From the NCBI GenBank assembly GCA_947473045.1, contig CANJCO010000018.1, positions 1-64,000 on the forward strand: a stretch of DNA of 64,000 nt. The letters run 5' to 3'. The position numbers and the translations under genes were made by a program. Positions 1 to 64,000 of the stretch are shown here, piece by piece. Every line of letters begins with the position of its first letter. Positions within the stretch are counted from its first letter, which is position 1. The notes beneath the pieces are model-generated. The model was not told where the DNA came from. It did no database searches and worked only from the letters and a program-made list of their open reading frames with translations. Source of the stretch: Myxococcales bacterium. Lineage in GTDB: Bacteria > Myxococcota_A > Polyangia > Polyangiales > Polyangiaceae.

Positions 1-1
1 C

Positions 2-397
2 TGTCTGGGAGATGAGGAATATGTGAACATCCTGGCGCCTGCCCAGTTTCTCACCAAGTACGTATTTTTCACCGATCCGACCTACGCCACGACCAACCTC
101 GTCTTCGTCCGCACCAAGACTCCCCAGGGCTTCAAAGACGTAAACCTGGATTGCGCGGGGGTGCTCAAAGGCTGGAAGCCCATGGGCTCGAGCGGCAACT
201 TCGAGATCACCAACATCGATCTCATCCGCGACAAAAAACAAAACGGATCGTGCAACAACGGGCCGCACTCGGCCGACAGCGCGGGCCCGTTCGGGATCAT
301 GGTCTGGGGGCTCGACACGTTCTCGTCCTACGCCTACCCGGCGGGCGGCAACATCGCCCCGATCAACACCGTCATCGTGCCTCCCACGCCCAACTGA
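2..397 (+). CDS. IgGFc-binding-like secreted protein, C-terminal part
   Basis: The frame is open from the left edge, so only about the last 131 residues are seen and the true start lies outside the window. The text resembles the C-terminal part of the IgGFc-binding protein domain found in many predicted cell-surface proteins of Myxococcota: a start near CLGDEEY, a central GNFEITNIDL, and a final FGIMVWGLDTFSSYAYPAGG followed by INTVIVPP. Such proteins are usually secreted or anchored at the outer surface and may bind polymers. That role is known for the family and is not shown here. Cysteines at the start and in the NGSCNNG loop fit an exported, disulfide-bonded fold. The next gene runs on the opposite strand and ends 155 bp downstream, so this is probably the last gene of its unit. 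Confidence 0.7.
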   Translation, partial: CLGDEEYVNILAPAQFLTKYVFFTDPTYATTNLVFVRTKTPQGFKDVNLDCAGVLKGWKPMGSSGNFEITNIDLIRDKKQNGSCNNGPHSADSAGPFGIMVWGLDTFSSYAYPAGGNIAPINTVIVPPTPN

Positions 398-404
398 GGG
401 CCTG

Positions 405-423
405 ACGCCGGCCGCTGGCGTCC
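405..423 (+). terminator. possible hairpin after IgGFc-like gene
   Basis: GACGCC and GGCGTC can pair around a 7-base GC-rich loop 8 bp after the stop codon. There is no T-run, so an intrinsic terminator is only a weak suggestion. The remaining intergenic bases up to 552 show nothing I recognise. Confidence 0.25.
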
Positions 424-552
424 GCGCATCCACGCGCGCGGACTCCAGCGATCGGCCCCGCGCGCGAGCTGCCACCCGGGCGCGCGTTCACGGCCCCCGC
501 CCGACCCTCGGAGCAGGCCGCGAAGGTTACTGTGGCCGCTGACGGGGATGCT

Positions 553-1326
553 TCAGGACAGCCAGCGCGCGAGCACGACTGTGATGTTGTCGGGCCCGCC
601 GTTGGCGTTGGCCTTCTCGATGAGCCGTGTCGCCATGGCCTTGAGATCATCGGTCGTGGTGCAGATTTCGAGCATCATTTCGTCGGTGACTGGGCCGCTG
701 AGGCCGTCGGAGCAGAGCAGGTACACGTCGCCTGCGCGCGGCTGGTCGTAGCGGGTGTCGACCTTGACCGTGTCCTTCATGCCCAGCGCGCGCACGATCA
801 CGTTTTTGTGCGGGAAATTCGCGATTTCCTCGGCCGTGAGGCGCTTCATCTTGATGTAGTCGTTGAGCAGCGAGTGATCCTCGGTGAGCTGCTCGATTTT
901 GCCTTCGCGAACGCGATAGCCGCGTGAGTCGCCGACGTGGGCGACGTAGACGCCGTCTTCCACTGCGAACATGGTCACGAGCGTGGTGCCCATGCCTTTG
1001 CGGCCAGCGTCGCGCTGCGCGCTCTCGTAGATTCGCAGGTTGGCCAGCTTGATGCCGGTGATGAGGCGATTTTCCTCGTAGCCCTTACTGCGGTCCATTT
1101 TATAGGGCCACGTGCGCTCGGGATCCTGCTGGGTCGCCGCGAAGAACTCCTTCAGCGACTCAACAGCCATTTGGCTCGCGACTTCGCCGGAGGCGTGCCC
1201 GCCCATGCCGTCAGCCACGATGTAGAGGCCATTTTCCTCGATGACCGAGAAATTGTCCTCGTTGTGGTTGCGCTTCATCCCGACGTTGGTTTCGCCGGCG
1301 ACTTCGATGCGGAGCGGTCCTGCCAA
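553..1326 (-). CDS. PP2C-family Ser/Thr protein phosphatase
   Basis: This is a soluble, metal-dependent (Mn2+/Mg2+) phosphoserine/phosphothreonine phosphatase of the bacterial PrpC/Stp type, 257 residues and full length for the family. Visible motifs are E23-D24, DGMGGH at 39-44, GMGTT at 111-115, HVGDSR at 130-135, TEDHS at 148-152, CSDGLSG near 205-211 and GGPDNITVV near 243-251. These supply the metal-binding aspartates and the phosphate-binding region. There is no signal peptide or membrane segment. It is the only phosphatase in a window with six Ser/Thr kinases, so it is a good candidate to counteract one or more of them, though none is adjacent. The ATG at 1326 fits the family N-terminus, which starts just before the first beta strand. 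Confidence 0.95.
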   Translation of the reverse strand: MAGPLRIEVAGETNVGMKRNHNEDNFSVIEENGLYIVADGMGGHASGEVASQMAVESLKEFFAATQQDPERTWPYKMDRSKGYEENRLITGIKLANLRIYESAQRDAGRKGMGTTLVTMFAVEDGVYVAHVGDSRGYRVREGKIEQLTEDHSLLNDYIKMKRLTAEEIANFPHKNVIVRALGMKDTVKVDTRYDQPRAGDVYLLCSDGLSGPVTDEMMLEICTTTDDLKAMATRLIEKANANGGPDNITVVLARWLS

Positions 1327-1454
1327 GGGGAGCCTGTCGGGAGAGGGGACGCCGTGCGATGAGCGGGGTGCTCACCTGCTTCGGGAACAATGACCGCGCC
1401 GGCCCCGCGATGTCAACGACTCCGTCATGCCGCCGACGCGCGAGGCGTCGATAT

Positions 1455-2477
1455 TCATGGCGCAGCGCGCAGCGAAACCACAGCGTCGCGGGATTTTTCT
1501 CCGGACACCACAGCGAGCTTCACCGACTCGCCCACGGCGTGGTTGGCGATGAGGGCCTGAAGCTGCTCCGGAGAATCGACCGGTGCGGCGTCGACCGCCG
1601 TGATGACGTCGCCCGATTTCAGCCCTCCCGCGTGAGCGGGAGACCCCGGCGCCACCGCGAGGACGCGCACACCGCGCACGGAGCCAGCGGCCTCGGGCGT
1701 CCCCTGAATGCCAAGCCACGGAGACGGCGGCACGGCATCGACCGGCGTTCGGGCCAGGAAGCGTCGCAGGGCCGAGAGCGGCTGCGCGGCGACCATGGGC
1801 GCGCACGCGGAGGCGTCGGCCGCCCGGCACATCCGCACGACCACCCCGGAGACGCCGCCCGTCGCGTCGATGAGCGGAGCACCCGCGAGAGGCAACGACT
1901 TTGCGTCGAGCTCCAGCAGCGCGGACGTGGCGCTGCGGTCGCGCGCATGCCCGTCGGCCGCCGCCTTGACCCTGGCAGGCTGCCAAAGGGGGCGGCTTTG
2001 CACGCCCGGCGCGAACGTGCGCAAATCGGCGCCAGCGGGATCGGCGTCGCTTGCGGCGAGGCCCTCGGCGTATCGGCCCGAGAGCGGAATGAGCAGCGCG
2101 AGGTCGGCGTCGGCGTCTTTGTGGCCGATTCGCGCGCGCACCTTGTGGCCGTCCGAATATTTCACGTCGCAGGCCTCCGCGCCCGCCATCGCCGACAGCG
2201 CAGTGAGAATGCGGGCGTCGGCGCCGAGCACGGTGCCAAAGCCGGTCACGCGGCCGGCCTGCTCGAGCACCACGACGCCCTTGCGCGCCCCCTCGAAGGC
2301 CGCGGACGCATCGGGAGCCTGCATGTCGACGCCCGGGGGCGGAATCGTGCTCACCGGCTGGGCGAGCGGCGTCCCGGGTAGCGGCGTCAGCTGGGCAGAA
2401 GCGAGCGCGACTGCAAAAATCACGGCGGAAACCGCGGCGGTTGTGGCGAATAGTCGAAGGCGCACGGCGGGCATCAT
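1455..2477 (-). CDS. exported HtrA-like PDZ protein, protease site degenerate
   Basis: About 340 residues: an N-terminal signal sequence (hydrophobic FATTAAVSAVIFAVALASA), a trypsin-like domain at roughly 50-240 and a PDZ domain at roughly 250-335 (PWLGIQG, APGSPAHAGGLKSGDVI, VDSPEQLQALI). The layout is that of periplasmic HtrA/DegP-family S1C proteases. The catalytic positions do not fit, however. The usual LTNAHV region reads ILTALSAMAG, lacking His, and the usual GNSGGPL region reads LPLAGAPLID, with Ala in place of the nucleophilic Ser. The DADLALL segment that carries the Asp is kept. It is therefore probably a non-proteolytic binding or chaperone protein. A reading frame continues upstream of 2477, but the Met-Met at 2477/2474 directly precedes the signal sequence and is the sensible start. 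Confidence 0.8.
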   Translation of the reverse strand: MMPAVRLRLFATTAAVSAVIFAVALASAQLTPLPGTPLAQPVSTIPPPGVDMQAPDASAAFEGARKGVVVLEQAGRVTGFGTVLGADARILTALSAMAGAEACDVKYSDGHKVRARIGHKDADADLALLIPLSGRYAEGLAASDADPAGADLRTFAPGVQSRPLWQPARVKAAADGHARDRSATSALLELDAKSLPLAGAPLIDATGGVSGVVVRMCRAADASACAPMVAAQPLSALRRFLARTPVDAVPPSPWLGIQGTPEAAGSVRGVRVLAVAPGSPAHAGGLKSGDVITAVDAAPVDSPEQLQALIANHAVGESVKLAVVSGEKSRDAVVSLRAAP

Positions 2478-2525
2478 AGCGCGCGTCAAGCAGGTGCGCG
2501 ACGGCCCCCGCTTCTTCTGTTGTGC

Positions 2526-2554
2526 TTGACAGCGCGGGCGCCCTCGTTGTTTAC
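2526..2554 (+). promoter_or_regulatory. possible sigma-70-type promoter for small membrane gene
   Basis: TTGACA (2526-2531) is a perfect -35 match in the short divergent gap between the PDZ gene and the next plus-strand gene. The region 17-18 bases on (GTTTAC/TTTACC) is only a poor -10. If used, the transcript would have a very short leader before the ATG at 2566. Confidence 0.3.
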
Positions 2555-2565
2555 CCCATAGCCAT

Positions 2566-2796
2566 ATGGCCCACGACGCTCCGCTCTCCGAGCCCAAGTC
2601 GCCGATGTGGCTGCCCGCCCTCGGCGCAGCGCTCCTCGTGCTTGCTGCCGCCGTCTGGCTGGTCACGCCAGCGTTCACGCGCGCCGACGTGACCCCCTCC
2701 GTCGACGCCGGCCCCGCAGCGGCCGACGCCGGCGAGCCGGACGCGCCCACCACGGCAGCGATGCCGGGCATGCCGGTGATGCCCGCGGGGCACTGA
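2566..2796 (+). CDS. small single-pass membrane protein, unknown function
   Basis: A 76-residue protein with a short hydrophilic N-terminus, one hydrophobic segment at about 14-33 and an Ala/Asp/Pro-rich tail (SVDAGP, ADAGEPDAP) ending in the Met/Pro-rich GMPVMPAGH. The tail composition matches the low-complexity linkers of the exported lipoproteins elsewhere in the window, so it probably lies in the periplasm. I do not recognise a family. Support for a real gene comes from the clear membrane segment, an isolated position facing a divergent promoter region, and a strong hairpin terminator just downstream. Confidence 0.6.
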   Translation: MAHDAPLSEPKSPMWLPALGAALLVLAAAVWLVTPAFTRADVTPSVDAGPAAADAGEPDAPTTAAMPGMPVMPAGH

Positions 2797-2844
2797 GTCG
2801 CCGCCCGGCGACCCCGGCGCGCCCGAAAGCGACCCAACGTAGAA

Positions 2845-2882
2845 AGAGCGCCGAGCTTCGAGGGCCCGGCGCTCTTGTTTTT
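2845..2882 (+). terminator. intrinsic terminator
   Basis: AGAGCGCCG (2845-2853) pairs with CGGCGCTCT (2867-2875) and is followed by TTGTTTTTT. It ends the plus-strand small membrane gene. The opposite strand has only a short T-run after the stem, so it may also weakly stop minus-strand transcripts. Confidence 0.75.
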
Positions 2883-2884
2883 TG

Positions 2885-3865
2885 TCAGTAACCCTGGGGG
2901 CCGCCGCCGCCCTGAGGTCCACCGTAGCCGCCACCTCCCATGGGAGGTCCGCCGTATCCACCGGGAGGCCCATATCCCTGCGGAGGCTGCGGAGGCCCGA
3001 AACCGCCGGGTCCAGGGCCAAATCCGCCTGCATTGGGAGGTCCGCCGAAGCCGCCGGCAGGGGGCGCGCCGTAGGGCGGTCCGCCGTATCCGCCCATGGG
3101 AGGTCCGCCGAAGCCGGAGGGCTCGCCGACGTTGCCCGACAACCGCACGTAGATGAACGCCATCCCCACCATGACGACTGGGAAGGCCGCGACGACACCG
3201 ATGCAGCAGGCCACGAAGCCGAGAATCAGCACGCCGGCCGACGCGAGCTGAAAGAGGAAGATGCTGCCCTTCTGGCCCGTGGTGGCGCCCCAGCTCTTCT
3301 TGAGCGCGTCGATGGCTCCGATCCCCTCATCGACGACGTAAAAGGGCGCCAGCGCCATACCCGTGGAAAACACGAGGGCCGGCACCAGCAGAAACGGCAA
3401 CGAAAACACAAAAACGAGCTGCTGAAGGAGTGTGATGGCCAGGATCGACAAAAACGAGCGCCCGCCGCCAAACAGATCGCCGAACGAAGCCGTCTGACCA
3501 CGCGCCGCCGAGAGCCAAATCTTGATCAGGCCGCCCTGAAAAAACGCGGCGACGATCGAAGTGGGAATGGTGAAGCCCGCGGTCACGATCCAGTAGCCCG
3601 GCTCCGAGAACATCTGCAGCGGATTGCCCGGGTCGGCGTACTGCTTCGTGATCGCGCCTGAAATCTGGCTGATGACGACGTTCGGAATGCCGCTCACGAG
3701 GAACGTGAACACGAGCGTGACAAACTGCGACTTCACCGCCTCCCAGCCCGCGGAAATCGCCTCGCCTACCGTCCAGCCGGACGGTCCGACGTTGGGTCCC
3801 GGGCCGCCTTGCGGCATCATCGGAGGCATCGGAGCTTGCGGGGGGGCGTAGGGATTGTATTGCAT
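2885..3865 (-). CDS. multi-pass membrane protein with Pro/Gly-rich ends
   Basis: 326 residues. An N-terminal Pro/Met/Gly-rich stretch (QYNPYAPPQAPMPPMMPQGG) is followed by a central domain with several hydrophobic segments (for example FVTLVFTFLVSGIPNVVI, ILAITLLQQLVFVF, LASAGVLILGFVACCIGVVA). A long C-terminal tail is built of GGPP/GGYGGPP/GGFGPP-type repeats. The core resembles bacterial integral membrane proteins of the DUF975/glycerophosphodiesterase-membrane-domain kind, but I cannot assign a function. The tail is probably disordered and cytoplasmic. The frame extends upstream to 3985, but that extension is the translation of intergenic repeat copy A. The ATG at 3865 gives the typical NPYAPP beginning and is used here. 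Confidence 0.75.
   Translation of the reverse strand: MQYNPYAPPQAPMPPMMPQGGPGPNVGPSGWTVGEAISAGWEAVKSQFVTLVFTFLVSGIPNVVISQISGAITKQYADPGNPLQMFSEPGYWIVTAGFTIPTSIVAAFFQGGLIKIWLSAARGQTASFGDLFGGGRSFLSILAITLLQQLVFVFSLPFLLVPALVFSTGMALAPFYVVDEGIGAIDALKKSWGATTGQKGSIFLFQLASAGVLILGFVACCIGVVAAFPVVMVGMAFIYVRLSGNVGEPSGFGGPPMGGYGGPPYGAPPAGGFGGPPNAGGFGPGPGGFGPPQPPQGYGPPGGYGGPPMGGGGYGGPQGGGGPQGY
2888..3115 (-). repeat. imperfect tandem Gly/Pro-coding repeats
   Basis: Degenerate short repeats of the type GGAGGTCCGCC and CCGCCGAAGCCGCC encode the GGPP/GGFGPP tail of the membrane protein. They are coding repeats and could vary in number by slippage. Confidence 0.6.
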
Positions 3866-3885
3866 GTTTTTTTCGGTCCGGAACG

Positions 3886-4033
3886 CTAGCAGGATGTTGA
3901 AAAACACCCTGCTAGAAATTGGCGAAGCCAATTGCGTGGGGTGGGGACCCCGAAAAACCGCGTTTTTCGGGGCGGGGAGGTGCATAGCTCCCCGAGATGA
4001 AAGGCTAGCAGGCCGCTTTCAACAGCCTGCTAG
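3886..4033 (+). repeat. five-hairpin intergenic element, copy A
   Basis: Copy A of a 148-150 bp structured repeat, in plus orientation between the divergent membrane-protein and gluQ genes. In order: hairpin 1 at 3886-3915 (CTAGCAGGaTGTT, GAAA loop, AACAcCCTGCTAG); hairpin 2 AATTGGC-GAA-GCCAATT; hairpin 3 CCCCGAAAAAC paired with GTTTTTCGGGG; hairpin 4 GGGGAG...CTCCCC; and hairpin 5 at 4005-4033 (CTAGCAGGC...GCCTGCTAG). Hairpins 1 and 5 share the CTAGCAGG/CCTGCTAG ends. The other copies are at 48367-48516 and 56194-56343. Confidence 0.9.
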
Positions 4034-4048
4034 AGCGACGGGGGCGCG

Positions 4049-4939
4049 GTGACAACCACGAGGTTTGCGCCTTCGCCTACGGGCGACCTTCATCTGGGCG
4101 GCGCATTGGTCGCGGTGGCCTCGCACACGCTCGCGCGCGCGAGCGGTGGAGCGCTGCGGCTTCGCATCGAAGACCTCGACCCGCCGCGCATCGTAGCCGG
4201 CTCAGCCGACCGAATCGCGCGTGATCTGGACTGGCTGGGGGTGGGCGTCGACGGCGCCATCGTGCGGCAGTCCGAGCGCCGCGCCCACTACGAGGCGGCG
4301 GTGGCCGCGCTCGAGCGCGCCGGACGCGTGTATCCGTGCGACTGCTCGCGCGCCGACATCGCGCGGGTGGCGAGCGCACCGCACGAAGGAGAAGAGACCG
4401 TATACCCGGGGATTTGTCGCGATCTTAATCCATCACGTCAGATGAAAAGAGCGCCTGCGTTACGGCTACGAACACAGGGTTTCATCACGTTTGACGACCT
4501 GGCTTGCGGATCGCAGCGGCACGCGGTCGACGCGCTCGGCGACTTCGTCCTCAAGCGGGGAGACGGCGCGTTCGCCTACCAGCTCGCCGCCGCCGTCGAC
4601 GACGCCGAAATGAACATCGATGTGGTCGTCAGGGGGCGTGATTTGCTCTCTTCAACGCCGCGACAGCTGCATCTAATGCATCTTCTCAGATACAATAAGA
4701 CCCCACATTACGCGCATGTTCCCCTCGTGGTCGACGCGCTCGGGCAGCGCCTGTCCAAGCGCGCGCGGGGCGCAAGCGTCCGCGCCCTGCGAGAAGCCGG
4801 GGTGAGCGCCGACGAAGTCATGGCCTGGCTGCGGGGCGTGCTCGGGATGACGCAACCCGAGGACGCGATCGCGTGGCCGACGAGCGAGGCCCCCGTGCCG
4901 GCGGCGTGGGCCCGCCTCGCACGAAGCGAGCTCACCTGA
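4049..4939 (+). CDS. gluQ: glutamyl-Q tRNA(Asp) synthetase
   Basis: 296 residues, the usual size for GluQRS. This truncated glutamyl-tRNA synthetase relative attaches glutamate to the queuosine of tRNA-Asp. Motifs: FAPSPTG followed by HLGG (15-18) as the HIGH-type ATP site, IEDLDPPR, a zinc site formed by C97, C99, Y119 and C123, and LSKR (235-238) as the KMSKS-type loop. The anticodon-binding half of GluRS is absent, as expected. The start is GTG, 15 bp after repeat copy A. The last 8 bp overlap the convergent kinase gene. Two stretches (about 4411-4490 and 4640-4720) are clearly more AT-rich than the surroundings. Confidence 0.95.
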   Translation: MTTTRFAPSPTGDLHLGGALVAVASHTLARASGGALRLRIEDLDPPRIVAGSADRIARDLDWLGVGVDGAIVRQSERRAHYEAAVAALERAGRVYPCDCSRADIARVASAPHEGEETVYPGICRDLNPSRQMKRAPALRLRTQGFITFDDLACGSQRHAVDALGDFVLKRGDGAFAYQLAAAVDDAEMNIDVVVRGRDLLSSTPRQLHLMHLLRYNKTPHYAHVPLVVDALGQRLSKRARGASVRALREAGVSADEVMAWLRGVLGMTQPEDAIAWPTSEAPVPAAWARLARSELT

Positions 4940-6104
4940 CGCCGAGCCAAACGCCGACGGCCAGACCGATCGCCACGGCCGAGGCCCAAACGTACAGCCA
5001 CATGCGACTCCCCGACGGAGGCGCGAGCGACGGCGCACGGGCCGGCAATCTGCGTCCGCTGCCGCGCTCTGCAGCGGGCGACACGAGCGGCCCCCGACGG
5101 CCGGCGGGCGGCGTGGGAGCAGGGATCGGAATCGTCGCGGCGTGCCCGAGCGCCTCGTGCGCGCTGCGCGGCACCTCGGAGCGAGCCGGCGCCACCGCGT
5201 CAGGGTCGCCCGGGCTGGCGAGCGCGCGCCCAAGCGCCAGACGCATCGAGGCCGCGCTCGCGTAGCGATCGGCGGGACTTTTGGCGAGCGCGTGCATGAC
5301 GACGGCTTCGAGCGCGACGGGCACGTGCGGCGCCCGGGCGAGCAGCGGCGGCGGCGGCTGCGCAAGGTGCGCAGAGAGCACTGACAGCGCCGTGGCTCCG
5401 GCGAACGGCGCCTCCCCGGCGAGCATTTCGTAGAGCACGACGCCGAGCGCGTACACGTCGCACCGCGCGTCGAGCTCATCGCCGCGCGCCTGCTCCGGCG
5501 CCATGTATTCCGGCGTACCGAACACCATGTTTCGCTGCGTGAGCACCGTCGCGTCGGCGCCCTCGCCGGTCACGATTTTGGCCATACCAAAGTCGATGAC
5601 GATCGCCACGGATCCACCTTCGAGCAGCACATTTCCGGGCTTTAAGTCGCGATGAATCACCCCTTCGGCGTGCGCCGCAGACAGCCCGTCGCAAATCTGA
5701 AGCGCGAGGCCGACCGCGCGGTCAACCCCGAGCGCGCCTTCTTCGCGCAGCACCGCGTCGAGCGCGGGGCCGTCGATTTTCGGCAGCGCGAGAAAGAGCA
5801 GCGGCCGGGCGTCGCCCAAACCGGCCGGAAGCTCCCCAAAATCGAGCACCGGGCACAGGTGCGCGCCCTCCATGCGGCGCAAAATCGCGGCCTCGCGGGC
5901 AAATCGCTTTCGAATCTGCTCGTCGCCGACCAGATGCCCGTGAATGACTTTGAGCGCGACCGGCCGGCGGGCGCCGTCGCCGAGGGCGACCGCGTCATAG
6001 ACGATGCCGCTGCCGCCCTCCCCAAGCACGCCGACGATCTCGAAGCGACCGCCGAGCACGTGCCCGGCACGAAGCGCCGCAACGGAGACCGGAGGGTGCG
6101 TCAT
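4932..6104 (-). CDS. membrane-anchored Ser/Thr protein kinase
   Basis: 390 residues. An N-terminal eukaryotic-type kinase domain (about 20-290) has glycine loop LGEGGSGIVY, VALK with K52, catalytic HRDLKPGN (HRD 151-153), DFG 171-173 and GTPEYMAPEQ, so it should be active. A Pro/Ala/Arg-rich linker leads to one C-terminal hydrophobic segment (about 368-388) with almost nothing after it. It is therefore a tail-anchored kinase without a periplasmic sensor domain. It lies 44 bp downstream of the LysM gene on the same strand, so it may belong to the gpmI-kinase-LysM transcript. Its end overlaps the end of gluQ by 8 bp. Confidence 0.93.
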   Translation of the reverse strand: MTHPPVSVAALRAGHVLGGRFEIVGVLGEGGSGIVYDAVALGDGARRPVALKVIHGHLVGDEQIRKRFAREAAILRRMEGAHLCPVLDFGELPAGLGDARPLLFLALPKIDGPALDAVLREEGALGVDRAVGLALQICDGLSAAHAEGVIHRDLKPGNVLLEGGSVAIVIDFGMAKIVTGEGADATVLTQRNMVFGTPEYMAPEQARGDELDARCDVYALGVVLYEMLAGEAPFAGATALSVLSAHLAQPPPPLLARAPHVPVALEAVVMHALAKSPADRYASAASMRLALGRALASPGDPDAVAPARSEVPRSAHEALGHAATIPIPAPTPPAGRRGPLVSPAAERGSGRRLPARAPSLAPPSGSRMWLYVWASAVAIGLAVGVWLGVR

Positions 6105-6148
6105 CGTGCGCTGACCTTACCGCGACCTTCGCGAAGTCCGTGGCCCAT

Positions 6149-7048
6149 TTATTTGCATACTGCACGTATTTTTGGCGAAACGGAGACCGGATCGAGCACG
6201 GCTGCGCCCGCATCTTCGCGCCGCCACGCGGCACATGCCGCGGCGGCGAACTCTGACGCGCCGAGCGCAGCGTACGCGGTCGTCAGCGAGCGGTGGATGG
6301 CGGCGAGCTGCCCGCGCGAGAGCTCGGGCGCTGCGAGCAGCCGATTGCCGCGCGCGACCGCTTCGACCCACCGGCCGGAGCGCACCTCGGCGAGGAGCTC
6401 CGGCAGCTCACCGGCCACGCGCTTCTGGGCGTCGAGCACTCCGCCTCCGCCCTGCGTTTGATCGAGGCCCGCCGCGCGAACCGCGTCTGCTTTTCCGTCG
6501 GCGGTCAACGTCAGGTCGACGAGCGGAACGAGCACCACCTGCCCGCGGGACAGCTCGCGATCCTTCAGCGCGTTAAACGTGTGGATTTCCCAGGCGCGCT
6601 TGGCGTCGCCGAGGTAGCGCCGCGCCAGATCCGAGGTCTGCTCGCCAGTCGCTGCGATAATCGTCATCACATACGGAACGCGGATTTCCGCGCCCGGGGT
6701 GGGGGCAATCCACGCGCTGGCGTCGTTCATCCGGGCGAGCGCACCCGCGCGCTCCGCGTCGCCGAGGTAAGCACGGGCGAGCTGCGCCCACGACTCGCCG
6801 TCCGCGACGCGGTGGTGCCAGGGAGCAGGAAGCTCGAGGCGCATGCCCGCGACGACGGCGCTGCCGCCCTGCGAATCGAGCGCGTTTACCGCAGCGAGCA
6901 CCGACTCCAGTTTGGTTGTACCATACACACGCATCGCGATCGACGCGAGCGACTCCCCCTGTTGAACGACGTGCGGAAACGCAGCGGCCTCGCGGGCGTG
7001 CGCGACGAACACAACGCACGCAGCGAGCGCTACGCGCAGGCGGCTCAT
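6149..7048 (-). CDS. periplasmic LysM-repeat protein
   Basis: 299 residues with a signal peptide (LRVALAACVVFVAHAREAAA). LysM-type units follow: one clear (HVVQQGESLASIAMRVYG) and two more divergent (HRVADGESWAQLARAYLG, and ATGEQTSDLARRYLG), each ending in a Val-Pro or Leu-Pro strand. The C-terminal third is alpha-helical and TPR-like (SRGQLAAIHRSLTTAYAALG). LysM units bind peptidoglycan, so the protein is probably wall-associated. The start ATG overlaps the stop codon of the upstream PEGA kinase (ATGA), so the two are translationally coupled, and the kinase may sense or regulate wall state through it. A longer frame upstream is excluded by this coupling and by the signal peptide position. 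Confidence 0.85.
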   Translation of the reverse strand: MSRLRVALAACVVFVAHAREAAAFPHVVQQGESLASIAMRVYGTTKLESVLAAVNALDSQGGSAVVAGMRLELPAPWHHRVADGESWAQLARAYLGDAERAGALARMNDASAWIAPTPGAEIRVPYVMTIIAATGEQTSDLARRYLGDAKRAWEIHTFNALKDRELSRGQVVLVPLVDLTLTADGKADAVRAAGLDQTQGGGGVLDAQKRVAGELPELLAEVRSGRWVEAVARGNRLLAAPELSRGQLAAIHRSLTTAYAALGASEFAAAACAAWRREDAGAAVLDPVSVSPKIRAVCK

Positions 7049-8403
7049 CGCCCGCCTCCGTCGACTGCGGCATCGGCGGCTGCGAGGGCCGTGATCGCCA
7101 TCGTGACGTCGAGCGTGATCGACTCGCCCGCCGTCACGACGACGCGCCGCAGCTCCGTGGTGGCCGCGGGGTGCGCGAACGCGAAATAATGGGCGCCGGG
7201 ACTCAGCAGGATGGGCCGCGAAATGGGCGTCACGTCCACCGGCTGGCCATCGACCGAGACCTCGGCCCACGGCGAGGCCAGCACGCGCACCTGGCCGATC
7301 GACGCCGCGGTCATCGCGACGACGGGCGGGGCGCCTGACGGCTCCTCGGGCTCTCCTCGGGCCGCGAGCCGCACAGCAGCCAGGCCGACGCCCAGCGCCG
7401 CCGTGGCCCCGAGGAGCGTCCACGGAGAACTCCACGGGCGCGGAACGGCGGCACGCGAGGTCAGCCGCGTCCGCGATTTCGAAACCTCCGCGGGACGCAG
7501 CCGCGCGGCGACCAGCGCCGAGCCCGCCAGTTCCGCAAAGCTCGCCTCCGTTCTACCGCGTACGAACGACTCGAGCTCCGTCGCGACTTCGCGCGCGCTC
7601 GCCGGGCGATCGTCAGGATTTTTCTCGAGGCAGCTCATGATCAGCCGCTCGATCACGCGCGGCACGTCGGTCACGCGCGCGCGAAGCGGCACCGGCGGAT
7701 CCCGTCGGGTGCGCAGCCCGGTGGCGCGTCCCGCGTCGCCCTGTCGATCGGCCTCGCGGTCGAACGGCTTCGCCGCGGCGAGGCACTGGTAGAGCACGAC
7801 GCCGAGCGAAAACAGGTCGCTCGCGGGCAGCGCCACGTCGCCCAGAAGCTGCTCGGGAGCCATGTACGCCGGCGTTCCGAACAGCGGCTCGCGGCTCAGC
7901 GTGAGCGCCTCCGAGGTCGCCGAATCGCGCTCTCGCTGCGCGATGCCGAAGTCGACCAGCTTCACGTCTCCGCGCCGGTCGATGATCAGGTTCGCCGGCT
8001 TGATGTCGCGGTGAACAACGCCGCGCTCGTGAACGTGCGCGAGCGCCCTCGCCACTTGCGCGCCGAGCGCCGCGACCACTTCGGGACGCAGCTTGTGTTT
8101 CTTGCCAAGCACGTCCGCCAGGCTGAATCCGCTGATGTATTCGAGGACCAAATACATCTGATCAGATGTTTTTACAAAATCGAGCAAGGCCGCGATGTTG
8201 GGGTGGAGCAGCTCGGCAAGGATGCGCGCCTCCCGCTCGAGCGACGACGCAAACGACGACGCGGGAGAGATGGTCGACTTGAGCGCCTTGATGGCGACTT
8301 TGCGGCCGAGGGGCTGCTGCAGCGCCTTGTAGACCGTCGCGAGCGTGCCCGAGCCGAGCTCCGACACCACCTCGTACGAGCCGAACCGCGGCGCCTCCGA
8401 CAT
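7045..8403 (-). CDS. Ser/Thr protein kinase with C-terminal PEGA domain
   Basis: 452 residues. The kinase domain has glycine loop LGSGTLATVY, VAIK (K39), HRDIKPAN (HRD 131-133), DFG 151-153 and GTPAYMAPEQ. After a linker there is one membrane segment (about 325-345, LLGATAALGVGLAAVRLAA), then an external PEGA-type beta domain (about 365-435, with VSVDGQPV and LSPGAHYFAFAHP). PEGA domains are common extracytoplasmic modules of myxobacterial kinases. The gene starts 6 bp after gpmI ends and overlaps the LysM gene by 4 bp, so gpmI, this kinase and the LysM protein look like one transcript. All catalytic residues are present. Confidence 0.95.
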   Translation of the reverse strand: MSEAPRFGSYEVVSELGSGTLATVYKALQQPLGRKVAIKALKSTISPASSFASSLEREARILAELLHPNIAALLDFVKTSDQMYLVLEYISGFSLADVLGKKHKLRPEVVAALGAQVARALAHVHERGVVHRDIKPANLIIDRRGDVKLVDFGIAQRERDSATSEALTLSREPLFGTPAYMAPEQLLGDVALPASDLFSLGVVLYQCLAAAKPFDREADRQGDAGRATGLRTRRDPPVPLRARVTDVPRVIERLIMSCLEKNPDDRPASAREVATELESFVRGRTEASFAELAGSALVAARLRPAEVSKSRTRLTSRAAVPRPWSSPWTLLGATAALGVGLAAVRLAARGEPEEPSGAPPVVAMTAASIGQVRVLASPWAEVSVDGQPVDVTPISRPILLSPGAHYFAFAHPAATTELRRVVVTAGESITLDVTMAITALAAADAAVDGGGR

Positions 8404-8409
8404 CGCGAA

Positions 8410-9951
8410 TCAGCCGCGCGACAGGAGCGCGACGCCCGTCATCGCATCGGGCTTGTCGAGACCCATGAGCGCAAGCATCGTCGGAGCCACGTCGCAGATC
8501 CGCCCGCCTGCTGCCACGCGCGCTTCCGGGTCGGCATCGTTGACGTAGATGAGCGGGACCGGGTTGGTGGTGTGGGCCGTGTGCGGCTGCCCGGACGCCG
8601 GGTCTTTCATTTGTTCGCAGTTGCCGTGATCGGCGGTGATGATCGCCGCCCCGCCTGCCCTGCGGGTCGCGGAGACCACACGCCCCACGCAACCGTCGAC
8701 GACCTGCACTGCAGCGATGGCGGCTCCGAGCATGCCGGTGTGACCCACCATGTCGGGGTTGGCGAAATTCACGACGACGAAGTCGAACTTTCCCGAGTCG
8801 ATCGCGGCTACCACCGCGTCGGCCACGGCGACGGCGCTCATCGCCGGGCGCTCATCGTAAGTGTCGACGTCTTTGGGCGAGGGAATCATGACGCGCGACT
8901 CGCCCGCGAAAGGCTCCTCCCGACCGCCGTTGAAGAAATACGTCACGTGGGCGTATTTCTCGGTCTCCGCGCAGCGAAACTGCGTCTTTCCGGCGCGCGC
9001 GATGACCTCGGGAAAGATGTCGACCAGCGGCTCTTTCGGGAACGCGACGGGCAAACCCAGCGACGGGTCGTAAGTCGTCATGCATGCATAATGCACAAAT
9101 GGCCGCCCGGCGCCTCCGCGGTCGAAGCCGTCGAAGTCGCCCGTGGCGAGCGCCCGGGTGAGTTCGCGCGCGCGGTCGGGTCGGAAGTTGAAATGCAGCG
9201 CGGAGTCGCGGCTCGCCGAGGCGCCCGCGTAGTCTCCCACCACGAACGGCTCAACAAACTCGTCTGTCTTCCCCGCAGCGTACGAGGCCGCGATGCCGGC
9301 CAGCGCGGACGGGTACCTGCGGGCCTTTGCATGCGTGATGGCGTCGAACGCGCGCTGCACCCGTTCCCAACGGTTGTCGCGATCCATGGCGAAATAGCGC
9401 CCCGAAACCGTACCGATGACGCCCTTGCCCGCGAGTCCGCGCTCGAGCGCCTCGATGAACGCCGGCGCCGTTCCCGGCTGCACATCGCGGCCGTCGAGAA
9501 AAGCATGCACAATACATAAAACACCAGCGGCGCTCGCGACGTCGATGAGCGCGAGCAGGTGCGTCAGCAAGCTGTGAACGCCGCCGTCGGACACGAGCCC
9601 GAGCAGGTGCAGCTTGCCTCCCGCGCGCTTCGCTTCGGCTGTCGCGGCGGCGACAGCTTCGTTGGTGCCGAGCGATCGGTCGAACACAGCGTTGTCGATG
9701 CGCGAGATGTCCATCATCGCGATGCGGCCGGCTCCGAAATTCAAATGGCCGACCTCGCTGTTGCCCATCTGCCCGGGCGGCAGGCCCACGTCGGGACCGC
9801 TGGTGCCGATCACGCCATGCGGGAAGCGCGCGCTGAGGGCGTCGAGCTCCGGAGTCGCGGCCATGCGCACGGCGTTGTCGGCGCGCTCTGCCCGCTCGCC
9901 GAAGCCGTCGAGGATCACCAAAACCATCGGCCGAACCGGACCAGGCTGCAT
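8410..9951 (-). CDS. gpmI: 2,3-bisphosphoglycerate-independent phosphoglycerate mutase
   Basis: This enzyme interconverts 3- and 2-phosphoglycerate in glycolysis and gluconeogenesis using two Mn2+ ions. At 513 residues it is full length for the alkaline-phosphatase-superfamily iPGM. Visible sites: LVILDGFGER near the N-terminus (metal Asp 15), GNSEVGHLN with the phosphorylated Ser 65, VSDGGVHS, HAFLDGRDV, NFRPDRARE, NFANPDMVGHTG and ITADHGNCE. It is the first gene of a minus-strand run, followed after 6 bp by a Ser/Thr kinase, which suggests co-transcription though not a shared pathway. The start MQPGPVRPMVLVILDGFG is at the usual distance from the first motif. Confidence 0.97.
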   Translation of the reverse strand: MQPGPVRPMVLVILDGFGERAERADNAVRMAATPELDALSARFPHGVIGTSGPDVGLPPGQMGNSEVGHLNFGAGRIAMMDISRIDNAVFDRSLGTNEAVAAATAEAKRAGGKLHLLGLVSDGGVHSLLTHLLALIDVASAAGVLCIVHAFLDGRDVQPGTAPAFIEALERGLAGKGVIGTVSGRYFAMDRDNRWERVQRAFDAITHAKARRYPSALAGIAASYAAGKTDEFVEPFVVGDYAGASASRDSALHFNFRPDRARELTRALATGDFDGFDRGGAGRPFVHYACMTTYDPSLGLPVAFPKEPLVDIFPEVIARAGKTQFRCAETEKYAHVTYFFNGGREEPFAGESRVMIPSPKDVDTYDERPAMSAVAVADAVVAAIDSGKFDFVVVNFANPDMVGHTGMLGAAIAAVQVVDGCVGRVVSATRRAGGAAIITADHGNCEQMKDPASGQPHTAHTTNPVPLIYVNDADPEARVAAGGRICDVAPTMLALMGLDKPDAMTGVALLSRG

Positions 9952-10018
9952 GACGCGGGAGGCTAGCCCTGAGCGGTCCGGAAATACAGGCTTCAGGCGC
10001 GGCAGAGCGCCCGCGGCG

Positions 10019-10678
10019 TCAGGCCGCTCGAAGCCGCCTGCGCGTCGCGATGAGCGCCAACGCCGCGAGGGCGATCGCTCCCCATGAGCCCCTGCTGCCC
10101 GCTACTGTGCTGCAGCCGCCGCCGCCGACCTGTGACTCGAGTACCTGAGGTGCGAGGATGATCGCGCCGCTCACAACGCGGCCCTCATACGTGTAGCTGA
10201 CCTGATTTCCGCTGCCCGCGAGATCGCCGATCGCCGTAGCCGTGAACCCGCTCGTGCCCGAGGCGTCGGCGCTGTATCCGTATTGATAGTATTGCGGCCC
10301 GAGCATTTCGAACTTCAGGCAGGTCCAGCCCGTGAACGAGTCGCCGGTTCGCCAGTCGGTCGGTCCCGAGACATATTTCGCGGCGCTCGGCACCGCGGCC
10401 GGAACGTTGTTGGCGGCCGAAAGGCACAGGCTCTGCGTGATTCCCGAGCTGCCTCCCGGCGTGAGGTAGGCGCCCGACATCTTGTCGCGAAAATACGACG
10501 CGCTCGCGAGCTTGCCGATCTGCGTCACGCTGTTGGTCGCCTCGGCGGTCTTCGCCCGAAACATGTATTGCCTAACGCCGGAGATCGCGACCACCGCAAG
10601 AATGCCGAGAACGGCCACGGTGACCATGAGCTCGATCAGCGAAAACGCGCGCGCCCGACCTGCGAATTGAGCTTTCAT
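10019..10678 (-). CDS. type IV pilin-like protein with MYXO-CTERM-like tail
   Basis: 219 residues. The N-terminus has a prepilin signal (MKAQFAGRARA, then FSLIELMV and a long hydrophobic helix), with Ala rather than Gly before the cleavage site. The middle is a pilin/pseudopilin beta domain rich in Tyr and Gly (GPQYYQYGY) with two cysteines. The C-terminus carries an extra tail: GGGGCST, a hydrophobic segment (WGAIALAALALIA) and a final RRRLRAA. That arrangement matches the MYXO-CTERM sorting signal of Myxococcota surface proteins. The upstream gene is a close paralogue without the tail. The frame extends to 10750, but the ATG at 10678 gives the normal short leader. It may be a minor pilin or a surface-anchored variant. 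Confidence 0.85.
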   Translation of the reverse strand: MKAQFAGRARAFSLIELMVTVAVLGILAVVAISGVRQYMFRAKTAEATNSVTQIGKLASASYFRDKMSGAYLTPGGSSGITQSLCLSAANNVPAAVPSAAKYVSGPTDWRTGDSFTGWTCLKFEMLGPQYYQYGYSADASGTSGFTATAIGDLAGSGNQVSYTYEGRVVSGAIILAPQVLESQVGGGGCSTVAGSRGSWGAIALAALALIATRRRLRAA

Positions 10679-10764
10679 GAACGCCCTCGAAAACGGCCAC
10701 GGCACACCGCGGCCAGCGAACTGCGCCAGCGCCTCTGCGGGCGCGAGCAAAGCGCGCTGCGCGG

Positions 10765-11325
10765 TTACTGGTTACGAAGCGGCGTGGGCGCGAGAATGAC
10801 CCCGCCGCTGACGATTCGGCCTTCGTAAATGAACGAAGTGAGGTTGCCGCTTCCGCCCAGATCGCCCACGGCGATCGCGCTGAAACCAACGAGACCCGAG
10901 GCGTCGGCGGTGTAGCCGTACTGATAGTACTGCGGCCCGAGCATCTCGAACTTCAAGCACATCCAGCCGGTAAACGTGTCGCCCGCGAGCCAGTCGGAGG
11001 GGCCGGACACGTACTTGGAGCCCGCCGGCACCGCGACCGGGACGTTGTTCGCAGCGCTGAGGCAAAGCGCCTGCGAAAACCCGGATTTGCTGCCGGGCAC
11101 AATGTAAGCGCCCGACATTTTCTCGCGATTGTACGACGCGACGGCGAGCTTGCCGATCTGCGTCACCGAGTTGGTCGCCTCCGCCGTCTTCGCGTTGGCG
11201 CGGTACTGAACCGCTCCGCCGATCGCGACGACAGCGAGAATGCCGAGCACGGCAATCACGACCATGAGCTCGATGAGCGAGAAAGCTCGCGCGCGAACTT
11301 TCGCTTGAAGATTGAGGCTGCCCAT
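10765..11325 (-). CDS. type IV pilin-like protein
   Basis: 186 residues. A 14-residue basic leader ends RARA and is followed by FSLIELMVVIAVLGILAVVA, the prepilin peptidase site and assembly helix; Glu at mature position 5 is present. The globular part contains LCLSAANNVP, WMCLKFEMLGPQYYQYGY and YEGRIVSG, all nearly identical in the downstream gene, so the pair is a tandem duplication. It ends at LAPTPLRNQ with no membrane tail. It is probably a type IV pilin or a general-secretion pseudopilin; no assembly genes are nearby. The gap to the next gene start is 86 bp. The stop lies just inside the spurious upstream extension of the downstream pilin frame. Confidence 0.88.
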   Translation of the reverse strand: MGSLNLQAKVRARAFSLIELMVVIAVLGILAVVAIGGAVQYRANAKTAEATNSVTQIGKLAVASYNREKMSGAYIVPGSKSGFSQALCLSAANNVPVAVPAGSKYVSGPSDWLAGDTFTGWMCLKFEMLGPQYYQYGYTADASGLVGFSAIAVGDLGGSGNLTSFIYEGRIVSGGVILAPTPLRNQ

Positions 11326-11432
11326 AAAACTATCTTTTACACCCGCTGGCGGGGCGCGCGTCGTAAATTGCGCCGCCGGCCTTCGCGCGGGGCCGGTGGA
11401 AGCAGGCGCGCGCGCGTGGTAGCCAGCGAAAC

Positions 11433-12149
11433 ATGCCTTGGAAGTGGGTCACGATTCGAGGTCAGCGCGTGCTGGCTCGAGCGCACGTCGACGGCTCGCT
11501 GGCCGACGAAGCGGGCCGCGTCGAGATTCGCTACAAGCTCGGCGACCCGCGCGCCTACCGCGCAGCCGTTCGTAACCTCGGGCCTGCGGGCGACGAGCTG
11601 CTGCCCGACGATGCATGTCCGGCCGGCGAAGAGGCTCCGCCGAAGGCCGCCGCGAAGCTCAAGGCGAGCGCGGCCGCGCCCACGTCTCACATCGTGCATC
11701 ACGTCGACGCGTTCGTGGCGTACACCGACGGCGCTTGCAAGGGCAATCCAGGCAACGCTTCGGCGTCGTGCATCGTCGTCGCGCCCGACGGCAGCGTCAC
11801 CGAGGAGGCCGTCTACCTCGGCCACACCACGAACAACGTCGCGGAGCTCACCGGCGTGGCGATCGCCCTCGCGATCGTGCCCCGCAGCGCGAAGGCCATC
11901 GTCCACACTGACAGCAGCTACGCGATCGGCGTGCTGTCAAAGGATTGGAAAGCCAAAGCGAATCAGGAAATCATCGCGAAGATAAAGGCTGAGCTCAAGG
12001 GTCGACCGGTTGAGTTCGTGCACGTGCGCGGCCACTCGGGCATTCCCCTCAACGAACGCGCCGATGAGCTCGCCAACATCGCGATCGCGGACGGCAAATC
12101 GAGCAAGGTCGTTCGTCCCGCGCCCAGGGCGCACGCGCAAGCGCCGTGA
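11433..12149 (+). CDS. rnhA: ribonuclease HI with N-terminal extension
   Basis: 238 residues. The C-terminal ~145 residues form a type I RNase H domain that cuts the RNA strand of RNA-DNA hybrids. The catalytic carboxylates are visible: YTDGACKGNPG (D99), VAELTG (E138), HTDSSY (D160) and ERADELAN (D211), plus H201 in RGHSG. The N-terminal ~90 residues are not part of the catalytic fold. They begin PWKWVTIRGQRVLARAHVDG and end in an Ala/Lys-rich linker (KAAAKLKASAAA). This is neither the short bacterial RNase HI nor an obvious hybrid-binding domain, and may be an accessory nucleic-acid-binding region. The stop overlaps the GTG of the next gene by 4 bp. Confidence 0.9.
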   Translation: MPWKWVTIRGQRVLARAHVDGSLADEAGRVEIRYKLGDPRAYRAAVRNLGPAGDELLPDDACPAGEEAPPKAAAKLKASAAAPTSHIVHHVDAFVAYTDGACKGNPGNASASCIVVAPDGSVTEEAVYLGHTTNNVAELTGVAIALAIVPRSAKAIVHTDSSYAIGVLSKDWKAKANQEIIAKIKAELKGRPVEFVHVRGHSGIPLNERADELANIAIADGKSSKVVRPAPRAHAQAP

Positions 12150-12994
12150 CGCGCGCCTCGAGCTTCGAAGCGTTCATCGCGGCCGGCGAGCCGTTCGACC
12201 TCTTGCGCGGGGTGTCGCTGCTTGCGCGCGACGAGCAGCCGTCGCTCGACCCCGTCGAAATCGAAGCGCAAGTCGACGCGCTCGCGCAGCCGCTCCTCGC
12301 GAAAAATCTCTCCGCCGAAACCGCCGCGCACCAGGCCGAGGCGCTGCGGTGCCACCTGTTTGTCGATCTGGGTTTTCACGGGAACGAAGCCGACTACTAC
12401 GCCCCCGAAAACAGCCTTATTTCCGCTGTGCTCGCGCGACGAACCGGCATTCCGATTTCGCTCGCGGTGGTCTACTGCGAGGTCGCCCAACGCGCCGGGA
12501 TCCGCGCGAGCGGCGTGGCGTTTCCCGGCCACTTCATCGTGCGCATCGACGACGCCGGCGGCAGCGTCGCGCTGGTCGATCCGTTCTTTGGGGGGCGCGC
12601 GCTCGACGACGTGGGGCTGGCTGCCCTCGAACAGCGGGTCACGGCTCAGGGAGCCATGCCGCGGCGGCCTTCGTCGTCGCTCGCGCCCGAGCTGCTCGTC
12701 GCGGCCTCGAGCCGGTCGGTGCTGCTGCGGTGGCTCATGAACCTTCGCGGCGTCCACCTGCAACGCGGCGACTTCGCGCGCGCGCTGGTCGCGCTCGATC
12801 GCATCGTCACGCTCGTGCCGACCGACGCCTCTGCGCTGCGCGACCGGGGGCTTTTGGCGGCGCGCCTCGGCGCGGTGGAGCAAGGGCGCGCCGACCTCAC
12901 CCGCGCAGGCGAATGCGCGACCGATCCCGCGCTCGCGGCCCGCATTCGCGCAGACCTTGTCAAGCTCGGGACAAAGCCGGCGAGCGTGCACTGA
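12146..12994 (+). CDS. SirB1/transglutaminase-like protein with TPR end
   Basis: 282 residues, GTG start overlapping rnhA by 4 bp, so translation is probably coupled. The first ~190 residues match the SirB1 family (transglutaminase-like fold): LARDEQPSLD, YYAPENSLISAVL, RRTGIPISLAVVYCEVA, GVAFPGHFIVR and LVDPFFGG. The C-terminal part is a TPR-like pair of helices (VHLQRGDFARALVALDRIV). The papain-like positions suggested by C in VYCEV, H in PGHF and D in LVDPF are kept. The family is widespread but of unclear function, sometimes linked to secretion regulators by old naming only. It looks cytoplasmic, since I see no signal peptide. Confidence 0.85.
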   Translation: MTRASSFEAFIAAGEPFDLLRGVSLLARDEQPSLDPVEIEAQVDALAQPLLAKNLSAETAAHQAEALRCHLFVDLGFHGNEADYYAPENSLISAVLARRTGIPISLAVVYCEVAQRAGIRASGVAFPGHFIVRIDDAGGSVALVDPFFGGRALDDVGLAALEQRVTAQGAMPRRPSSSLAPELLVAASSRSVLLRWLMNLRGVHLQRGDFARALVALDRIVTLVPTDASALRDRGLLAARLGAVEQGRADLTRAGECATDPALAARIRADLVKLGTKPASVH

Positions 12995-13046
12995 GCGCCC
13001 CGCGGACTGTACCGCGCGGCCGCCGCGTGATAGATTCACGGGTTCG

Positions 13047-13364
13047 TTGATCAACCACCGCGCGGGCCTCCTCATCGCTTCTGCCGTCGGCGCCACCCTG
13101 TGGCTCGCGTGCGGGACCGACGCCGCGAGCATTGCGCCGGCGGGCGACAGCGGCGCCGCCGCGAGCGAAGCAGCCGCGAGCGAAGCAGCCGCGAGCGACG
13201 CCGCAGACGCGGTGCTCGTCCCTGCCCCGTGCGATCCTGCCAACGACCTGTGCAGCGGCGCCCGGAAGTGCTGTCCAGTCGCGGGCAAGAGCGCCGACGG
13301 CGGGCCCAACTTCGGGTGCGTACTGCTCAAGCCCCCGAGCGACACATGTCCTGCCGCAAACTGA
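13047..13364 (+). CDS. small Cys-rich lipoprotein
   Basis: 105 residues from a TTG start chosen because it directly precedes a lipoprotein signal (INHRAGLLIASAVGATLWLAC), with the lipidated Cys in WLAC. The frame continues upstream into the previous gene without a better start. After the signal comes an Ala/Ser/Glu repeat made of three AASEA-type units, then a compact C-terminal part with CDPANDLC, KCCPV, FGC and DTC, probably disulfide-bonded. The function is unknown. The last 19 bp overlap the start of the next gene in another frame, suggesting coupled expression. Confidence 0.65.
   Translation: MINHRAGLLIASAVGATLWLACGTDAASIAPAGDSGAAASEAAASEAAASDAADAVLVPAPCDPANDLCSGARKCCPVAGKSADGGPNFGCVLLKPPSDTCPAAN
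13155..13199 (+). repeat. three tandem 15-bp units
   Basis: Three near-identical 15-bp units (GCAGCCGCGAGCGAA and variants) encode the AASEA-type linker of the small lipoprotein. Copy number could change in frame by slippage. Confidence 0.8.
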
Positions 13365-13999
13365 TCGCTTCGTCGGTAGCGCTCGCGCTGTGCAGCGTCG
13401 CAGCCGACGGGCGCGCCCAGCTGCGCGGCGATTTGGGGGCCTACGGCGGCGTCTCGCAGCGCGTGCTCGCGGGGGCTTCGGGCGGAGGCGCGCTCCCCGG
13501 CCCGATCCTCGGCATCGAAGGACACCTCGCCCTGATGCCGCTGCTTCGCGCAGGGGCGTATGTGCACGGCGAGCTGGCGCCCACCAACGACGCAGTCGCC
13601 ACGAAGAACATGCTGGCCTCCGGGCTGCGCCTGAAGCTGCTTCCGCCGTGGCCGCGCGGCGACTTTCGCGCGTGGCTGGCCGTGGGCGTCGGGTACGTCG
13701 CTGCGTACTCGGCCGCCTACTCCCAGCCGCTGCCAGTCGGAGCTGCGTCGGTCGACAGCGCGGGGGGCGGGTTCGTCGAAGTGCCCGTGTCGCTCGGGAT
13801 TTCCTACCGCGTGCGTCGCCCGTTCGTGGTCTTCGCCGAGTTGACCTCACGCTTCGGCATGGGCTTCAGCGGCACGCTCTACGGCGGCGGAACCACCCGC
13901 GGGGCCACCACTGCGGGGGGCGCCCCGGTTGGCATCGCCTCCACCGGCACAGACGTGTTCGCCGCGAGCCTCGCGGTCGGCCTCGGCTTCGATCTCTGA
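13346..13999 (+). CDS. outer-membrane beta-barrel-like protein
   Basis: 217 residues. A signal peptide (KLIASSVALALCSVAADGRA) is followed by alternating hydrophobic/polar strands typical of small outer-membrane barrels or periplasmic OmpA/OmpW-like proteins: LRGDLGAYGGVS, LRAGAYVHGEL, WLAVGVGYVAAYSA, FVEVPVSLGISYRV, FVVFAELTSRFGMGFSG and a final ASLAVGLGFDL. The terminal Leu and aromatic pattern suit BAM-dependent insertion (inference). No specific family was recognised. It overlaps the 3' end of the lipoprotein gene and may form an outer-membrane pair with it. The ATG at 13346 is the one directly before the signal peptide. Confidence 0.7.
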   Translation: MSCRKLIASSVALALCSVAADGRAQLRGDLGAYGGVSQRVLAGASGGGALPGPILGIEGHLALMPLLRAGAYVHGELAPTNDAVATKNMLASGLRLKLLPPWPRGDFRAWLAVGVGYVAAYSAAYSQPLPVGAASVDSAGGGFVEVPVSLGISYRVRRPFVVFAELTSRFGMGFSGTLYGGGTTRGATTAGGAPVGIASTGTDVFAASLAVGLGFDL

Positions 14000-14006
14000 A
14001 GCGCGC

Positions 14007-14966
14007 CTAGGCGGACGTGATGCCGAAGCGCTCTTTGTTTGCGCGCACGAATTCGACGTACGCCTCGGAGGGCTGCCTCGCCTCGACTTCGCCGCTGGCC
14101 ACGGCGGCTTCGAGCTGGCGCTTGATGTCGCCAATGAGCCGCGAAGGTTTGAGCGAAAATGCGCGCATGATGTCGTCGCCGACGCCGCCCGGTAGCGGGG
14201 GAACCTTCGCGTCTTCTTCCTCGAGGCTGCGGATTCGGGCGGCGAGCTCGCTGATTTGCGACAGGCCCTTCTTCTTCTTTTCAGGGCGCTTCGTGGTGAT
14301 GTCGGCGCGCGCGAGGCAGAGAAGATCGTCGAGGTGATCGCCGAGCTCGCGGGCGAAGCGGCGCACGGCGCTGTCGGTCCAGCCGGGATCGTACTGATTG
14401 GCCCGCAGGTGATGGAGCACGAGAAAGCGCACGGTCTCCTTCAGCGAAGGCTCCGGCGTGAAGAGGCCGAGGCGCCGGTCGAGCTTGTCGAACATGCGCG
14501 TGCCCACTTCGGCGTGCCCAAAAAAATGGACCTTGCCGTCGGGCGAGATGCTCCGGGTTCTGACCTTGCCGATGTCGTGAAACAGCGACGCCCAGCGCAC
14601 TTCGAGCCTCGGAACCGCCTGACGCACCACCTGCTTGGTGTGCTTCCACACGTCTTTGTGGCGCCACTCGCCGTCGCCGAACCCAACGAGCGCTTGAATC
14701 TCCGGAAAAACCGCGTCGAGCGCGCCAACCGCGAGCAGCGCGTCGAGCCCTGCCTCGGGATCGCTCCCCATCACGACGCGATCGAGCGGGCCGCGCATGG
14801 CCTGCGGGTCGAGGCGCGCGAGCGCGAGGTAGTCGTCGCGGGTCGCTGCGCTGACGCCGGACGCGACCTTGCCTTCCGCCACAAAGGCCGCCATTTCGAG
14901 GGCGTCTTTGGCGCGCGTGGGGCTCGGCTCAGCGCCTTCGTTGGGGATCGTCGTCTCGTCTGACAT
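14007..14966 (-). CDS. HD-domain protein like the CCA-enzyme C-terminal half
   Basis: 319 residues. Residues from about 60 on match the neck, HD and tail of bacterial CCA-adding/poly(A) polymerase enzymes: GLDALLAVGALDAVFPE, HKDVWKHTKQVV, LFHDIGK, FFGHAEVG, LVLHHLRANQY, WTDSAVRRFARELG and LARADI. The nucleotidyltransferase head (the GGxVRD-type motif and DxD) is absent; the N-terminus is only a short acidic stretch. It should therefore be a stand-alone metal-dependent phosphohydrolase domain (phosphatase or phosphodiesterase activity is known for HD domains in CCA enzymes). The metal ligands H and HD are present. The frame runs upstream to 15083, but the ATG at 14966 (MSDETTIPNEG) avoids overlapping the divergent promoter region. 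Confidence 0.8.
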   Translation of the reverse strand: MSDETTIPNEGAEPSPTRAKDALEMAAFVAEGKVASGVSAATRDDYLALARLDPQAMRGPLDRVVMGSDPEAGLDALLAVGALDAVFPEIQALVGFGDGEWRHKDVWKHTKQVVRQAVPRLEVRWASLFHDIGKVRTRSISPDGKVHFFGHAEVGTRMFDKLDRRLGLFTPEPSLKETVRFLVLHHLRANQYDPGWTDSAVRRFARELGDHLDDLLCLARADITTKRPEKKKKGLSQISELAARIRSLEEEDAKVPPLPGGVGDDIMRAFSLKPSRLIGDIKRQLEAAVASGEVEARQPSEAYVEFVRANKERFGITSA

Positions 14967-15085
14967 GGGATCAGCTTGCGGACCTGGCGCCAACACTGCG
15001 TCCGCGGCCCGCGGGAGGGGCGGGGATAACACGCCACGCGCGGGTCGACCATCGCAGTCGTATTCAACTATGCTGCTCGCCACTC

Positions 15086-17440
15086 ATGCGAAGCGCTCTG
15101 CTCAAAGTCCTGCTGGCCTCTGCCGTACTTGCGGCCTGTGTCGAAGCGGCTCCCCCGATTTCCGCAACAGCGCCGACCGCGCCGGTGGCCCGCCGCGCGA
15201 CCGCCACGCCAAAGCCGCCCGCGAGCGCTGCAGCCGCCAGGTCGCAGGCGACCCCGCCCATGAAGGTTCCCGCCGCCGCATGGACGGCGCTCGCGCAGAC
15301 GCGAAACTACCGTCTGGGAGCGCCGCAGCGCGCCGAAGTCACCCCCGACGGGCTCGGCGTGCTGTTCCTCGCGAGCGCGCCGCGCGATCCGAAACAGTCG
15401 CTCTTCAAGCTCGATTTGCGCACCGGCGACGCACGGGCGCTCGTGACGCCCGAGGCGCTCGTGCAGGGCGCCGAGACCTTGTCCGCGCAAGAGCGGGCGA
15501 GACGCGAGCGCATGCGCGTGACCGCTGCCGGCATCACCTCGTTCGAGCTGTCCGCCGACGGGCTCGGCGTGCTGATCCCGCTGTCGGGCAAGCTCTTCTA
15601 TTTCGACCGCATGACCGGCACGCAGCGCGAGCTGCCGACGGATGAGGGCGTCGCGCTCGACCCGCACTTGTCGCCCGACGGCAAATGGGCCGCGTTCGTG
15701 CGCCGCGACGATGTTCGCATCATCGCAACCGACGGCCGCAGCACCGAGCACGCCGTCACCACCGGCGGCACCGAGACCCGCCCGCACGGCGTCGCCGAGT
15801 TCGTCGCACAAGAAGAATTCGAGCGCAGCCGCGGCTTCTACTTTTCGCCCGACAGCGAGCAGATCGCCTTCGAAGAGGCCGACCAGTCAAAGGTCGAGCA
15901 GCTTCACGTCGGCGATCCCGGCCACCCGGAACGCGAGGCCGACAAGACCTTTTACCCGCGCGTCGGCACCAACAACGCCGAGCTTCGCTTCGGGATCACG
16001 TCCATCAAGGGCGGGAGCGTGAAGTGGGTCAACTGGGACCATGTACAATACCCGTATGTGGCGACGGTTCGATGGGACCCAGGCGCGCCGCTGACGCTCT
16101 ACGTGCTCGATCGGGCGCAGAAAAACGGTGAGCTGCTCTCCGTCGACGCAAAGACCGGACAAACGCGCGTGCTGCTCAAGGAGCACGACGACGCCTGGCT
16201 CGAGCTCGACGCCTCTGTGCCGCGCTGGCTGCCCGACGGCAGCGCGTTCTACTGGTCGAGCGAACGCAGCGGCGGCTGGGAGCTCGAGGAGCGCCAGGTG
16301 CCCAAAGGGGGCGGCGAATCCGTCGCGCGCACCATCGTCCCGAAAGATGTAGGTTACAGGCAACTGCTCGACGTAGACCCCGAACACAAGCGCCTCGTGT
16401 TCGCGGGCGGCGCCGAGCCGTCCGAGCAGCGCCTGTTCACTGTGCCCGCAGGCGGCGGCGCCGCCGAACCGGTGACTCCCGAGCGGAGCTACGTCGACGG
16501 GCATTTTGGCAAGAACCACGAGGTGTTCATCACGACCACCGCGACCGCCGGCGGCTTCCCAAAATCGGCGACCCAGAGCTTCGCAAAAGGCGCCGCGCGC
16601 GACCTTCCGAGCGCCGCAGAGCGCCCGGACTTCGTGCCGCAGGTCGAGCTGCGCAAAGTAGGCACCGAGCAGGTTCGCGCCGCTGTTGTCAGGCCTCGCA
16701 ACTTCGTCGCGGGCCAAAAATATCCCGTGATCGACGCGGCCTACGGCGGTCCGGGCATCAACGTCGCCGTCGTCGACGCCTCGCGCTTTGTTCGCGCGCA
16801 GCTCATGGCCGATGCCGCCGGCGCGATCGTGATCGCCATCGACGGCAAGGGCACCCCCAACCGGTCTCGCGCCTGGGCGCGTGCCAACGGAGACAGCCTC
16901 GTCGAGGGACCGATCGCGAGCCACATCGACACCCTCAAGGCCCTCGGCGCCGAGCTCGCCGAGCTCGACCTCGCCCGCGTCGGCGTCTACGGGTGGTCGT
17001 TCGGCGGCTCGTTCGCGGCGGCCGCGGTGCTGTCGCATCCCGACTTCTACAAGGCCGGCGTGGCGGGCGCGCCCGTCGCCGACTGGCGCGACTACGACAC
17101 TGCCTACAGCGAGCGCTACCTCGGCCAGCTGCCCGAGGCGCGGGTCGCCTACGAGGGCCAGTCGCTGCTCTCGATGGCCGCCCTCGACAAGCCCATCGAC
17201 CGCCCGCTGCTGCTGCTGCACGGGACCGCAGACGATAACGTGTATTTTACACATACCATCAAGCTGGTCGACGCCCTCACCCGCGCGAAGCGAACCTTCG
17301 AGTTCGTGCCGCTGCTCGGGCAGACGCACCTCGTGGCCGATCCCGCGCTCAGCGCGATCGCGTGGACCCGCACCGCGACGTTCCTGCGCGAGGCGCTGAC
17401 CTCGCCCGAGGCGCGCTTCAGCTACCCGCACTACGAGTAG
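15086..17440 (+). CDS. S9 family dipeptidyl peptidase IV-type lipoprotein
   Basis: 784 residues. A lipoprotein signal (LLKVLLASAVLAAC) and an Ala/Pro linker lead into a beta-propeller (about 70-500) and a C-terminal alpha/beta-hydrolase domain. The catalytic triad is clear: S638 in GWSFGG, D716 in HGTADDNVYF and H748 in GQTHLV, spaced as in DPP-IV. The propeller carries E243-E244 (AQEEFERSRG), corresponding to the pair that holds the substrate amino terminus, so it should release dipeptides from N-termini, preferably after Pro or Ala. It is probably anchored in the envelope and helps predatory or saprophytic peptide use (inference). The next gene begins 2 bp after its stop. Confidence 0.93.
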   Translation: MRSALLKVLLASAVLAACVEAAPPISATAPTAPVARRATATPKPPASAAAARSQATPPMKVPAAAWTALAQTRNYRLGAPQRAEVTPDGLGVLFLASAPRDPKQSLFKLDLRTGDARALVTPEALVQGAETLSAQERARRERMRVTAAGITSFELSADGLGVLIPLSGKLFYFDRMTGTQRELPTDEGVALDPHLSPDGKWAAFVRRDDVRIIATDGRSTEHAVTTGGTETRPHGVAEFVAQEEFERSRGFYFSPDSEQIAFEEADQSKVEQLHVGDPGHPEREADKTFYPRVGTNNAELRFGITSIKGGSVKWVNWDHVQYPYVATVRWDPGAPLTLYVLDRAQKNGELLSVDAKTGQTRVLLKEHDDAWLELDASVPRWLPDGSAFYWSSERSGGWELEERQVPKGGGESVARTIVPKDVGYRQLLDVDPEHKRLVFAGGAEPSEQRLFTVPAGGGAAEPVTPERSYVDGHFGKNHEVFITTTATAGGFPKSATQSFAKGAARDLPSAAERPDFVPQVELRKVGTEQVRAAVVRPRNFVAGQKYPVIDAAYGGPGINVAVVDASRFVRAQLMADAAGAIVIAIDGKGTPNRSRAWARANGDSLVEGPIASHIDTLKALGAELAELDLARVGVYGWSFGGSFAAAAVLSHPDFYKAGVAGAPVADWRDYDTAYSERYLGQLPEARVAYEGQSLLSMAALDKPIDRPLLLLHGTADDNVYFTHTIKLVDALTRAKRTFEFVPLLGQTHLVADPALSAIAWTRTATFLREALTSPEARFSYPHYE

Positions 17441-17442
17441 TG

Positions 17443-18345
17443 GTGAGCAGCGCCGCCGGGGCGATCGCAGTCGCAGTCGTCGGCGCAGGCGCGATGGGCG
17501 CGAGGCACGCGCGCGTCTTGTCGGAGTCACCGATGGCGCGCGTCGTGGCCATCGTCGACCCGAGCAACGCCGCTGCGTCGGAGCTCGCGCGACAGGTCGG
17601 AGCGGAGGTCTGCCTGCTCGAACGCGCCCTCGCCGTTGCTGACGCCGTGGTCATCGCCGCACCAACCGGCGCGCACGCGGCGCTGGTCGCGCAGGCGCTG
17701 AATGCCGGCAGGCACGTCCTGGTCGAAAAGCCGCTGTGCATCGCGGCTGCGGAGGCGCACGCGCTCTGTGCGACCGCCGGGGCCCGGGGCGTCGTGCTGG
17801 CCGTGGGCCACTCCGAGCGCTTCAACCCGGCGATCCGCGCCCTGGTAGACTTGGGCCTCAACTTCACCCACGTCGCCACGAGGCGCCTGTCGTCGATCGC
17901 GGCCCAGCCGCTCAGCGGAGGCCTGCTGCTCAATCTGGGCGTCCACGACCTCGACCTCGCGGCCTATCTCGCCCGTCACACCGCAACGCTCCTCAGCGCG
18001 CGCGGACATGCCGATCACGCGGAGTTGAGCGCGAGCGCTGGTCCGTGCGCGGCGTCGCTCGAGCTCGGCCAGGGCGGCCGTGCGCGCATCCGCACCCTGC
18101 AGGCCCGCACAGCGGCGGGCGGCCTCTACGAGGCGGACCTCGCACGAGCCACGCTCGAGCGGGTCGACGGCAAGCTCACGTCGCGCCTCGCGACCCCCGA
18201 GGGCGAGCCCCTCGCGGCGCAGGCCGAGGCTTTTCTGCGCGCGATCGGCGGACGATCATCCGCGGCGCTCGCGAGCGGACTTGACGGCGCCAGGGCGGTC
18301 GGGCTCGCCGAGCAGGCGCAGGCCTGCATCAACGACTCACCGTAA
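17443..18345 (+). CDS. Gfo/Idh/MocA family NAD(P)-dependent oxidoreductase
   Basis: 300 residues from a GTG 2 bp after the peptidase stop (another in-frame GTG at 17440 overlaps the stop). The N-terminal Rossmann domain has VAVVGAGAMGARHARVL, with ADAVVIAAPTGAHAALV and the hallmark VLVEKPL (the family EKP motif). The C-terminal alpha/beta domain contains GHSERFNPAIRAL and NLGVHDLDLA, with His and Asp at the usual catalytic region. Members act on sugars, inositols or biliverdin. The substrate cannot be told from sequence; many relatives with GHSERFNP are sugar-nucleotide dehydrogenases for surface polysaccharide synthesis. Confidence 0.88.
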   Translation: MSSAAGAIAVAVVGAGAMGARHARVLSESPMARVVAIVDPSNAAASELARQVGAEVCLLERALAVADAVVIAAPTGAHAALVAQALNAGRHVLVEKPLCIAAAEAHALCATAGARGVVLAVGHSERFNPAIRALVDLGLNFTHVATRRLSSIAAQPLSGGLLLNLGVHDLDLAAYLARHTATLLSARGHADHAELSASAGPCAASLELGQGGRARIRTLQARTAAGGLYEADLARATLERVDGKLTSRLATPEGEPLAAQAEAFLRAIGGRSSAALASGLDGARAVGLAEQAQACINDSP

Positions 18346-18384
18346 AGTTGTCCGGCGACGCAGACCTTTGATACCGGCTAGGGC

Positions 18385-19191
18385 ATGCACGGTCCCGACG
18401 ACCCGAAGGAAGGCGGTTTCCAACCGCAGCTGAGGCCTGGCGCGCGCTTCGCTCGCGACGCCGCTTCGCGTCCAATCCTGATGTTCGAAGACGTCTACAA
18501 GTCGTACAAGCCCGGATCGCCCGTGCTTCGCGGCATGAACCTCGTCATCGAGCGCGGCGAATTCGTGTTTTTCACCGGCCCAAGCGGCTCGGGCAAATCG
18601 ACGTTGCTGCGACTGCTCTACCGGTCGGAAACCGTCGACGACGGCAGGATTCTGTTCATGGGCCGCGACGTGGCGCGGCTCTCGCAGGACTCCGTTCCTT
18701 ATCTGCGACGCAACCTCGGGGTGGTGTTTCAGGACTTCAAGCTCGTTAGCTCGTGGACGGTGTTCGAAAATGTCGCCATCGCGCTCGAAGTGCTCGGGCT
18801 GCCGCAGCGTCTCATCACATCTCGCGTAGGCGAGGCGCTCGATCGCGTCGGGCTCGCACGAAGAGGCGGCGACTGCGCCGGCGTGCTGTCGGGCGGCGAG
18901 CAGCAGCGCGTCGCGATCGCGCGCGCCATCGTCGGCGAACCCGCGCTCATCCTGGCCGACGAGCCCACCGGCAATCTCGATCCGCAGCTCGCCATCGACA
19001 TTCTCGGTCTGTTTGAAGACATCAACGCGACCGGCACCACCGTGCTGTTCGCGACGCACGATCGCAGCCTGCTTGAGATTCGACCGCGTCGGGTGGTCGT
19101 GCTCGACGAAGGAAAAGCGGTCGACGTGCGCGCCGGAGTAACCCCGGGCGACGACGGATTTAGCGGTTACGACAACGCCCTGCCGGTCTGA
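18385..19191 (+). CDS. ftsE: cell-division ABC transporter ATP-binding protein FtsE
   Basis: 268 residues. ABC ATPase with Walker A GPSGSGKST (65-73), Q-loop VVFQDFKL, signature LSGGEQQRVAIARA, Walker B ILADEPTGNLD and switch His in ATHDRSLL. It has an unusual ~30-residue hydrophilic N-terminal extension (HGPDDPKEGGFQPQLRPG) before the core. FtsE with FtsX couples ATP hydrolysis at the division site to peptidoglycan hydrolase activation. Gene order ftsE, ftsX, envC with very short spacing supports this assignment over a generic LolD-type ATPase. Confidence 0.95.
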   Translation: MHGPDDPKEGGFQPQLRPGARFARDAASRPILMFEDVYKSYKPGSPVLRGMNLVIERGEFVFFTGPSGSGKSTLLRLLYRSETVDDGRILFMGRDVARLSQDSVPYLRRNLGVVFQDFKLVSSWTVFENVAIALEVLGLPQRLITSRVGEALDRVGLARRGGDCAGVLSGGEQQRVAIARAIVGEPALILADEPTGNLDPQLAIDILGLFEDINATGTTVLFATHDRSLLEIRPRRVVVLDEGKAVDVRAGVTPGDDGFSGYDNALPV

Positions 19192-19197
19192 GGACAT

Positions 19198-20085
19198 ATG
19201 TTCGATTTCTCCCAAGCGACGGCGAGGCGCGCCAAACGCGGCATGCTGCGCGAATGGCGCCTGCACGCGCTCAGCGTATTTTCTCTGGCCGTCGCCTTCG
19301 TATGCCTCGGCGCTGCGCTCCTCGTGGTCGTGAACCTGAGCGCGATCGAAGAACGTTGGGCACACGCCGGCCGCGTCTCGGTGTACTTGCGCGACGACGC
19401 GAAGGTAGCCGACGTCGACGCGCTCAAAACAGCGCTCACCAAGACGCCCGGCGTCACGCAGGTTCGCTACGTGTCGAGCGCGCAGGCCCACAGCGACTTT
19501 TCGCAAATCGGCGGAGCCGCCGACGCGCTCGCGGCACTTCCGCACGAGGCGTTTCCCGCGTCGATCGAGGTCGACATCCGCCCCGACGTTTCGACAGCCG
19601 ATCTAACGACCATCAAGAGCAAATTGTCGCAACTGCCGTCGGTCGACGATGTCGAGACCTACGAGGCCTGGACCGAACGCCTCGCGCGGCTCGTACGCGG
19701 GGGTGTGGCCGCCGCCGGCCTGCTGGCGCTCGTCGTGTTTGCTTCGGTCCTCGCCGTCGTGGGTTCGACGATGCGGCTCGCACTCCAAAGGCGGCGGGCG
19801 GAAGTCGAAGTGCTCAAGCTCGTAGGAGCGACGCCGTCCTTCGTAAAATCGCCGTTTCTGATGGAAGGCAGCGCGCAGGGCGCCATGGGAGCAGCCGTCG
19901 CGATCGCCCTGCTGTTCGCGCTGTTTCTCATCATGCGATCGCGCGTCGACCTCGAGCTTTCTCGCATGATCGGTGTGGAGCCGGCGTTTCTTCCGTGGCA
20001 GGGCGCTGTGGGCATGATCGCGGTCGGTGCGCTGCTTGGAACGCTCGCCGCCGCGCTCGGCCTGCGCAAGCTGGTGACAGTCTGA
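19198..20085 (+). CDS. ftsX: cell-division permease FtsX
   Basis: 295 residues with the FtsX topology: a cytoplasmic N-terminus, a first membrane helix (HALSVFSLAVAFVCLGAALLVVV), a periplasmic domain of about 120 residues (VSVYLRDDAKVADVDALK, PGVTQVRYVSSAQA, EVDIRPDVS), then three membrane helices near 170-195, 222-245 and 260-285. The segment AEVEVLKLVGATPSFVKSPFLMEG, which contacts the ATPase in this family, is well conserved. The periplasmic domain should bind EnvC, encoded directly downstream (stop and start overlap, TGATG). Confidence 0.95.
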   Translation: MFDFSQATARRAKRGMLREWRLHALSVFSLAVAFVCLGAALLVVVNLSAIEERWAHAGRVSVYLRDDAKVADVDALKTALTKTPGVTQVRYVSSAQAHSDFSQIGGAADALAALPHEAFPASIEVDIRPDVSTADLTTIKSKLSQLPSVDDVETYEAWTERLARLVRGGVAAAGLLALVVFASVLAVVGSTMRLALQRRRAEVEVLKLVGATPSFVKSPFLMEGSAQGAMGAAVAIALLFALFLIMRSRVDLELSRMIGVEPAFLPWQGAVGMIAVGALLGTLAAALGLRKLVTV

Positions 20086-21023
20086 TGCGTCGCGGCCTCG
20101 CCGCCGTCGTCGCGGTCGCGCTCGTCGCCAGGATGAGCGACGCCGCCCCGGCAGCTGCGCCCTCGCCCGCCCTCGCGCTCGCCGCGCTCGATCGGCGCAT
20201 CGCCGATCTCGACTCGGAAGAGCTCGCCACGCGCCGCGAGCTGACGCAGCTGAGCCCGTCGGCGTCGCTCACGCATGCCCGCGTGCTTCGACGCAACCGC
20301 GACTACTACAAACTGACGCGCGCCGGGATGCTGCCCGTCGGAGCCGGCTTCGAGGCGCTCGTCACCCACGCGATGCGCGTTGAGCGGGCGAGGCACGCCG
20401 TCGAACACGAGATTTCAGGCGAGCAGCGCCTGCGCGCGCGCGGCGCCGCCCTCGCGAGCAACCTCGAACGCGTCGCCCGCGACCGCGAGGCGCTGTCGTC
20501 GCAACGCAGCGCCATGGACGCGGCCAGGCTCGCCGTCGACGACGAAGCACGCCGCCAAGCGGCCTTCAACAAGGCATTCGAATCATCGGCAGGCGACGGC
20601 GAATATGTGGCCGTCGGCAGCGCGGCGAGCGACGCCCCCGGCGGCTTCGGCGCGGCCCGCGGCAAGTTGCTCATGCCGCTCGCCGCACGCGCGCAAATCC
20701 GGCAAACCCGGCGCGAGGGTGCCGACGGTCCGGGCCTCGAGTTCGGGTGTCCGGAAGGGGCGATTGTGCGCGCCGTCTACACAGGCCGAGTCGCGTTCGC
20801 GGACCGCTACGGAGCGTTCGGCCGCATCGTGATCATCGACCACGGCGACCACTATTATACCGTCAGCGGCAACCTCGGCGCCGTCGACGTGCACATCGGC
20901 GACGACATCGCGGCTGGCGAGCGGATCGGAACCGCAGGCGACGACGGCGCCGGCGCGATGCTGTATTTCGAAGTGCGCCACGGCAGTCAGACCATCGCGC
21001 CCGGTCCCTGGCTGGGCCTGTAG
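20085..21023 (+). CDS. envC: EnvC-like murein hydrolase activator
   Basis: 312 residues: a signal peptide, a coiled coil (about 30-180; LDRRIADLDSEELATRREL, VERARHAVEHEI) and a C-terminal LytM/M23 domain (about 195-312). The LytM fold is recognisable (VRAVYTGRVAFADRYGAFGRIVIIDHG, YTVSGNL, IGDDIAAGERIG). The metal site is lost, though: the first ligand region reads LEFGCPEG and the usual HLHFE reads MLYFEV. It therefore cannot be a normal endopeptidase. Degenerate LytM is exactly the feature of EnvC, which activates amidases under FtsEX control. The start ATG overlaps the ftsX stop (TGATG), completing a tight three-gene operon. Confidence 0.9.
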   Translation: MRRGLAAVVAVALVARMSDAAPAAAPSPALALAALDRRIADLDSEELATRRELTQLSPSASLTHARVLRRNRDYYKLTRAGMLPVGAGFEALVTHAMRVERARHAVEHEISGEQRLRARGAALASNLERVARDREALSSQRSAMDAARLAVDDEARRQAAFNKAFESSAGDGEYVAVGSAASDAPGGFGAARGKLLMPLAARAQIRQTRREGADGPGLEFGCPEGAIVRAVYTGRVAFADRYGAFGRIVIIDHGDHYYTVSGNLGAVDVHIGDDIAAGERIGTAGDDGAGAMLYFEVRHGSQTIAPGPWLGL

Positions 21024-21037
21024 CGAAGCGGCCGCGT

Positions 21038-21934
21038 TCACGCGCGAGCCAGCACGCGATCGTGCCAGAGCAGCATTTCCAAGGCCCCGGGACCGCGATT
21101 GAACGCGTAGTCGTGCGGCCCGGCGACCTCGGCGAAGTCGTGAGCGACGCCCGCCGCGAGCAGGCTTCGTGACAGGTTGCGGTTCACGGCGGCGAAGAAA
21201 TCGTCATGGCTCGTGGTCAGGCGAAGCGCCAGCGCCGGCCGTATTCTACGGGCCGCGCTCGCCCGCTCCACGAGCGCGCCCACTCCGGCCGCGTCGATGG
21301 AGGCCTGAAGGGCTCCGACGGCGCCGAAGCGGTCCGGACGCGACAGGCCGACGCGCAGCGCGATGTGTCCGCCAAGCGACACTCCATCGATGCCCGTGGC
21401 CTCGGGCGACGCGACAACCGGCGCCTCGCGGTGCGCGCGCGGCAGCAGCACCTCGGAAAAAAAACGGCCGAGGTCCGTGATGGCCGACTCGCGCGCCGGA
21501 TCGAGATCCGGCAAGTGCGGACACAGCACCACAAGGCCCCCGAACGGGCGCGCAGCGAGGCGCGCATTTTCAGCCGCGAGGCGCGCGGGCACCGAAAATC
21601 CCTCGTAGTCCGCGTCGGTCAGCGGCGGCGCGCAGGCCCGCGCGATCGCGCGAACGAGCCCGTAGTCGCGCGGCCAACCCATCGCTCCTGCCGCGGGCGC
21701 TTTCACCGCTTCGCCCCGACCGTGAAGCGCGATGAGCACCGGCAGGCGCTGCGCGGCGGTCCACCTCGGGCGGAGCACGACCGCCCGCGTGGAGACGCCT
21801 GCCGTCTGCCACTCGAGCACCTCCACCGCGCCGCGAGCACCCGCAGGCAGCGCCTCGGGCGACGGCGGCGCATCGATGCGAGAGCACGCGCCAGCCGCGA
21901 GCCCGAGCACCAGCGCGCGCCGCGACACGCGCAC
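21038..21934 (-). CDS. alpha/beta-hydrolase (esterase-like) lipoprotein
   Basis: 298 residues with a lipoprotein-type signal (RRALVLGLAAGAC). The core has VLIALHGRGEAV, a nucleophile elbow GIDGVSLGGH (Ser in GVSLG), TTSHDDFF as a possible acid region and GPHDYAFNRG with a likely catalytic His. This resembles the esterase D / feruloyl-esterase type of hydrolase; the substrate is unknown. It converges on the FtsEX operon (14 bp between ends) and is followed upstream on the same strand by two small genes of unknown function, the nearer starting only a few bp away, so they may share a transcript. Confidence 0.8.
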   Translation of the reverse strand: MRVSRRALVLGLAAGACSRIDAPPSPEALPAGARGAVEVLEWQTAGVSTRAVVLRPRWTAAQRLPVLIALHGRGEAVKAPAAGAMGWPRDYGLVRAIARACAPPLTDADYEGFSVPARLAAENARLAARPFGGLVVLCPHLPDLDPARESAITDLGRFFSEVLLPRAHREAPVVASPEATGIDGVSLGGHIALRVGLSRPDRFGAVGALQASIDAAGVGALVERASAARRIRPALALRLTTSHDDFFAAVNRNLSRSLLAAGVAHDFAEVAGPHDYAFNRGPGALEMLLWHDRVLARA

Positions 21935-21937
21935 CGC

Positions 21938-22300
21938 TTAGTCTTCGGGCGCGGACGCCGCGCGACCGGTGGCTTGCGTCACCAGATCCGCGAGCGCGGG
22001 GTCGATGGCGAGCTGCTCGCGGAGCGCTCTGCGAATGGCCTCGACGTGCGCCGGCGCGAGCCCCTGCAGGTGCGCGGTGGCCTGTTCAAGCTTCGCGCCC
22101 AGGTAACCCTCGAGGTCGAGCTTTCCCGATTGAAGCTGAGCGAGCGCCGACCCGGCGACAGGCGGCGCGGCCGCGACAGCGTTCGCCGGCTGGTTTCTGG
22201 CGACCTCGAAGCTGCTCGCGGGCTCGCTCGCCGCAGCAGGCGACGACGCCGCAGGCGCAGGCCCCGGGCCGCTGCTTTTGCCAATGCGATCGATGCTCAT
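21938..22300 (-). CDS. hypothetical small cytoplasmic protein
   Basis: 120 residues. The first half is Ala/Pro/Ser-rich and probably disordered; the second half is helical and looks conserved (LDLEGYLGAKLEQATAHLQG, then VEAIRRALREQLAIDPALADLV). No signal peptide or membrane helix. I do not recognise the family. It ends 3 bp before the start of the esterase gene and begins 35 bp after the gene at 22336, so the three genes are probably co-transcribed. Confidence 0.7.
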   Translation of the reverse strand: MSIDRIGKSSGPGPAPAASSPAAASEPASSFEVARNQPANAVAAAPPVAGSALAQLQSGKLDLEGYLGAKLEQATAHLQGLAPAHVEAIRRALREQLAIDPALADLVTQATGRAASAPED

Positions 22301-22335
22301 CGTGGCCTAAATTCTAACACGCGCGCGGGCATGCA

Positions 22336-22815
22336 TCAGCGGATGTTTCCGATCGCGGTTTTTACGGTGTCGTGCTCGGCCTTCAGCACGTTCGACAGCG
22401 TGGAAAAGGAGCGATTTTGCGCGTTTACCTGCTCCTGAATCTGCAGGTAGTACAGGTTCATTTCCTGAGACTGCTGCAGCGAAGACTCGATTCCCCCTTC
22501 GCCGCCCGCGGAAGCCCCTGACGCGTGGGCGCCCGGGCCCTCAGGCGCGAACGGAGCGCCCACACCGGCGCCGGCAGCGCCGCTCATCATGGCCGTGGCC
22601 GCAGTGGCTCCGCCGTGGGCCGCGCCTCTCAGTGCCACCGCGATGAGCGAGCCCCCGGGCAGCGCGCGCACAGCGGCTTCGGCGCCGGCGACAGCGCCAC
22701 GCGCTCCCTTTGCCAACACTTCCGAGAAGCTCACGCGCACGGGAAGCGGCGTGGGGCGCGGCGCGCTCGTAACGGCGACGAAGTCGGGGCGAGCAGATGT
22801 CGAAACTGGATGCAT
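22336..22815 (-). CDS. hypothetical protein with helical C-terminus
   Basis: 159 residues. An N-terminal region with VRVSFSEVLAKGARGAV leads to an Ala/Gly-rich middle and a strikingly regular amphipathic C-terminus (SQEMNLYYLQIQEQVNAQNR, SFSTLSNVLKAEHDTVKTAI). The C-terminal helix resembles filament or secretion-apparatus helical tails, but no specific family is claimed. No signal peptide. With the neighbouring 120-residue gene it may form an unknown two-protein module. An 85-bp gap without recognisable features separates it from the lipoprotein operon upstream. Confidence 0.7.
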   Translation of the reverse strand: MHPVSTSARPDFVAVTSAPRPTPLPVRVSFSEVLAKGARGAVAGAEAAVRALPGGSLIAVALRGAAHGGATAATAMMSGAAGAGVGAPFAPEGPGAHASGASAGGEGGIESSLQQSQEMNLYYLQIQEQVNAQNRSFSTLSNVLKAEHDTVKTAIGNIR

Positions 22816-22900
22816 GAACCTAACTCCTGAGACAGTTGGCGCGCACGATCGCGCGCAGTCACAGCCTGTCGACGGCCGCCGTCAGAAGTTGCGCGCGCGG

Positions 22901-24367
22901 CTATTCGGCGCGGGTCGACGCGCGGCCGGGAGTGGCGGCGCCGCACGAGAGTTTGCAGTCCATCACAGCGTCGAAGCGGCAGAAATTCGAACCAAAAAGG
23001 AGCGACGACGGCCCCTTGCAGCCAAAGTGGCAGCCGTTGCCGCGGACGTCGGCCGAGACCGAATAGCTCTGGCTCGAACAGCCCCCCACCACCCCGCCGC
23101 AGGCCTCGCTCTGCGTGCGGCAACCGGCCACGGCGTAGTCGGGCGGACACGTCCAGTCTCGCGCAGTCGCGGCGTAGTCCGGCGAGCGGCGTTCCCCCGT
23201 GTCGACACGCTCCATCCGCGTGATGCGAGCCTTTCCGGAGCGCACGGTCTCCACGAGTCGAACGCTCTGCTGCCCGGGCGTCACCGGCGCGCCTGCCTGT
23301 TTCGGCGCGAACACGAGCGTCTCGTCGCGCTGCTGCGGGTCGCATCCGTCAACGTCGCCCTGCGGCGCCCACGACACCGGCACGTCGGCGCTCGCGCGCG
23401 CCCCGACGTCGACAACGCGGGCTCCGACCGTGGCGCGAAGCTCGAACGGAGCCCGATTGACGACATGAAGCAGCCGGGTCGACTCGTGACCGTAGGGGGT
23501 GTCGCCAAAATCGACGAGCGCGGGCGATACGTCCGGAGCCGGGAAGCCAAGCTTGCACACGTCGGCGACGGGATAAACGGCGTAGGCAATCGGCACGGGC
23601 TGCGAGACGCGGAACGACAGCGGCTTGCGCGCGCCGGAGCCGGAGGCCGGGTCGCCGGGTTCGTCGAGCCCCGTGACCTCGAGGCCGCCGACACGCGTCT
23701 CGGTGACGCTCGCCGTTCGCGCAGCGATTTTCGCCTTCACGAAATCGAGCGCCTTCGCGTGGACCTCGCCCTCGCTGACGGTCGTCTCGTAGGCGAGCAT
23801 GCCGCCCATTTTTACGGCGCCGACGAAGTGAGTCGCCGACCGGCATGCGCAGGCCTGTCCCGAGAGCGAGACCTCGTCGGTCGCTTCGAAGAACTGGGGG
23901 TCGAGATCTCTCACGAACGCGATGGCGACGAGGCGCACGCGGTGCGTTCCGCCACCCGCTCCCCCGGAAAAATAGGCAGAAATGTCAGCGTCCGCCGACA
24001 CGAGGACGGAGTCGATCGACACGCCGACGAAGCCGAAGTCGATGACTTGAGCGTCGAGCCGCGGCGCCGCGCTCGCGCTCGGAGAGCCCTGCGGCCTGGC
24101 GCACGCGATGGGGAGCGCGGTCCACGAAGCACCAGACTGTTCGAGGCCCCGGCCTGGAGCAAAGCTGCTCGTCGGATCGAGAATGTACTCGTGCCGCACC
24201 GTCGAGAAGGCCGAGGCCGCCGCGAGGAGCCCCTCCGCGCGCCCACACGCCGCGCTCTCGAGGCCGCCGCACGCGCGAGGAGCGTTCGCGCCGGGCGGCT
24301 TCAGTGTGCCCGCACACGCCGCCACGAAGGCAAACGCGAGCGCGCGGCTCCCGACGCGCAACGTCAC
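22901..24367 (-). CDS. large lipoprotein, unknown function
   Basis: 488 residues. A lipoprotein signal (SRALAFAFVAAC, then AGTLKPPG) is followed by a mostly beta-rich, Cys-containing protein. A middle segment (VSPALVDFGDTPYGHESTRL, then VNRAPFELRATVG) looks like an ASH/choice-of-anchor immunoglobulin-type domain. The C-terminal ~100 residues hold a cluster of cysteines (WTCPPDYAVAGC, ACGGVVGGC, GCHFGC, CKLSC), probably disulfide-bonded. Function unknown. Its ATG overlaps the stop of the 859-residue lipoprotein upstream (ATGA), making it the last of a coupled trio of lipoproteins. Confidence 0.75.
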   Translation of the reverse strand: MTLRVGSRALAFAFVAACAGTLKPPGANAPRACGGLESAACGRAEGLLAAASAFSTVRHEYILDPTSSFAPGRGLEQSGASWTALPIACARPQGSPSASAAPRLDAQVIDFGFVGVSIDSVLVSADADISAYFSGGAGGGTHRVRLVAIAFVRDLDPQFFEATDEVSLSGQACACRSATHFVGAVKMGGMLAYETTVSEGEVHAKALDFVKAKIAARTASVTETRVGGLEVTGLDEPGDPASGSGARKPLSFRVSQPVPIAYAVYPVADVCKLGFPAPDVSPALVDFGDTPYGHESTRLLHVVNRAPFELRATVGARVVDVGARASADVPVSWAPQGDVDGCDPQQRDETLVFAPKQAGAPVTPGQQSVRLVETVRSGKARITRMERVDTGERRSPDYAATARDWTCPPDYAVAGCRTQSEACGGVVGGCSSQSYSVSADVRGNGCHFGCKGPSSLLFGSNFCRFDAVMDCKLSCGAATPGRASTRAE

Positions 24368-26943
24368 GGCGCGAGGTCCTTCGACAGCGTGCCGTAGCGG
24401 AGCCGTGCGTCGCTCGCCTCGGGGCCGTCGTCACCAAAGAGCAGATCGCGCCCCGTGAGCGCGAGCGGAACGTCGAGCGAAGGAGGGCCGTCGAGCGCGA
24501 CCAGCAGGCGCGCGTCGACCTTTCCCGACGTCAGCGAAAACAGCCACAAGCGCAGCTCGGCGGCATCGCCTATGGCGACCACGCCCCGCGGCACTTTCGC
24601 GGTCGCGTCGAGGGTAATGCTGGTCGCGAGCCCATCGACGCCGAAGCGAAGGCGCTGGGGGTCGCCCTTCGGGCGCGCGGCCGCGTCGAGGGTCGCGGAC
24701 ATGGCGCCGTAGGCATCGGAGCGGCCGGCGCCGCCAGGGGGGGCATCTTCGATCCAAACGAGCAGCGCTTCGCCGCCCGATGACGCGAGCGCCGGCGAGC
24801 GGGAGTGCGCGCTCGTAGCGAGGACGCGTGCTTCACGCGCGGCAGGCTTGCCGTCGCGGGCGAAAATCGACGCCGCGTAGATGTCAGCGAAGCCGTCGGC
24901 GGCGCTCTCCCGCGGGTCCGCCCACGCCGCGATCACGCGGTCTCCCAACCCCGCAAGCGCGAGGTCGCTCGCGTCACCCGGAGCCGTCGTGATGCGCTCC
25001 TCTCGACCGACGCGCGAGAGGTCGGCCCCTATGCGCAGCGCGTAGACCTCGCCGTTGCCGTCGCGCGAGTCGACCCAGGCCACGACGAATCCGCCATCGA
25101 CCGCGGCGATCGCGACGTCGGTCTTAGCGCCGGAGGACGTCGTGAGCGTGACATCCCGGGTGCGTTTTCCCGTCGCGTCGACGCGTGCGGCGTGCAACTG
25201 CGCGTCGCGGCCCTCGCGAAAGACCCAGGCGATCACTGCGCCGTCCGCGGTCGGCGCCATCGCGACGCTTCCGGTGGCGGTCGCGCGGAGTGAGAGCGGC
25301 TTGAGCGACTGCGCCGGCGAGCGGCCCGGAAGGTAGAGCGAAAGCGCCTGCGAATCGTCGGACTTTGCGCCGTCGGCGCGCGCGAGCGAGGCCACGACGG
25401 GCAGCCCGTTTTGTGTCACCGCGGCCACATCGGTGATCGTCCCTCCGGACGTGAGCGTCACGAGCGACGCGAGCGCGGGCGACTGCGCGAGGGCGAGGGG
25501 CGGTCGTATGCGGGAAGCATGGGGGGCGAGGTCGATGAACGACACGCGCGTCTCGGCGGCGCCGCTCGCCGTGAGCGCCGCGCAGCGATCACCTTCGCAG
25601 TCGAGGCTCCACGCGAGCGCAGAGCCGCCTTCCGGGGTCGCGAGCACGTCGGCTTGAGCGACGCTCAGATCGCGATCGAAGCGCAGAAATACGGGCCTCA
25701 CCGGCGCACCCGCGCACGGCTCTGCCAGGCAAGCGGGGCTGGGCGCGAGCCACGCGAAGCCGTCGCGCGACGGGCGCGTTTCGGGCGCCTCGCCGCTGCG
25801 AACGTCGAGGGCCGGGCCACGGACGGCGACCGCGCTCAGATCGCGCGGGTCGCGAATCAGTGCAGTATGCACGCGTTTAGTCGCCACGTCGCGCGCGCGG
25901 GCGTCCTCCCAGAGCACGACCGCGCCTGCCTCGTTGCTCGCCAGTCCGACCAGCGCATGGCCTCCCTGTCCCGCATCGAGGAGCGTGATCTTCGAGGGCG
26001 CACCGCCGGGGGCGAGCGACGTGAGCGCGACCTCCGGATCGAGCCCGCCTCGATCGGTCCAACCGAAGACGAAGCTGTCGCCCGCGGGAGACGCGATGCG
26101 CGCGACGTCGAAATCGACGCCAACCACGTCTGCCGCCACGATTGTGGCCATTTCGCCGACCGCGCGCCCCTCCGCGTCGAGCCGGAGCCAGCCGAGCGAG
26201 CCTGTCGTTCGCGCGGCGACCGCCGGCTTGACTTTCGGCGACCGAAGCACGGCGACCCCCACGCCTGCATCGGCGCGCGTAGCCTGCCAGCCGACCACAC
26301 CGCGCGCGATCGCTCCCGCCACCCCGCGCGGTTGGCCGCCGGCGCCGAGGCCGACCGCGAGCACGTTCGCGTCACCGCCCCGCGTCTGCTCGGCCCACAC
26401 GCACACCGCGCCGGACGCGGTCGTCAGCACGTCACTCCACACGATGTCGTCGGCTGTCTGCGCGACAACCGAGGGCGCTGTGACGAGCGCGCCATCTGCC
26501 GCGACGGTGAGGACGGAGAGCGCCTCGCCTTTGTCTGTCAGCGAGGTCCACGCGATCACGTAGCGCTGGCCGGCCACGCGGCGCACGATCAGCGCGTTGG
26601 CGTCGGTGCCCACGCTGGCCACCGGCCTCGGGGGCGACAGCGCCTCGCCTCGGGCGCCGAGCGCGATCGTCATGACCGCGCGCGATCCGCTCCTGCCTCC
26701 GACGTAAGCGACCAGCCCGCCATCGCCCGACCACGCGAGATAAGGCCCTACCGCGCGATCGGTGAGCACGACCAGAGGCTCGGCCGCGATCGGCTGCGGC
26801 GACGCATCGGCGCCGGCGTCAGGAGCGGGCGGCGCCGCGGCCGAAGCGCCCACGACCGAAGATGCAGGCGGAGGCTTCGGACAACCGACGACGAGCGTGC
26901 ACCCGGCGATGGCGGCGAGCGCTGCGATTGTGGACTTGCTCAT
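24364..26943 (-). CDS. large repeat lipoprotein, probable beta-propeller
   Basis: 859 residues. The signal ends in the lipobox LVVGC, followed by a Pro/Ala linker. The remainder consists of recurring blade-like units with a W-x-D core, for example FVFGWTDRGGLDPEV, AVVLWEDARARD, VIAWVFREGRDAQLHA, FVVAWVDSRDGNGEVYALRI, VIAAWADPRESAADGFADIY and LLVWIEDAPPGG. Such repeats occur in predicted secreted beta-propellers of Polyangia. It is probably anchored in the outer membrane. It overlaps both neighbours by 4 bp, so the three lipoproteins should be made together. No enzyme motif seen. Confidence 0.8.
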   Translation of the reverse strand: MSKSTIAALAAIAGCTLVVGCPKPPPASSVVGASAAAPPAPDAGADASPQPIAAEPLVVLTDRAVGPYLAWSGDGGLVAYVGGRSGSRAVMTIALGARGEALSPPRPVASVGTDANALIVRRVAGQRYVIAWTSLTDKGEALSVLTVAADGALVTAPSVVAQTADDIVWSDVLTTASGAVCVWAEQTRGGDANVLAVGLGAGGQPRGVAGAIARGVVGWQATRADAGVGVAVLRSPKVKPAVAARTTGSLGWLRLDAEGRAVGEMATIVAADVVGVDFDVARIASPAGDSFVFGWTDRGGLDPEVALTSLAPGGAPSKITLLDAGQGGHALVGLASNEAGAVVLWEDARARDVATKRVHTALIRDPRDLSAVAVRGPALDVRSGEAPETRPSRDGFAWLAPSPACLAEPCAGAPVRPVFLRFDRDLSVAQADVLATPEGGSALAWSLDCEGDRCAALTASGAAETRVSFIDLAPHASRIRPPLALAQSPALASLVTLTSGGTITDVAAVTQNGLPVVASLARADGAKSDDSQALSLYLPGRSPAQSLKPLSLRATATGSVAMAPTADGAVIAWVFREGRDAQLHAARVDATGKRTRDVTLTTSSGAKTDVAIAAVDGGFVVAWVDSRDGNGEVYALRIGADLSRVGREERITTAPGDASDLALAGLGDRVIAAWADPRESAADGFADIYAASIFARDGKPAAREARVLATSAHSRSPALASSGGEALLVWIEDAPPGGAGRSDAYGAMSATLDAAARPKGDPQRLRFGVDGLATSITLDATAKVPRGVVAIGDAAELRLWLFSLTSGKVDARLLVALDGPPSLDVPLALTGRDLLFGDDGPEASDARLRYGTLSKDLAP

Positions 26944-27374
26944 TCAGCCGTCAGCTTGAAATGGCCGCCAGTGACATCGACAGTTCCGGCGCCGAGCGGG
27001 TCGGGAAACAGGCCGCTGCAGCACCCGGTCTGCTGCTTGACGTTCACCACGGCGGAGAACTGGTGATCGGTGAGAAAAATTTCGATCTGACAGGGCCCCG
27101 CAGCGACCGGCGCGATCGAAAATTCGATGCAGCTCGGGCCCGACGTCTGGACGCAAAGCGGCGACGCGCCGGCGCACGCGCTGCCGCTGAGCGAGACCGT
27201 GTTGGTCGGAGCCGCCATGCCCAGCGGAACGCGCACGAAGATGTTCCCGTCGACACAGTCGCACGACTGCACGGGCAGCGTGCACGCCCCGAGGGCCGCT
27301 GCGGCGATCGACAGCGTGACGGCCGAAAGGACCAAGCGAAGGCGCAACGCCCGAAAACCCTGCTCATTGCTCAT
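26940..27374 (-). CDS. small Cys-rich lipoprotein, first of trio
   Basis: 144 residues. The start ATG at 27374 lies before a lipoprotein signal (LRLVLSAVTLSIAAAALGAC); a longer frame upstream is ignored. The mature part is beta-rich with paired cysteines (SCDCVDG, SACAGASPLC, PSCIEF, PCQIEIF, TGCCSG). No family recognised. It heads the minus-strand operon with the 859- and 488-residue lipoproteins, joined by a 4-bp overlap. A 79-bp gap shared with the divergent ureohydrolase gene must contain both promoters. Confidence 0.75.
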   Translation of the reverse strand: MSNEQGFRALRLRLVLSAVTLSIAAAALGACTLPVQSCDCVDGNIFVRVPLGMAAPTNTVSLSGSACAGASPLCVQTSGPSCIEFSIAPVAAGPCQIEIFLTDHQFSAVVNVKQQTGCCSGLFPDPLGAGTVDVTGGHFKLTAE

Positions 27375-27453
27375 GACTTCAACGTGTACCGCTGCGCGCG
27401 CCCCCACGCGACCCTGAAGTGGACGCGCGCAGTCGCGTGTACAATGGGCCGAG

Positions 27454-28548
27454 ATGGACCCAACGTCGGAATTGTCGCAGTTGCTGAGGCCCGCTGGCGG
27501 CGGGCTGTACGTCGTGTCGACCGGCCGCGCCGAGCAGGAGGCGATGCAGAGAAAGCTGTATTGTGCACACAACGAGGCCGAGGTGACCGAGCGCTGGCTC
27601 GCCTCGCTCGAGAAGATCGCGCAGGCGCGCGTCGTCGTGCTGGGCATCCCGTCCGACGTTGGCGCTGGCTTCTTGCGGGGCGCCAACATCGGTCCTCAGG
27701 CGATCCGCGCGCACATGCTCGAAGAAGACCCCGATTACCCGGCCTGGTGCGAGGCCAGCGGCGTCGTCGACCTCGGTGACGTGCGCGTGGTACCGCAGCT
27801 GCTTCACGACGAGATGCTCGCGCCCGCGCAAATCGACGCCTCGCGGCGCGCGCTCTACGGCGACACGCCCGACCGCGCGATGCCGGTATCGCCGCTGTCG
27901 ATCGCCGAACGCGCCCTTGATCTCGTGCTCGCGCGAAATCCGCAGGTCAAGCCGTTCATGCTCGGCGGCGATCACTCCTGCGCGTGGCCGGTCACCGCCG
28001 CGCTGTTTCGCGCGCGCCCGGGCTTCGGCATCGTGCAAATCGACGCACACACCGATTTGCTTGCCGAGCGACTTGGGGTCCGCATCTGCTTCGCGACCTG
28101 GTCCCATCATGCCAACCTTCTCATCGGCGGTCAGGGACGAATGACGCAGGTGGGCATCCGGGCCACGCGCCACCCTCGCGCCCACTGGGAGTCGACCGCA
28201 GGCGTGCGGCAATTTTGGTCAAGCGAATGCGTGGCCGACGAGGCGCGCGCGATCGACGACATCGTCGCGCACGTGAAGAGCACCGGCGTGCGCGGCGTCT
28301 ACTTCTCCAATGACATCGACGGCACCGATGAGCGCTGGGCAGACGCGACCGGCACTCCGGAGCCGGGCGGCCTGAGCGTCGATTTCGTGAGCGAACTCAT
28401 CGATCGCCTCGGCCGCGAAGTGGGCCTCGTCGCCGGTGACGTCGTAGAGGTCGCGCCCCCCATCGCGCGAACGCAGGGAGGCGCCGCCGTCACGCTGAGC
28501 ACCGCCACGCGCTACATGCGCCGCACGCTCGCTGCTCTCGTCTCGTAG
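27454..28548 (+). CDS. ureohydrolase (arginase/agmatinase family)
   Basis: 364 residues with the binuclear manganese site of the family: GGDHS (His), IDAHTDL (Asp-His-Asp), and SNDIDGTD (the Ser-x-Asp-x-Asp motif), followed by GTPEPGG and a late Glu in VVEVAPP. It hydrolyses a guanidino compound, releasing urea (arginase, agmatinase, guanidinobutyrase) or formamide (formiminoglutamase). The substrate cannot be read from sequence. The N-terminal ~60 residues before VVVLGIPSDVGAGF are an extra region. It stands alone, divergent from the lipoprotein operon. Confidence 0.92.
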   Translation: MDPTSELSQLLRPAGGGLYVVSTGRAEQEAMQRKLYCAHNEAEVTERWLASLEKIAQARVVVLGIPSDVGAGFLRGANIGPQAIRAHMLEEDPDYPAWCEASGVVDLGDVRVVPQLLHDEMLAPAQIDASRRALYGDTPDRAMPVSPLSIAERALDLVLARNPQVKPFMLGGDHSCAWPVTAALFRARPGFGIVQIDAHTDLLAERLGVRICFATWSHHANLLIGGQGRMTQVGIRATRHPRAHWESTAGVRQFWSSECVADEARAIDDIVAHVKSTGVRGVYFSNDIDGTDERWADATGTPEPGGLSVDFVSELIDRLGREVGLVAGDVVEVAPPIARTQGGAAVTLSTATRYMRRTLAALVS

Positions 28549-28555
28549 CGGCCGC

Positions 28556-29269
28556 TTACTTGCAGTCGATCTCGCCGGCGAGCACGTGGCAGCCCCCGAC
28601 GCAGGACCGCGAAAACGCCATCTTGCCCGAGCGGCACGTCAGCATCGCGAGTTTGTCACCCGAGCACGAGGCATCGCCCTCGATGTGGCACGCGTCCCCG
28701 AGGCCGGCCACCGAGTCGTCGCACGCGATTTTGTTGCCCTGCTTGCGACATCCCAACCCGCCGCGGCACAGCTGGTGCGCGACCATCACCCCGGCTTTGC
28801 ACTCGAGCGTGGAGGCCCGATCGCCCGAGCAGGCGAGATCGCCCTCGGGTTGGCACGCGGCCCCCGGCTCGGAAACGCTGTCATCGCAGTTGACCTCTTT
28901 GGCCGTCACGACGCAGCCGCCCGGTCCCAAACAGCGGTCGACGGGAGCCCACCGTTTCGCGACGCACTTCAGTGCCGTCTTCTTGTCGACGCTGCAGGCG
29001 TAGTCGTCACTGGCGGGATCGCAGAACTCACCCGATTCATACCCCTCGTTGCTGCAGTCGACGTCGCCGCCGGAGGTCGTGCACCCCGTCGGCCCGCGGC
29101 ACGCGAGCGACTCCCAGCGACCGTCGACGCAGACGAGCGCGGACGTTTTGTCGGTACATCGCTGGCGCCCGTCTACCTTGCAATCGTCGCCGGCCCTGGT
29201 CTGCCTGCACGCGGGCGCGCTCGCGACGAGCGCGACGCAAATCATGCTGAAAAACCGACCGGTCGACAT
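28556..29269 (-). CDS. lipoprotein of four six-cysteine modules
   Basis: 237 residues from the ATG at 29269, which precedes a lipoprotein-like signal (FFSMICVALVASAPAC). The mature protein is four tandem modules of roughly 45-55 residues, each with about six cysteines. The pattern is C, an acidic loop and (A)CS/RC, then (A/V)L-x-C, a short loop, C-x-G-x-x-GC and a closing DC or CD. Examples of the third cysteine region are TSALVC, TALKC, STLEC and LAMLTC. The repeats are recognisable but diverged. Similar modules occur in myxobacterial surface proteins of unknown role. It converges on the ureohydrolase gene with a 7-bp gap. Confidence 0.8.
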   Translation of the reverse strand: MSTGRFFSMICVALVASAPACRQTRAGDDCKVDGRQRCTDKTSALVCVDGRWESLACRGPTGCTTSGGDVDCSNEGYESGEFCDPASDDYACSVDKKTALKCVAKRWAPVDRCLGPGGCVVTAKEVNCDDSVSEPGAACQPEGDLACSGDRASTLECKAGVMVAHQLCRGGLGCRKQGNKIACDDSVAGLGDACHIEGDASCSGDKLAMLTCRSGKMAFSRSCVGGCHVLAGEIDCK

Positions 29270-29342
29270 GCCTGCGCTCCTGCTTGTCGCGACAATAGAC
29301 GATGCGGCGGCGACGAGGCGCGGATTTGCAGCGGCCGCGCGG

Positions 29343-29600
29343 CTATCTCCCGAGCTTCTTCGCGAGCTCGCCGGAGCGATCGAGCGCGTGGAGCTCGTCG
29401 GAACCCCCGACGGGCTCGCCTTTGATGAACACCTGCGGAACGGTGCGCTTTCCCGTGGTCTCGACGAGCCAGGCACGCTTGGCCGGGTCGGCGCTGATGT
29501 CGACCTCGTCGTAGGCGATGCCGCGCTTGTCGAGCAGCGACTTGGCGCGCGTGCAGTAGGGGCAGTAATCGGTAGTGTAGACGACGACGTCAGCGTTCAT
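29343..29600 (-). CDS. grxC: glutaredoxin (GrxC-type)
   Basis: 85 residues, full length for a dithiol glutaredoxin. The active site is C13-P-Y-C16; TVPQVFIKG (cis-Pro loop) and GGSDEL (glutathione-binding end) are present. It reduces protein disulfides and mixed glutathione disulfides in the cytoplasm. The ATG at 29600 is preferred over the in-frame start 36 bp upstream because the beta-strand DVVVYTT begins right after it. It is divergent from clpB with only 56 bp between starts, so the promoters overlap. The pairing of a redox protein and a chaperone suggests joint stress control (inference). Confidence 0.95.
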   Translation of the reverse strand: MNADVVVYTTDYCPYCTRAKSLLDKRGIAYDEVDISADPAKRAWLVETTGKRTVPQVFIKGEPVGGSDELHALDRSGELAKKLGR

Positions 29601-29656
29601 GGCGCGTGATCGTGCGGCTTCGGCAGCGTTTGGCAAGTGCTAGTATCGCGATCCCC

Positions 29657-32245
29657 ATGCCGGCCGAGCAAACCATCCACCTTGAAAAGTATTCGCCCGA
29701 AGCGCGGGCCCTCGTCGCGAGCGCCCAGTCGCTGGCCGACGAGCGAAAGCACGCTCAAGTCGAGCCGGTGCACCTGCTCGCGCGCGCGCTCGACCGCGAT
29801 CGCGGGTCGGCCGACGTGTTTCGAAAGGCCGGTGCCGAGCCCGCAGACGTCGCCGTCGAGGCCGAGGCAGCGCTCGGGCGCATCGCGAAATCGAGCGGAG
29901 CTCTCGCCTATTTGTCGAACGCGATGCTCGATTTGCTCGCGCGGGCTGAAAAGGAGGCCGCAGGAGGCGCGGTCGGCGTCGAGCAGCTGCTCAACGCGCT
30001 CTCGCAGGAAATCCGCGGGTCAGCGGCGATCGTGCTCCAGGCGTTCGCGCTGGGTCCAGGCTCGCTCAGGCCGCACATGTCTGCGCTGCGCAACGCGACG
30101 CGCGAAGTCGCCGCGGCGTCCACCACGGCGGCAGGCCAGGCGTCGCCGTTCGTGCGCGACCTCATCGCGCGCAGCAAAGACGGCACGTACATCGGTCGCG
30201 AAGTCGAGGTGCGACGGCTACAGCAGATTCTCGAGCGTCGCCAAAAAAACCACCCGCTGCTCGTGGGCGAAGCGGGCGTCGGAAAGCAGTCGATCATCGG
30301 CGCGCTCGCGAGCCAAATCGCGGCGCGCGAAGTGCCCGACAACCTCGCCGACATGGCCATCGTCGAGCTCGAGATCGGCTCTCTCGTCGCGGGCGCCAAG
30401 CTCCGCGGTGAGGTCGAGGAGCGTCTCAAGCAAGCGCTCGCGCAGCTCAAATCAGCGCCCGGCGGCCGCGAGACGATATTGTACATCAACGGCATCGAGT
30501 CGCTGTTCGGGCAGGGCTCCGTCGGCAGCGGCGTCGGCGATCTGCTGCGGCCCATGCTCGCGCGGGGCGACGTGCGCATGCTCGCGACGACGTCACCCGA
30601 AGGGCTTCGAAAGCTCCAGGAGAAAGACGCGGGACTGCTGCGTCACTTCACCATTCTCACGATAGATCCGCCCAGCGCCGACCTCGCAATTGAAATCTTG
30701 CGCGGCATCGCGACCCGCTACGAAGAGCACCACCACGTGCGCATCGGCGATCCGGCGATCGTCGCATCGGTGCGGCTCGCCAAACGCTACATTCAAGACC
30801 GCGCCCTGCCCGACAGCGCGGTCGACCTGCTCGACGAGGCGGCGGCGCGCAAGCGCGTCGAGATCGACGGCGTGCCTGCTGCGGTCGACACCGCGATCCG
30901 GCGGCTGTCGTCGCTCAAAGCGCAGCGCGCCTCGGTCACCGGCGACGACGACGCGATGAGCCGAAAGACCCGCGAGCGCATCGACGCGGAGATCGCGGCG
31001 CTCGCGCCGAAGGTCAGCGACATGCGCGCGAAGATGGACGCGCAACGCAGCCTGTCGCGCGCACTTTCAGCCGCGCGCGCTGCGCTGTCAGAGGTGCAAA
31101 AAAACATCGATATCGCCCGCGAAAAAAAGGATTTTGCCCGCCTCGGGGAGCTCGAGCACAAGGCGCTGCCCGACGCGACCGCGCTGCTCGAAAAATCTTC
31201 CGCCGCGTTCTCGACCGCCGATCTCGCCGAGCAGAACAACATCGTCGGCGAGCAGGACGTGGCCACGGTACTCGGCGACTGGACCGGCATCCCCGTGGCG
31301 AAGATGCTCGAGAGCGAGGCCGAGAAGCTGCTCAAGATGGAGGAGCGCCTGGGCAAACGCGTCGTCGGTCAGAACGAAGCCGTGCGCGCCGTTTCGAGAG
31401 CGGTTCGCAGAGGGCGCGTGGGCCTGCGCGACCCCGGAAAGCCCATCGGCAGCTTCCTTTTTCTGGGTCCGAGCGGGGTGGGCAAGACAGAGCTCGCCAA
31501 GGCGCTCGCCGAGTTTTTGTTCGACGATGAGCAGTCGCTCACGCGGCTCGACATGAGCGAGTTCATGGAAAAACACATGGCCCAGCGCCTCGTCGGCGCG
31601 CCGCCCGGATACGTCGACAGCGAGGAAGGCGGGTTTCTCACCGAAGCCGTCCGAAGGAAACCCTACAGCGTGCTGCTGTTCGACGAGGTCGAAAAGGCCC
31701 ACGCCGACGTGTTCAACTTGATGCTGCAGGTGCTCGACGACGGCCGCCTCACCGACGGACGCGGCAGGCTCGCTGACTTTTCGAACACGGTCGTCATCAT
31801 GACGAGCAACATCGGAAGCCAGCGAATTCTCGACGCCGACATCAAGATGTTCGACACCGAAGAAGGGTGCGAGGCGATGCGCGAGGTGCTGCGCGATGAG
31901 CTCAAGACGTTCCTGCGTCCCGAGTTTCTCAATCGCATCGACGACGTCGTCGTGTTTCGGCCGCTCACCAAGCGCGACCTGCGCGGCATCGTCGACATTC
32001 AGCTCAAGCGGCTCGGCAAGCTCGTGGCCGATCGCGAGCTTTCACTCGAGCTGAGCGAGGCCGCCAAGATGGCGCTCGTCGACATGTCCTACGAGCCCGG
32101 CTTCGGGGCCCGTCCGCTGAAGCGATCCATTTTGAAGAAGCTCCAGGACCCGCTCGCCGAGGAGATCCTCGCGGGCGGCTACGCGGCGGGCGCCGTCGTA
32201 AAGGTCGACGTGAGCGGCGAGACGTTCGTGTTCTCGAAGGGATGA
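29657..32245 (+). CDS. clpB: ClpB-type AAA+ disaggregase with degenerate first ATPase domain
   Basis: 862 residues with full ClpB layout: N-domain, NBD1, coiled-coil M-domain (about 400-510) and NBD2. NBD2 is intact: GPSGVGKTEL, LLFDEVEKA and pore loop GAPPGYV. NBD1 is not. Its Walker A reads GEAGVGKQS (Gln211 for Thr). The Walker B acidic pair of E. coli ClpB (D278-E279) is Asn278-Gly279 in ILYINGIE. The pore-loop Tyr (GAKYRGE in ClpB) is Leu249, and the second arginine of the LERRF finger is His. NBD1 should bind or hydrolyse ATP poorly, so this is probably a specialised paralogue with another ClpB elsewhere (inference). The ATG at 29657 fits the family N-terminus. Confidence 0.93.
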   Translation: MPAEQTIHLEKYSPEARALVASAQSLADERKHAQVEPVHLLARALDRDRGSADVFRKAGAEPADVAVEAEAALGRIAKSSGALAYLSNAMLDLLARAEKEAAGGAVGVEQLLNALSQEIRGSAAIVLQAFALGPGSLRPHMSALRNATREVAAASTTAAGQASPFVRDLIARSKDGTYIGREVEVRRLQQILERRQKNHPLLVGEAGVGKQSIIGALASQIAAREVPDNLADMAIVELEIGSLVAGAKLRGEVEERLKQALAQLKSAPGGRETILYINGIESLFGQGSVGSGVGDLLRPMLARGDVRMLATTSPEGLRKLQEKDAGLLRHFTILTIDPPSADLAIEILRGIATRYEEHHHVRIGDPAIVASVRLAKRYIQDRALPDSAVDLLDEAAARKRVEIDGVPAAVDTAIRRLSSLKAQRASVTGDDDAMSRKTRERIDAEIAALAPKVSDMRAKMDAQRSLSRALSAARAALSEVQKNIDIAREKKDFARLGELEHKALPDATALLEKSSAAFSTADLAEQNNIVGEQDVATVLGDWTGIPVAKMLESEAEKLLKMEERLGKRVVGQNEAVRAVSRAVRRGRVGLRDPGKPIGSFLFLGPSGVGKTELAKALAEFLFDDEQSLTRLDMSEFMEKHMAQRLVGAPPGYVDSEEGGFLTEAVRRKPYSVLLFDEVEKAHADVFNLMLQVLDDGRLTDGRGRLADFSNTVVIMTSNIGSQRILDADIKMFDTEEGCEAMREVLRDELKTFLRPEFLNRIDDVVVFRPLTKRDLRGIVDIQLKRLGKLVADRELSLELSEAAKMALVDMSYEPGFGARPLKRSILKKLQDPLAEEILAGGYAAGAVVKVDVSGETFVFSKG

Positions 32246-32733
32246 CGACCATGAGACCCGCCAGCGCCCTGATCGAGGCCCTTGGGCTCGCGCCGCATCC
32301 CGAGGGCGGATTTTTTCGCGAACTCTACCGCGATCCGGCAACCGCCCCGCACCCCGCGAGCGGCGAGCCGCGATCATGTGTAACTTGCATCTATTTTCTG
32401 CTCGAGCGGGGAACCTTTTCGGCACTGCACAGGGTCGCTCAGACTGAAATCTGGCACCACCTCGACGGCGGCCCGCTCGAAATCGCGACCCTGTCCGACG
32501 CTGGCGCGGCTGCGAGAGTGACGCTCGGCAAGCACATCGAAGCCGCAGAGGTGCTTCAGTACGTCGTGCCCGCCGGGGTCTGGCAGGCGGCGGCCCCGAC
32601 GGCCGACTGGGCGCTTGTGGGCTGCACGGTCGCCCCAGGCTTCGATTTTGCCGACTTCGAGATGCCCGGCCGGGCTGAGCTGCTCGCCTTGTTCCCGCGC
32701 GAGGCGGCCCTGATCGAGCAATTTACCCGCTGA
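32242..32733 (+). CDS. DUF985 cupin-fold protein
   Basis: 163 residues; the ATG overlaps the clpB stop by 4 bp (ATGA), so translation is coupled. Family markers: HPEGGFFRELYRDP, GTFSALHRVAQTEIWHHLDG, GVWQAA and LVGCTVAPGFDFADFEM. It is a small RmlC-like cupin; relatives are suspected sugar-modifying or metal-binding enzymes, but the function is not established. The His residues in ALHRV and EIWHHLDG could form a metal site. Coupling to the unusual ClpB is notable but unexplained. Confidence 0.88.
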   Translation: MTTMRPASALIEALGLAPHPEGGFFRELYRDPATAPHPASGEPRSCVTCIYFLLERGTFSALHRVAQTEIWHHLDGGPLEIATLSDAGAAARVTLGKHIEAAEVLQYVVPAGVWQAAAPTADWALVGCTVAPGFDFADFEMPGRAELLALFPREAALIEQFTR

Positions 32734-32758
32734 GCCGCTCGTAGATCCGGTCGATCTC

Positions 32759-32791
32759 TTGACCTGTTGGCCGTCGTTGCTAGGTTATAGT
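32759..32791 (+). promoter_or_regulatory. possible promoter upstream of 56-codon gene
   Basis: TTGACC (32759-32764) and the AT-rich GGTTATAGT (32783-32791) lie 35-65 bases before the small gene. Spacing to TTATAG is about 20 bases, longer than ideal, so the exact boxes are uncertain. Confidence 0.35.
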
Positions 32792-32813
32792 GAGAAGTTC
32801 CCGACCTGACCTC

Positions 32814-32819
32814 GGAGGG
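32814..32819 (+). promoter_or_regulatory. strong ribosome binding site
   Basis: GGAGGG sits 5 bases before the ATG at 32825. This is one of the clearest Shine-Dalgarno sites in the window, and it supports the 56-codon reading frame as a gene. Confidence 0.7.
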
Positions 32820-32824
32820 TCTGC

Positions 32825-32995
32825 ATGCTGCCTCCCTTCATCATTGAGCAGATCCGAAAACGCGAACAGGAAGACAAGTGGCGCCACGAGCAGCCGCGGG
32901 TCGAGATTCAACCTGACGCGCCCTATCGTAGACCCCGTCCCGAAGAGGCCGAGCCGGCCGCCGAGCGCGGCGTGCTGATCCTCGAACTGCTCTAA
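32825..32995 (+). CDS. conserved-looking 56-residue protein
   Basis: The protein starts MLPPFIIEQIRKREQEDKWR and ends ERGVLILELL, with a charged Pro/Glu/Arg-rich middle. A perfect GGAGGG site and a possible promoter precede it. Short proteins of this style (a hydrophobic amphipathic start with charged helix, and a C-terminal RGVxxxxL strand) occur in other Myxococcota as far as I recall, so I take it as real. No function is known. The ends may be anchors for a protein partner. It is soluble, without signal peptide. Confidence 0.6.
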   Translation: MLPPFIIEQIRKREQEDKWRHEQPRVEIQPDAPYRRPRPEEAEPAAERGVLILELL

Positions 32996-33096
32996 TCGCC
33001 ACCTCGGCCCCCGCAAACCGCTGCGTCTTTCGCGGGCCACCGCGTAAAGCGCCCTCGACACCCCGCGCCGCGCTTACTAGCTTCCGCGCGCTTCGC

Positions 33097-34929
33097 ATGC
33101 TTCTACGCGCCCGAATCCTCGGCCTCACGGCTACCGCTGCCCTCGCGCTCGGCGCGATCGCGGCGGGCACTGCGTCCTGTTACTCGGCAGGCGGCGGTCA
33201 GGCGCCTCCGCTGAGCAGCTTCTATTTTCCCGTCGCGCTGGCGGTCTCCGAGCACGGCAACGTGCTCTACGCGGCCAACAGCGACTTCGACCTGCAGTGG
33301 AACGGCGGCACGCTCCAAGCCTACGATCTTCACGCCATTCGGCGCGATGTCGTGCGCACGATCGCCAACCCGAACGACCCGAACGTGCCGTACCTCACGT
33401 CGCCCACGTCGACGAACGCCGACTTCGACTGCGCGCACAACGCGCCCACCGGTCGACCCGACGATCCCTCGCGAACGCAGCCCGCGGGCTGGACATGCGC
33501 GCCCCCGGTCGACCCCTCGCGCTACTTCCGCGACGCGGTCATCATTGGCGCGTTTGCCACGGATCTCAGGCGCGTCACGCAGCGCGACAGCAGCGGAAAC
33601 GCTGTAAAAGACAGGCTTTTCATGCCGGTCCGGGGCGACGCCTCACTCACGTGGGCGGACATCGACGTCGACCTCGACGCTCCCCCCCCCGACGACCTGG
33701 CAGCCGCCCGCAACTACCCGGGACTGTCCCTGCAGTGCGGGCGCACGGGCGAGGGTCGCTGCGACGACGCCCACCACGCCGGCAACACCGGCAGTGAGCC
33801 GGGCAACACGCGCGGCGTCACCATGCCGGGCGAGCCGTTCGGACTGGCAGTCTCCGACGACGCGACGAGCCTCGTCATCACGCACCAGTCCGACACCAAG
33901 GCCAGTCTGTTCTCCACCGGCCTCGCGGCCCCGAGCGACGACCCGAACGCGCAGTCGCCGAGCGGCGTAACCACTCCGTCGATTCAGTTCGTGCTCGACG
34001 GACTCCCGGCCGGCGGCGTCGGCATTGCGAGCATCCCTCACGACCCCGACGCCTATCAACAGTGCGTTGGCTCCGCGGCCCCCTGCGCGGCGGCGCCTCG
34101 GCCCGCCTTCCTCGAAGCGAGCCGGTCCTCTACGCAGATCTCCATGCTGCGCTACTACGACGACCAGGCGCCGGGCCTCAGCGGCGGAGCCGGAGCCACG
34201 TCCTCGCTCTTGCGCCCCTTCCTCATCAACGAGGCGAATTTCAGACTCGGCAGCAACGCCGGCGGAACCGACTCTCGCGGCATCGTAATCGATCCGAGTC
34301 CGCGCATCCGCTGCAAAGCGGCCGTGGCGCCCGCCGACCCGGCCGCGAGTCCGCCGCGCACCGCAGGCGACGTTCAGGCCGACCTCATCGCGTGCGCCCG
34401 CACCCCCTCGCGCGTGTTCATCACCAACCGCACCCCGTCGTCGCTCGTCGTCGGAACGGTAGGCGAGTCGGGCTCGAGCACGAGCACCGTCTACAACGCG
34501 GACGTGCTCAACGTGAGCTCGAACCTCCCGCTGCCGAGCGGCCCGTCGCGGCTGTATCTGGCGCCGATCGTCGACAAGAACGGCAACTACGCGCTGCGCG
34601 TGTTCGTCGTCTGTTACGACGCGAGTCAGATCCTCGTCTACGATCCCGACGCCGGGGCGCTCGAGGGAATCTTGCGCGTCGGGCGCGGTCCGTTCGCGCT
34701 CGCGTTCGACCCGTTCTCGGTCGAGGACGCGGCGCTCGGGCGCCACGTGGCAGCCGACCCGCGGCAGGCGCCCGATCCTGGCGTGCTGCGCTACCGCTTT
34801 GCCTACCTCGCGAGCTTCACCGACTCGTTTTTGCAGGTCCTCGATCTCGACGCGTCGCGCACCGACAAGTCTTCATTCGAGACCATCGTCTTCAGGCTCG
34901 GCGCCCCTACTGCGCCGAAGGGATCGTGA
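33097..34929 (+). CDS. large lipoprotein, YVTN/propeller-like
   Basis: 610 residues. The signal ends in a lipobox-like GTASC; the mature part begins YSAGGGQAPPLSSFYFPVALAV. Blade-like segments (VLYAANSDFDL, RVFITNRTPSSLVVG, ILVYDPDAGALEGILRVGRG, FALAFDPFS, FAYLASFTDSFLQVLDLD) match the beta-propeller-fold proteins found as lipoproteins in Polyangia, related to the YVTN/lactonase-like type. The sequence has several Cys pairs. The coding sequence contains a run of nine C at 33682-33690. Its stop overlaps the next gene's start (TGATG), so the two lipoproteins are made together. Confidence 0.75.
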   Translation: MLLRARILGLTATAALALGAIAAGTASCYSAGGGQAPPLSSFYFPVALAVSEHGNVLYAANSDFDLQWNGGTLQAYDLHAIRRDVVRTIANPNDPNVPYLTSPTSTNADFDCAHNAPTGRPDDPSRTQPAGWTCAPPVDPSRYFRDAVIIGAFATDLRRVTQRDSSGNAVKDRLFMPVRGDASLTWADIDVDLDAPPPDDLAAARNYPGLSLQCGRTGEGRCDDAHHAGNTGSEPGNTRGVTMPGEPFGLAVSDDATSLVITHQSDTKASLFSTGLAAPSDDPNAQSPSGVTTPSIQFVLDGLPAGGVGIASIPHDPDAYQQCVGSAAPCAAAPRPAFLEASRSSTQISMLRYYDDQAPGLSGGAGATSSLLRPFLINEANFRLGSNAGGTDSRGIVIDPSPRIRCKAAVAPADPAASPPRTAGDVQADLIACARTPSRVFITNRTPSSLVVGTVGESGSSTSTVYNADVLNVSSNLPLPSGPSRLYLAPIVDKNGNYALRVFVVCYDASQILVYDPDAGALEGILRVGRGPFALAFDPFSVEDAALGRHVAADPRQAPDPGVLRYRFAYLASFTDSFLQVLDLDASRTDKSSFETIVFRLGAPTAPKGS

Positions 34930-37900
34930 TGACCGTCAAGCGCGTGGCGACGAAGCGGGCCTCCGTCGCAGTGGGCGCGATCGCGATGCTCACGCTCGGC
35001 GCGGCCATCGCTGAAACGAGCTGCACGACCACCACCACCGCGGTTCAGGTGCGCACCTTCGAGCGCGCGCAGCGGGTCGATGTAGTGTGCATGCGCGTCC
35101 TCGGCGACGACGGGTTCCCAACGCCGCCGACGCCTGCGCTCGAGCAAAACTGCGCGCCCGTGGCCGCGGGGCAAACGGGAGCGCTGCTGCCCTATCACCT
35201 GTTTGCCGTGGTCACCCAGTCGCTGCGGGGTGAGCTCGCCGTGGTCGATCTCACCGCAGGAGTCGTGGTCGATGTGTCGTCGACGAGCCCAGGGGTGAAC
35301 TTCCTGCCGGTGGGGCAGCTCCCCACCGACGTCGCCGCCGCCCCCGACGGACGAATGGTCTTCGTTGGGTCGGCCGAGGTCGGAAAGAGCGCAATTTACG
35401 CCATTCCGAGCGTAGACCTCATCGGCGACTCGCAGCGCCTGTCGATCGCCGATTACGAAAAGGCAGGACGGCTCGACGCGGGCCCGCTGCTCATGCCCGT
35501 CGCGCCGTCCATTGCTGCGTGGCCGGCGTGCCTGCTTCCGCAGGCCCCCTCCAGCGTGACCGTGATGACGCGCGGCAGCGGCGGTGATGCAGGCGTCGCC
35601 GCCGCCGACTACCAGGTCGTCGCGCTGCTTCCGGGCAGCGCCACCGACTCGGCAAAACTCGTCACGATCGATCCGGCCGCGTTCGCCGACGGGCGCATCG
35701 GTCCAGGCTCGCTCACGCCCTGCCCGATCTCGAACATCATCGAGCTCGGCGATCAGGTCCCGCCGAGCTGGGTCGCCGGCCCAACGTGGCCCAACGGTCT
35801 TCCCTACGTCGACGGCGGCGTCGACCTCTCCGCGCCGCTCGCCGACGACGCGGGTGCGCGCCTGCCGTCCGGGCTCGGCTGTGACGGCGGTGATGCCGGC
35901 GCACGCGATCTGCGGCGCACGCCGGGAACGCACGCGCACGGTTCGTCGCTCGCCGTCGCCGGCACGACGCTCTACGTCGGTGACGACGCGCTTCCGATCA
36001 TCCACGTCATCGACGCGAGCAACCCGGCCGCCATGCGCGAGCTGGCGCCGCTGGTCGTGTCGAGCGCCCTCGAGCCTGCGCGCGTAGTGACCGTAAAGTC
36101 GATCGCGATCAGCCCGACGACCCGCGACTACAAGCGTTTTCTGTATGCCATCGACCGCGACGGCGGCGGTCTGATCGTCTACGACGTGACCGATCCCGCG
36201 ACGTCACCGCGTTCGCCGCTCTCGAAGCCGAACGCCGAGATCAACCCGTTTCAGCCGCCCGATCGCATACTTTTCAATACGCCTATCGCGGCGATTTCGT
36301 TCGTGCGCCACGATTTCCCGTTCACGGCCGCGGGCGCGACGACCGCTCTCACGGGCGCGCTCTGCACCCCCAACCCTTCGGCCGGCGCCGATGATCCGGG
36401 CCTGAACTACCGCGCGAGCGCCTCGGGCGTTGCTGCGTTGCTCGGTCCTGCGCGACTGCGCGGCGTCTTCGCGATGGCGACGCTGACCAACGGGCAAGTG
36501 GCGACGATCGACGTCGATGACTGGGACGCCCCGTGCCGGCGCCCCTCGTACCTCGACGCGAAACCCCGCGGCAACGTGTCGACGGCTGGCGTGCAGACCG
36601 ACGGCTATGGCGATCTCGCGATCGCGCAGGTCTCCGGGGCGGGCCCTTACGAGGCTCCCGCGGCCATCGACGCGAGCGGCATCGATCAGTCGACCGGCGA
36701 GTGGTTTTTCCCTGTGAGCCAGCCGCATCGCGCGCGCTCCGCCTACCTGCTTCGCAAAGACGCGACCGCGGGCGTGCACGTGCCCAACGTGCTCGGAACC
36801 CCGCAGCTGTACGTGAGCAACGCGCTCGCGAGCTCGAACACCAAAGACGCAGTGCTGCGGCCGGCGCGCGATACGCGCTACCAGGATCCGTTCAAGCCCG
36901 GCGGCGTCGACGCCGCCAGCGGCGTACGCCTGAGCTTCGACGACCCCGAAGTGCACGTCGATCAGGACTGGTCGGTCGTATTCGAGGGGCTCATTCCTGG
37001 CTTCGACGGCATCGCGGCCACGCTCTCCGGAACCGACTATTCCACGCTGACGCTCGGGGTGCCGACCGGCAACGTGTGCAGGCGAGGCGTCGAAGATGCG
37101 CGCGTGGGAAGCCAACGCTTCGAGGCGATCACGGCCGAAGATCCGACCGCCCTGCCGGCCGGATCCGCCGCGCGCCTCGGCGACTACGTCCAGCTTGTCG
37201 ACGAAGTTCTCGCGTCGACCGATCCGTACTGGTCGCTTCCCAATTCGTGTTGGGACGGCATCGAGAACGTGTCCACGGCTGCGCAGCGCGCGTCGGTATG
37301 CGCCCAGTATTTCGGCCCCGCGGCGCAGTTCAGCCCCGCGCGCGACCTCCCGGTCCTCGAGGCGTATGACGACCACCTCGTCGTCGGACAATTCGCCTAC
37401 CGCGACCCAAAATCACCGAACCCGCAGGGCCACAGCATCGCGCCCGCGGCCAACAGCAAGGTGATGCGGCTCGCGCAGTGCTGCTTCCACAATCAGGCAC
37501 ATTTCAAGGTGCGCGCCGGCGGCGAGTGGGTCGCCTCCGGCTCGGTGACCGGGTATCTGAGCCACGTCGTAGCCGACGCGGCGACCGGCGCCTGCGCGCT
37601 GTCTTGCGAGCGCCGCGAAACGCTGCTGTCGTCGCGCATGGTCGAAGTGCTGGGCACCGATGTCACGCGCAACAGCGCGCGCGCACTCCGCAATCCGTTC
37701 TTTTCGGCGTGGATGAAGGTGTCGGCCGTGCCGAGCGCGAGCAAGCCCGAAGAGGCTGCACTCTACACGTTCTCGGAGCGCGACGCGGCCTGGAAATTCA
37801 GCGCGCGCGGCGGCTTCGTGCCGCAGACCGTCAACCTCGCCTCCACGACGCTCGCGGTGCTTCCGCAGTCGATGCGGTTCATCGAGTCGCTCGGCCAGAT

Positions 37901-37982
37901 GGCAGTCGTCGACGGCGCGTCGCAGGGCCTCATCCTCATCGACCTAAGCACCGTGGCGATCGGCCACACCCCGTATTTCTGA
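34929..37982 (+). CDS. very large lipoprotein, propeller-like
   Basis: 1017 residues from the ATG at 34929, which overlaps the previous stop; the much longer upstream frame is ignored. The signal peptide ends near AETSC. Recurring strands such as LFAVVTQSLRGELAVVDLTA, DVAAAPDGRMVFVGS, LYVGDDALPIIHVID, FLYAIDRDGGGLIVYDVTD, LTNGQVATIDVDDWD and a final GQMAVVDGASQGLILIDLS again suggest propeller blades. A Cys-rich insert (CCFHNQAHFKVRAGGEWVAS, then GACALSC) precedes the end. This is an outer-surface protein of unknown function, paired with the 610-residue lipoprotein. mutS follows after 15 bp. Confidence 0.75.
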   Translation: MTVKRVATKRASVAVGAIAMLTLGAAIAETSCTTTTTAVQVRTFERAQRVDVVCMRVLGDDGFPTPPTPALEQNCAPVAAGQTGALLPYHLFAVVTQSLRGELAVVDLTAGVVVDVSSTSPGVNFLPVGQLPTDVAAAPDGRMVFVGSAEVGKSAIYAIPSVDLIGDSQRLSIADYEKAGRLDAGPLLMPVAPSIAAWPACLLPQAPSSVTVMTRGSGGDAGVAAADYQVVALLPGSATDSAKLVTIDPAAFADGRIGPGSLTPCPISNIIELGDQVPPSWVAGPTWPNGLPYVDGGVDLSAPLADDAGARLPSGLGCDGGDAGARDLRRTPGTHAHGSSLAVAGTTLYVGDDALPIIHVIDASNPAAMRELAPLVVSSALEPARVVTVKSIAISPTTRDYKRFLYAIDRDGGGLIVYDVTDPATSPRSPLSKPNAEINPFQPPDRILFNTPIAAISFVRHDFPFTAAGATTALTGALCTPNPSAGADDPGLNYRASASGVAALLGPARLRGVFAMATLTNGQVATIDVDDWDAPCRRPSYLDAKPRGNVSTAGVQTDGYGDLAIAQVSGAGPYEAPAAIDASGIDQSTGEWFFPVSQPHRARSAYLLRKDATAGVHVPNVLGTPQLYVSNALASSNTKDAVLRPARDTRYQDPFKPGGVDAASGVRLSFDDPEVHVDQDWSVVFEGLIPGFDGIAATLSGTDYSTLTLGVPTGNVCRRGVEDARVGSQRFEAITAEDPTALPAGSAARLGDYVQLVDEVLASTDPYWSLPNSCWDGIENVSTAAQRASVCAQYFGPAAQFSPARDLPVLEAYDDHLVVGQFAYRDPKSPNPQGHSIAPAANSKVMRLAQCCFHNQAHFKVRAGGEWVASGSVTGYLSHVVADAATGACALSCERRETLLSSRMVEVLGTDVTRNSARALRNPFFSAWMKVSAVPSASKPEEAALYTFSERDAAWKFSARGGFVPQTVNLASTTLAVLPQSMRFIESLGQMAVVDGASQGLILIDLSTVAIGHTPYF

Positions 37983-37997
37983 GCGGATCGCTGGGCG

Positions 37998-40607
37998 ATG
38001 GCGAGCCCCAAAGGTGAGGGAAAAGCCACAGGCGCGGCCACGCCCGTCATGCGCCAGTACCTCGCGGCGAAGGTCGATCACCCCGACGCGCTCGTGTTCT
38101 TCCGCCTCGGCGACTTCTACGAGCTGTTCTTCGAAGACGCGGTGATCGCCGCCCGCGCGCTCGACCTCACGCTCACGAGTCGGAACAAGAACGACGTTCA
38201 GCCCATTCCGATGGCCGGCGTGCCCTACCACGCCGCGAGCGCCTACATTCAGCGACTGCTCGAGCAGGGCTTTCAAGTCGCCATCGCCGAGCAGATGGCC
38301 GATCCGTCGAAGACGAAAGGCATCGTCCCGCGGCAGGTCGTTCGTGTGGTGTCGCCCGGCATCGCGTACGACGACGCGAACCTCGACGCGAAACAGAACC
38401 ACTACCTCGCTGCGCTCGAAGTCGACGGCGGCAACATTGGACTCGCTGCCCTCGATTTGTCGACCGGCGACCTCATGGCCTGCGAGGCGACCGACGTGCC
38501 GAGCGCCGCCGCTGAGTTGCTCAGGCTCGATCCGCGCGAGCTGCTGATCGGGCCAGACGCCGCCGCGGCCAGCCTCGACTTGCGGGCCGCGCGGCCCCGG
38601 CTCACTGTGCGCCAGGCGGGCGCACTGCCTGAGGGGGAGGCCACCATTTTGGGTAGGGCCCTTGGCGCAGGAGAAGCAGAGCGGACGTGCCCTTCTGCTG
38701 CTGCGCGCAGAGCCGCAGCCAGATGCGTGCATTTTGCATCCATTGCAGAGGCCGGCCGACAGCTGCCCGTGACCCGCCTTGTTGGCTACGAGCTGGGCGG
38801 CGCGCTCGAGCTCGATCCGGCGACGCAGCAGCACCTCGAGCTCGTGCGCACCTTCGCAGGCGAATCGAAGGGCTCCCTCCTCGCCCAGCTCGACGCCACA
38901 AAAACGGCGCCCGGGGCGCGGCTCCTCCGGCGGCGACTTCTCGCGCCCATCACCGACGTAGCGGCGATTCGCAGGCGCCTCGATGCCGTCGAGCTGATGG
39001 TCACGAACCCCGCCATGCGCGATGAGCTGCGCGAACGTTTCGGCGACATGCGCGATCTGGAGCGGCTCACGATCAAGCTCATGCTCGCGCGAGCCACGCC
39101 TCGCGATCTCGCCGCCCTGCGCGAGTCGCTCCGCGAGCTGCCCGCCGTCGCCCGGTCGCTCGACTCGTGCCCGGATCGCGGCGCGCGGGAGGCGCTCGGG
39201 CTGCTCGCCGAGGAGCCGTGGCTCGACCTGTGCGAAGACGTCACGCGTGCTCTTGAGCGCGAGCTCGCGGACGATCCGCCCATCCGCACATCGGACGGAG
39301 GCGCCGTCAAAAGCGGATTCGATCCCGAGCTCGACGAGGCCCGGGCGTTGCAGAACGACGGCCAGAAACTCATGGCGGAGCTCGAAGCCCAGCTTCGGGA
39401 GACGACGTCCATCGCGAGCCTCAAGCTCCGCTACACGCGCGTGTTCGGCTGGTACATCGAGGTCACCCGCTCGCACACCGCGAAGGTGCCGGCGTCGTGG
39501 CGACGCAAGCAGACGGTGGCGACGGGCGAGCGCTACACGACCGACGCGCTCGACGGACTCGCCGACAAACTGGCGCACGCCGAGGAGCGCGGAATCGCGC
39601 GCGAAGCGCAGCTGTTTGACGCGCTCGTGGCCAAGCTCGCAGCGCACGCCGAACGCCTGCGAAAAGTGGCGGCGCGCATCGCCGAGCTCGACGTCGCGAC
39701 GGCGCTCGCCTTCGTCGCGCACCGACACGACTACTGTCGACCCGACGTCGACGACAGCGCGCGTCTGTCGATTGTAGACGGCCGTCATGCGGTCGTCGAG
39801 CGGCTGGCGGCGGAAGGGCGCTTCGTGCCGAACGACGTGCACCTCGACGCATCTCCGGGCGCGACCGAGGCCCGACTCTGGCTCGTCACCGGCCCGAACA
39901 TGGCCGGAAAGTCGACGCTCATGAGGCAGGTCGCGCTCATCGTGATCATGGCGCAAATGGGCTCTTTTGTGCCCGCAAAGCGCGCGACCGTCGGCGTGGT
40001 CGATCGCGTGCTGTCGCGCGTGGGCGCGAGCGACAACCTCGCGGGCGGCGAGAGCACGTTCATGGTCGAAATGAAGGAGACCGCCAATGTGCTGCGCCGC
40101 GCGACGCGGCGGTCGCTCGTGGTGCTCGATGAAATCGGCCGAGGCACCAGCACCTACGACGGCCTCGCGATCGCGTGGGCGGTCGCCGAGCACTTGCACG
40201 ACGCGCCCGGCTGCCGGGCGCTGTTCGCGACGCACTATCACGAGCTCACCGAGCTCGCGAAGACGAAGCCCGGCTGCGACAACTGGAGCGTGTCGGCGCG
40301 CGAGCACGAGGGCAACATCATTTTCTTGCACAAGCTCGCGCACGGCGCCGCGTCGCGCAGCTTCGGCATCGCCTGCGCGAGGCTGGCGGGTGTGCCCGAG
40401 GCCGTGCTGGCCCGCGCGCGGGTGATGCTCGAATCCCTCGAACAGGACAGCCCCTCGAGGGCGCGCGACGGCAGGCCGCAGCTCGACCTTTTCGCGCCAC
40501 CGAAGCAAAATCCGGTGCTCGAGCTGCTTCGAAATCTCGATCCCGACAGGCTCACCCCGCTCGAAGCGCTCACGCTCGTAACGCAGCTGAAAAAGCAGCT
40601 CCAGTGA
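37998..40607 (+). CDS. mutS: DNA mismatch repair protein MutS
   Basis: 869 residues, standard for MutS I. The mismatch-reading Phe-x-Glu motif is F40-Y41-E42 (GDFYELF). Connector, lever and clamp domains follow. The ATPase has Walker A GPNMAGKST at about 632-640, Walker B VVLDEIGRGTSTYDG and the dimer His region ATHYHELTEL. It recognises base mismatches and recruits MutL; mutL is not in the window. A region at about 38631-38760 (EGEATILGRALGAG and following) is an insertion-like, locally AT-richer stretch in the connector area. Upstream is the unrelated lipoprotein pair; the EamA gene overlaps the stop by 4 bp. Confidence 0.97.
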   Translation: MASPKGEGKATGAATPVMRQYLAAKVDHPDALVFFRLGDFYELFFEDAVIAARALDLTLTSRNKNDVQPIPMAGVPYHAASAYIQRLLEQGFQVAIAEQMADPSKTKGIVPRQVVRVVSPGIAYDDANLDAKQNHYLAALEVDGGNIGLAALDLSTGDLMACEATDVPSAAAELLRLDPRELLIGPDAAAASLDLRAARPRLTVRQAGALPEGEATILGRALGAGEAERTCPSAAARRAAARCVHFASIAEAGRQLPVTRLVGYELGGALELDPATQQHLELVRTFAGESKGSLLAQLDATKTAPGARLLRRRLLAPITDVAAIRRRLDAVELMVTNPAMRDELRERFGDMRDLERLTIKLMLARATPRDLAALRESLRELPAVARSLDSCPDRGAREALGLLAEEPWLDLCEDVTRALERELADDPPIRTSDGGAVKSGFDPELDEARALQNDGQKLMAELEAQLRETTSIASLKLRYTRVFGWYIEVTRSHTAKVPASWRRKQTVATGERYTTDALDGLADKLAHAEERGIAREAQLFDALVAKLAAHAERLRKVAARIAELDVATALAFVAHRHDYCRPDVDDSARLSIVDGRHAVVERLAAEGRFVPNDVHLDASPGATEARLWLVTGPNMAGKSTLMRQVALIVIMAQMGSFVPAKRATVGVVDRVLSRVGASDNLAGGESTFMVEMKETANVLRRATRRSLVVLDEIGRGTSTYDGLAIAWAVAEHLHDAPGCRALFATHYHELTELAKTKPGCDNWSVSAREHEGNIIFLHKLAHGAASRSFGIACARLAGVPEAVLARARVMLESLEQDSPSRARDGRPQLDLFAPPKQNPVLELLRNLDPDRLTPLEALTLVTQLKKQLQ

Positions 40608-41485
40608 CGGCGACCGAGGCCTCTCGTAGTCGCGCCGGAGGCTATGCGTTCGTGGCGATCGCCGCCTCGTCGTGGGGCATGTGGCCGCTGCTCCTCAAGC
40701 GGGCCGAGTCGTTCGGAGGGCTCGATCCTGCCTTCGAGTCGCTGGTGGTCATGATCGCCATCACGGCGTCGGCGGCCCCGCTGCTGCTGCGCGATCGGTA
40801 CCCCGAGCGCGCGACGAAGAAGCAGTGGATCGGCATCGCGTGGCTGGGCGTGGGTGACGCCCTCAACGTCGTGTTGTTCTTCGGCGCGTATCAGGCCACC
40901 AGCGTCGCGATCGCGGTCATTACGCACTATCTCACACCGATTTTCGTCGCCATCGCCGCGCCGCTGCTGCTGCGCGAGCGCGCGCGCGGACGCACCTACG
41001 CGGCCGCCGCCATCGGGTTCGCGGGCCTCGTCGTGATGCTACGCCCGTGGGCTGCCGATCGCGGCGCAAACGACGCCATGGGCGCGGCGCTTGGCGCGGG
41101 GAGCGCGGTTTTCTACGCCTCGAACGTGATCGTCAACAAGCGATTGTCGCGCACCTTCTCAGGCGCCGAGCTGATGTTTTATCACGGCCTGTTCGCCTTG
41201 CCGCTGCTCGCCCTGTTCGTACCTTCCGGCGCGTGGTCGCACGTCGACGCCCGCGCCATGGCGTGGCTGGTGGGCGGATCGCTCGGCCCGGGCGCGCTGA
41301 GCGGCCTGCTGTTCACGTGGGGCCTGCGCCGCATCCCGGCCAGCCACGCCTCGACGCTGACCCTCCTCGAGCCCCTCGTCGCCGTCGTCGTCGCGGCGGT
41401 CGCGCTGGGCCAAAGCGTGCAGCCTGCAACCGTGATCGGCGGCGCGATTATCTTGCTGGCCACGATCGCGACGATCGCGAAATAG
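40604..41485 (+). CDS. EamA-family (DMT superfamily) transporter
   Basis: 293 residues. The GTG start overlaps the mutS stop (GTGA), so translation is coupled. About ten hydrophobic segments form two EamA repeats, for example AFVAIAASSWGMWPLLLK in the first half and GALSGLLFTWGLRRIPASHA in the second. DMT exporters or importers handle amino acids, nucleosides or other metabolites; the substrate is unknown. Located in the inner membrane. The terminal helix ends TIATIAK. Confidence 0.9.
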   Translation: MTATEASRSRAGGYAFVAIAASSWGMWPLLLKRAESFGGLDPAFESLVVMIAITASAAPLLLRDRYPERATKKQWIGIAWLGVGDALNVVLFFGAYQATSVAIAVITHYLTPIFVAIAAPLLLRERARGRTYAAAAIGFAGLVVMLRPWAADRGANDAMGAALGAGSAVFYASNVIVNKRLSRTFSGAELMFYHGLFALPLLALFVPSGAWSHVDARAMAWLVGGSLGPGALSGLLFTWGLRRIPASHASTLTLLEPLVAVVVAAVALGQSVQPATVIGGAIILLATIATIAK

Positions 41486-41493
41486 GCCTAAAA

Positions 41494-41514
41494 TGCGGGC
41501 TCTGCCGCAGTTTT
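41494..41514 (+). terminator. weak possible terminator after EamA gene
   Basis: TGCGG pairs with CCGCA around a 6-base loop and is followed by GTTTT. The stem is only 5 bp, so this is tentative. Confidence 0.3.
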
Positions 41515-41563
41515 CGACCTTGCCCGCTTCGACGTGCCCGCGGCGCGCGGCTACGATCGTCGC

Positions 41564-43801
41564 ATGCAGCTCCGAGCGGTGCGACAGGTATGGCTGGCGA
41601 TGGTCCTCGGCGTCGCCGGGTGCTCGGCAGCGCAGGACGCAACCCCGGGCGCCGACGCAGGCGCGCTCGCCGACGCAAGCGCGCTCGCCGACGCGACCCG
41701 CCCGCCTCCCCCTGTCGCCGCCCCCTGGGGAATCGACACGCGGCCCGCAAACCTCACGTGCGTCGCGCCAAACAGGCCTCCCAGCGACGCCGCAGTAAAG
41801 CTCGTCCGCGCGTTTGCACCTGTCACGCTGGCGCAGCCGATGCATCTGGCCGCAATCCCCGGCGACAGCTCGCGCCTGTTCGTCGCGCAGCGCGCAGGCA
41901 CGGTCGTGTCGTTTTCAACTTCCGCGCCCGGGGCAACGCCCACCACCGTGCTGACCGTGCCGCGACCGGTCAACACCGCCGGCGAGGGAGGGCTCCTCGG
42001 CTTCGCGTTTCACCCCAATTTTGCGACCAACGGACAGCTGTTTCTCTCGTTCACCACCACGGGAGGCGCGACGGGCATGCGGTCGGTGATCGCGCGCATG
42101 ACCAGCACCGATCACGGCGCTTCGTTCGCCGCGAGCACGTACGCAGAAATCGTGGGGCCATTCGAACAGCCCTTCACCAATCACAACGGCGGCGACCTGC
42201 ACTTCGGACCGCTCGACGGCTACCTGTATGCATCGTTCGGAGACGGCGGATCCGCCGGAGACCCGCTCGGACACGGACAAAACACGAATTTGTTCTTTTC
42301 AAAGATTCTGCGCATCGACGTCGACCATCCGTCCGGAGGACGCGCCTACGGAATACCGACTTCGAATCCATTTTCGAGCGGCGGCGGAGAGCCTGCGACC
42401 TTCGCGTTCGGCCTTCGAAACCCGTTTCGTTTCAGCATCGATCGGGCCACCGGGCAGGTCTGGGCAGGCGACGTCGGTCAGGATAAATGGGAGGAGATCG
42501 ACCGTATCGCGCTCGGGGGAAACTACGGATGGAGCCAGCGGGAGGGCAAGCACTGTTACAAGCCGATGACCAACTGCCAAACGGCCGGGCTTATCGACCC
42601 GGTGTGGGAATACGATCACACACAGGGACAATCGATGACCGGCGGCGTGGTGTATCGGGGCTCCAGCCTTGCGTCGATGGTTGGGAGATACGTCTTTGGC
42701 GACTACCAGACAGGCCGCGTGTGGTACCTCACAGACGGCGGAGCCTCCGGGTGGTCTGCGACCGAGGTCAGCGACAGGGGCGGAGGGTCCGGTTGGGTGG
42801 CGTTCGGAGAAGACGCCGCGGGCGAAGTGTTCGCTGTCTCGATCAACAACGGCGGCATCTACCAACTGGTCGCCGCGGGCGCTCCGACGTCGTCGAATTT
42901 CCCGGCCACGTTGAAAGCAACCGGCTGCGTCGACCCCACCGATGCGACGAAGCCGTCCGCCGGGATGATCCCCTTCGAGCCAGTGTCTCAGCTGTGGAGC
43001 GACGGCGCGCAGAAGGGGCGCTATTTTGCCATTCCCGAGGGCTCGCATATCTCGATTCTGCCCTCAGGGCATTTCGACTTTCCGGTCGGATCGGTGATGG
43101 TCAAGAGCTTCGCGATCGGCGGCAAGCTCATCGAGACGAGGTTGCTTACGCGACATACCGACGGCGGATGGGCCGGCTATTCGTACAAGTGGAACGCCTC
43201 GCAGACCGACGCGAATCTGCTGCTGGCAAACGAGACCGATCCGGTCGGCGCACAGAATTGGTACTTCCCAAGCAGAGCCGAGTGCAGCCGATGCCACACC
43301 TCGGCGGCGGGCTCCACGCTCGGCCCCGAAGTGCTTCAGCTCAACTCGAATTACGTGTATCCCACAACCAATCGAAATTCGAACCAGCTCGCGACGCTGG
43401 ATCACATTGGCGTGCTGAGCGCCCCGCTACCGGCGCCGGAGCAGCTCCCCGCGATGCCCGCCGTCGCCGGCGCAGCGCCGCTGGAGTCCCGCGCGCGGGC
43501 CTACCTTCACGCCAACTGCTCCGGATGCCACCGGCCCGAGGGCGGCGGCGGAGGCAACCTCGACCTGCGCTACGATACGAAGCTCTCGGCGACGGCCATG
43601 TGCGGCCTGCCGCAGGCGGGCGATCTGGCAATCACCGGAGCGAGGATCGTCGCCCCGGGGGATCCGGCGCGCTCGGTGCTGCTCGCGCGCATGCGGCGAC
43701 TCGACTCGCTGCGCATGCCTCCGCTCGGATCGGCGCTGGTCGACACCGTGGGCACCGGCGTCATCGAACAGTGGATTCAAAGCCTCGCGCAGTGCCCGTA
43801 G
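41564..43801 (+). CDS. PQQ-dependent sugar dehydrogenase fused to diheme cytochrome-like domain
   Basis: 745 residues. A lipoprotein signal (AMVLGVAGC) and an Ala/Asp repeat linker are followed by a soluble-GDH-type six-bladed propeller (about 80-450: NHNGGDLHFGP, FGLRNPFRFS, VGQDKWEEID, GGNYGWSQREG). A C-terminal domain of about 290 residues follows. The latter resembles the SO2930-type diheme proteins (PFEPVSQLWSDGAQKGRYFA) and carries two CxxCH heme sites, CSRCH and CSGCH. The enzyme should oxidise a sugar or alcohol with PQQ and pass electrons to its own hemes in the envelope (inference). The ATG at 41564 directly precedes the signal; the frame extends 10 codons further upstream. Confidence 0.85.
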   Translation: MQLRAVRQVWLAMVLGVAGCSAAQDATPGADAGALADASALADATRPPPPVAAPWGIDTRPANLTCVAPNRPPSDAAVKLVRAFAPVTLAQPMHLAAIPGDSSRLFVAQRAGTVVSFSTSAPGATPTTVLTVPRPVNTAGEGGLLGFAFHPNFATNGQLFLSFTTTGGATGMRSVIARMTSTDHGASFAASTYAEIVGPFEQPFTNHNGGDLHFGPLDGYLYASFGDGGSAGDPLGHGQNTNLFFSKILRIDVDHPSGGRAYGIPTSNPFSSGGGEPATFAFGLRNPFRFSIDRATGQVWAGDVGQDKWEEIDRIALGGNYGWSQREGKHCYKPMTNCQTAGLIDPVWEYDHTQGQSMTGGVVYRGSSLASMVGRYVFGDYQTGRVWYLTDGGASGWSATEVSDRGGGSGWVAFGEDAAGEVFAVSINNGGIYQLVAAGAPTSSNFPATLKATGCVDPTDATKPSAGMIPFEPVSQLWSDGAQKGRYFAIPEGSHISILPSGHFDFPVGSVMVKSFAIGGKLIETRLLTRHTDGGWAGYSYKWNASQTDANLLLANETDPVGAQNWYFPSRAECSRCHTSAAGSTLGPEVLQLNSNYVYPTTNRNSNQLATLDHIGVLSAPLPAPEQLPAMPAVAGAAPLESRARAYLHANCSGCHRPEGGGGGNLDLRYDTKLSATAMCGLPQAGDLAITGARIVAPGDPARSVLLARMRRLDSLRMPPLGSALVDTVGTGVIEQWIQSLAQCP

Positions 43802-43838
43802 GCACGCGGCGCGCGCGCCGGATCGCCGCCTGAGCACG

Positions 43839-45368
43839 TCAACGGGCGCTGCGGGTCGAGCCCGGATCGAGGAACGTGGCGCCCTCGACGCGCACCACGC
43901 CCGACTCGACCGGCAATCCCAGATCGACAGCGGCGCGGCTCGCCCCCTGATCGCGCAGGGCCTCCTCGGCCACCTCGCGGTAGGCGCGCAGCTTCTCTTC
44001 ACTGCCCAGGATCACGTCGACATGGCGCAGGCGCGTGCCGCCGAGGACCAGGTGCCAGCGCAGCGCGCTCATCATCGCGTTGGCGCACGTCTCGATCGTG
44101 ACCCGCGCCAGCCCCGTTCCGAGCGCCGGCATGGCGAGGGTGCGCGCCCCCACCTCATCGCCGAGCAGAAGCGCGCGCTGCATGGCGCGCCCGATGCACG
44201 AGGCCTCGTTCCATGCGCTGACCGCGTGCACAACGTGCTTGGCTTCGAGGGCGCCCGCCGTGGTGACGACGCACGTCCCGAGAGGTCGCTCTCCCCCTTC
44301 CCGCGCCTGCTCCTCGATGACGTCACCGCCGCGCCGCCGGAGCGCATCGGCCGACCCCGTGCGCATTTTCATCTCGTAGTTCGCGCTGCTGACGATCACG
44401 TCGGCCGCCGCGTCCGCGAGATCGCCCACACGAAGCGAGACAGCGCAGTCACCGACGCGAAAGCTGTTGCGATCGAGCCACGTGAACGCCACGCGTTGTG
44501 CCCCCGCGAGCGCGGCTTCGAGCACTCCGAACTCCCGCCCGGGCTCGGCGGCGTCGGCCGGACGCAGCGAGGGATCCTTGGCGAGCATGGAGCGCAACAA
44601 GTGCTGAAAATAGGCCTCAGCGCTCGAAGTCGGCGGCGGCATCGAGGGCGGCGCGTCGACGTCGAGCAGCTCGCCCAGGCTCGCGAACGGCGGCTGCCCG
44701 TAGCGAAGGTCGCACGCGGTCGCCCCTGCCCCCCACACGTCCGAGCGCCTGCTGAACTCGCCGCGCGCGAGCTGCTCGGGCGCCATGAAGCGCAGGGTGC
44801 CCCCGAGCTCCGATTCGCACTCGTTGCCGCGCACGGCGATGCCGAAATCACCGAGCCTGACGCCCGACTCGGGCGAGCCGAAGAGATTCGAGGGTTTAAC
44901 GTCGCGATGAACAACGCCAGCCTGATGCGCGGCGTGAAGCGCCTCGCACGTCTGACGCATGCATTGTGCAACGAACCAGAGCGGCAGGCCCACGCCGAGC
45001 GAAGCGCGTCTGCGCCGATCGAGCTCCGCGAGATCGATGCCGTCGACGTACTCCTCGACGAGGTAGTGAACGCCCTCGTGAACGCCCGCGTCGATCGCGC
45101 GCACCACGCGGGGATTGGTGATGCGCGCCATCAAGCGAGCCTCCTCGAGCACCCGCGAGAGCTCGCGCGTCCCGCTTGTGGCGCCGGCCCCGATGCTCGC
45201 CTTGACTGTCTTGAAAATGAGGGGCACGCCCAGCAGCGCGTGCTTGGCGAGCCAGACGTCGCTCATGCCACCTTCGCCGAGGCGACCCCAGATTTCGTAG
45301 TCGCGTATCCGTGCGGGCAGCGCCGTCACCGCCGGCGTCTCAGCAGTGTCCGGCGCCGATGACTTCAT
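43839..45368 (-). CDS. Ser/Thr protein kinase fused to macro (ADP-ribose-binding) domain
   Basis: 509 residues from the ATG at 45368, which overlaps the gcvP stop (ATGA). Kinase domain (about 23-275): glycine loop [10 protein letters not shown], likely K53 in [14 protein letters not shown] (HRD 154-156), DFG 174-176 and LRFMAPEQL. All catalytic residues are present. Macro domain (about 305-475): [17 protein letters not shown] (N330 in the usual VNAAN position), [25 protein letters not shown] and [10 protein letters not shown] (414-423). There is no membrane segment. Macro domains bind or hydrolyse ADP-ribose marks, so this joins phosphorylation to ADP-ribose sensing. Coupling to gcvP suggests a metabolic link (inference). 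Confidence 0.9.
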
Positions 45369-48241
45369 GCCCGCTCGTAGGCTTCGATGGGCGGGCACGA
45401 GCAGATGAGCTTGCGGTCGCCGAGCGCGTTGTTGAGTCGCGCGACGGCCGGCCAGAATTTGCGCTCACGGGTGAAGCTCGTGGGAAACGCCGCGAGCTCG
45501 CGGGTGTAAGGGTGATTCCATTCCGTCGCCATCACCCGCGACGCGGTGTGCGGGGCGTTCTTCAGCGGGTTGTCTTCGCGCGGAAGCCGCCCCTCCTCGA
45601 CGGCGCGGATCTCCTCGCGAATGGCAATCATCGCGTCGCAGAAGCGATCGATCTCGAAGAGGCTCTCGCTCTCGGTGGGTTCGATCATGAGCGTGCCCGG
45701 GATCGGGAACGACATCGTCGGCGCGTGAAACCCGTAATCGATCAAACGCTTCGCCACGTCGTCGACCTCGATGCCCGCGCTCTTCTTGAACGGCCGAACG
45801 TCGACGATGCACTCGTGCGCCACGCGTCCGCGCTTTCCCTTGTAGACTACATTGAAATGCGGATCGAGCCGGCGCGCGATGTAGTTCGCGCCCAAAATGG
45901 CCGCCTTCGTGGCGTGCGTCAGGCCCGCGCCGCCCATCATGCGAATGTACGCCCACGAAATGAGCAGGATGCTCGGGCTGCCCCACGGCGCCGCCGAGAT
46001 CTCGCCGATCGAGGTCGCCGTTGCCTGCGGCATGCTCACCACGGGGTGCCCGGGTAGGAACGGCGCGAGGTGCCGTGCGACACCGATCGGCCCCATGCCG
46101 GGACCGCCGCCGCCGTGCGGAATGCAGAACGTCTTGTGCAGGTTCAAGTGGCAGACGTCGGCCCCGATGTCGCCCGGCCGGCACAGTCCGACCTGCGCGT
46201 TCATGTTGGCGCCGTCCATGTAGACTTGCCCGCCGTGCTCGTGAATCAGCGCGCAAATGCGCTTGATATCCTCTTCGAAGACCCCGTGCGTCGACGGATA
46301 CGTAATCATGAGCGCAGCAAGCTCGTGGGCGTGCTCCTTCGCCTTCGCCTCGAGATCGGCGACGTCGACGTTGCCGAGTGCGTCGGTGCGCGTGACGATG
46401 ACCTGCATGCCGGCCATCACCGCGCTGGCGGGGTTGGTGCCGTGGGCGCTCTGCGGGATCAGGCACACCCGGCGGTGCCCCTCACCCTTGTTTTCGAGGT
46501 ATTTGCGGATCACGAGGAGTCCGGCGTATTCGCCCTGCGACCCAGCGTTGGGCTGAAGCGACACGGCCGAAAAACCGGTGACCTCGCAAAGCGCTGCCTC
46601 GAGCTCGGCGAACAGCTCGGCGTAGCCCTGGGCCTGATCGAGCGGCGCGAACGGATGCAGGCTGTTCCAGTTTGCGTCGGTCACCGGAATCATCTCGGCG
46701 GTCGCGTTGAGCTTCATGGTGCACGATCCGAGCGGGATCATCGCGTGCGCGAGCGACAGGTCACGCGCCTCGAGCGCGCGCATATAGCGAAGCATCTCGG
46801 TCTCGGAGTGGTAGCGGTTGAACACCGCGTGCGTGAGGATCGGGGAGACGCGGCGAAGCGACTCCGGGATGACCGACTCAGCCTCGCGGGCCAGCGCGTC
46901 GACGTCGAGCCCCACGGCACCAAAGAGCTGCAGCAGCGCGGCCACGTCGGCGGGCGCGGTGGTTTCGTCGAGCGCGATCGCCACCGAGGTCGGGCCGAGC
47001 TTGCGCAAGTTGTAGCCCGCCAGCGCCGCAGCGCGCATCATCGCGTCGGCGTCGCATTGCACTGCGACGGTGTCGAAGAACGCGCTTCGCACGAGCTGCT
47101 TGCCCGATTTTTTCAGCCCGAGCGCCAGCACGCACGCCATCGCGTGGACGCGGTCGGCGATGCCGCGAATGCCGACGGGGCCGTGATAGACGGCGTAAAA
47201 GCTCGCCACGATCGCCAGAAGTGCTTGCGCGGTGCAGATGTTGCTCGTCGCCTTCTCGCGCCGAATGTGCTGCTCGCGCGTCTGGAGCGCCATCCGCAGC
47301 GCGGGGCGTCCCTGGGCATCTTCGGACACGCCGATGATGCGGCCGGGAAGCTTCCGCACCAGGTCGTTTTTGCACGAGAAGAACGCTGCGTGAGGTCCGC
47401 CGTAGCCCATCGGAACGCCGAAGCGCTGCGAGCTGCCGAGCGCGATGTCGGCGCCGAGCTCACCCGGCGGCGTAAGCAGCGCGAGCGAAAGGAGATCTGC
47501 GGCCACCGCGAAGATCGCGCCGACGTCGTGCGCGTGGGCTGCGAGCGCGCGGAAGTCGACCACGTCTCCGTCGGTGCCCGGGTACTGCACGAGCACGCCG
47601 AAAGGCTTGCTCTCCGCGCTCGAGAAATTGACCGTACGCGCGTCGCCGATCTCGACGTTGATGCCGAGCGCGGTGGCCCGCGTGCGCACCACCTCGATCG
47701 TCTGCGGGTGGCAGGCGTCGCTCATCCAGAACGTGTTGTGCGTTTGATCGTTGCCGCGGAACTCCCACGCGAGATGCATCGCTTCGGCGGCCGCGGTGCC
47801 CTCGTCGAGCAGCGACGCGTTCGCGATCTCGAGGCCGGTGAGCTCGCTCACCATCGTCTGATAATTGAGCAGCGCCTCGAGGCGCCCCTGCGCGATCTCA
47901 GCCTGATAGGGCGTGTACTGGGTATACCAGCCGGGATTTTCGACGACGTTGCGCAAAATCACCGGCGGCGTGATGGTGCCCGAATAGCCCATTCCGATAT
48001 ACGATTTCAAAACCCGGTTTTTGCGCCCCAGCGCGCGCGCGAGCTCGAGCACCTCGGCCTCGCTGATCGCGGCCGGCAACGCGAGCTCCCGGCCAAGGCG
48101 GATCGACGCGGGGACCGTCTCGCCAACGAGCGCGTCGAGCGACGGGGCGTCGACCTCGCGCAGCATTTTTTCGGTGTCGGAGAGCGACGGGCCGACGTGG
48201 CGGTTGACGAACAAATCGGGGTGAGCGAGCGAGACGGGCAT
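45365..48241 (-). CDS. gcvP: glycine dehydrogenase (decarboxylating), P-protein
   Basis: 958 residues, the single-chain P-protein of the glycine cleavage system. It decarboxylates glycine with PLP and passes the aminomethyl group to lipoyl GcvH. Seen: [17 protein letters not shown] at the start, [16 protein letters not shown], a C-terminal half with [13 protein letters not shown], and the PLP Lys 703 in [17 protein letters not shown]. gcvT and gcvH are not in the window. The frame extends upstream to 48466, but that part is repeat copy B translated plus leader; [11 protein letters not shown] at 48241 is the normal start. No glycine riboswitch is recognisable upstream. Confidence 0.97.
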
Positions 48242-48269
48242 CGTGGAACCTCGGAGTTGGTGCCGCGCA

Positions 48270-48298
48270 TATATAGACTCGTTTTCGTGCGGGTCCCA
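48270..48298 (-). promoter_or_regulatory. possible gcvP promoter
   Basis: On the minus strand TATATA (48275 to 48270) lies 17 bases after TGGGAC (48298 to 48293). It is the only AT-rich box in the leader, about 30 bases before the gcvP ATG. The -35 match is poor. Confidence 0.35.
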
Positions 48299-48366
48299 GC
48301 GCCCCGCGTGCGTCAACGCACACTGATGCAGCGCGCCACACGCCGATCGCGAAACCCTTGCGCGAT

Positions 48367-48516
48367 CAGCAGGGCGCTGGAAAAACACCCTGCTGGAGAT
48401 TCGCAAAGCGACTCGCGTCGGGTGCGGCCTCTGAAAGACCACGTTTTTCGGGGCGGGGAGGTGCATGCCTCCCCGAGATGAACGGCTAACAGGACGTTTT
48501 TCGAGCGTCCTGTTAG
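48367..48516 (+). repeat. five-hairpin intergenic element, copy B
   Basis: Copy B, the most diverged, in plus orientation upstream of gcvP. All five stems survive with changed bases: hairpin 1 CAGCAGGG...CCCTGCTG; hairpin 2 TCGC-AAA-GCGA; hairpin 3 CTCTGAAAGAC with GTTTTTCGGGG (held by G-T wobbles); hairpin 4 GGGGAGG...CCTCCCC; hairpin 5 CTAACAGGACG (48486-48496) with CGTCCTGTTAG (48506-48516). Hairpin 5 differs from copy A at paired positions on both sides. Confidence 0.88.
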
Positions 48517-48693
48517 AAGACTTGCACCTCGCAAACGGGCGCTTCGACGAGGGGCTGCGACTGCACTGCCAGCGGCTACGCGAGGAGCGACTTCAAACGA
48601 TATCGTACTTCAGTCGACCTCGCCGACGCAGTCCTCGCCGGCCTGACAGCTCATGCGCTCGGCGCGCGCGAGCGAAAATCCGCTTTCGACGCG
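48517..48693. other. intergenic stretch without recognisable gene
   Basis: Together with copy B and the gcvP leader this makes a 452-bp gap. I see no RNA gene, terminator or credible CDS. On the minus strand the frame after the TAG of the TPR gene stays open for 28 more codons and ends CQAGEDCVGEVD, which may be chance or a remnant. Confidence 0.4.
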
Positions 48694-49674
48694 CTAAAAG
48701 TCTCCGCCAACGGTGAGCGTCGCGCCTGCAACGCCGCCCTCGCGCGAGGGCGCGAGCGACGGTGCGAGCCACGCGGCGGGCAGGGCGCGCGGACGCGTGA
48801 TGGTGACGTCGGCCTGGTAGCGCACCTGCGCTTCGATGATGCCCGCCGCGGCGAGCGAGACGAGCGCGCCGTCGATCGCCAGATTAACGACGCGGGTCGT
48901 GTTGGCGCGGCTCGTATAGCCGTTGTAGGCCGTCGCCGTGGCTTGGTTGTATTGTGCACCTGAATCGCTGAACAGGGCCGCGGCCTGCGCGCGCTGCCCG
49001 AGAAAGACGACGAACGTCACGGCCGAGGCGACGACGAGCGCGCCCTCACTCAGCGCGAAAAACGCGCCTGCGCCCTGCCGACCATTTTGAAACTGACCGG
49101 CACCGAACGGCAGCATCGCGACCCATCGGGAGTGCGTCGTCGTGACGGTCTCCTGCGCGGCGAGCCGCTCAAGCACTTTGAGCCGCTCCTGCTGCTTCTG
49201 CTTTTCGGCGGCCTCACGCGCTTTGCGATCGGCGTCGTCGCGCGCTTCCCGCGCCTTCTGCGCGTTGATCTCGTCTTTGAGGCGCGAGCGCGTGTCGGTG
49301 AACTTGTCGAGCACTTCGGTCGTGAAGGTGAGCGGATCCGGCTGGTACTCCGGATTCTGGCGAATCACCCTCGCGAAGAGCGCCTCGGCGTCATCGCCGC
49401 GGTGCATCGCCATGCTCACTGCGCCCCAGTACATACGCGCCTCGTTTATGAGCTCCGCGCTCTTGAGGCTCCCGGTCGCAGGGTCGAGCATCGTGCGAAA
49501 GCGAGCCTCGGCCTCGACGTACTGGCGCGTCAGAAACGCGTTTCGTCCTTTTTCGAGATCGGTCTTTTCGTCAGCCCTCGCGGCGCCCGTAATCCCGAGG
49601 CTCAGGGCGACGCACAGCAGCGAAAACGAGCAGCGAAGCGGCGAAAAAAACGGAGCTCGTAACGGTACCATCAT
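48694..49674 (-). CDS. exported TPR/coiled-coil membrane protein
   Basis: 326 residues. A signal peptide (FSLLCVALSLGITGAARA) is followed by TPR-like helices (GRNAFLTRQYVEAEARFR, AMHRGDDAEALFARVI), a highly charged coiled coil (about 125-160, AREARDDADRKAREAAEKQK) and then hydrophobic segments (ALSEGALVVASAVTFVVFLG, LAIDGALVSLAAAGIIEA) ending in TLTVGGDF. It resembles myxobacterial proteins encoded next to Ser/Thr kinases, in which the C-terminal part sits in a membrane. It starts 5 bp after the upstream kinase ends, so it is probably the partner or target of that kinase. Two adjacent ATGs (49674, 49671) are both usable. Confidence 0.8.
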   Translation of the reverse strand: MMVPLRAPFFSPLRCSFSLLCVALSLGITGAARADEKTDLEKGRNAFLTRQYVEAEARFRTMLDPATGSLKSAELINEARMYWGAVSMAMHRGDDAEALFARVIRQNPEYQPDPLTFTTEVLDKFTDTRSRLKDEINAQKAREARDDADRKAREAAEKQKQQERLKVLERLAAQETVTTTHSRWVAMLPFGAGQFQNGRQGAGAFFALSEGALVVASAVTFVVFLGQRAQAAALFSDSGAQYNQATATAYNGYTSRANTTRVVNLAIDGALVSLAAAGIIEAQVRYQADVTITRPRALPAAWLAPSLAPSREGGVAGATLTVGGDF

Positions 49675-49678
49675 CGCT

Positions 49679-51112
49679 TCAGCGCCCGAAGCGTGCAGCA
49701 TAGGCGAGCCAGGAACCGATCGCGAGGGCGGCGACAAGCAGCGCTCCGGCCAGCGCCACGAGCAGCCAGCGCCCGCGACCGGCCGGCGCCCGCGAGGGCA
49801 CCGAGTCGCCTGCGCGAAGTTCGAGGTCGCGAACAGGCGGGTGTGCGGCGGCGCGCGGCGAGTCGGGCCCGACGGCGCTGGCCGCGATCGCGGACGCGCG
49901 CTCCGCGGGCGACATGAGCCGTGCGCCACCCTCACGGAGCGGGCGCTGCGCGCGCGGAGGGCTGGCGACCGCGGCCGCCGCCGGTAGAACCTGCGCGGCC
50001 ATGACGAGCGTGCCCCCGTGGGCCGTGGGCGCAGGCGGACGGGCCGTGCTCGGAAGCGCAGCGTCTGGAGCCATCGCCGCGGCCTGAACGATCGTCGCCT
50101 TAGCGTCGTGGGACGGGGCATCGACTCGCGTCGCAAGCGCGAACGCGTCGGGTCGCGGGTGCGGCGCGCGCGCGGCTTCAGGTTCGGTCGCCGCCGCCTT
50201 GAGCCTGGCCCAAAAGTCACCCGCGTCGCGCGGCCGGGCGGCGGGATCGACTGCCAGCGCCGCTACGAATATCGCCTCGACGGCATCGGTGACGTTGACG
50301 CCGAGCGCTCGAGGCGTCGGGAGGCGCGTCCGGTCCATCGCTGCGACGATGTACTGCCCCAAACCCGCGCAGTCTCGGGCGCGACGGTCCGAAAGCGCCT
50401 CGACCAGCACGAGCGCCAGCGAGTAGACGTCGGTACGGGCGCCCACCGCACCGCGCGCGGGATCGAACTGTTCGGGCGCGGCGAACCGCGGCGAAGCGAC
50501 GACGAGGCCGCCGATGGTCGCGGCCCCCGAGAAGCCCATCGACGCCGAATCGAGGACCTTCGCCATGCCGAAATCGAGCACTTTGAGCCGCGATCCGTCG
50601 GGCGTGTTCGCCAGAAAGAAATTGCCCGGCTTCACGTCTCGGTGAGCAATGCCCTGCGCGTGGGCATAGGCCAGCGCGCTCGCGGCCGGTTCAAAGAGCG
50701 CGATGACCTCCGCCAGCGACCGCCCCCGGAGCCCGCGCGCGCGGCGATCGGTAAGCGCCGTGCTGAACGATGTGCCTTCGAGCCACTCGAGGACCATGTA
50801 GGGCACCGGCTTGCCGGTCGACGGAGAGAGGGTCGTGCCGGTGCTGATGCTGCGAACGATGTTGAGGTTTCCCTGCGAAAGCCGGTACGCAATCCGGCTC
50901 TCGTCGAAGAAGCGCTCCGTGAACGAGGCGAGCACCTCGGGGCTGGAGCCTGCATCGAGCTTGAGACACTTGATCGCAACCGGCTCACGCAGCCCCAGAT
51001 GCATGGCCTTGTAGACCACGCTGAAGCCGCCCTCGCCGACGGCGCCGATCACATGAAGATTGCCGTCGATGACGAGATCGGCAAAGCCGTAGACATCGTC
51101 GGGGGCGGGCAC
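49679..51112 (-). CDS. membrane-anchored Ser/Thr protein kinase
   Basis: 477 residues from a GTG at 51112; an ATG at 51190 would add 26 residues but overlaps the divergent lipoprotein gene start. Kinase domain: VGEGGFSVVYKAM, VAIK (K48), HRDVKPGN, LDFGMAKV and APEQF; a catalytic Asp and DFG Asp are present. The GLVVASPRFAAPEQF segment is slightly unusual for the activation loop. After an Ala/Pro-rich linker a single membrane segment (WLLVALAGALLVAALAIGSW) ends the protein. It is followed after 5 bp by the TPR membrane protein gene. Start choice is uncertain. Confidence 0.9.
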   Translation of the reverse strand: MPAPDDVYGFADLVIDGNLHVIGAVGEGGFSVVYKAMHLGLREPVAIKCLKLDAGSSPEVLASFTERFFDESRIAYRLSQGNLNIVRSISTGTTLSPSTGKPVPYMVLEWLEGTSFSTALTDRRARGLRGRSLAEVIALFEPAASALAYAHAQGIAHRDVKPGNFFLANTPDGSRLKVLDFGMAKVLDSASMGFSGAATIGGLVVASPRFAAPEQFDPARGAVGARTDVYSLALVLVEALSDRRARDCAGLGQYIVAAMDRTRLPTPRALGVNVTDAVEAIFVAALAVDPAARPRDAGDFWARLKAAATEPEAARAPHPRPDAFALATRVDAPSHDAKATIVQAAAMAPDAALPSTARPPAPTAHGGTLVMAAQVLPAAAAVASPPRAQRPLREGGARLMSPAERASAIAASAVGPDSPRAAAHPPVRDLELRAGDSVPSRAPAGRGRWLLVALAGALLVAALAIGSWLAYAARFGR

Positions 51113-51178
51113 GACACAACGATACCACGCATGGGTTGCAGCCTGCGCGGGGCCGTATTGTGGTGTATCGTACGCGCC

Positions 51179-51571
51179 ATGATCGATCATCGCAAAAGCC
51201 GTTTGTCGCTGCTGACCAAGGGAGCCGCGCTCGTCGGCCTGGGCATGGCCGCCGCCTGCGCGAAAGAGCCTGGCCCCGTCAACGGGCCCGATCCGAACGC
51301 CATCCGCATCGGCGCAACGGCGGAACCCGCGGCCGCCGACGCTGCGACGGCCCCTGCCATCGCGCCGACGAACAGCCCCGCTGCGAGCGCTGCGGTGCGG
51401 CCCGATGCGGTCTTGCCGGTGGCGGTCGACGCAGGCCCCGCAATCAAGCCGCACATCAACGCACCCTCCCCCTCGTTTTCGGCGCCCGTCAACGCGCCGC
51501 CTCCCGTCGATGCCGGCGGCCTGATCAAGCGCCCGATCATGAACGCGCCCCCGAAGGCGATGCCGCAGTAG
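51179..51571 (+). CDS. small lipoprotein with Ala/Pro-rich tail
   Basis: 130 residues. The signal (SLLTKGAALVGLGMAAAC) is followed by an Ala/Pro/Asp-rich chain (ATAEPAAADAATAPAIAPTN and VNAPPPVDAGG) with no obvious folded domain. It may be an anchor or spacer protein. The ATG lies in the palindrome ATGATCGATCAT, so both strands could start translation there. The ferritin-like gene begins 12 bp after its stop, which suggests one transcript. Confidence 0.7.
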   Translation: MIDHRKSRLSLLTKGAALVGLGMAAACAKEPGPVNGPDPNAIRIGATAEPAAADAATAPAIAPTNSPAASAAVRPDAVLPVAVDAGPAIKPHINAPSPSFSAPVNAPPPVDAGGLIKRPIMNAPPKAMPQ

Positions 51572-51583
51572 TAGCCGACGTCG

Positions 51584-52456
51584 ATGTACGCGCTGCGAAG
51601 GCTGAGCGGACCCGACCTCGCGCTCACACACGAGCACGAGGCCATCGCGCAGCCGCGCCGGGGCGCTGTCGACTGGCAGGCGTTCGACGCGTCCGCCTAT
51701 TCCCCGCGCGATCTCGACGCGGCGGCCTCGCTCTGGCAAGCGCGGGCCGTTCAGGAGATGCACTCGCTGGCGCTGTTCACCGAGCTCGCCTCGAAGCTGC
51801 ACCTGCTCGGCGCGCCGCTCGACTGGTCTGGCGCGTTCGCGCGCATGATGGCCGACGAAGTGCGTCACACCGATTTGTGCCTGCGGATGTGCGAGGCGCT
51901 GGGTCGCCCTGCGGCGCCGGAAATCGATCCCGAGGCATTGCACCTGCTCGGCGCGGCAGCGTCGCGCGCGCGCGTCCGTCAGGCGATCGTCGCCGCCTTC
52001 TGCGTCGGCGAAACGCTGAGCGGTCGAATGTTCAAGGCCGCGTTCCGGGCCGCAGACGTGCCGCTCGCGCGCGAGGTCGTGGCGGCGATTGTCGTCGACG
52101 AAACGTTTCACGGCGAGCTCGGATGGGAGCTCGGCGCGCTGCTCATGCGCGACGACGGTGAGGCGTTTGCGTCGGAGCGAGCCGCGCTGGCCGCCGAGCT
52201 TCCGGAGTTGTTTTTGCACTACGCGAGATTGTGCCTCGCGAGCCCCGGCCGGGCGTGGGCGTTAGCCTCCGCCGATCGCGGCTCGGGCCCCAATTTCGGC
52301 ACCCTGAGCGCCGCCGGATACGCCCGCGCCTTCTTCGAGGGCATGGAAGAAGACGTGGTGCCCGGCCTCGTGGCCATTGGGCTCCCCGAGGCCGCGCCCG
52401 CGTACGAGGCTGTCGTGCGCGCACTCGAGCCGCGCGCGGCCAGCTCGGCTACGTAG
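51584..52456 (+). CDS. ferritin-like diiron protein
   Basis: 290 residues. The helical bundle carries the diiron pattern: ADEVRH (E92, H95), a middle Glu (CVGETLSG, E143) and DETFHGELGW (E173, H176), with QEMHS (E58) as a probable fourth carboxylate. This is the four-helix ferritin-like or hydroxylase fold. No subfamily is certain; it could be an oxygenase, a peroxide scavenger or an iron store. No signal peptide, so cytoplasmic. It follows a lipoprotein gene by 12 bp and converges on the Ca2+-type ATPase gene, with an 8-bp overlap of the ends. Confidence 0.8.
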   Translation: MYALRRLSGPDLALTHEHEAIAQPRRGAVDWQAFDASAYSPRDLDAAASLWQARAVQEMHSLALFTELASKLHLLGAPLDWSGAFARMMADEVRHTDLCLRMCEALGRPAAPEIDPEALHLLGAAASRARVRQAIVAAFCVGETLSGRMFKAAFRAADVPLAREVVAAIVVDETFHGELGWELGALLMRDDGEAFASERAALAAELPELFLHYARLCLASPGRAWALASADRGSGPNFGTLSAAGYARAFFEGMEEDVVPGLVAIGLPEAAPAYEAVVRALEPRAASSAT

Positions 52457-55274
52457 CCCTCGAAGCGGCGGGGCGACTCCCCATCGCGCGCTGCGCGAGC
52501 TTGGCGAGCTCGATCGCGGGGATGATCGAGGCGGAGAGGGCGAGCGTCACGCCCCACTCGTAGGCGGTCATCGGAAACGTCCTGAAAACAGGGCGCAGGC
52601 CGACGACGAAGATCGACACGAGGTGAATCGCGGCGCTCACCACGACCGACAGGACCAACGCTTTCGACAGGAGCGGCTTCATCGACAGCGCCGACACGAT
52701 CGGACTGCGGCAGTTGAACGCGTGAAACAACGGCGAAATCGCGAGCAACGTGAAGGCAAACGAACGCGCGCGCAAAATGCCGTCGGCGCCGCCGTTGTCG
52801 GGCCACGGCCACGCGTACGCTGCTATCGCGCAACCGCCCATCCACAAGCCGACGAACGCGATCCCGAAGTACTCGCGGCCGGTGAGCAGCCCCGTCGTCG
52901 TCTTGCGCGGCGGCTCGGCCATCTGCGACGGATCGGGCGGGTCGATGCCGAGGGCGAGCGCGGGCAGGCCGTTGGTCACCAGGTTGATCCACAGAATCAT
53001 GAGCGGCGTCAGCGGCTGCAGCCCGCCCATAAACGACGCCGTGAACACGGCCGCCAGCAGCCCCGCGTTTGAAGAGAGCAGGAAGTAGATGAACTTCTGG
53101 ATGTTGCGGTAGATGGCCCGACCCTCGCGCACCGCCTCGACAATGGTGGCGAAATTGTCGTCCGCGATGACCATGTCGGCGGCCTGGCGTGCGACGTCGG
53201 TGCCGTCCTTCCCCATCGCGACGCCGATGTGGGCCTCGCGCAGCGCAGGCGCGTCATTGACGCCGTCACCGGTCATCGCGACGACGTGTCCGCGCGCCTT
53301 GAACGCCTTGACGATGCGAAGCTTCTGCTCTGCGGTGACCCGAGCGAACACGCGCGCGTGATCGACGCTGGCCTCGAGCGTCGTGTCGGTCATGGCCTCG
53401 AGCTCTGCGCCCGTGATCGCAAGCGCGCCGTCCTCCCACAGACCCAGCTCGCGCGCGATCGCGACGGCGGTGAGCTTGTGATCGCCCGTGATCATCACGG
53501 CCCGCACGCTGGCCTCTGCGCAGAGGCGAATCGCCTCTTTCACGCCGACGCGGGGCGGATCGATCATGCCGACGAGCCCCACGAACGTGAGCTGCTCTTC
53601 GAGCTCGTGCTCGGGCCGATCGGCCGCGCTCGGCGGCGGGGCGTCGTCACCCGCCGATGGGGCATCGCGAACCACACGCCGGGCAACGCCAAGCACCCGC
53701 AGCGAAGCTGCGCTCATCCGGTCCGCGACGGCCATCAACTGAGCCTCGGCGGCGGCATCGAGCGGCAGCACGCCCGCATCGGTCTGGTAGCGCGAACAGA
53801 GCCGCACGAGCACGTCGGCGGACCCTTTCGCGTAGACGATCTCGCGACCGCGACCGTCGAGCGCGAGCACCGTCATGCGCTTGCGATCGCTGTCGAACGG
53901 CAGCTCGCGAATCAGCTGAACGCTGGAAATAAGCGACTCGCGGGGCACGCCCGCCTTCGCCGCGAGCGTGAGCAAGGCTCCTTCAGTCGGGTCGCCGATG
54001 ACCTTCCACGAGTCGTCCGAGCGCCTCTCGAGCTGCGCGTTGTTGCAGATGGCGACCCCGGAAAGCAGGTGCCGCAGCGTTTTGCCGTGCGCCTCGACCA
54101 CGGCCCCGTCGGGCGCCAGAAGCTCACCGCGCGGATCGTAGCCGGTGCCGGTGACGGCGTAGTTCACGCCGCTCGCGTAGACCTCGCGGACGGTCATTTC
54201 GTTCTGGGTCAGGGTGCCCGTCTTGTCGGAACAAATGACCGTCGCGGAGCCGAGCGTCTCGACCGCGGCGAGCTTGCGAATGATCGCGCCGCGCTTGGCC
54301 ATTCGCTGCATTCCGAGCGCGAGCGTGATGGTCGTGATCGCAGGCAGTCCCTCGGGGATCGCCGCCACCGCCAGGCTCACGGCCTCGAGGAGCAGCTCAT
54401 TCCAGCTGCGAACGCCCTGGAACATGCCGCGCGCGAACAGCAGCACCGACAGGGCGAGGCACGTCCACAAAATCTTTTTGCCGAACGCATCGAGCTTGTC
54501 TTCGAGGGGAGTCTTCTGGCCTTCGCCTGCCGACTGAATCAGCTTCGAGAGCTTGCCGATTTCGGTGTTGGGGCCCGTCGCGATGACCAGGGCGCGCGCA
54601 CGGCCGCGCACGAGGCTCGTGCCCAAATAGACCATGTTGCTGCGGTCGCCGAGCGTGGCGTCGGACGCGACCGCGCTCCTCGCGTCTTTGCCCACCGGGG
54701 CGCTCTCGCCGGTCAGCGAGCTCTCCTCGGCCGCGACGTTTGCAGTCTGCACGAGTCGCGCGTCGGCCGGGATAGCATCTCCCGCCTCGAGCTCGAGCAT
54801 GTCACCGGTGACCACTTCGCGCGCGGGCACAACCGACACTTTGTTGTCCCGGCGCACGCGGGCAGCCGGCGTCTGCATCTTCTGAAGCGCGTCGAGCGCG
54901 GCCTCGGCGCGACGCTCCTGATAGAAACCGAGCACGGCGTTGAGCGCCACGATCAGCAAGATCGCCGTCGCGTCCCCGAAACGCACGAGCAGCGGGGCCG
55001 ACGTATTGCGCGCCCCGTCGACGATCGCGATCACGGCCGCCACCAGCAGCGTAATGACGATGGGGTTGGTGAACTGCTCGAGAAACTTTCGCAGGGCGCT
55101 CGGCCTGGGCGCCTCGGGCAGCTCATTGTAGCCGTCTCGCGCGAGCCGCGCGCTGACTTCGGCCGCCGTCAGCCCCGTTGCAAGCCGGGCGTCGAACGCC
55201 GCGACCAGCGCATCTACGGGCTCGGCGTGCGCCGTACTCCCAACCTTCGCGACCCGCGAATCAAGCTTGTTCAC
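52449..55274 (-). CDS. P-type (P2, Ca2+-type) cation ATPase
   Basis: 941 residues, with ten hydrophobic segments in the expected order and the features of SERCA/PMCA-type pumps: N-terminal cation-ATPase domain, [50 protein letters not shown] (M4), phosphorylation site D350-[36 protein letters not shown] and C-terminal [18 protein letters not shown]. It exports Ca2+ (or another divalent ion) from the cytoplasm. The PEGLP motif in M4 supports Ca2+ or Na+ over heavy metals. The gene follows pspA by 52 bp on the same strand, so a shared envelope-stress unit is likely. Confidence 0.93.
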
Positions 55275-55326
55275 GGCCCAGAGCTATCACGCTTTGGGGG
55301 CACGCCTCCCGCTTTCCGGCCGGCGG

Positions 55327-56157
55327 CTACCTTCCCATCTTCTTCTGATCGCGCTCGTGCTCGACCTCGAGCTCTTCGAGGGCCGCCGCGAGCTCGTCCT
55401 GTTCGCTCTGCGTCGACGCCCTCGGCTCGGGATGGGCCTCGACGCGCGCGACCACATCCTGGCGCGCCGGCTCGGGCTCGGCAGGCGCCAGCCCCATTTT
55501 GCGCTTGAGGGCTTCGAGCTCGGAGTCTGCGCCCGCCGTTTTTTCGAGCTTGTTGAACTGCGAAGCGAGCGTATCTCCGCTGTACTCCTCGGCGAGCTCT
55601 TCGCCGGCCTCGGCCTCGGCTTCCATCTGGTCGATCTTTTGAGACATACGGTCGAAGGTCTCGAAGGCGCTCTGATCCTTGAGGCCGCTCATGGTGGCCT
55701 GAATCGCCTGCTGCGCCTCGGCGCGCTTCTTACGCGCGATGAGCACGTTCTTCTTGCGCTTCGCCTCTTCGATCTTGTCGTTGAGCATCCGGAGCGCGTT
55801 TTTGAGCTTGTCGACAGCGTCCTTCTGCTTTTGCCACTGATCTTTGAACGTGGTGGCGAGCTGGTCGTGCTCTTTTTTGCGGTTGAGGGCCTCTTTCGCG
55901 AGCGCTTCGTTGCCCGCGCGCAGCGCCATCATCGCGCGCCGCTCCCACTCACTCGCGTTGGCCTGCTCCTGCTCGACTTGCTTGGCGAGACGCTTTTCGT
56001 CGGCGATCGAAGCAGCGACCTGCTTCTTCGCTTCCACGAGCTGGTTGTTCATGTCCAAAACAACCTGATTCAGCATTTTCTCCGGATCTTCGGATTTGCT
56101 GATGAGGTCGTTCAGGTTTGATTTAATGAGCTGCGCGAGTCGGTTGAAGATTCCCAT
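55327..56157 (-). CDS. pspA: PspA/IM30 phage-shock protein
   Basis: 276 residues. PspA/IM30 family: GIFNRLAQLIKSNLNDLISK at the N-terminus, which forms the membrane-binding amphipathic helix, then long coiled-coil helices (EAKKQVAASIADEKRLAKQV, ALNRKKEHDQLATTFKDQ) and a C-terminal charged tail (about 200-276) longer than in E. coli PspA. It protects the inner membrane when proton motive force is lost. No pspF, B or C is present. It sits between a YbjN-like gene (with repeat copy C between them) and the cation ATPase. Confidence 0.95.
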   Translation of the reverse strand: MGIFNRLAQLIKSNLNDLISKSEDPEKMLNQVVLDMNNQLVEAKKQVAASIADEKRLAKQVEQEQANASEWERRAMMALRAGNEALAKEALNRKKEHDQLATTFKDQWQKQKDAVDKLKNALRMLNDKIEEAKRKKNVLIARKKRAEAQQAIQATMSGLKDQSAFETFDRMSQKIDQMEAEAEAGEELAEEYSGDTLASQFNKLEKTAGADSELEALKRKMGLAPAEPEPARQDVVARVEAHPEPRASTQSEQDELAAALEELEVEHERDQKKMGR

Positions 56158-56193
56158 CGTCTACCTTGCTCCCTGAAAAGGAGTGTTTCGTCC

Positions 56194-56343
56194 CTGGCAG
56201 GCCGTTGAAGCAGCGCCCTGCCAGCCTTTCATCTCGGGGAGGTATGCACCTCCCCGCCCCGAAAAACGCGGTTTTTCGCCGGTCCCCACACGCAATTGGC
56301 TTCGCCAATTCCTATCAGGGTGTTTTTCGAGCACCCTGCTAGG
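56194..56343 (-). repeat. five-hairpin intergenic element, copy C
   Basis: Copy C, opposite in orientation to A and B, lies between pspA and the YbjN-like gene. Reading on the minus strand: hairpin 1 CCTAGCAGGGTG (56343 to 56332) with CACCCTGaTAGG; hairpin 2 AATTGGC-GAA-GCCAATT; hairpin 3 CGAAAAAC with GTTTTTCG; hairpin 4 GGGGAGGT...ACCTCCCC; hairpin 5 CTGGCAGG (56224 to 56217) with CCTGCCAG. The stop codon of the YbjN-like gene (56339-56341) lies inside the element's edge. Confidence 0.9.
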
Positions 56344-56731
56344 ACTCTTTGGCGAGCTTGCTGAGCTCGGGCACCTGCGCGCTCAGCGCCATTTCGATCT
56401 CTTCGAGCGCGGCCTCGAGCTCATTGTAGTCGAGGTTCTCGAGCTCGAGCGCGCACGACAGCACGATGCGATGCTCGTCGAGGCCGTAGCTCGCGTGCAC
56501 CAGAGAGCGCGCGTTGAGCGTCAGCAGCCGGCGCAGCAGCGCGACGTGGTCGACAGCCGCGAGATCACCGACGTGCGCCCGAAGCACCACGAGCGGCGGA
56601 TCGACACGAACCGCGATAGGCGGCAGGTTGGGCGACGACTGCACCACGAAGGTGCCGGGCTGCGCCTCGACGGCTTCGAAGTGACGGCTCATGCGCCCAA
56701 GATAGGCCTCGACGTCTTTTACGGTCCGCAT
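56339..56731 (-). CDS. YbjN-like (secretion-chaperone-fold) protein
   Basis: 130 residues from the ATG at 56731; a second ATG at 56734 is 3 bp upstream. The better spacing from GGGGAG favours 56731, and the frame upstream to 56821 has no support. It begins MRTVKDVEAYLGRMSRH and contains FVVQSSPNLPPIAVRVDPPLV, LLRRLLTLNARSLVHASYGL and EHRIVLSCALELENLDYNELE, in the alpha/beta arrangement of YbjN/type III secretion chaperone-like proteins. Function unknown. The stop TAG comes from the CTAG edge of repeat copy C, after which pspA follows. It is probably part of the same transcript. Confidence 0.75.
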   Translation of the reverse strand: MRTVKDVEAYLGRMSRHFEAVEAQPGTFVVQSSPNLPPIAVRVDPPLVVLRAHVGDLAAVDHVALLRRLLTLNARSLVHASYGLDEHRIVLSCALELENLDYNELEAALEEIEMALSAQVPELSKLAKES

Positions 56732-56893
56732 CATTTTCTCCCCGCGCATGCGCAGCTGCGCTCGCGCGCCCTGCGTTACGCAAGCCATAAGGCTAGCAGA
56801 GCGGCACAGAAACATACGCAATCGTTGAGGCAGGTGGGCGCGGCCGCGATTGGCCGATCGGCCGGGCCGGAGCGTGCTAGCGTTTTCCGATTA

Positions 56894-57922
56894 ATGGCGG
56901 AACCTGGCTCGCTCGTGGGAGCAACCGTCGGAGGCCTCTACAAGATCGGCCGCCTGATTGGGCACGGCGGCATGGGCGAGGTCTATGCCGCCGAAGGCAC
57001 GGCCGGAGAGAAGGTCGCCATCAAGGTTCTTCATGCGCGAGCGGCGCGTGATCCCGATCTGGTCGCCCGCTTTCAGCGCGAGAGCTCGATCGCCGCGCAG
57101 ATTCATTCGCCGTTCGTTGCCGGCATCGTAGGCGCCGGCAAAGACCGCAACGGGCGGCTGTGGATCGCCTTTGAACAGCTCGAAGGCGAAGGGCTCGATG
57201 AGCGGCTCAAGCGCGAGCAGTACCTGGCGTTCGCCGACGTCGCGCCGATCATCGACGACGCGCTGCAGGGCCTCATCGCCGCGCACGACGCGGGCGTGGT
57301 TCACCGCGACATCAAGCCCGCCAACCTCTTCATCGAGCGACGGCAAGCTCCGCCGAAGCGCGCCCGTCGAGGCTCCTCGCCGCCGGAGTCCGCCGAGCGC
57401 ACGCGCATCCTCGACTTTGGCATTTCGAAGGTTCAGCGCACTGCAGGTCGGCATAAGAGCGAACCTTCGCTCACTGCGATCGACGCCACGCTCGGCAGCT
57501 TCGCCTACATGGCCCCGGAGCAGGTTCGCGGCTCGGCCCGGGTCGACGAGCGCGCCGATCTGTATGCGCTCGGCGCGGTTGCATTTCGCGCGCTCACGGG
57601 CCGGCTTCCGTTCGAGGGGAACAACGCGCTCACCCTCATCGCGCTGAAGCTCGATCGCGAAGCGCCGTCGCTCGCGGCGACCACGGGCGATGAGTGGCCC
57701 GCGACCATCGAGCGATTCCTCGAAAGATTGATGTCGCGCGATCGCGCCTCCCGCTACGTGAGCGCCCGAGAAGCGCTCGCGAGCTGGCGCGAGGTGAGGC
57801 AGTCGATGGGTGGCGGCCCCGTCCCGCCGCCTCCGACGAGCCTCCGGGCGCGCGACGGCTGGGGAGCCGACGAACACACCGACATAGGCGGCACGTTCGC
57901 GGGCGACGGCGACGACCGCTGA
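56894..57922 (+). CDS. soluble Ser/Thr protein kinase
   Basis: 342 residues. The kinase domain spans about 13-300: IGHGGMGEVYAAE, VAIK (K44), HRDIKPAN (catalytic D139), ILDFGISK, GSFAYMAPEQ and RADLYALGAVAFR. There is an insert before DFG (RRQAPPKRARRGSSPPESAE). No membrane segment or extracytoplasmic part follows, only a short Gly/Pro tail, so it is a cytoplasmic kinase. The gene for an FHA-domain sigma-54 activator begins 69 bp downstream on the same strand; FHA domains read phosphothreonine, so a direct regulatory link is plausible. Confidence 0.93.
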   Translation: MAEPGSLVGATVGGLYKIGRLIGHGGMGEVYAAEGTAGEKVAIKVLHARAARDPDLVARFQRESSIAAQIHSPFVAGIVGAGKDRNGRLWIAFEQLEGEGLDERLKREQYLAFADVAPIIDDALQGLIAAHDAGVVHRDIKPANLFIERRQAPPKRARRGSSPPESAERTRILDFGISKVQRTAGRHKSEPSLTAIDATLGSFAYMAPEQVRGSARVDERADLYALGAVAFRALTGRLPFEGNNALTLIALKLDREAPSLAATTGDEWPATIERFLERLMSRDRASRYVSAREALASWREVRQSMGGGPVPPPPTSLRARDGWGADEHTDIGGTFAGDGDDR

Positions 57923-57990
57923 CCCGTTATCGCAGCCCGCGCGAGCGCCCGCTTGCAATGCGCGGCGCGTGTCGTGATAGAAGTGAGGGC

Positions 57991-59322
<1,332 letters not shown>

Positions 59323-59332
59323 CCAAACCGGC

Positions 59333-60130
59333 GTGCGTGCGCCGATGTTGCGCCCCCGCGTCAGCAGACGCATGTTGATGGGTATGAGCGTCGTGCGTCG
59401 TGGTGCTGTGCTGCCGCTACTCATCAGCGTGGTTTGCGGAGCGCTGCTGGCGCGCATGGCGTTTCGCGATGGTCGGGTCCTGCTCCCGATGGCCGTGGTC
59501 ATGGCCGCGGCCGTCGTTCCCATGCTGCTGGCGCGCAGGCGCATGCGCCTGATGTTTCTGTCGGGTGACGTAAACCGCGTGCTCGGAGCGTGGCGACGCT
59601 CGATCGAGCAGGTCATGTATCCCGAGACCATGGCCCCGCTGATGGTCGCCACGGCCTATGCATCGTACGGATGGACGGAAGCCGCGCGCACAGCGCTTGG
59701 GCGCGCAAAGAAGGGCGCGGCGTGGGACGCGGCCATCGAACAACGTCTCTTCGTCGAGGCGCTGCTCGACACGTTCGAGGGCGACGCGGGGGCCGCGCTC
59801 GCCAAGACCGAAGTGCTCACCGCGCTGCCCATGCCCCGGGCCGGCTTTTTTGCGCGCAGGCGCGTCGCGAAGGTGCGAACGGGGCTCGCTGCGATGGTGC
59901 GCGCCTTCCAACACATCGCGCGACAAGGCGATCTCGCAGCGCTCCGCGAAGCAGCAGACGTATCTCCGCTGGTGCACTGGCCCATGACGTACGCCGCGGC
60001 GATCATCGCGGTCGACGAAGGGCGCGCGCGCGACGCCGAGAGCCTCGTCGACGCGGCGCCCGAGTGGCCCAACGAGAGCGTTTTCCGGAGCTTCGACGGC
60101 GAGCTGCGCGCCAGGCTTCCTGCAAGTTAG
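59333..60130 (+). CDS. membrane protein with helical repeat domain
   Basis: 265 residues. Two hydrophobic segments near the N-terminus (VLPLLISVVCGALLARMAF and VLLPMAVVMAAAVVPMLLA) are followed by a cytoplasmic helical, TPR-like part (LMVATAYASYGWTEAARTAL, LFVEALLDTFEGDAGAAL, ALREAADVSPLVHWPM). No enzyme motif. It follows the FHA activator by 10 bp on the same strand and probably shares its transcript. The GTG start is taken because it lies at the frame opening; in-frame ATG codons a few residues in (59345, 59372) are alternatives. Confidence 0.7.
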   Translation: MRAPMLRPRVSRRMLMGMSVVRRGAVLPLLISVVCGALLARMAFRDGRVLLPMAVVMAAAVVPMLLARRRMRLMFLSGDVNRVLGAWRRSIEQVMYPETMAPLMVATAYASYGWTEAARTALGRAKKGAAWDAAIEQRLFVEALLDTFEGDAGAALAKTEVLTALPMPRAGFFARRRVAKVRTGLAAMVRAFQHIARQGDLAALREAADVSPLVHWPMTYAAAIIAVDEGRARDAESLVDAAPEWPNESVFRSFDGELRARLPAS

Positions 60131-60155
60131 CGCGACGCAGCGCGCGACCTGCCCT

Positions 60156-61106
60156 TCACCCCAGCGCGCGCAACGTCTCACGGGCGAATCGCTGCGCATG
60201 GAGGTCGGCCGACCAGGCTGACATCGACCAGCCCGCCAGAAACCGGTAAAAATCGAGACACGCCACCGCGTACAGGGCCCGCCACTCTGCCTCCACGGCC
60301 GAGGCAACGCGCGCTGCGCCGCCGAGGGCTAGCGCGGCGCGAAGATGCGCGAAGTACACGTCGACCCACTGGGCTTCGATTCGCGCCGAACCAGCACCGA
60401 ACCGGCCGCACAGCAAGTAGGCAACGTCCTTGATGCCGGGTCCCCCGCCGACGTACTGAAAGTCGACCGCCGCCACCTCGCCTGCGCCAAAGCAGTAGTT
60501 CGCGGGCTTCGCGTCGCCGTGCACCAGCGTCTTGAATTCGCACGCCGACAGCAGCGCGTCGATGCGCCCGGCAGCGTCGCGCAGCGCGTCGTCGGCCATC
60601 GCCGCGAGCTCATCGGGGCGCGTCGCGAGGTGCCAGTACGTTCCGGTGTGCCACAAACCCGCTGGATTCACGCCCAGGAAGCTCGCATGAAAGCACGCGA
60701 GCCAGCGCAGGCAAGCGTCGAGCTCCGGTCCCACAGGATCGCGCCGGCGGGCACCGAAACCTGCGGCGTCGAGATCTTCGAGCACGACGATGCGCTCCTG
60801 GCCCCGCGAGGCGCAACCGAGCAAAGCAGCAACGCGGCTGCCGCGCCCACATCGCGCCGCAAAGTCGCGGTAAAACGCGAGCTCGACATCATAGGAGCGG
60901 AGCTTGCGCGCGTGCGATCGCGACGACTCGCGTCCGCCGACGACGGGCGGATTCACCCATTTGACGACAGCGGTGCGCCGCTCCGCGCCTTCGAGGTTCA
61001 CGCGAATGAGCTCTCCGTAGCCGCCCCACAGCGACTGCAGGCGCGCGTCGATGCGAACGCGCGTCGCCCCCGTGAGCTCACCGACCGTTTGAAGCAGCCC
61101 GTCCAA
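60156..61106 (-). CDS. APH/choline-kinase-like phosphotransferase
   Basis: 316 residues from a TTG at 61106, 10 bases after the PilZ gene stop; no ATG or GTG is nearby. The C-terminal kinase lobe has LVHGDAKPANYCFGAGEV (196-213) with the catalytic Asp in HGD and the metal Asp in AVDFQYVGGG (D215). The family usually phosphorylates small molecules (aminoglycosides, choline, homoserine). The N-lobe has K49 (VVKWV) and a later ELAFYRDFA. Substrate unknown. It runs on the minus strand, directly after the PilZ gene. Confidence 0.8.
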   Translation of the reverse strand: MDGLLQTVGELTGATRVRIDARLQSLWGGYGELIRVNLEGAERRTAVVKWVNPPVVGGRESSRSHARKLRSYDVELAFYRDFAARCGRGSRVAALLGCASRGQERIVVLEDLDAAGFGARRRDPVGPELDACLRWLACFHASFLGVNPAGLWHTGTYWHLATRPDELAAMADDALRDAAGRIDALLSACEFKTLVHGDAKPANYCFGAGEVAAVDFQYVGGGPGIKDVAYLLCGRFGAGSARIEAQWVDVYFAHLRAALALGGAARVASAVEAEWRALYAVACLDFYRFLAGWSMSAWSADLHAQRFARETLRALG

Positions 61107-61116
61107 AGCTAGCCGC

Positions 61117-62205
61117 TCAGCGCAGCTGACCCCACGCCGCGGACCGCGCGTAGCGCGCGAGGGTCTCGCGATTGGCGGCGGAGATGTCGCGAAATTCGAC
61201 GCCGATCGACACCTCGCCGCCGTCGCGACGAATGCGCGCGACCGAGGCCGAGACGCTGATCGAGGGCAGACCGCGCAGACGCAGCTCGATGACCGGGAGG
61301 CGCACGCCGGCCACCAGATCGACGTCGGCCTCGGGCTCCATGGCGAAGCGCGCGCCGCCGCTGCCGATGTCGAGCAGGCGGCGCACGCGCGCCCGCCCGG
61401 TGTCGCGACTGACGAGCGCGATCGAGCCTGCCGGCACCGCGCCTCTGGGGTGCTGACGACGACCGAGGATCTCACGCTCACGCGCGGCCACGGCGCGGCA
61501 GAGCCTGTCGCGATCGAAGTCGCCGATTCGCGCCAACTCGACGCCGCAACGACGCGTCTTTCCAGGTGCGCTCCCCGGACCGGTGCGGCTGTCGGGGCCA
61601 GACCGGGCGTCGGAGTCGACGTGGCGAACAACCGCGGCGGCCTCGATCACCTGCTGCCCGGGCAGACAAATGCGAATGACGCCGAGCTCATGGCCGCTGA
61701 CGAGGTCGCCGTCTTCGTCGGGGTTCATTTCGAAGGCGATGCCGCTGCCTCCGAAGTCGACGATCGTGCGAATGCGACCGCCAATGCGAACCTCGCTGCC
61801 ATCGTTGACGAGCACGCGGTACCACTGACGACGCTGCGATCGGAGCAGGATGGTCGTGGGCGCAAAGCGAAGCTTGCCGGCCTCGGGGAGCGAGTCGGCG
61901 AAGCGGGTGATCAGCGAGTATTCGATGCCGTCGGCGACGTAGTCGAGCTCGGTTTCATCTGAACGACGGAGCGACTGTTCGGTGTCGGGTGTGAGGTCGG
62001 CCTCGACGATCGGGCTCCCGTCGCGGAGCACCTCGACGAGCACGGCGTCGATGCGGTCGCCGTTCGAAGGGCGCAGGCGTACCAGCCGCCGCCGGGACGA
62101 GGCCTTCACGAGGAGCGGCAGAACCTCACCAATGGGTACAGGCGTACGAAGCTGATCAGCCACCCAGCGAGTGTAGGCCCGCTCTACCGCCGCGCCAACT
62201 GCCAT
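61117..62205 (-). CDS. PilZ-domain protein, probable cyclic-di-GMP effector
   Basis: 362 residues from ATG 62205. After an N-terminal region of about 120 residues (VLPLLVKASSRRRLVRLRPS, YSLITRFADSLPEAGKLRF) there are two PilZ-like halves. The first has QRRQWYRVLV followed by TIVDFGGSGIAFEM; the second has RRQHPRGAVPAGSIALVSRD followed by RRLLDIGSGGARFAM. These correspond to the RxxxR and D/N-x-S-x-x-G motifs, the Ser position being Gly in both. C-di-GMP binding is likely for the first half, less certain for the second. The same operon holds the phosphotransferase. A divergent regulator gene begins 36 bp away. Confidence 0.85.
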   Translation of the reverse strand: MAVGAAVERAYTRWVADQLRTPVPIGEVLPLLVKASSRRRLVRLRPSNGDRIDAVLVEVLRDGSPIVEADLTPDTEQSLRRSDETELDYVADGIEYSLITRFADSLPEAGKLRFAPTTILLRSQRRQWYRVLVNDGSEVRIGGRIRTIVDFGGSGIAFEMNPDEDGDLVSGHELGVIRICLPGQQVIEAAAVVRHVDSDARSGPDSRTGPGSAPGKTRRCGVELARIGDFDRDRLCRAVAAREREILGRRQHPRGAVPAGSIALVSRDTGRARVRRLLDIGSGGARFAMEPEADVDLVAGVRLPVIELRLRGLPSISVSASVARIRRDGGEVSIGVEFRDISAANRETLARYARSAAWGQLR

Positions 62206-62241
62206 CGCGGGCCGGGACGGAGACGACCGTTTGTTGGTACC

Positions 62242-63756
<1,515 letters not shown>

Positions 63757-63771
63757 TAGGCTGGGTGACGA

Positions 63772-64000
63772 ATGGCAGCCTCGCAAGGTGAGATGCAGGG
63801 TCGACTGCCCTCGCTCGCCAAGTATGAGATCATCGAGGAGATCGGGCACGGCGGCATGGCCACGGTCTACCGGGCGCGCGATCCGAGGCTGGCGCGCGAC
63901 GTCGCGATCAAGGTGATCCATCCACATCTTCGTGACTCCACCGAGATCGCCCACCGGTTTCACATCGAGGCGCAGGCAGTCGCGAAACTGAGACATCCCA
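63772..64000 (+). CDS. Ser/Thr protein kinase, N-terminal fragment
   Basis: Runs off the right edge. The 76 residues seen include the kinase N-lobe: YEIIEEIGHGGMATVYRARD (glycine loop), VAIKVIHPH (catalytic Lys) and EAQAVAKLRHP (alpha-C region). It follows an NtrC-type regulator by 15 bp. The remaining domains, including any membrane or sensor part, are outside the window. Confidence 0.93.
   Translation, partial: MAASQGEMQGRLPSLAKYEIIEEIGHGGMATVYRARDPRLARDVAIKVIHPHLRDSTEIAHRFHIEAQAVAKLRHP

Follow-up and report, generated by a model that had tools for sequence, protein, structure and literature searches.

Can a single type IV pilin carry a prepilin processing site at one end and a MYXO-CTERM sorting signal at the other, and what would such a protein do? 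The question is raised by two adjacent genes in the window, the whole 64,000-nucleotide stretch of Myxococcales DNA analyzed here (GCA_947473045.1, contig CANJCO010000018.1). Both genes lie on the minus strand as a same-strand tandem separated by 86 bases (10679..10764). The first, pil1 (10765..11325), encodes a type IV prepilin of 186 amino acids that ends in LAPTPLRNQ without a C-terminal tail; the second, pil2 (10019..10678), encodes a type IV prepilin of 219 amino acids that continues into a MYXO-CTERM tail. The most plausible start of pil2 is the ATG at 10678, which stands behind a GAGGG, rather than the TTG at 10750 given by a mechanical list of open reading frames (ORFs), and the gene has no internal stop or frameshift.

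A preliminary description of this DNA had attributed the pair to duplication, and the 72% identity between the two proteins agrees with that origin. It had also placed the tail (GGGGCST, a hydrophobic stretch, and RRRLRAA) in the downstream copy only, and this is the case: pil1 ends in LRNQ. Divergence between the two genes is considerable (dN 0.25, dS 1.09, NG86 method), so the duplication is not recent and constraint on both copies is apparent; the resulting dN/dS of about 0.23 describes the pilin pair only and is uninformative on the tail. In 123 of 138 pilin-domain ORFs the last residue is D or E, with ETNPDE and NPEE as frequent endings; the 3′ end of pil1 (window 10765..10785, minus strand) departs from this and encodes LRNQ instead of the acidic ETNPDE of most relatives. 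At the 5′ end of pil2 (window 10640..10764, minus strand), the leader peptide QFAGR has a second, in-frame copy ahead of the ATG, possibly through a small duplication.

The N terminus of pil2 follows the prepilin pattern: a short basic leader, MKAQFAGRARA (10646..10678, minus strand), with Ala at −1, then Phe at +1 and Glu at +5 (FSLIE) at the head of a hydrophobic α1. The TIGR02532 model scored 25.4 bits (cutoff 16.3; 28.3 bits for pil1) and PF07963 scored 26.0 bits (cutoff 21.2), the latter being over its cutoff in pil1 as well. Ala at −1 was present in 8 of 51 family signals, which were picked by a pattern allowing Gly or Ala at that position. The hydrophobic core of α1 is kept along with Phe+1 and Glu+5, and residues F12, L14, E16, L17, and M18 are invariant across 14 pilins. 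By sequence comparison, the family profile matches solved pilins through α1 (best 1.2e-11), and the pilin head of pil2 contains two cysteines (85 and 120). The closest relatives of pil2 are major-type pilins, with four paralogues in the same genome at 57–61% and one at 51%. The 61% paralogue is located on contig C45 just after a sigma-54 response regulator gene, an arrangement that resembles the pilR-pilA order and from which we infer the gene name.

The tail occupies residues 185–219 (10022..10126, minus strand) and consists of GGGGC189ST, a hydrophobic stretch at 199–212, and RRRLRAA. The cysteine, transmembrane helix, and Arg-rich end thus sit at the very end of the protein, as MYXO-CTERM requires. 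The Cys189 codon (10112..10114, minus strand) is the presumed lipidation site, a role carried over from the passages of PMC11980579 on Myxococcus xanthus. The MYXO-CTERM model TIGR03901 (cutoff 20) scored 24.0 bits in a six-frame search of the genome and 23.6 bits on the last 49 residues, although only 19.0 bits on the whole protein, so automatic annotation may miss the tail; a second MYXO-CTERM model, TIGR03382, gave 13.2 bits, under its cutoff of 15.85. A profile built from 21 further tails in the source genome scored the pil2 tail at 29.4 bits, compared with a best score of 9.2 bits among 1,706 other C termini, and the sorting-signal layout proposed in the preliminary description holds up on these scores. 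When the tail was shuffled 20,000 times, no version reached the pil2 score with this profile (maximum 17.0 bits), and together the profile and the shuffles lead us to reject an origin by chance or low complexity. None of 14 control genomes had a TIGR03901 match over the cutoff. A single-cysteine signature like that of pil2 was counted on the alignment in 11 of the 21 other tails. Judged from sequence, pil2 is a paralogue of the family's major-type pilins with an acquired, genuine MYXO-CTERM tail.

Three candidate sources of the tail were considered. Simple stop loss into a GC-rich spacer is unlikely because the best of 408 post-stop frames from 137 pilin-domain ORFs scored 7.0 bits. An older MYXO-CTERM gene beside the neighboring gpmI was rejected after a six-frame search of 25 gpmI loci of relatives, some of them overlapping (best 10.0 bits, in a 30-amino acid frame). 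No donor was recognized within the genome when the tail was compared by blastn with 29 of its MYXO-CTERM loci (best E 0.008 over 29 bases).

How unusual is the combination? The preliminary description would have been contradicted by a tail of this type being widespread in ordinary pilins, and among the pilins searched it is not. Our search profile combined the pilin end with the MYXO-CTERM tail and covers one pilin family, and the number of candidates scored in each genome was capped. Among the matches listed (the best approximately 150) from 108 genomes of the family, no pilin other than pil2 was open through the tail, the others ending before it or crossing a stop. The result was the same among the best approximately 150 matches listed from 377 genomes of the phylum, which overlap with the 108, and no orthologue of pil2 with the tail was found among the matches listed from either set. 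The tail was present in 1 of 138 pilin-domain ORFs read, pil2 itself. A contig search with a pilin alignment returned 80 loci, of which nine were read, all with ordinary ends; an earlier contig search for such pilins without the alignment gave no matches.

The converse search, for prepilin signals at MYXO-CTERM loci, found none in 76 loci from 12 genomes and none in 29 loci of the source genome; the best score was 3.2 bits, compared with 43.6 bits for pil2 (1,925 ORFs scanned, whatever their tail). The 76-locus census covers open frames of about 100–700 amino acids from about 150 matches listed of 258 in the 12 genomes, to the exclusion of longer, shorter, and unlisted ones, and the N termini of long proteins in the source genome lie partly outside the scanned MYXO-CTERM loci. 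Tail assignment in 103 loci (the 76 plus 27 from the source genome, some overlapping) reached at least 10 bits by our own profile in 82 and did not in 21.

No account of a pilin joined to a MYXO-CTERM signal was known to the preliminary description, and none was found in the open literature searched, where the available passages of papers containing both terms do not join them. The same was true, within the passages available, for PEP-CTERM with prepilin, C-terminal-transmembrane pilin, and lipidated type IV pilin; the passages of PMC4858521 on C-terminal helices concern S-layer-like proteins. Both halves, prepilin and MYXO-CTERM, are known; their combination is new as far as searched and a single case so far.

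Enzymes that could process each end of pil2, as the preliminary description envisaged, are encoded in the source genome. The myxosortase MrtC (G000:C9:40618) matched NF040594 at 273.7 bits (cutoff 195) and is one of six CPBP-type proteins, and there are two prepilin peptidase domains. MYXO-CTERM matches in the genome number 18 over the TIGR03901 cutoff and 33 at E ≤ 10. Pilus machinery is represented by PilB (792 bits; cutoff 676), PilQ (429 bits; cutoff 284), and two PilT-family ATPases, and type II secretion by GspE (643 bits; cutoff 630) and GspD (481 bits; cutoff 351). None of the pilus gene clusters found includes the pil1-pil2 pair.

Structure prediction was of limited use. The first AlphaFold2 model of pil2 was poor (pLDDT 44.6), and a second run with 11 sequences reached low-to-moderate confidence (mean pLDDT 63.2). 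The second model has one long N-terminal helix (14–67), a β head, a loose linker (186–200), and a separate helix (199–218); a Foldseek search with it gave no match at E ≤ 0.001. The model fits basic cytoplasmic ends and a periplasmic head, but is too weak for a claim about the fold.

We put about an even chance on pil2 being a tethered pilin that is cleaved at its N and C termini and either anchors or terminates a filament or remains fixed in the membrane; its processing, topology, tethering, and role are all predicted. The precursor would form a hairpin in the inner membrane, with α1 at the N terminus and the sorting helix at the C terminus, both basic ends in the cytoplasm and the head on the periplasmic side. 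Maturation would involve a prepilin peptidase cut after Ala11, attachment of a lipid to Cys189, and loss of the sorting helix through MrtC. The mature protein would then have two membrane attachments, the hydrophobic α1 and a C-terminal lipid, and could not be handled as a free subunit. Most likely it would be a scarce subunit: with its α1 in the base of a filament and its lipid holding it at the membrane, growth would end there or the filament would be anchored; alternatively, the tethered pil2 may simply stay fixed in the membrane.

What is established for a tethered pilin is the anatomy, the presence of the enzymes in the genome, the rarity, and a lineage-specific locus. Several observations count against it. 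The tail is without an orthologue among the genomes searched and may be a neutral gain, TIGR03901 on the whole protein is 1 bit under its cutoff, the pair is outside the pilus gene clusters found, and Foldseek was null. In addition, PMC11980579 ascribes N-terminal signal peptides to each of the 35 MYXO-CTERM proteins of M. xanthus; a prepilin signal departs from this and may be incompatible with the pathway. We think that a tethered subunit is the likeliest explanation, followed by surface display, then no function, and then a lipid-bearing tip.

The pilin head of pil2 is also found on proteins with other means of membrane attachment. In L114 (G000:C86, source genome) and L117 (G001:C849, from a genome of the same genus), an ordinary transmembrane helix replaces the prepilin signal; these two were searched against Pfam and had no match over the cutoff. 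Further heads with transmembrane helices were seen in many other genomes of the family (L271, L272, L276, L277, L279, L283, L284, L285, and L290), and in most of all these proteins a Pro-rich start precedes the helix. L115 (G000:C130:310-1677, minus strand) is a protein of 455 amino acids with a lipoprotein-like start (LMLAACGS), the pilin head at its C terminus, and no Pfam match, and the head is likewise at the C-terminal end of long proteins in L273, L274, L275, and L281. In L280 (G003:C412), a frame of 420 amino acids, the pilin head is accompanied by a prepilin-like signal that scores 41 bits and by a long insert rich in Gly and Asn. Because this head is also retained on proteins anchored in other ways, tethered pilin heads recur in this family. 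From sequence, this recurrent swap makes the MYXO-CTERM version less odd and points to a wider pattern, in which the head may be useful outside the fiber. The difference is that pil2, unlike its re-anchored relatives, has an intact α1.

These relatives bear on the possibility that pil2 is displayed at the surface without a fiber, which we consider unlikely. The pilin part would then serve only as an export signal plus head; after lipidation and the MrtC cut, the protein would be extracted from the membrane and the type II system would put the head outside, as for TraA. Passages of PMC11980579 have M. xanthus MYXO-CTERM clients using the type II system, GspD and GspE are present here, and the same head stands on L115, behind a lipoprotein-like start, and on L114 and L117, behind a transmembrane helix, where polymerization via a prepilin α1 is impossible. 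In pil2, however, Phe+1 and Glu+5 are in place, and a hydrophobic α1 would keep it anchored in the inner membrane.

The surroundings of the pair indicate a locus particular to this lineage. The phosphoglycerate mutase gene gpmI (8410..9951, minus strand; TIGR01307, 633.4 bits) begins 67 bases after pil2 on the same strand, and an RNase H-like gene, rnhA (11433..12149, plus strand), flanks the pair on the other side. G001, a genome of the same genus, has rnhA, tpr, gpmI, and a kinase gene all in one orientation, uninterrupted by a pilin, and lacks an orthologue of the pair; in the source genome, rnhA and tpr are inverted relative to G001, and the pilin pair is at the junction. Among the relatives with both rnhA and gpmI in view, all five (G001, G004, G006, G009, and G015) lacked a pilin match between these neighbors. 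Because the G001 locus is without a pilin, either the arrival of the pair at this place postdates the divergence from G001, or G001 has lost it.

Another explanation is an accidental fusion, in which one copy received its sorting tail by recombination and the tail has no role and is neutral or decaying. The single occurrence among the matches listed, the absence of a pilin at this place in G001, and the loss of the usual acidic end from pil1 are all in its favor. Against this, the tail fits the other tails of the genome very well (29.4 bits), the frame is free of stops and frameshifts, and the low dN/dS points to constraint on the pair, although it is silent on the tail; we regard an accidental fusion as improbable. 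Least likely of all, and very doubtful, is a lipid-bearing tip subunit, in which pil2 would join the priming complex and end at the pilus tip with its lipid as a hydrophobic adhesin: α1 is intact and the relevant passages of PMC12288465 describe a tip complex of minor pilins and PilY1 in M. xanthus, but pil2 is nearest to major-type rather than minor pilins (57–61% to the four paralogues), and the lipid would need pulling out of the membrane.

Several known systems come close to pil2. According to PMC11980579, TraA of M. xanthus has its MYXO-CTERM cleaved by the myxosortase, a step that needs the cysteines, and the model runs from Cys lipidation through cleavage to transport by the type II system. 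Like TraA and other M. xanthus MYXO-CTERM proteins, pil2 has a Cys signature, a transmembrane helix, and an Arg-rich end, with a cognate CPBP protease (here MrtC) in the genome. Those 35 proteins are described in that source as having ordinary signal peptides, a trait that may not be defining; pil2 has a prepilin signal instead, followed by a pilin head. Atypical architecture also occurs in MXAN_5598, where, according to the passage in PMC11980579, a MYXO-CTERM lies inside a fusion of an adhesin and an outer-membrane barrel, not a pilin. Reminiscent of that internal motif is L005 of the source genome (G000:C25:33759-33866, plus strand), in which a MYXO-CTERM match of 25.9 bits inside the ORF leads directly into a second stretch resembling a signal peptide and then a barrel-like domain whose last residue is Phe.

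Another close system is the type IVa major pilin PilA, which shares with pil2 the prepilin signal, an α1 with Phe+1 and Glu+5, and two cysteines in the head. By comparison with PilA, pil2 adds a C-terminal sorting tail that is predicted to be lipidatable, and the Myxococcus PilA model NF041775 scored only 36.4 of 400 bits, below its equivalog cutoff. With its two processing signals, pil2 offers a clean test of what a membrane-held subunit does to a type IV pilus (stop, anchor, or decorate it) and of whether clients with a prepilin signal as their entry route are acceptable to a myxosortase.

A base subunit of this kind has a parallel in the sortase-assembled pili of Gram-positive bacteria, in which a SpaB-type base pilin is held at the envelope via a C-terminal sorting signal, with the help of a sorting enzyme. 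The likeness is one of analogy, not kinship: the fold, the enzyme (sortase), and the target (cell wall) are unrelated, and the pil2 tail sequence contains no LPXTG-type motif. The type IV counterpart of that sorted base pilin would be a pilin with a covalently lipidated C terminus that anchors or terminates the pilus of a Gram-negative cell, with the prepilin and myxosortase pathways joined in one protein; in our estimation this is quite unlikely.

Follow-up and report, generated by a model that had tools for sequence, protein, structure and literature searches.

Is a ClpB-like protein whose first ATPase ring has lost its catalytic residues the product of a decaying gene, or a machine that works in a different way from ClpB? 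This question is raised by a gene of a Myxococcales bacterium (Polyangiaceae) found in the window, i.e., the whole stretch of 64,000 nucleotides analyzed here. The original prediction, made from the sequence of the window, was that several essential positions of the first nucleotide-binding domain (NBD1) had been lost at the same time, and that the protein had adapted to a new role, as a single-ring motor, a regulator of another ClpB or a dedicated unfoldase. The evidence presented below indicates that the gene is not broken and that it probably encodes an unfolding machine with one motor.

The clpB-like gene and its product

The host genome is 5.15 Mb in 138 contigs. The 862-codon frame of the clpB-like gene is unbroken, as had been predicted and as a reading of 29657–32245 bore out, and the product aligns with ClpB over its full length. 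An alternative GTG start at 29606 would give an ORF of 879 aa. However, the ATG at 29657 fits the orthologues better, since several of them have just a few open codons before this ATG. The Clp_N, AAA_lid_9, AAA_2 and ClpB_D2-small domains all scored above their cut-offs, as in the Hsp100/Clp class I superfamily, and the M-domain, the coiled coil that in ClpB is inserted where NBD1 ends, was found both in the full-length alignment and as helices in the AlphaFold model. The AAA+ fold of NBD1 is retained in this model (pLDDT mostly 60–90), which served for fold confirmation only, its domain orientation being unreliable (pTM 0.56). The coordinates of all features are listed in Table 1.

Table 1. 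Position of the clpB-like gene in the window, with its domains, motifs and adjacent genes.
Feature	Position	Strand	Description
Glutaredoxin 3 gene	29343..29600	-	85 aa, dithiol CPYC; above the glutaredoxin 3 equivalog cut-off
clpB-like gene	29657..32245	+	862 aa; Hsp100 paralogue with degenerate NBD1
Clp_N-type N-terminal domain	29657..30106	+	Residues 1-150; Pfam Clp_N match weak yet above cut-off; helical in AlphaFold model
NBD1, large and small subdomains	30149..30850	+	Residues 165-398; putative pseudo-ATPase by sequence (domain match, alignment, AlphaFold model)
NBD1 Walker A, GEAGVGKQS	30266..30292	+	Lys210 kept, Thr to Gln211
NBD1 pore loop 1, GAKLRGE	30392..30412	+	Tyr to Leu249
NBD1 Walker B, TILYINGIES	30473..30502	+	Asp-Glu to Asn278-Gly279
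NBD1 Arg-finger segment, DAGLLRHF	30626..30649	+	R331 equivalent kept, R332 equivalent to His330
M-domain coiled coil	30863..31231	+	Residues 403-525; present; long helices 433-489 and 493-520 in AlphaFold model
M-domain motif, GELEHKALP	31145..31171	+	Tyr (E. coli Y503) to His501, at 31157
NBD2 large subdomain	31289..31951	+	Residues 545-765; catalytic motifs intact (motif reading)
NBD2 Walker A	31466..31492	+	Intact
NBD2 pore loop, APPGYVD	31598..31618	+	Canonical APPGYVG; Tyr kept, next Gly to Asp; clade-diagnostic
NBD2 Walker B	31673..31702	+	Intact
NBD2 Arg finger	31919..31942	+	Intact
ClpB_D2-small domain	31964..32206	+	C-terminal; domain match
Cupin_5 (DUF985) gene	32242-32733	+	Downstream

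The motif residues were read directly and then aligned to those of the T. thermophilus and E. coli ClpB. All four of the changes originally reported in NBD1 (Walker A Thr, Walker B Asp-Glu, pore-loop Tyr and one arginine finger) were confirmed in this way. The protein does not have the two catalytically complete AAA rings of a ClpB, NBD2 being complete and NBD1 carrying Asn-Gly at Walker B and having lost one of the arginine fingers. Nor are both of its pore loops aromatic, as they are in ClpB (Y251 and Y653): pore loop 1 has Leu, and the Tyr is kept in pore loop 2. NBD2 and the M-domain had been described as normal; this holds for the catalytic motifs of NBD2, but the pore loop is GYVD and not GYVG, and the M-domain Tyr has been replaced by His.

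A congeneric genome (locus L008) shares the Gln, Asn-Gly and Leu of the window protein but has Arg-Arg at the finger, so that only His330 is private to the window genome. This private residue is the one feature that would suit a sequencing or assembly artefact. As an explanation of the locus an artefact is hardly credible, given the intact frame, the identical residues in L008 and the clade-wide pattern described below, and it is refuted for all sites except His330.

A degenerate first ring conserved across the order

When 59 relatives were searched, most genomes of the same family yielded an orthologue with a high score, and the orthologues found in the order were weaker. A profile built on the degenerate NBD1 gave matches of at least 370 bits in 117 of the 183 genomes of the order, which is a lower bound because some divergent members score below 370 bits. 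No family member was seen in some genomes of the order. In the sample of ca. 240 genomes from the rest of the phylum, none reached 370 bits with this profile, the best match (363 bits) being at the level of canonical ClpB. A scan of named genomes with an NBD1 profile retained only ClpBs of canonical appearance, its patterns being motifs universal to Hsp100. In the full-length tree the family is one clade (SH-aLRT 100). A tree of NBD2 only, from which the diagnostic column had been removed, again grouped the same members into a clade, and the Asp of pore loop 2 required just one change. Shared decay of NBD1 therefore does not account for the clade. By all appearances this is a conserved order-wide family, derived from ClpB, with a degenerate NBD1.

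We compared 111 members picked by the Asp of pore loop 2 (totals are about 110 where there are gaps, and the numbers vary with the loci retrieved and ignore phylogeny). The NBD1 sites altered in the window protein proved to be altered as a class in the orthologues. Pore loop 1 was non-aromatic in 110/110 scored members (Leu in 108, Val in 1 and Ala in 1), and the Walker B Asp was present in 14 and the catalytic Glu in 15/110 (lost in 86%), with both Asp-Glu in only 8/110. The Walker A Lys was kept in 96/110 (87%), being Arg in 14, and the Thr was found in 51. Of the two arginine fingers, R331 was kept in 104/110 (95%) and R332 in 74. In NBD2, the Walker A Lys/Thr and Walker B Asp/Glu were intact in 111/111 members and the arginine finger in 110/110, with a pore loop GY[VAK]D in all of them vs. 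GYVG in ClpB. The position of the M-domain Tyr (E. coli Y503) was occupied by His in 71, Phe in 17 and Tyr in 1. Ten residues were fixed in the clade and absent from canonical ClpB, seven of them in NBD2, including around the pore loop. As a reference, 116 other Hsp100 sequences, mostly canonical ClpB, nearly always had the standard residues, the exceptions being two truncated clade members and the locus L270.

The latter (G284:C669) is a ClpB from another class of the phylum that has Leu in place of the pore loop 1 Tyr, with intact Walker B and pore loop 2. The full-length tree places it as the sister of the clade, whereas the NBD2-only tree implies that the aromatic was lost twice; given this disagreement it was set aside as a secure intermediate, and it could be either an independent loss or an early intermediate. 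A different kind of variation was seen in the orthologue L050 (G023:C649), where nearly the whole M-domain coiled coil has been lost.

The simultaneous loss of essential positions that had been proposed does not agree with this distribution. At Walker A the Thr varies freely within the family and it is the Lys that is essential, the His of the arginine finger is private, and the Walker B Glu changed approximately six times on the tree, vs. a single change in pore loop 2. Besides, the members of one family (f6) keep Asp-Glu together with a pore loop 1 that is already Leu. The repeated changes of the Glu and the state of f6 indicate that the losses were stepwise, the pore-loop changes coming first and the presumed loss of NBD1 hydrolysis later and repeatedly.

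Selection and constraint in the two rings

The dN/dS of NBD1 was ca. 0–0.1 in close pairs with unsaturated dS. Between the window protein and its nearest relatives, which are more distant, the values for the NBD1 large subdomain were 0.21 (L008) and 0.33 (L009). These are not the values of a domain in free decay. Purifying selection acts on the gene, in agreement with the original view that this was not a random pseudogene, and a pseudogene was rejected on the basis of these values and the agreement with L008.

For a matched comparison we used 12 genomes that have both genes and the same genome pairs for each protein. In family f1 the mean identity of the NBD1 large subdomain was 63% in the paralogue vs. 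85% in canonical ClpB (paralogue higher in 0/28 pairs), and that of the NBD2 large subdomain was 86% vs. 79% (paralogue higher in 28/28 pairs); as the pairs share genomes and are not independent, it is the direction that counts and not a p-value. Constraint has moved from NBD1 to NBD2, the inverse of what is found for canonical ClpB in the same genomes.

The lower conservation of NBD1, the free variation of the Walker A Thr and the Walker B residues, and the genomes of the order that have no member are what might be expected under relaxed selection after duplication, with NBD1 drifting and the protein heading for loss. We consider this very unlikely. The gene has been retained in at least 117 genomes as one fully supported clade, dN/dS is low in close pairs, the Leu of pore loop 1 is nearly invariant and hence not random, and NBD2 exceeds the conservation of its canonical counterpart in every pair.

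Coexistence with canonical ClpB

A canonical clpB is present elsewhere in the same genome. Its product, encoded on contig C27 (L037), has every motif intact and scores 1330.3 bits against the ClpB equivalog (TIGR03346, cut-off 1232.1), whereas the window protein, with 880.8 bits, stays below. This makes the window protein an additional Hsp100 and not the ClpB of this cell. There is also a third ClpB-like protein (L038, G000:C26:39500–43800), with intact motifs and 1104 bits vs. the cut-off of 1232.

Canonical ClpB was detected in nearly all genomes of the order. Not even clear fragments of it were found in three fairly complete genomes, G008 (97%), G077 (99%) and G024 (92%), that carry the paralogue (loci L043, L265 and L019, respectively), assembly gaps being possible. 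Four other candidates for this situation (G003, G075, G140 and G056) were dropped, as they have ClpB fragments at contig ends.

One of the roles originally suggested was that of a regulator of another ClpB. As a regulatory subunit, the protein would enter mixed hexamers with canonical ClpB, offering its arginine fingers to the neighbors and tuning ClpB through a weaker grip and less hydrolysis in the NBD1 ring. The nearly universal presence of ClpB in the order is consistent with this, as is the conservation of R331, a residue that acts in trans on the ATP of the neighbor, in proteins whose own catalytic Glu is mostly gone. However, we find it rather unlikely. The paralogue occurs in the three genomes where no canonical ClpB was detected, the most diverged domain is NBD1, precisely the ring required for the stability of the ClpB hexamer, and the clpB-like and canonical clpB genes are unlinked.

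Neighboring genes

The glutaredoxin 3 gene is located directly upstream and is divergent from the clpB-like gene, with 56 bp between them that would form a common promoter region. It is not the sole copy, as five further glutaredoxin-domain matches were found in the genome. The same divergent arrangement was found in 46 distinct genomes. Among the family f1 loci with at least 600 bp of upstream sequence, 20/28 had a divergent glutaredoxin within 350 bp, vs. 0/22 canonical clpB loci and 0/12 clpB-like members of other families. The clustering of the neighborhoods of orthologue loci revealed no gene conserved throughout, only in subsets, the short glutaredoxin being masked in this analysis by antisense shadow ORFs. 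On the downstream side, the Cupin_5 gene shares 4 bases with the clpB-like gene at the stop codon of the latter and was not found as a conserved neighbor of the orthologues.

Two observations made by eye can be added. Just before the start of the clpB-like gene many orthologues have a TGnTA-like element (in the window, 29630–29656: TGCTAGTATCGC), which suggests an extended −10 with a leaderless transcript. About 3.4–7 kb downstream of the clpB-like gene, several relatives (L167, L168, L170, L172 and similar loci) have genes resembling a His-Xaa-Ser system (HxsD/HxsB-like radical SAM).

The glutaredoxin linkage enters into two readings of the function. One is a one-motor Hsp100 with a pseudo-ATPase first ring that would partner glutaredoxin in the rescue of thiol-damaged proteins, beside a standard ClpB; we put this forward as a tentative possibility. 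The other is a substrate-specific remodeller similar to ClpV, in which NBD1 would be a repurposed binding platform and NBD2 would work on one dedicated partner. The wide changes in NBD1, the constraint shifted to NBD2 and the clade-fixed residues near its pore loop and elsewhere in this domain would fit such a remodeller, and so would the conserved linkage with glutaredoxin. However, there is no linked conserved substrate gene save glutaredoxin, and that in one family only, and the score against the VI_ClpV1 model is far under the cut-off (622.9 vs. 884.95 bits). We consider the remodeller distinctly unlikely.

A possible one-motor mechanism

Among the roles that had been suggested, the single-ring motor fits best. 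We lean, with modest confidence, towards the view that the members of this order-wide family are ClpB-derived Hsp100 machines with one motor, i.e., unfoldases driven by NBD2 with NBD1 as a scaffold that binds ATP and does not hydrolyze it. The protein would form a homohexamer. Its NBD1 would use the Walker A Lys and the first arginine finger to bind ATP; binding without hydrolysis fits because both residues are kept in most members and the catalytic Glu is mostly gone. This domain would act as an assembly and gating ring, devoid of a gripping aromatic pore loop, while NBD2 would hydrolyze ATP and thread the substrate by the Tyr of its GYVD pore loop. Lacking the Tyr that in E. coli helps to hold the repressed state, the M-domain would leave the motor more readily active. 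Given the glutaredoxin gene conserved in divergent orientation, the machine might operate under thiol or oxidative stress.

AAA2 acts as the principal motor of E. coli ClpB, where the pore loop 1 mutant Y251A has almost wild-type disaggregation once the M-domain is derepressed, and the AAA1 defects E279A/R331A are partly compensated by M-domain derepression (PMC6593972). Stabilization of the ClpB hexamer needs nucleotide binding at NBD1 (PMC5540906). Y503D is labelled as a hyperactive mutant in PDB entry 4d2x, from which the effect of a His at this position is extrapolated. This family naturally combines an intact NBD2 with an NBD1 predicted to bind and not to hydrolyze ATP, a first ring devoid of aromatic grip and a changed M-domain Tyr, from which we infer a single-motor Hsp100.

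Some data argue against the one-motor reading. A few members keep the Glu or Asp-Glu, and NBD1 hydrolysis is possible in some lineages; ATP binding by NBD1 is doubtful in the 14 members with Arg at the Walker A Lys. In addition, AAA1 Walker B mutations strongly reduce disaggregation by E. coli ClpB unless it is derepressed (PMC6593972), and in published work the same strong loss is found in ClpG, again unless derepressed, so that a dead NBD1 should cost activity.

The contribution of the first ring in ClpB and Hsp104 has so far been studied mainly by engineered mutants. Here nature appears to have run the experiment: the Walker B Glu, the pore loop 1 Tyr and the M-domain Tyr have been altered over long evolution in a protein under selection. 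As intermediates are still extant (f6, with Asp-Glu), there is a sequence set for each step, and the family yields testable predictions on the division of labor between the rings.

Comparison with known systems

We found no description of this family among the open-access papers that we searched. The window protein shares with ClpB (E. coli, T. thermophilus, M. tuberculosis) the order N-NBD1-M-NBD2-C, similarity from end to end (41% identity to the structure 1qvr by structural alignment) and an intact NBD2. It differs in the NBD1 Walker B, pore loop 1, the Gly of pore loop 2 and the M-domain Tyr, and its family is a separate clade with inverted constraint and scores under the equivalog cut-off. 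The NBD2 segment MTSNIGS...RPEF has no [LIV]G[FL] motif like the IGF/IGL ClpP-binding loop of the ClpA/ClpC type. ClpV (TssH) is likewise an Hsp100 remodeller related to ClpB. Human CLPB/Skd3, an Hsp100-type disaggregase, works with just one AAA ring, which corresponds to NBD2; it has ankyrin repeats and no NBD1 at all, whereas the window protein keeps NBD1 as a folded domain in the model.

The ClpG/ClpK disaggregases are also Hsp100 paralogues found beside ClpB, and of the two pore loops of ClpG that of AAA2 is essential and that of AAA1 can be partly dispensed with (PMC8024975). However, ClpG carries an additional N1 domain and both of its AAA rings are active, unlike the window protein, which scored 542.5 and 555.2 bits against the ClpG/ClpK models (cut-off 1900).

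The closest analogy to the proposed arrangement, and it is an analogy only, is found in the type II AAA+ complex Pex1/Pex6, a eukaryotic heterohexamer with different N-domains and no ClpB-type M-domain. There D1 is ATP-bound yet catalytically dead, with a Walker B-like Asn in Pex1, and D2 drives translocation (PMC10518020). A dead, ATP-bound first ring paired with a second-ring motor, as proposed here, would thus be workable, Pex1/Pex6 being a solved precedent.
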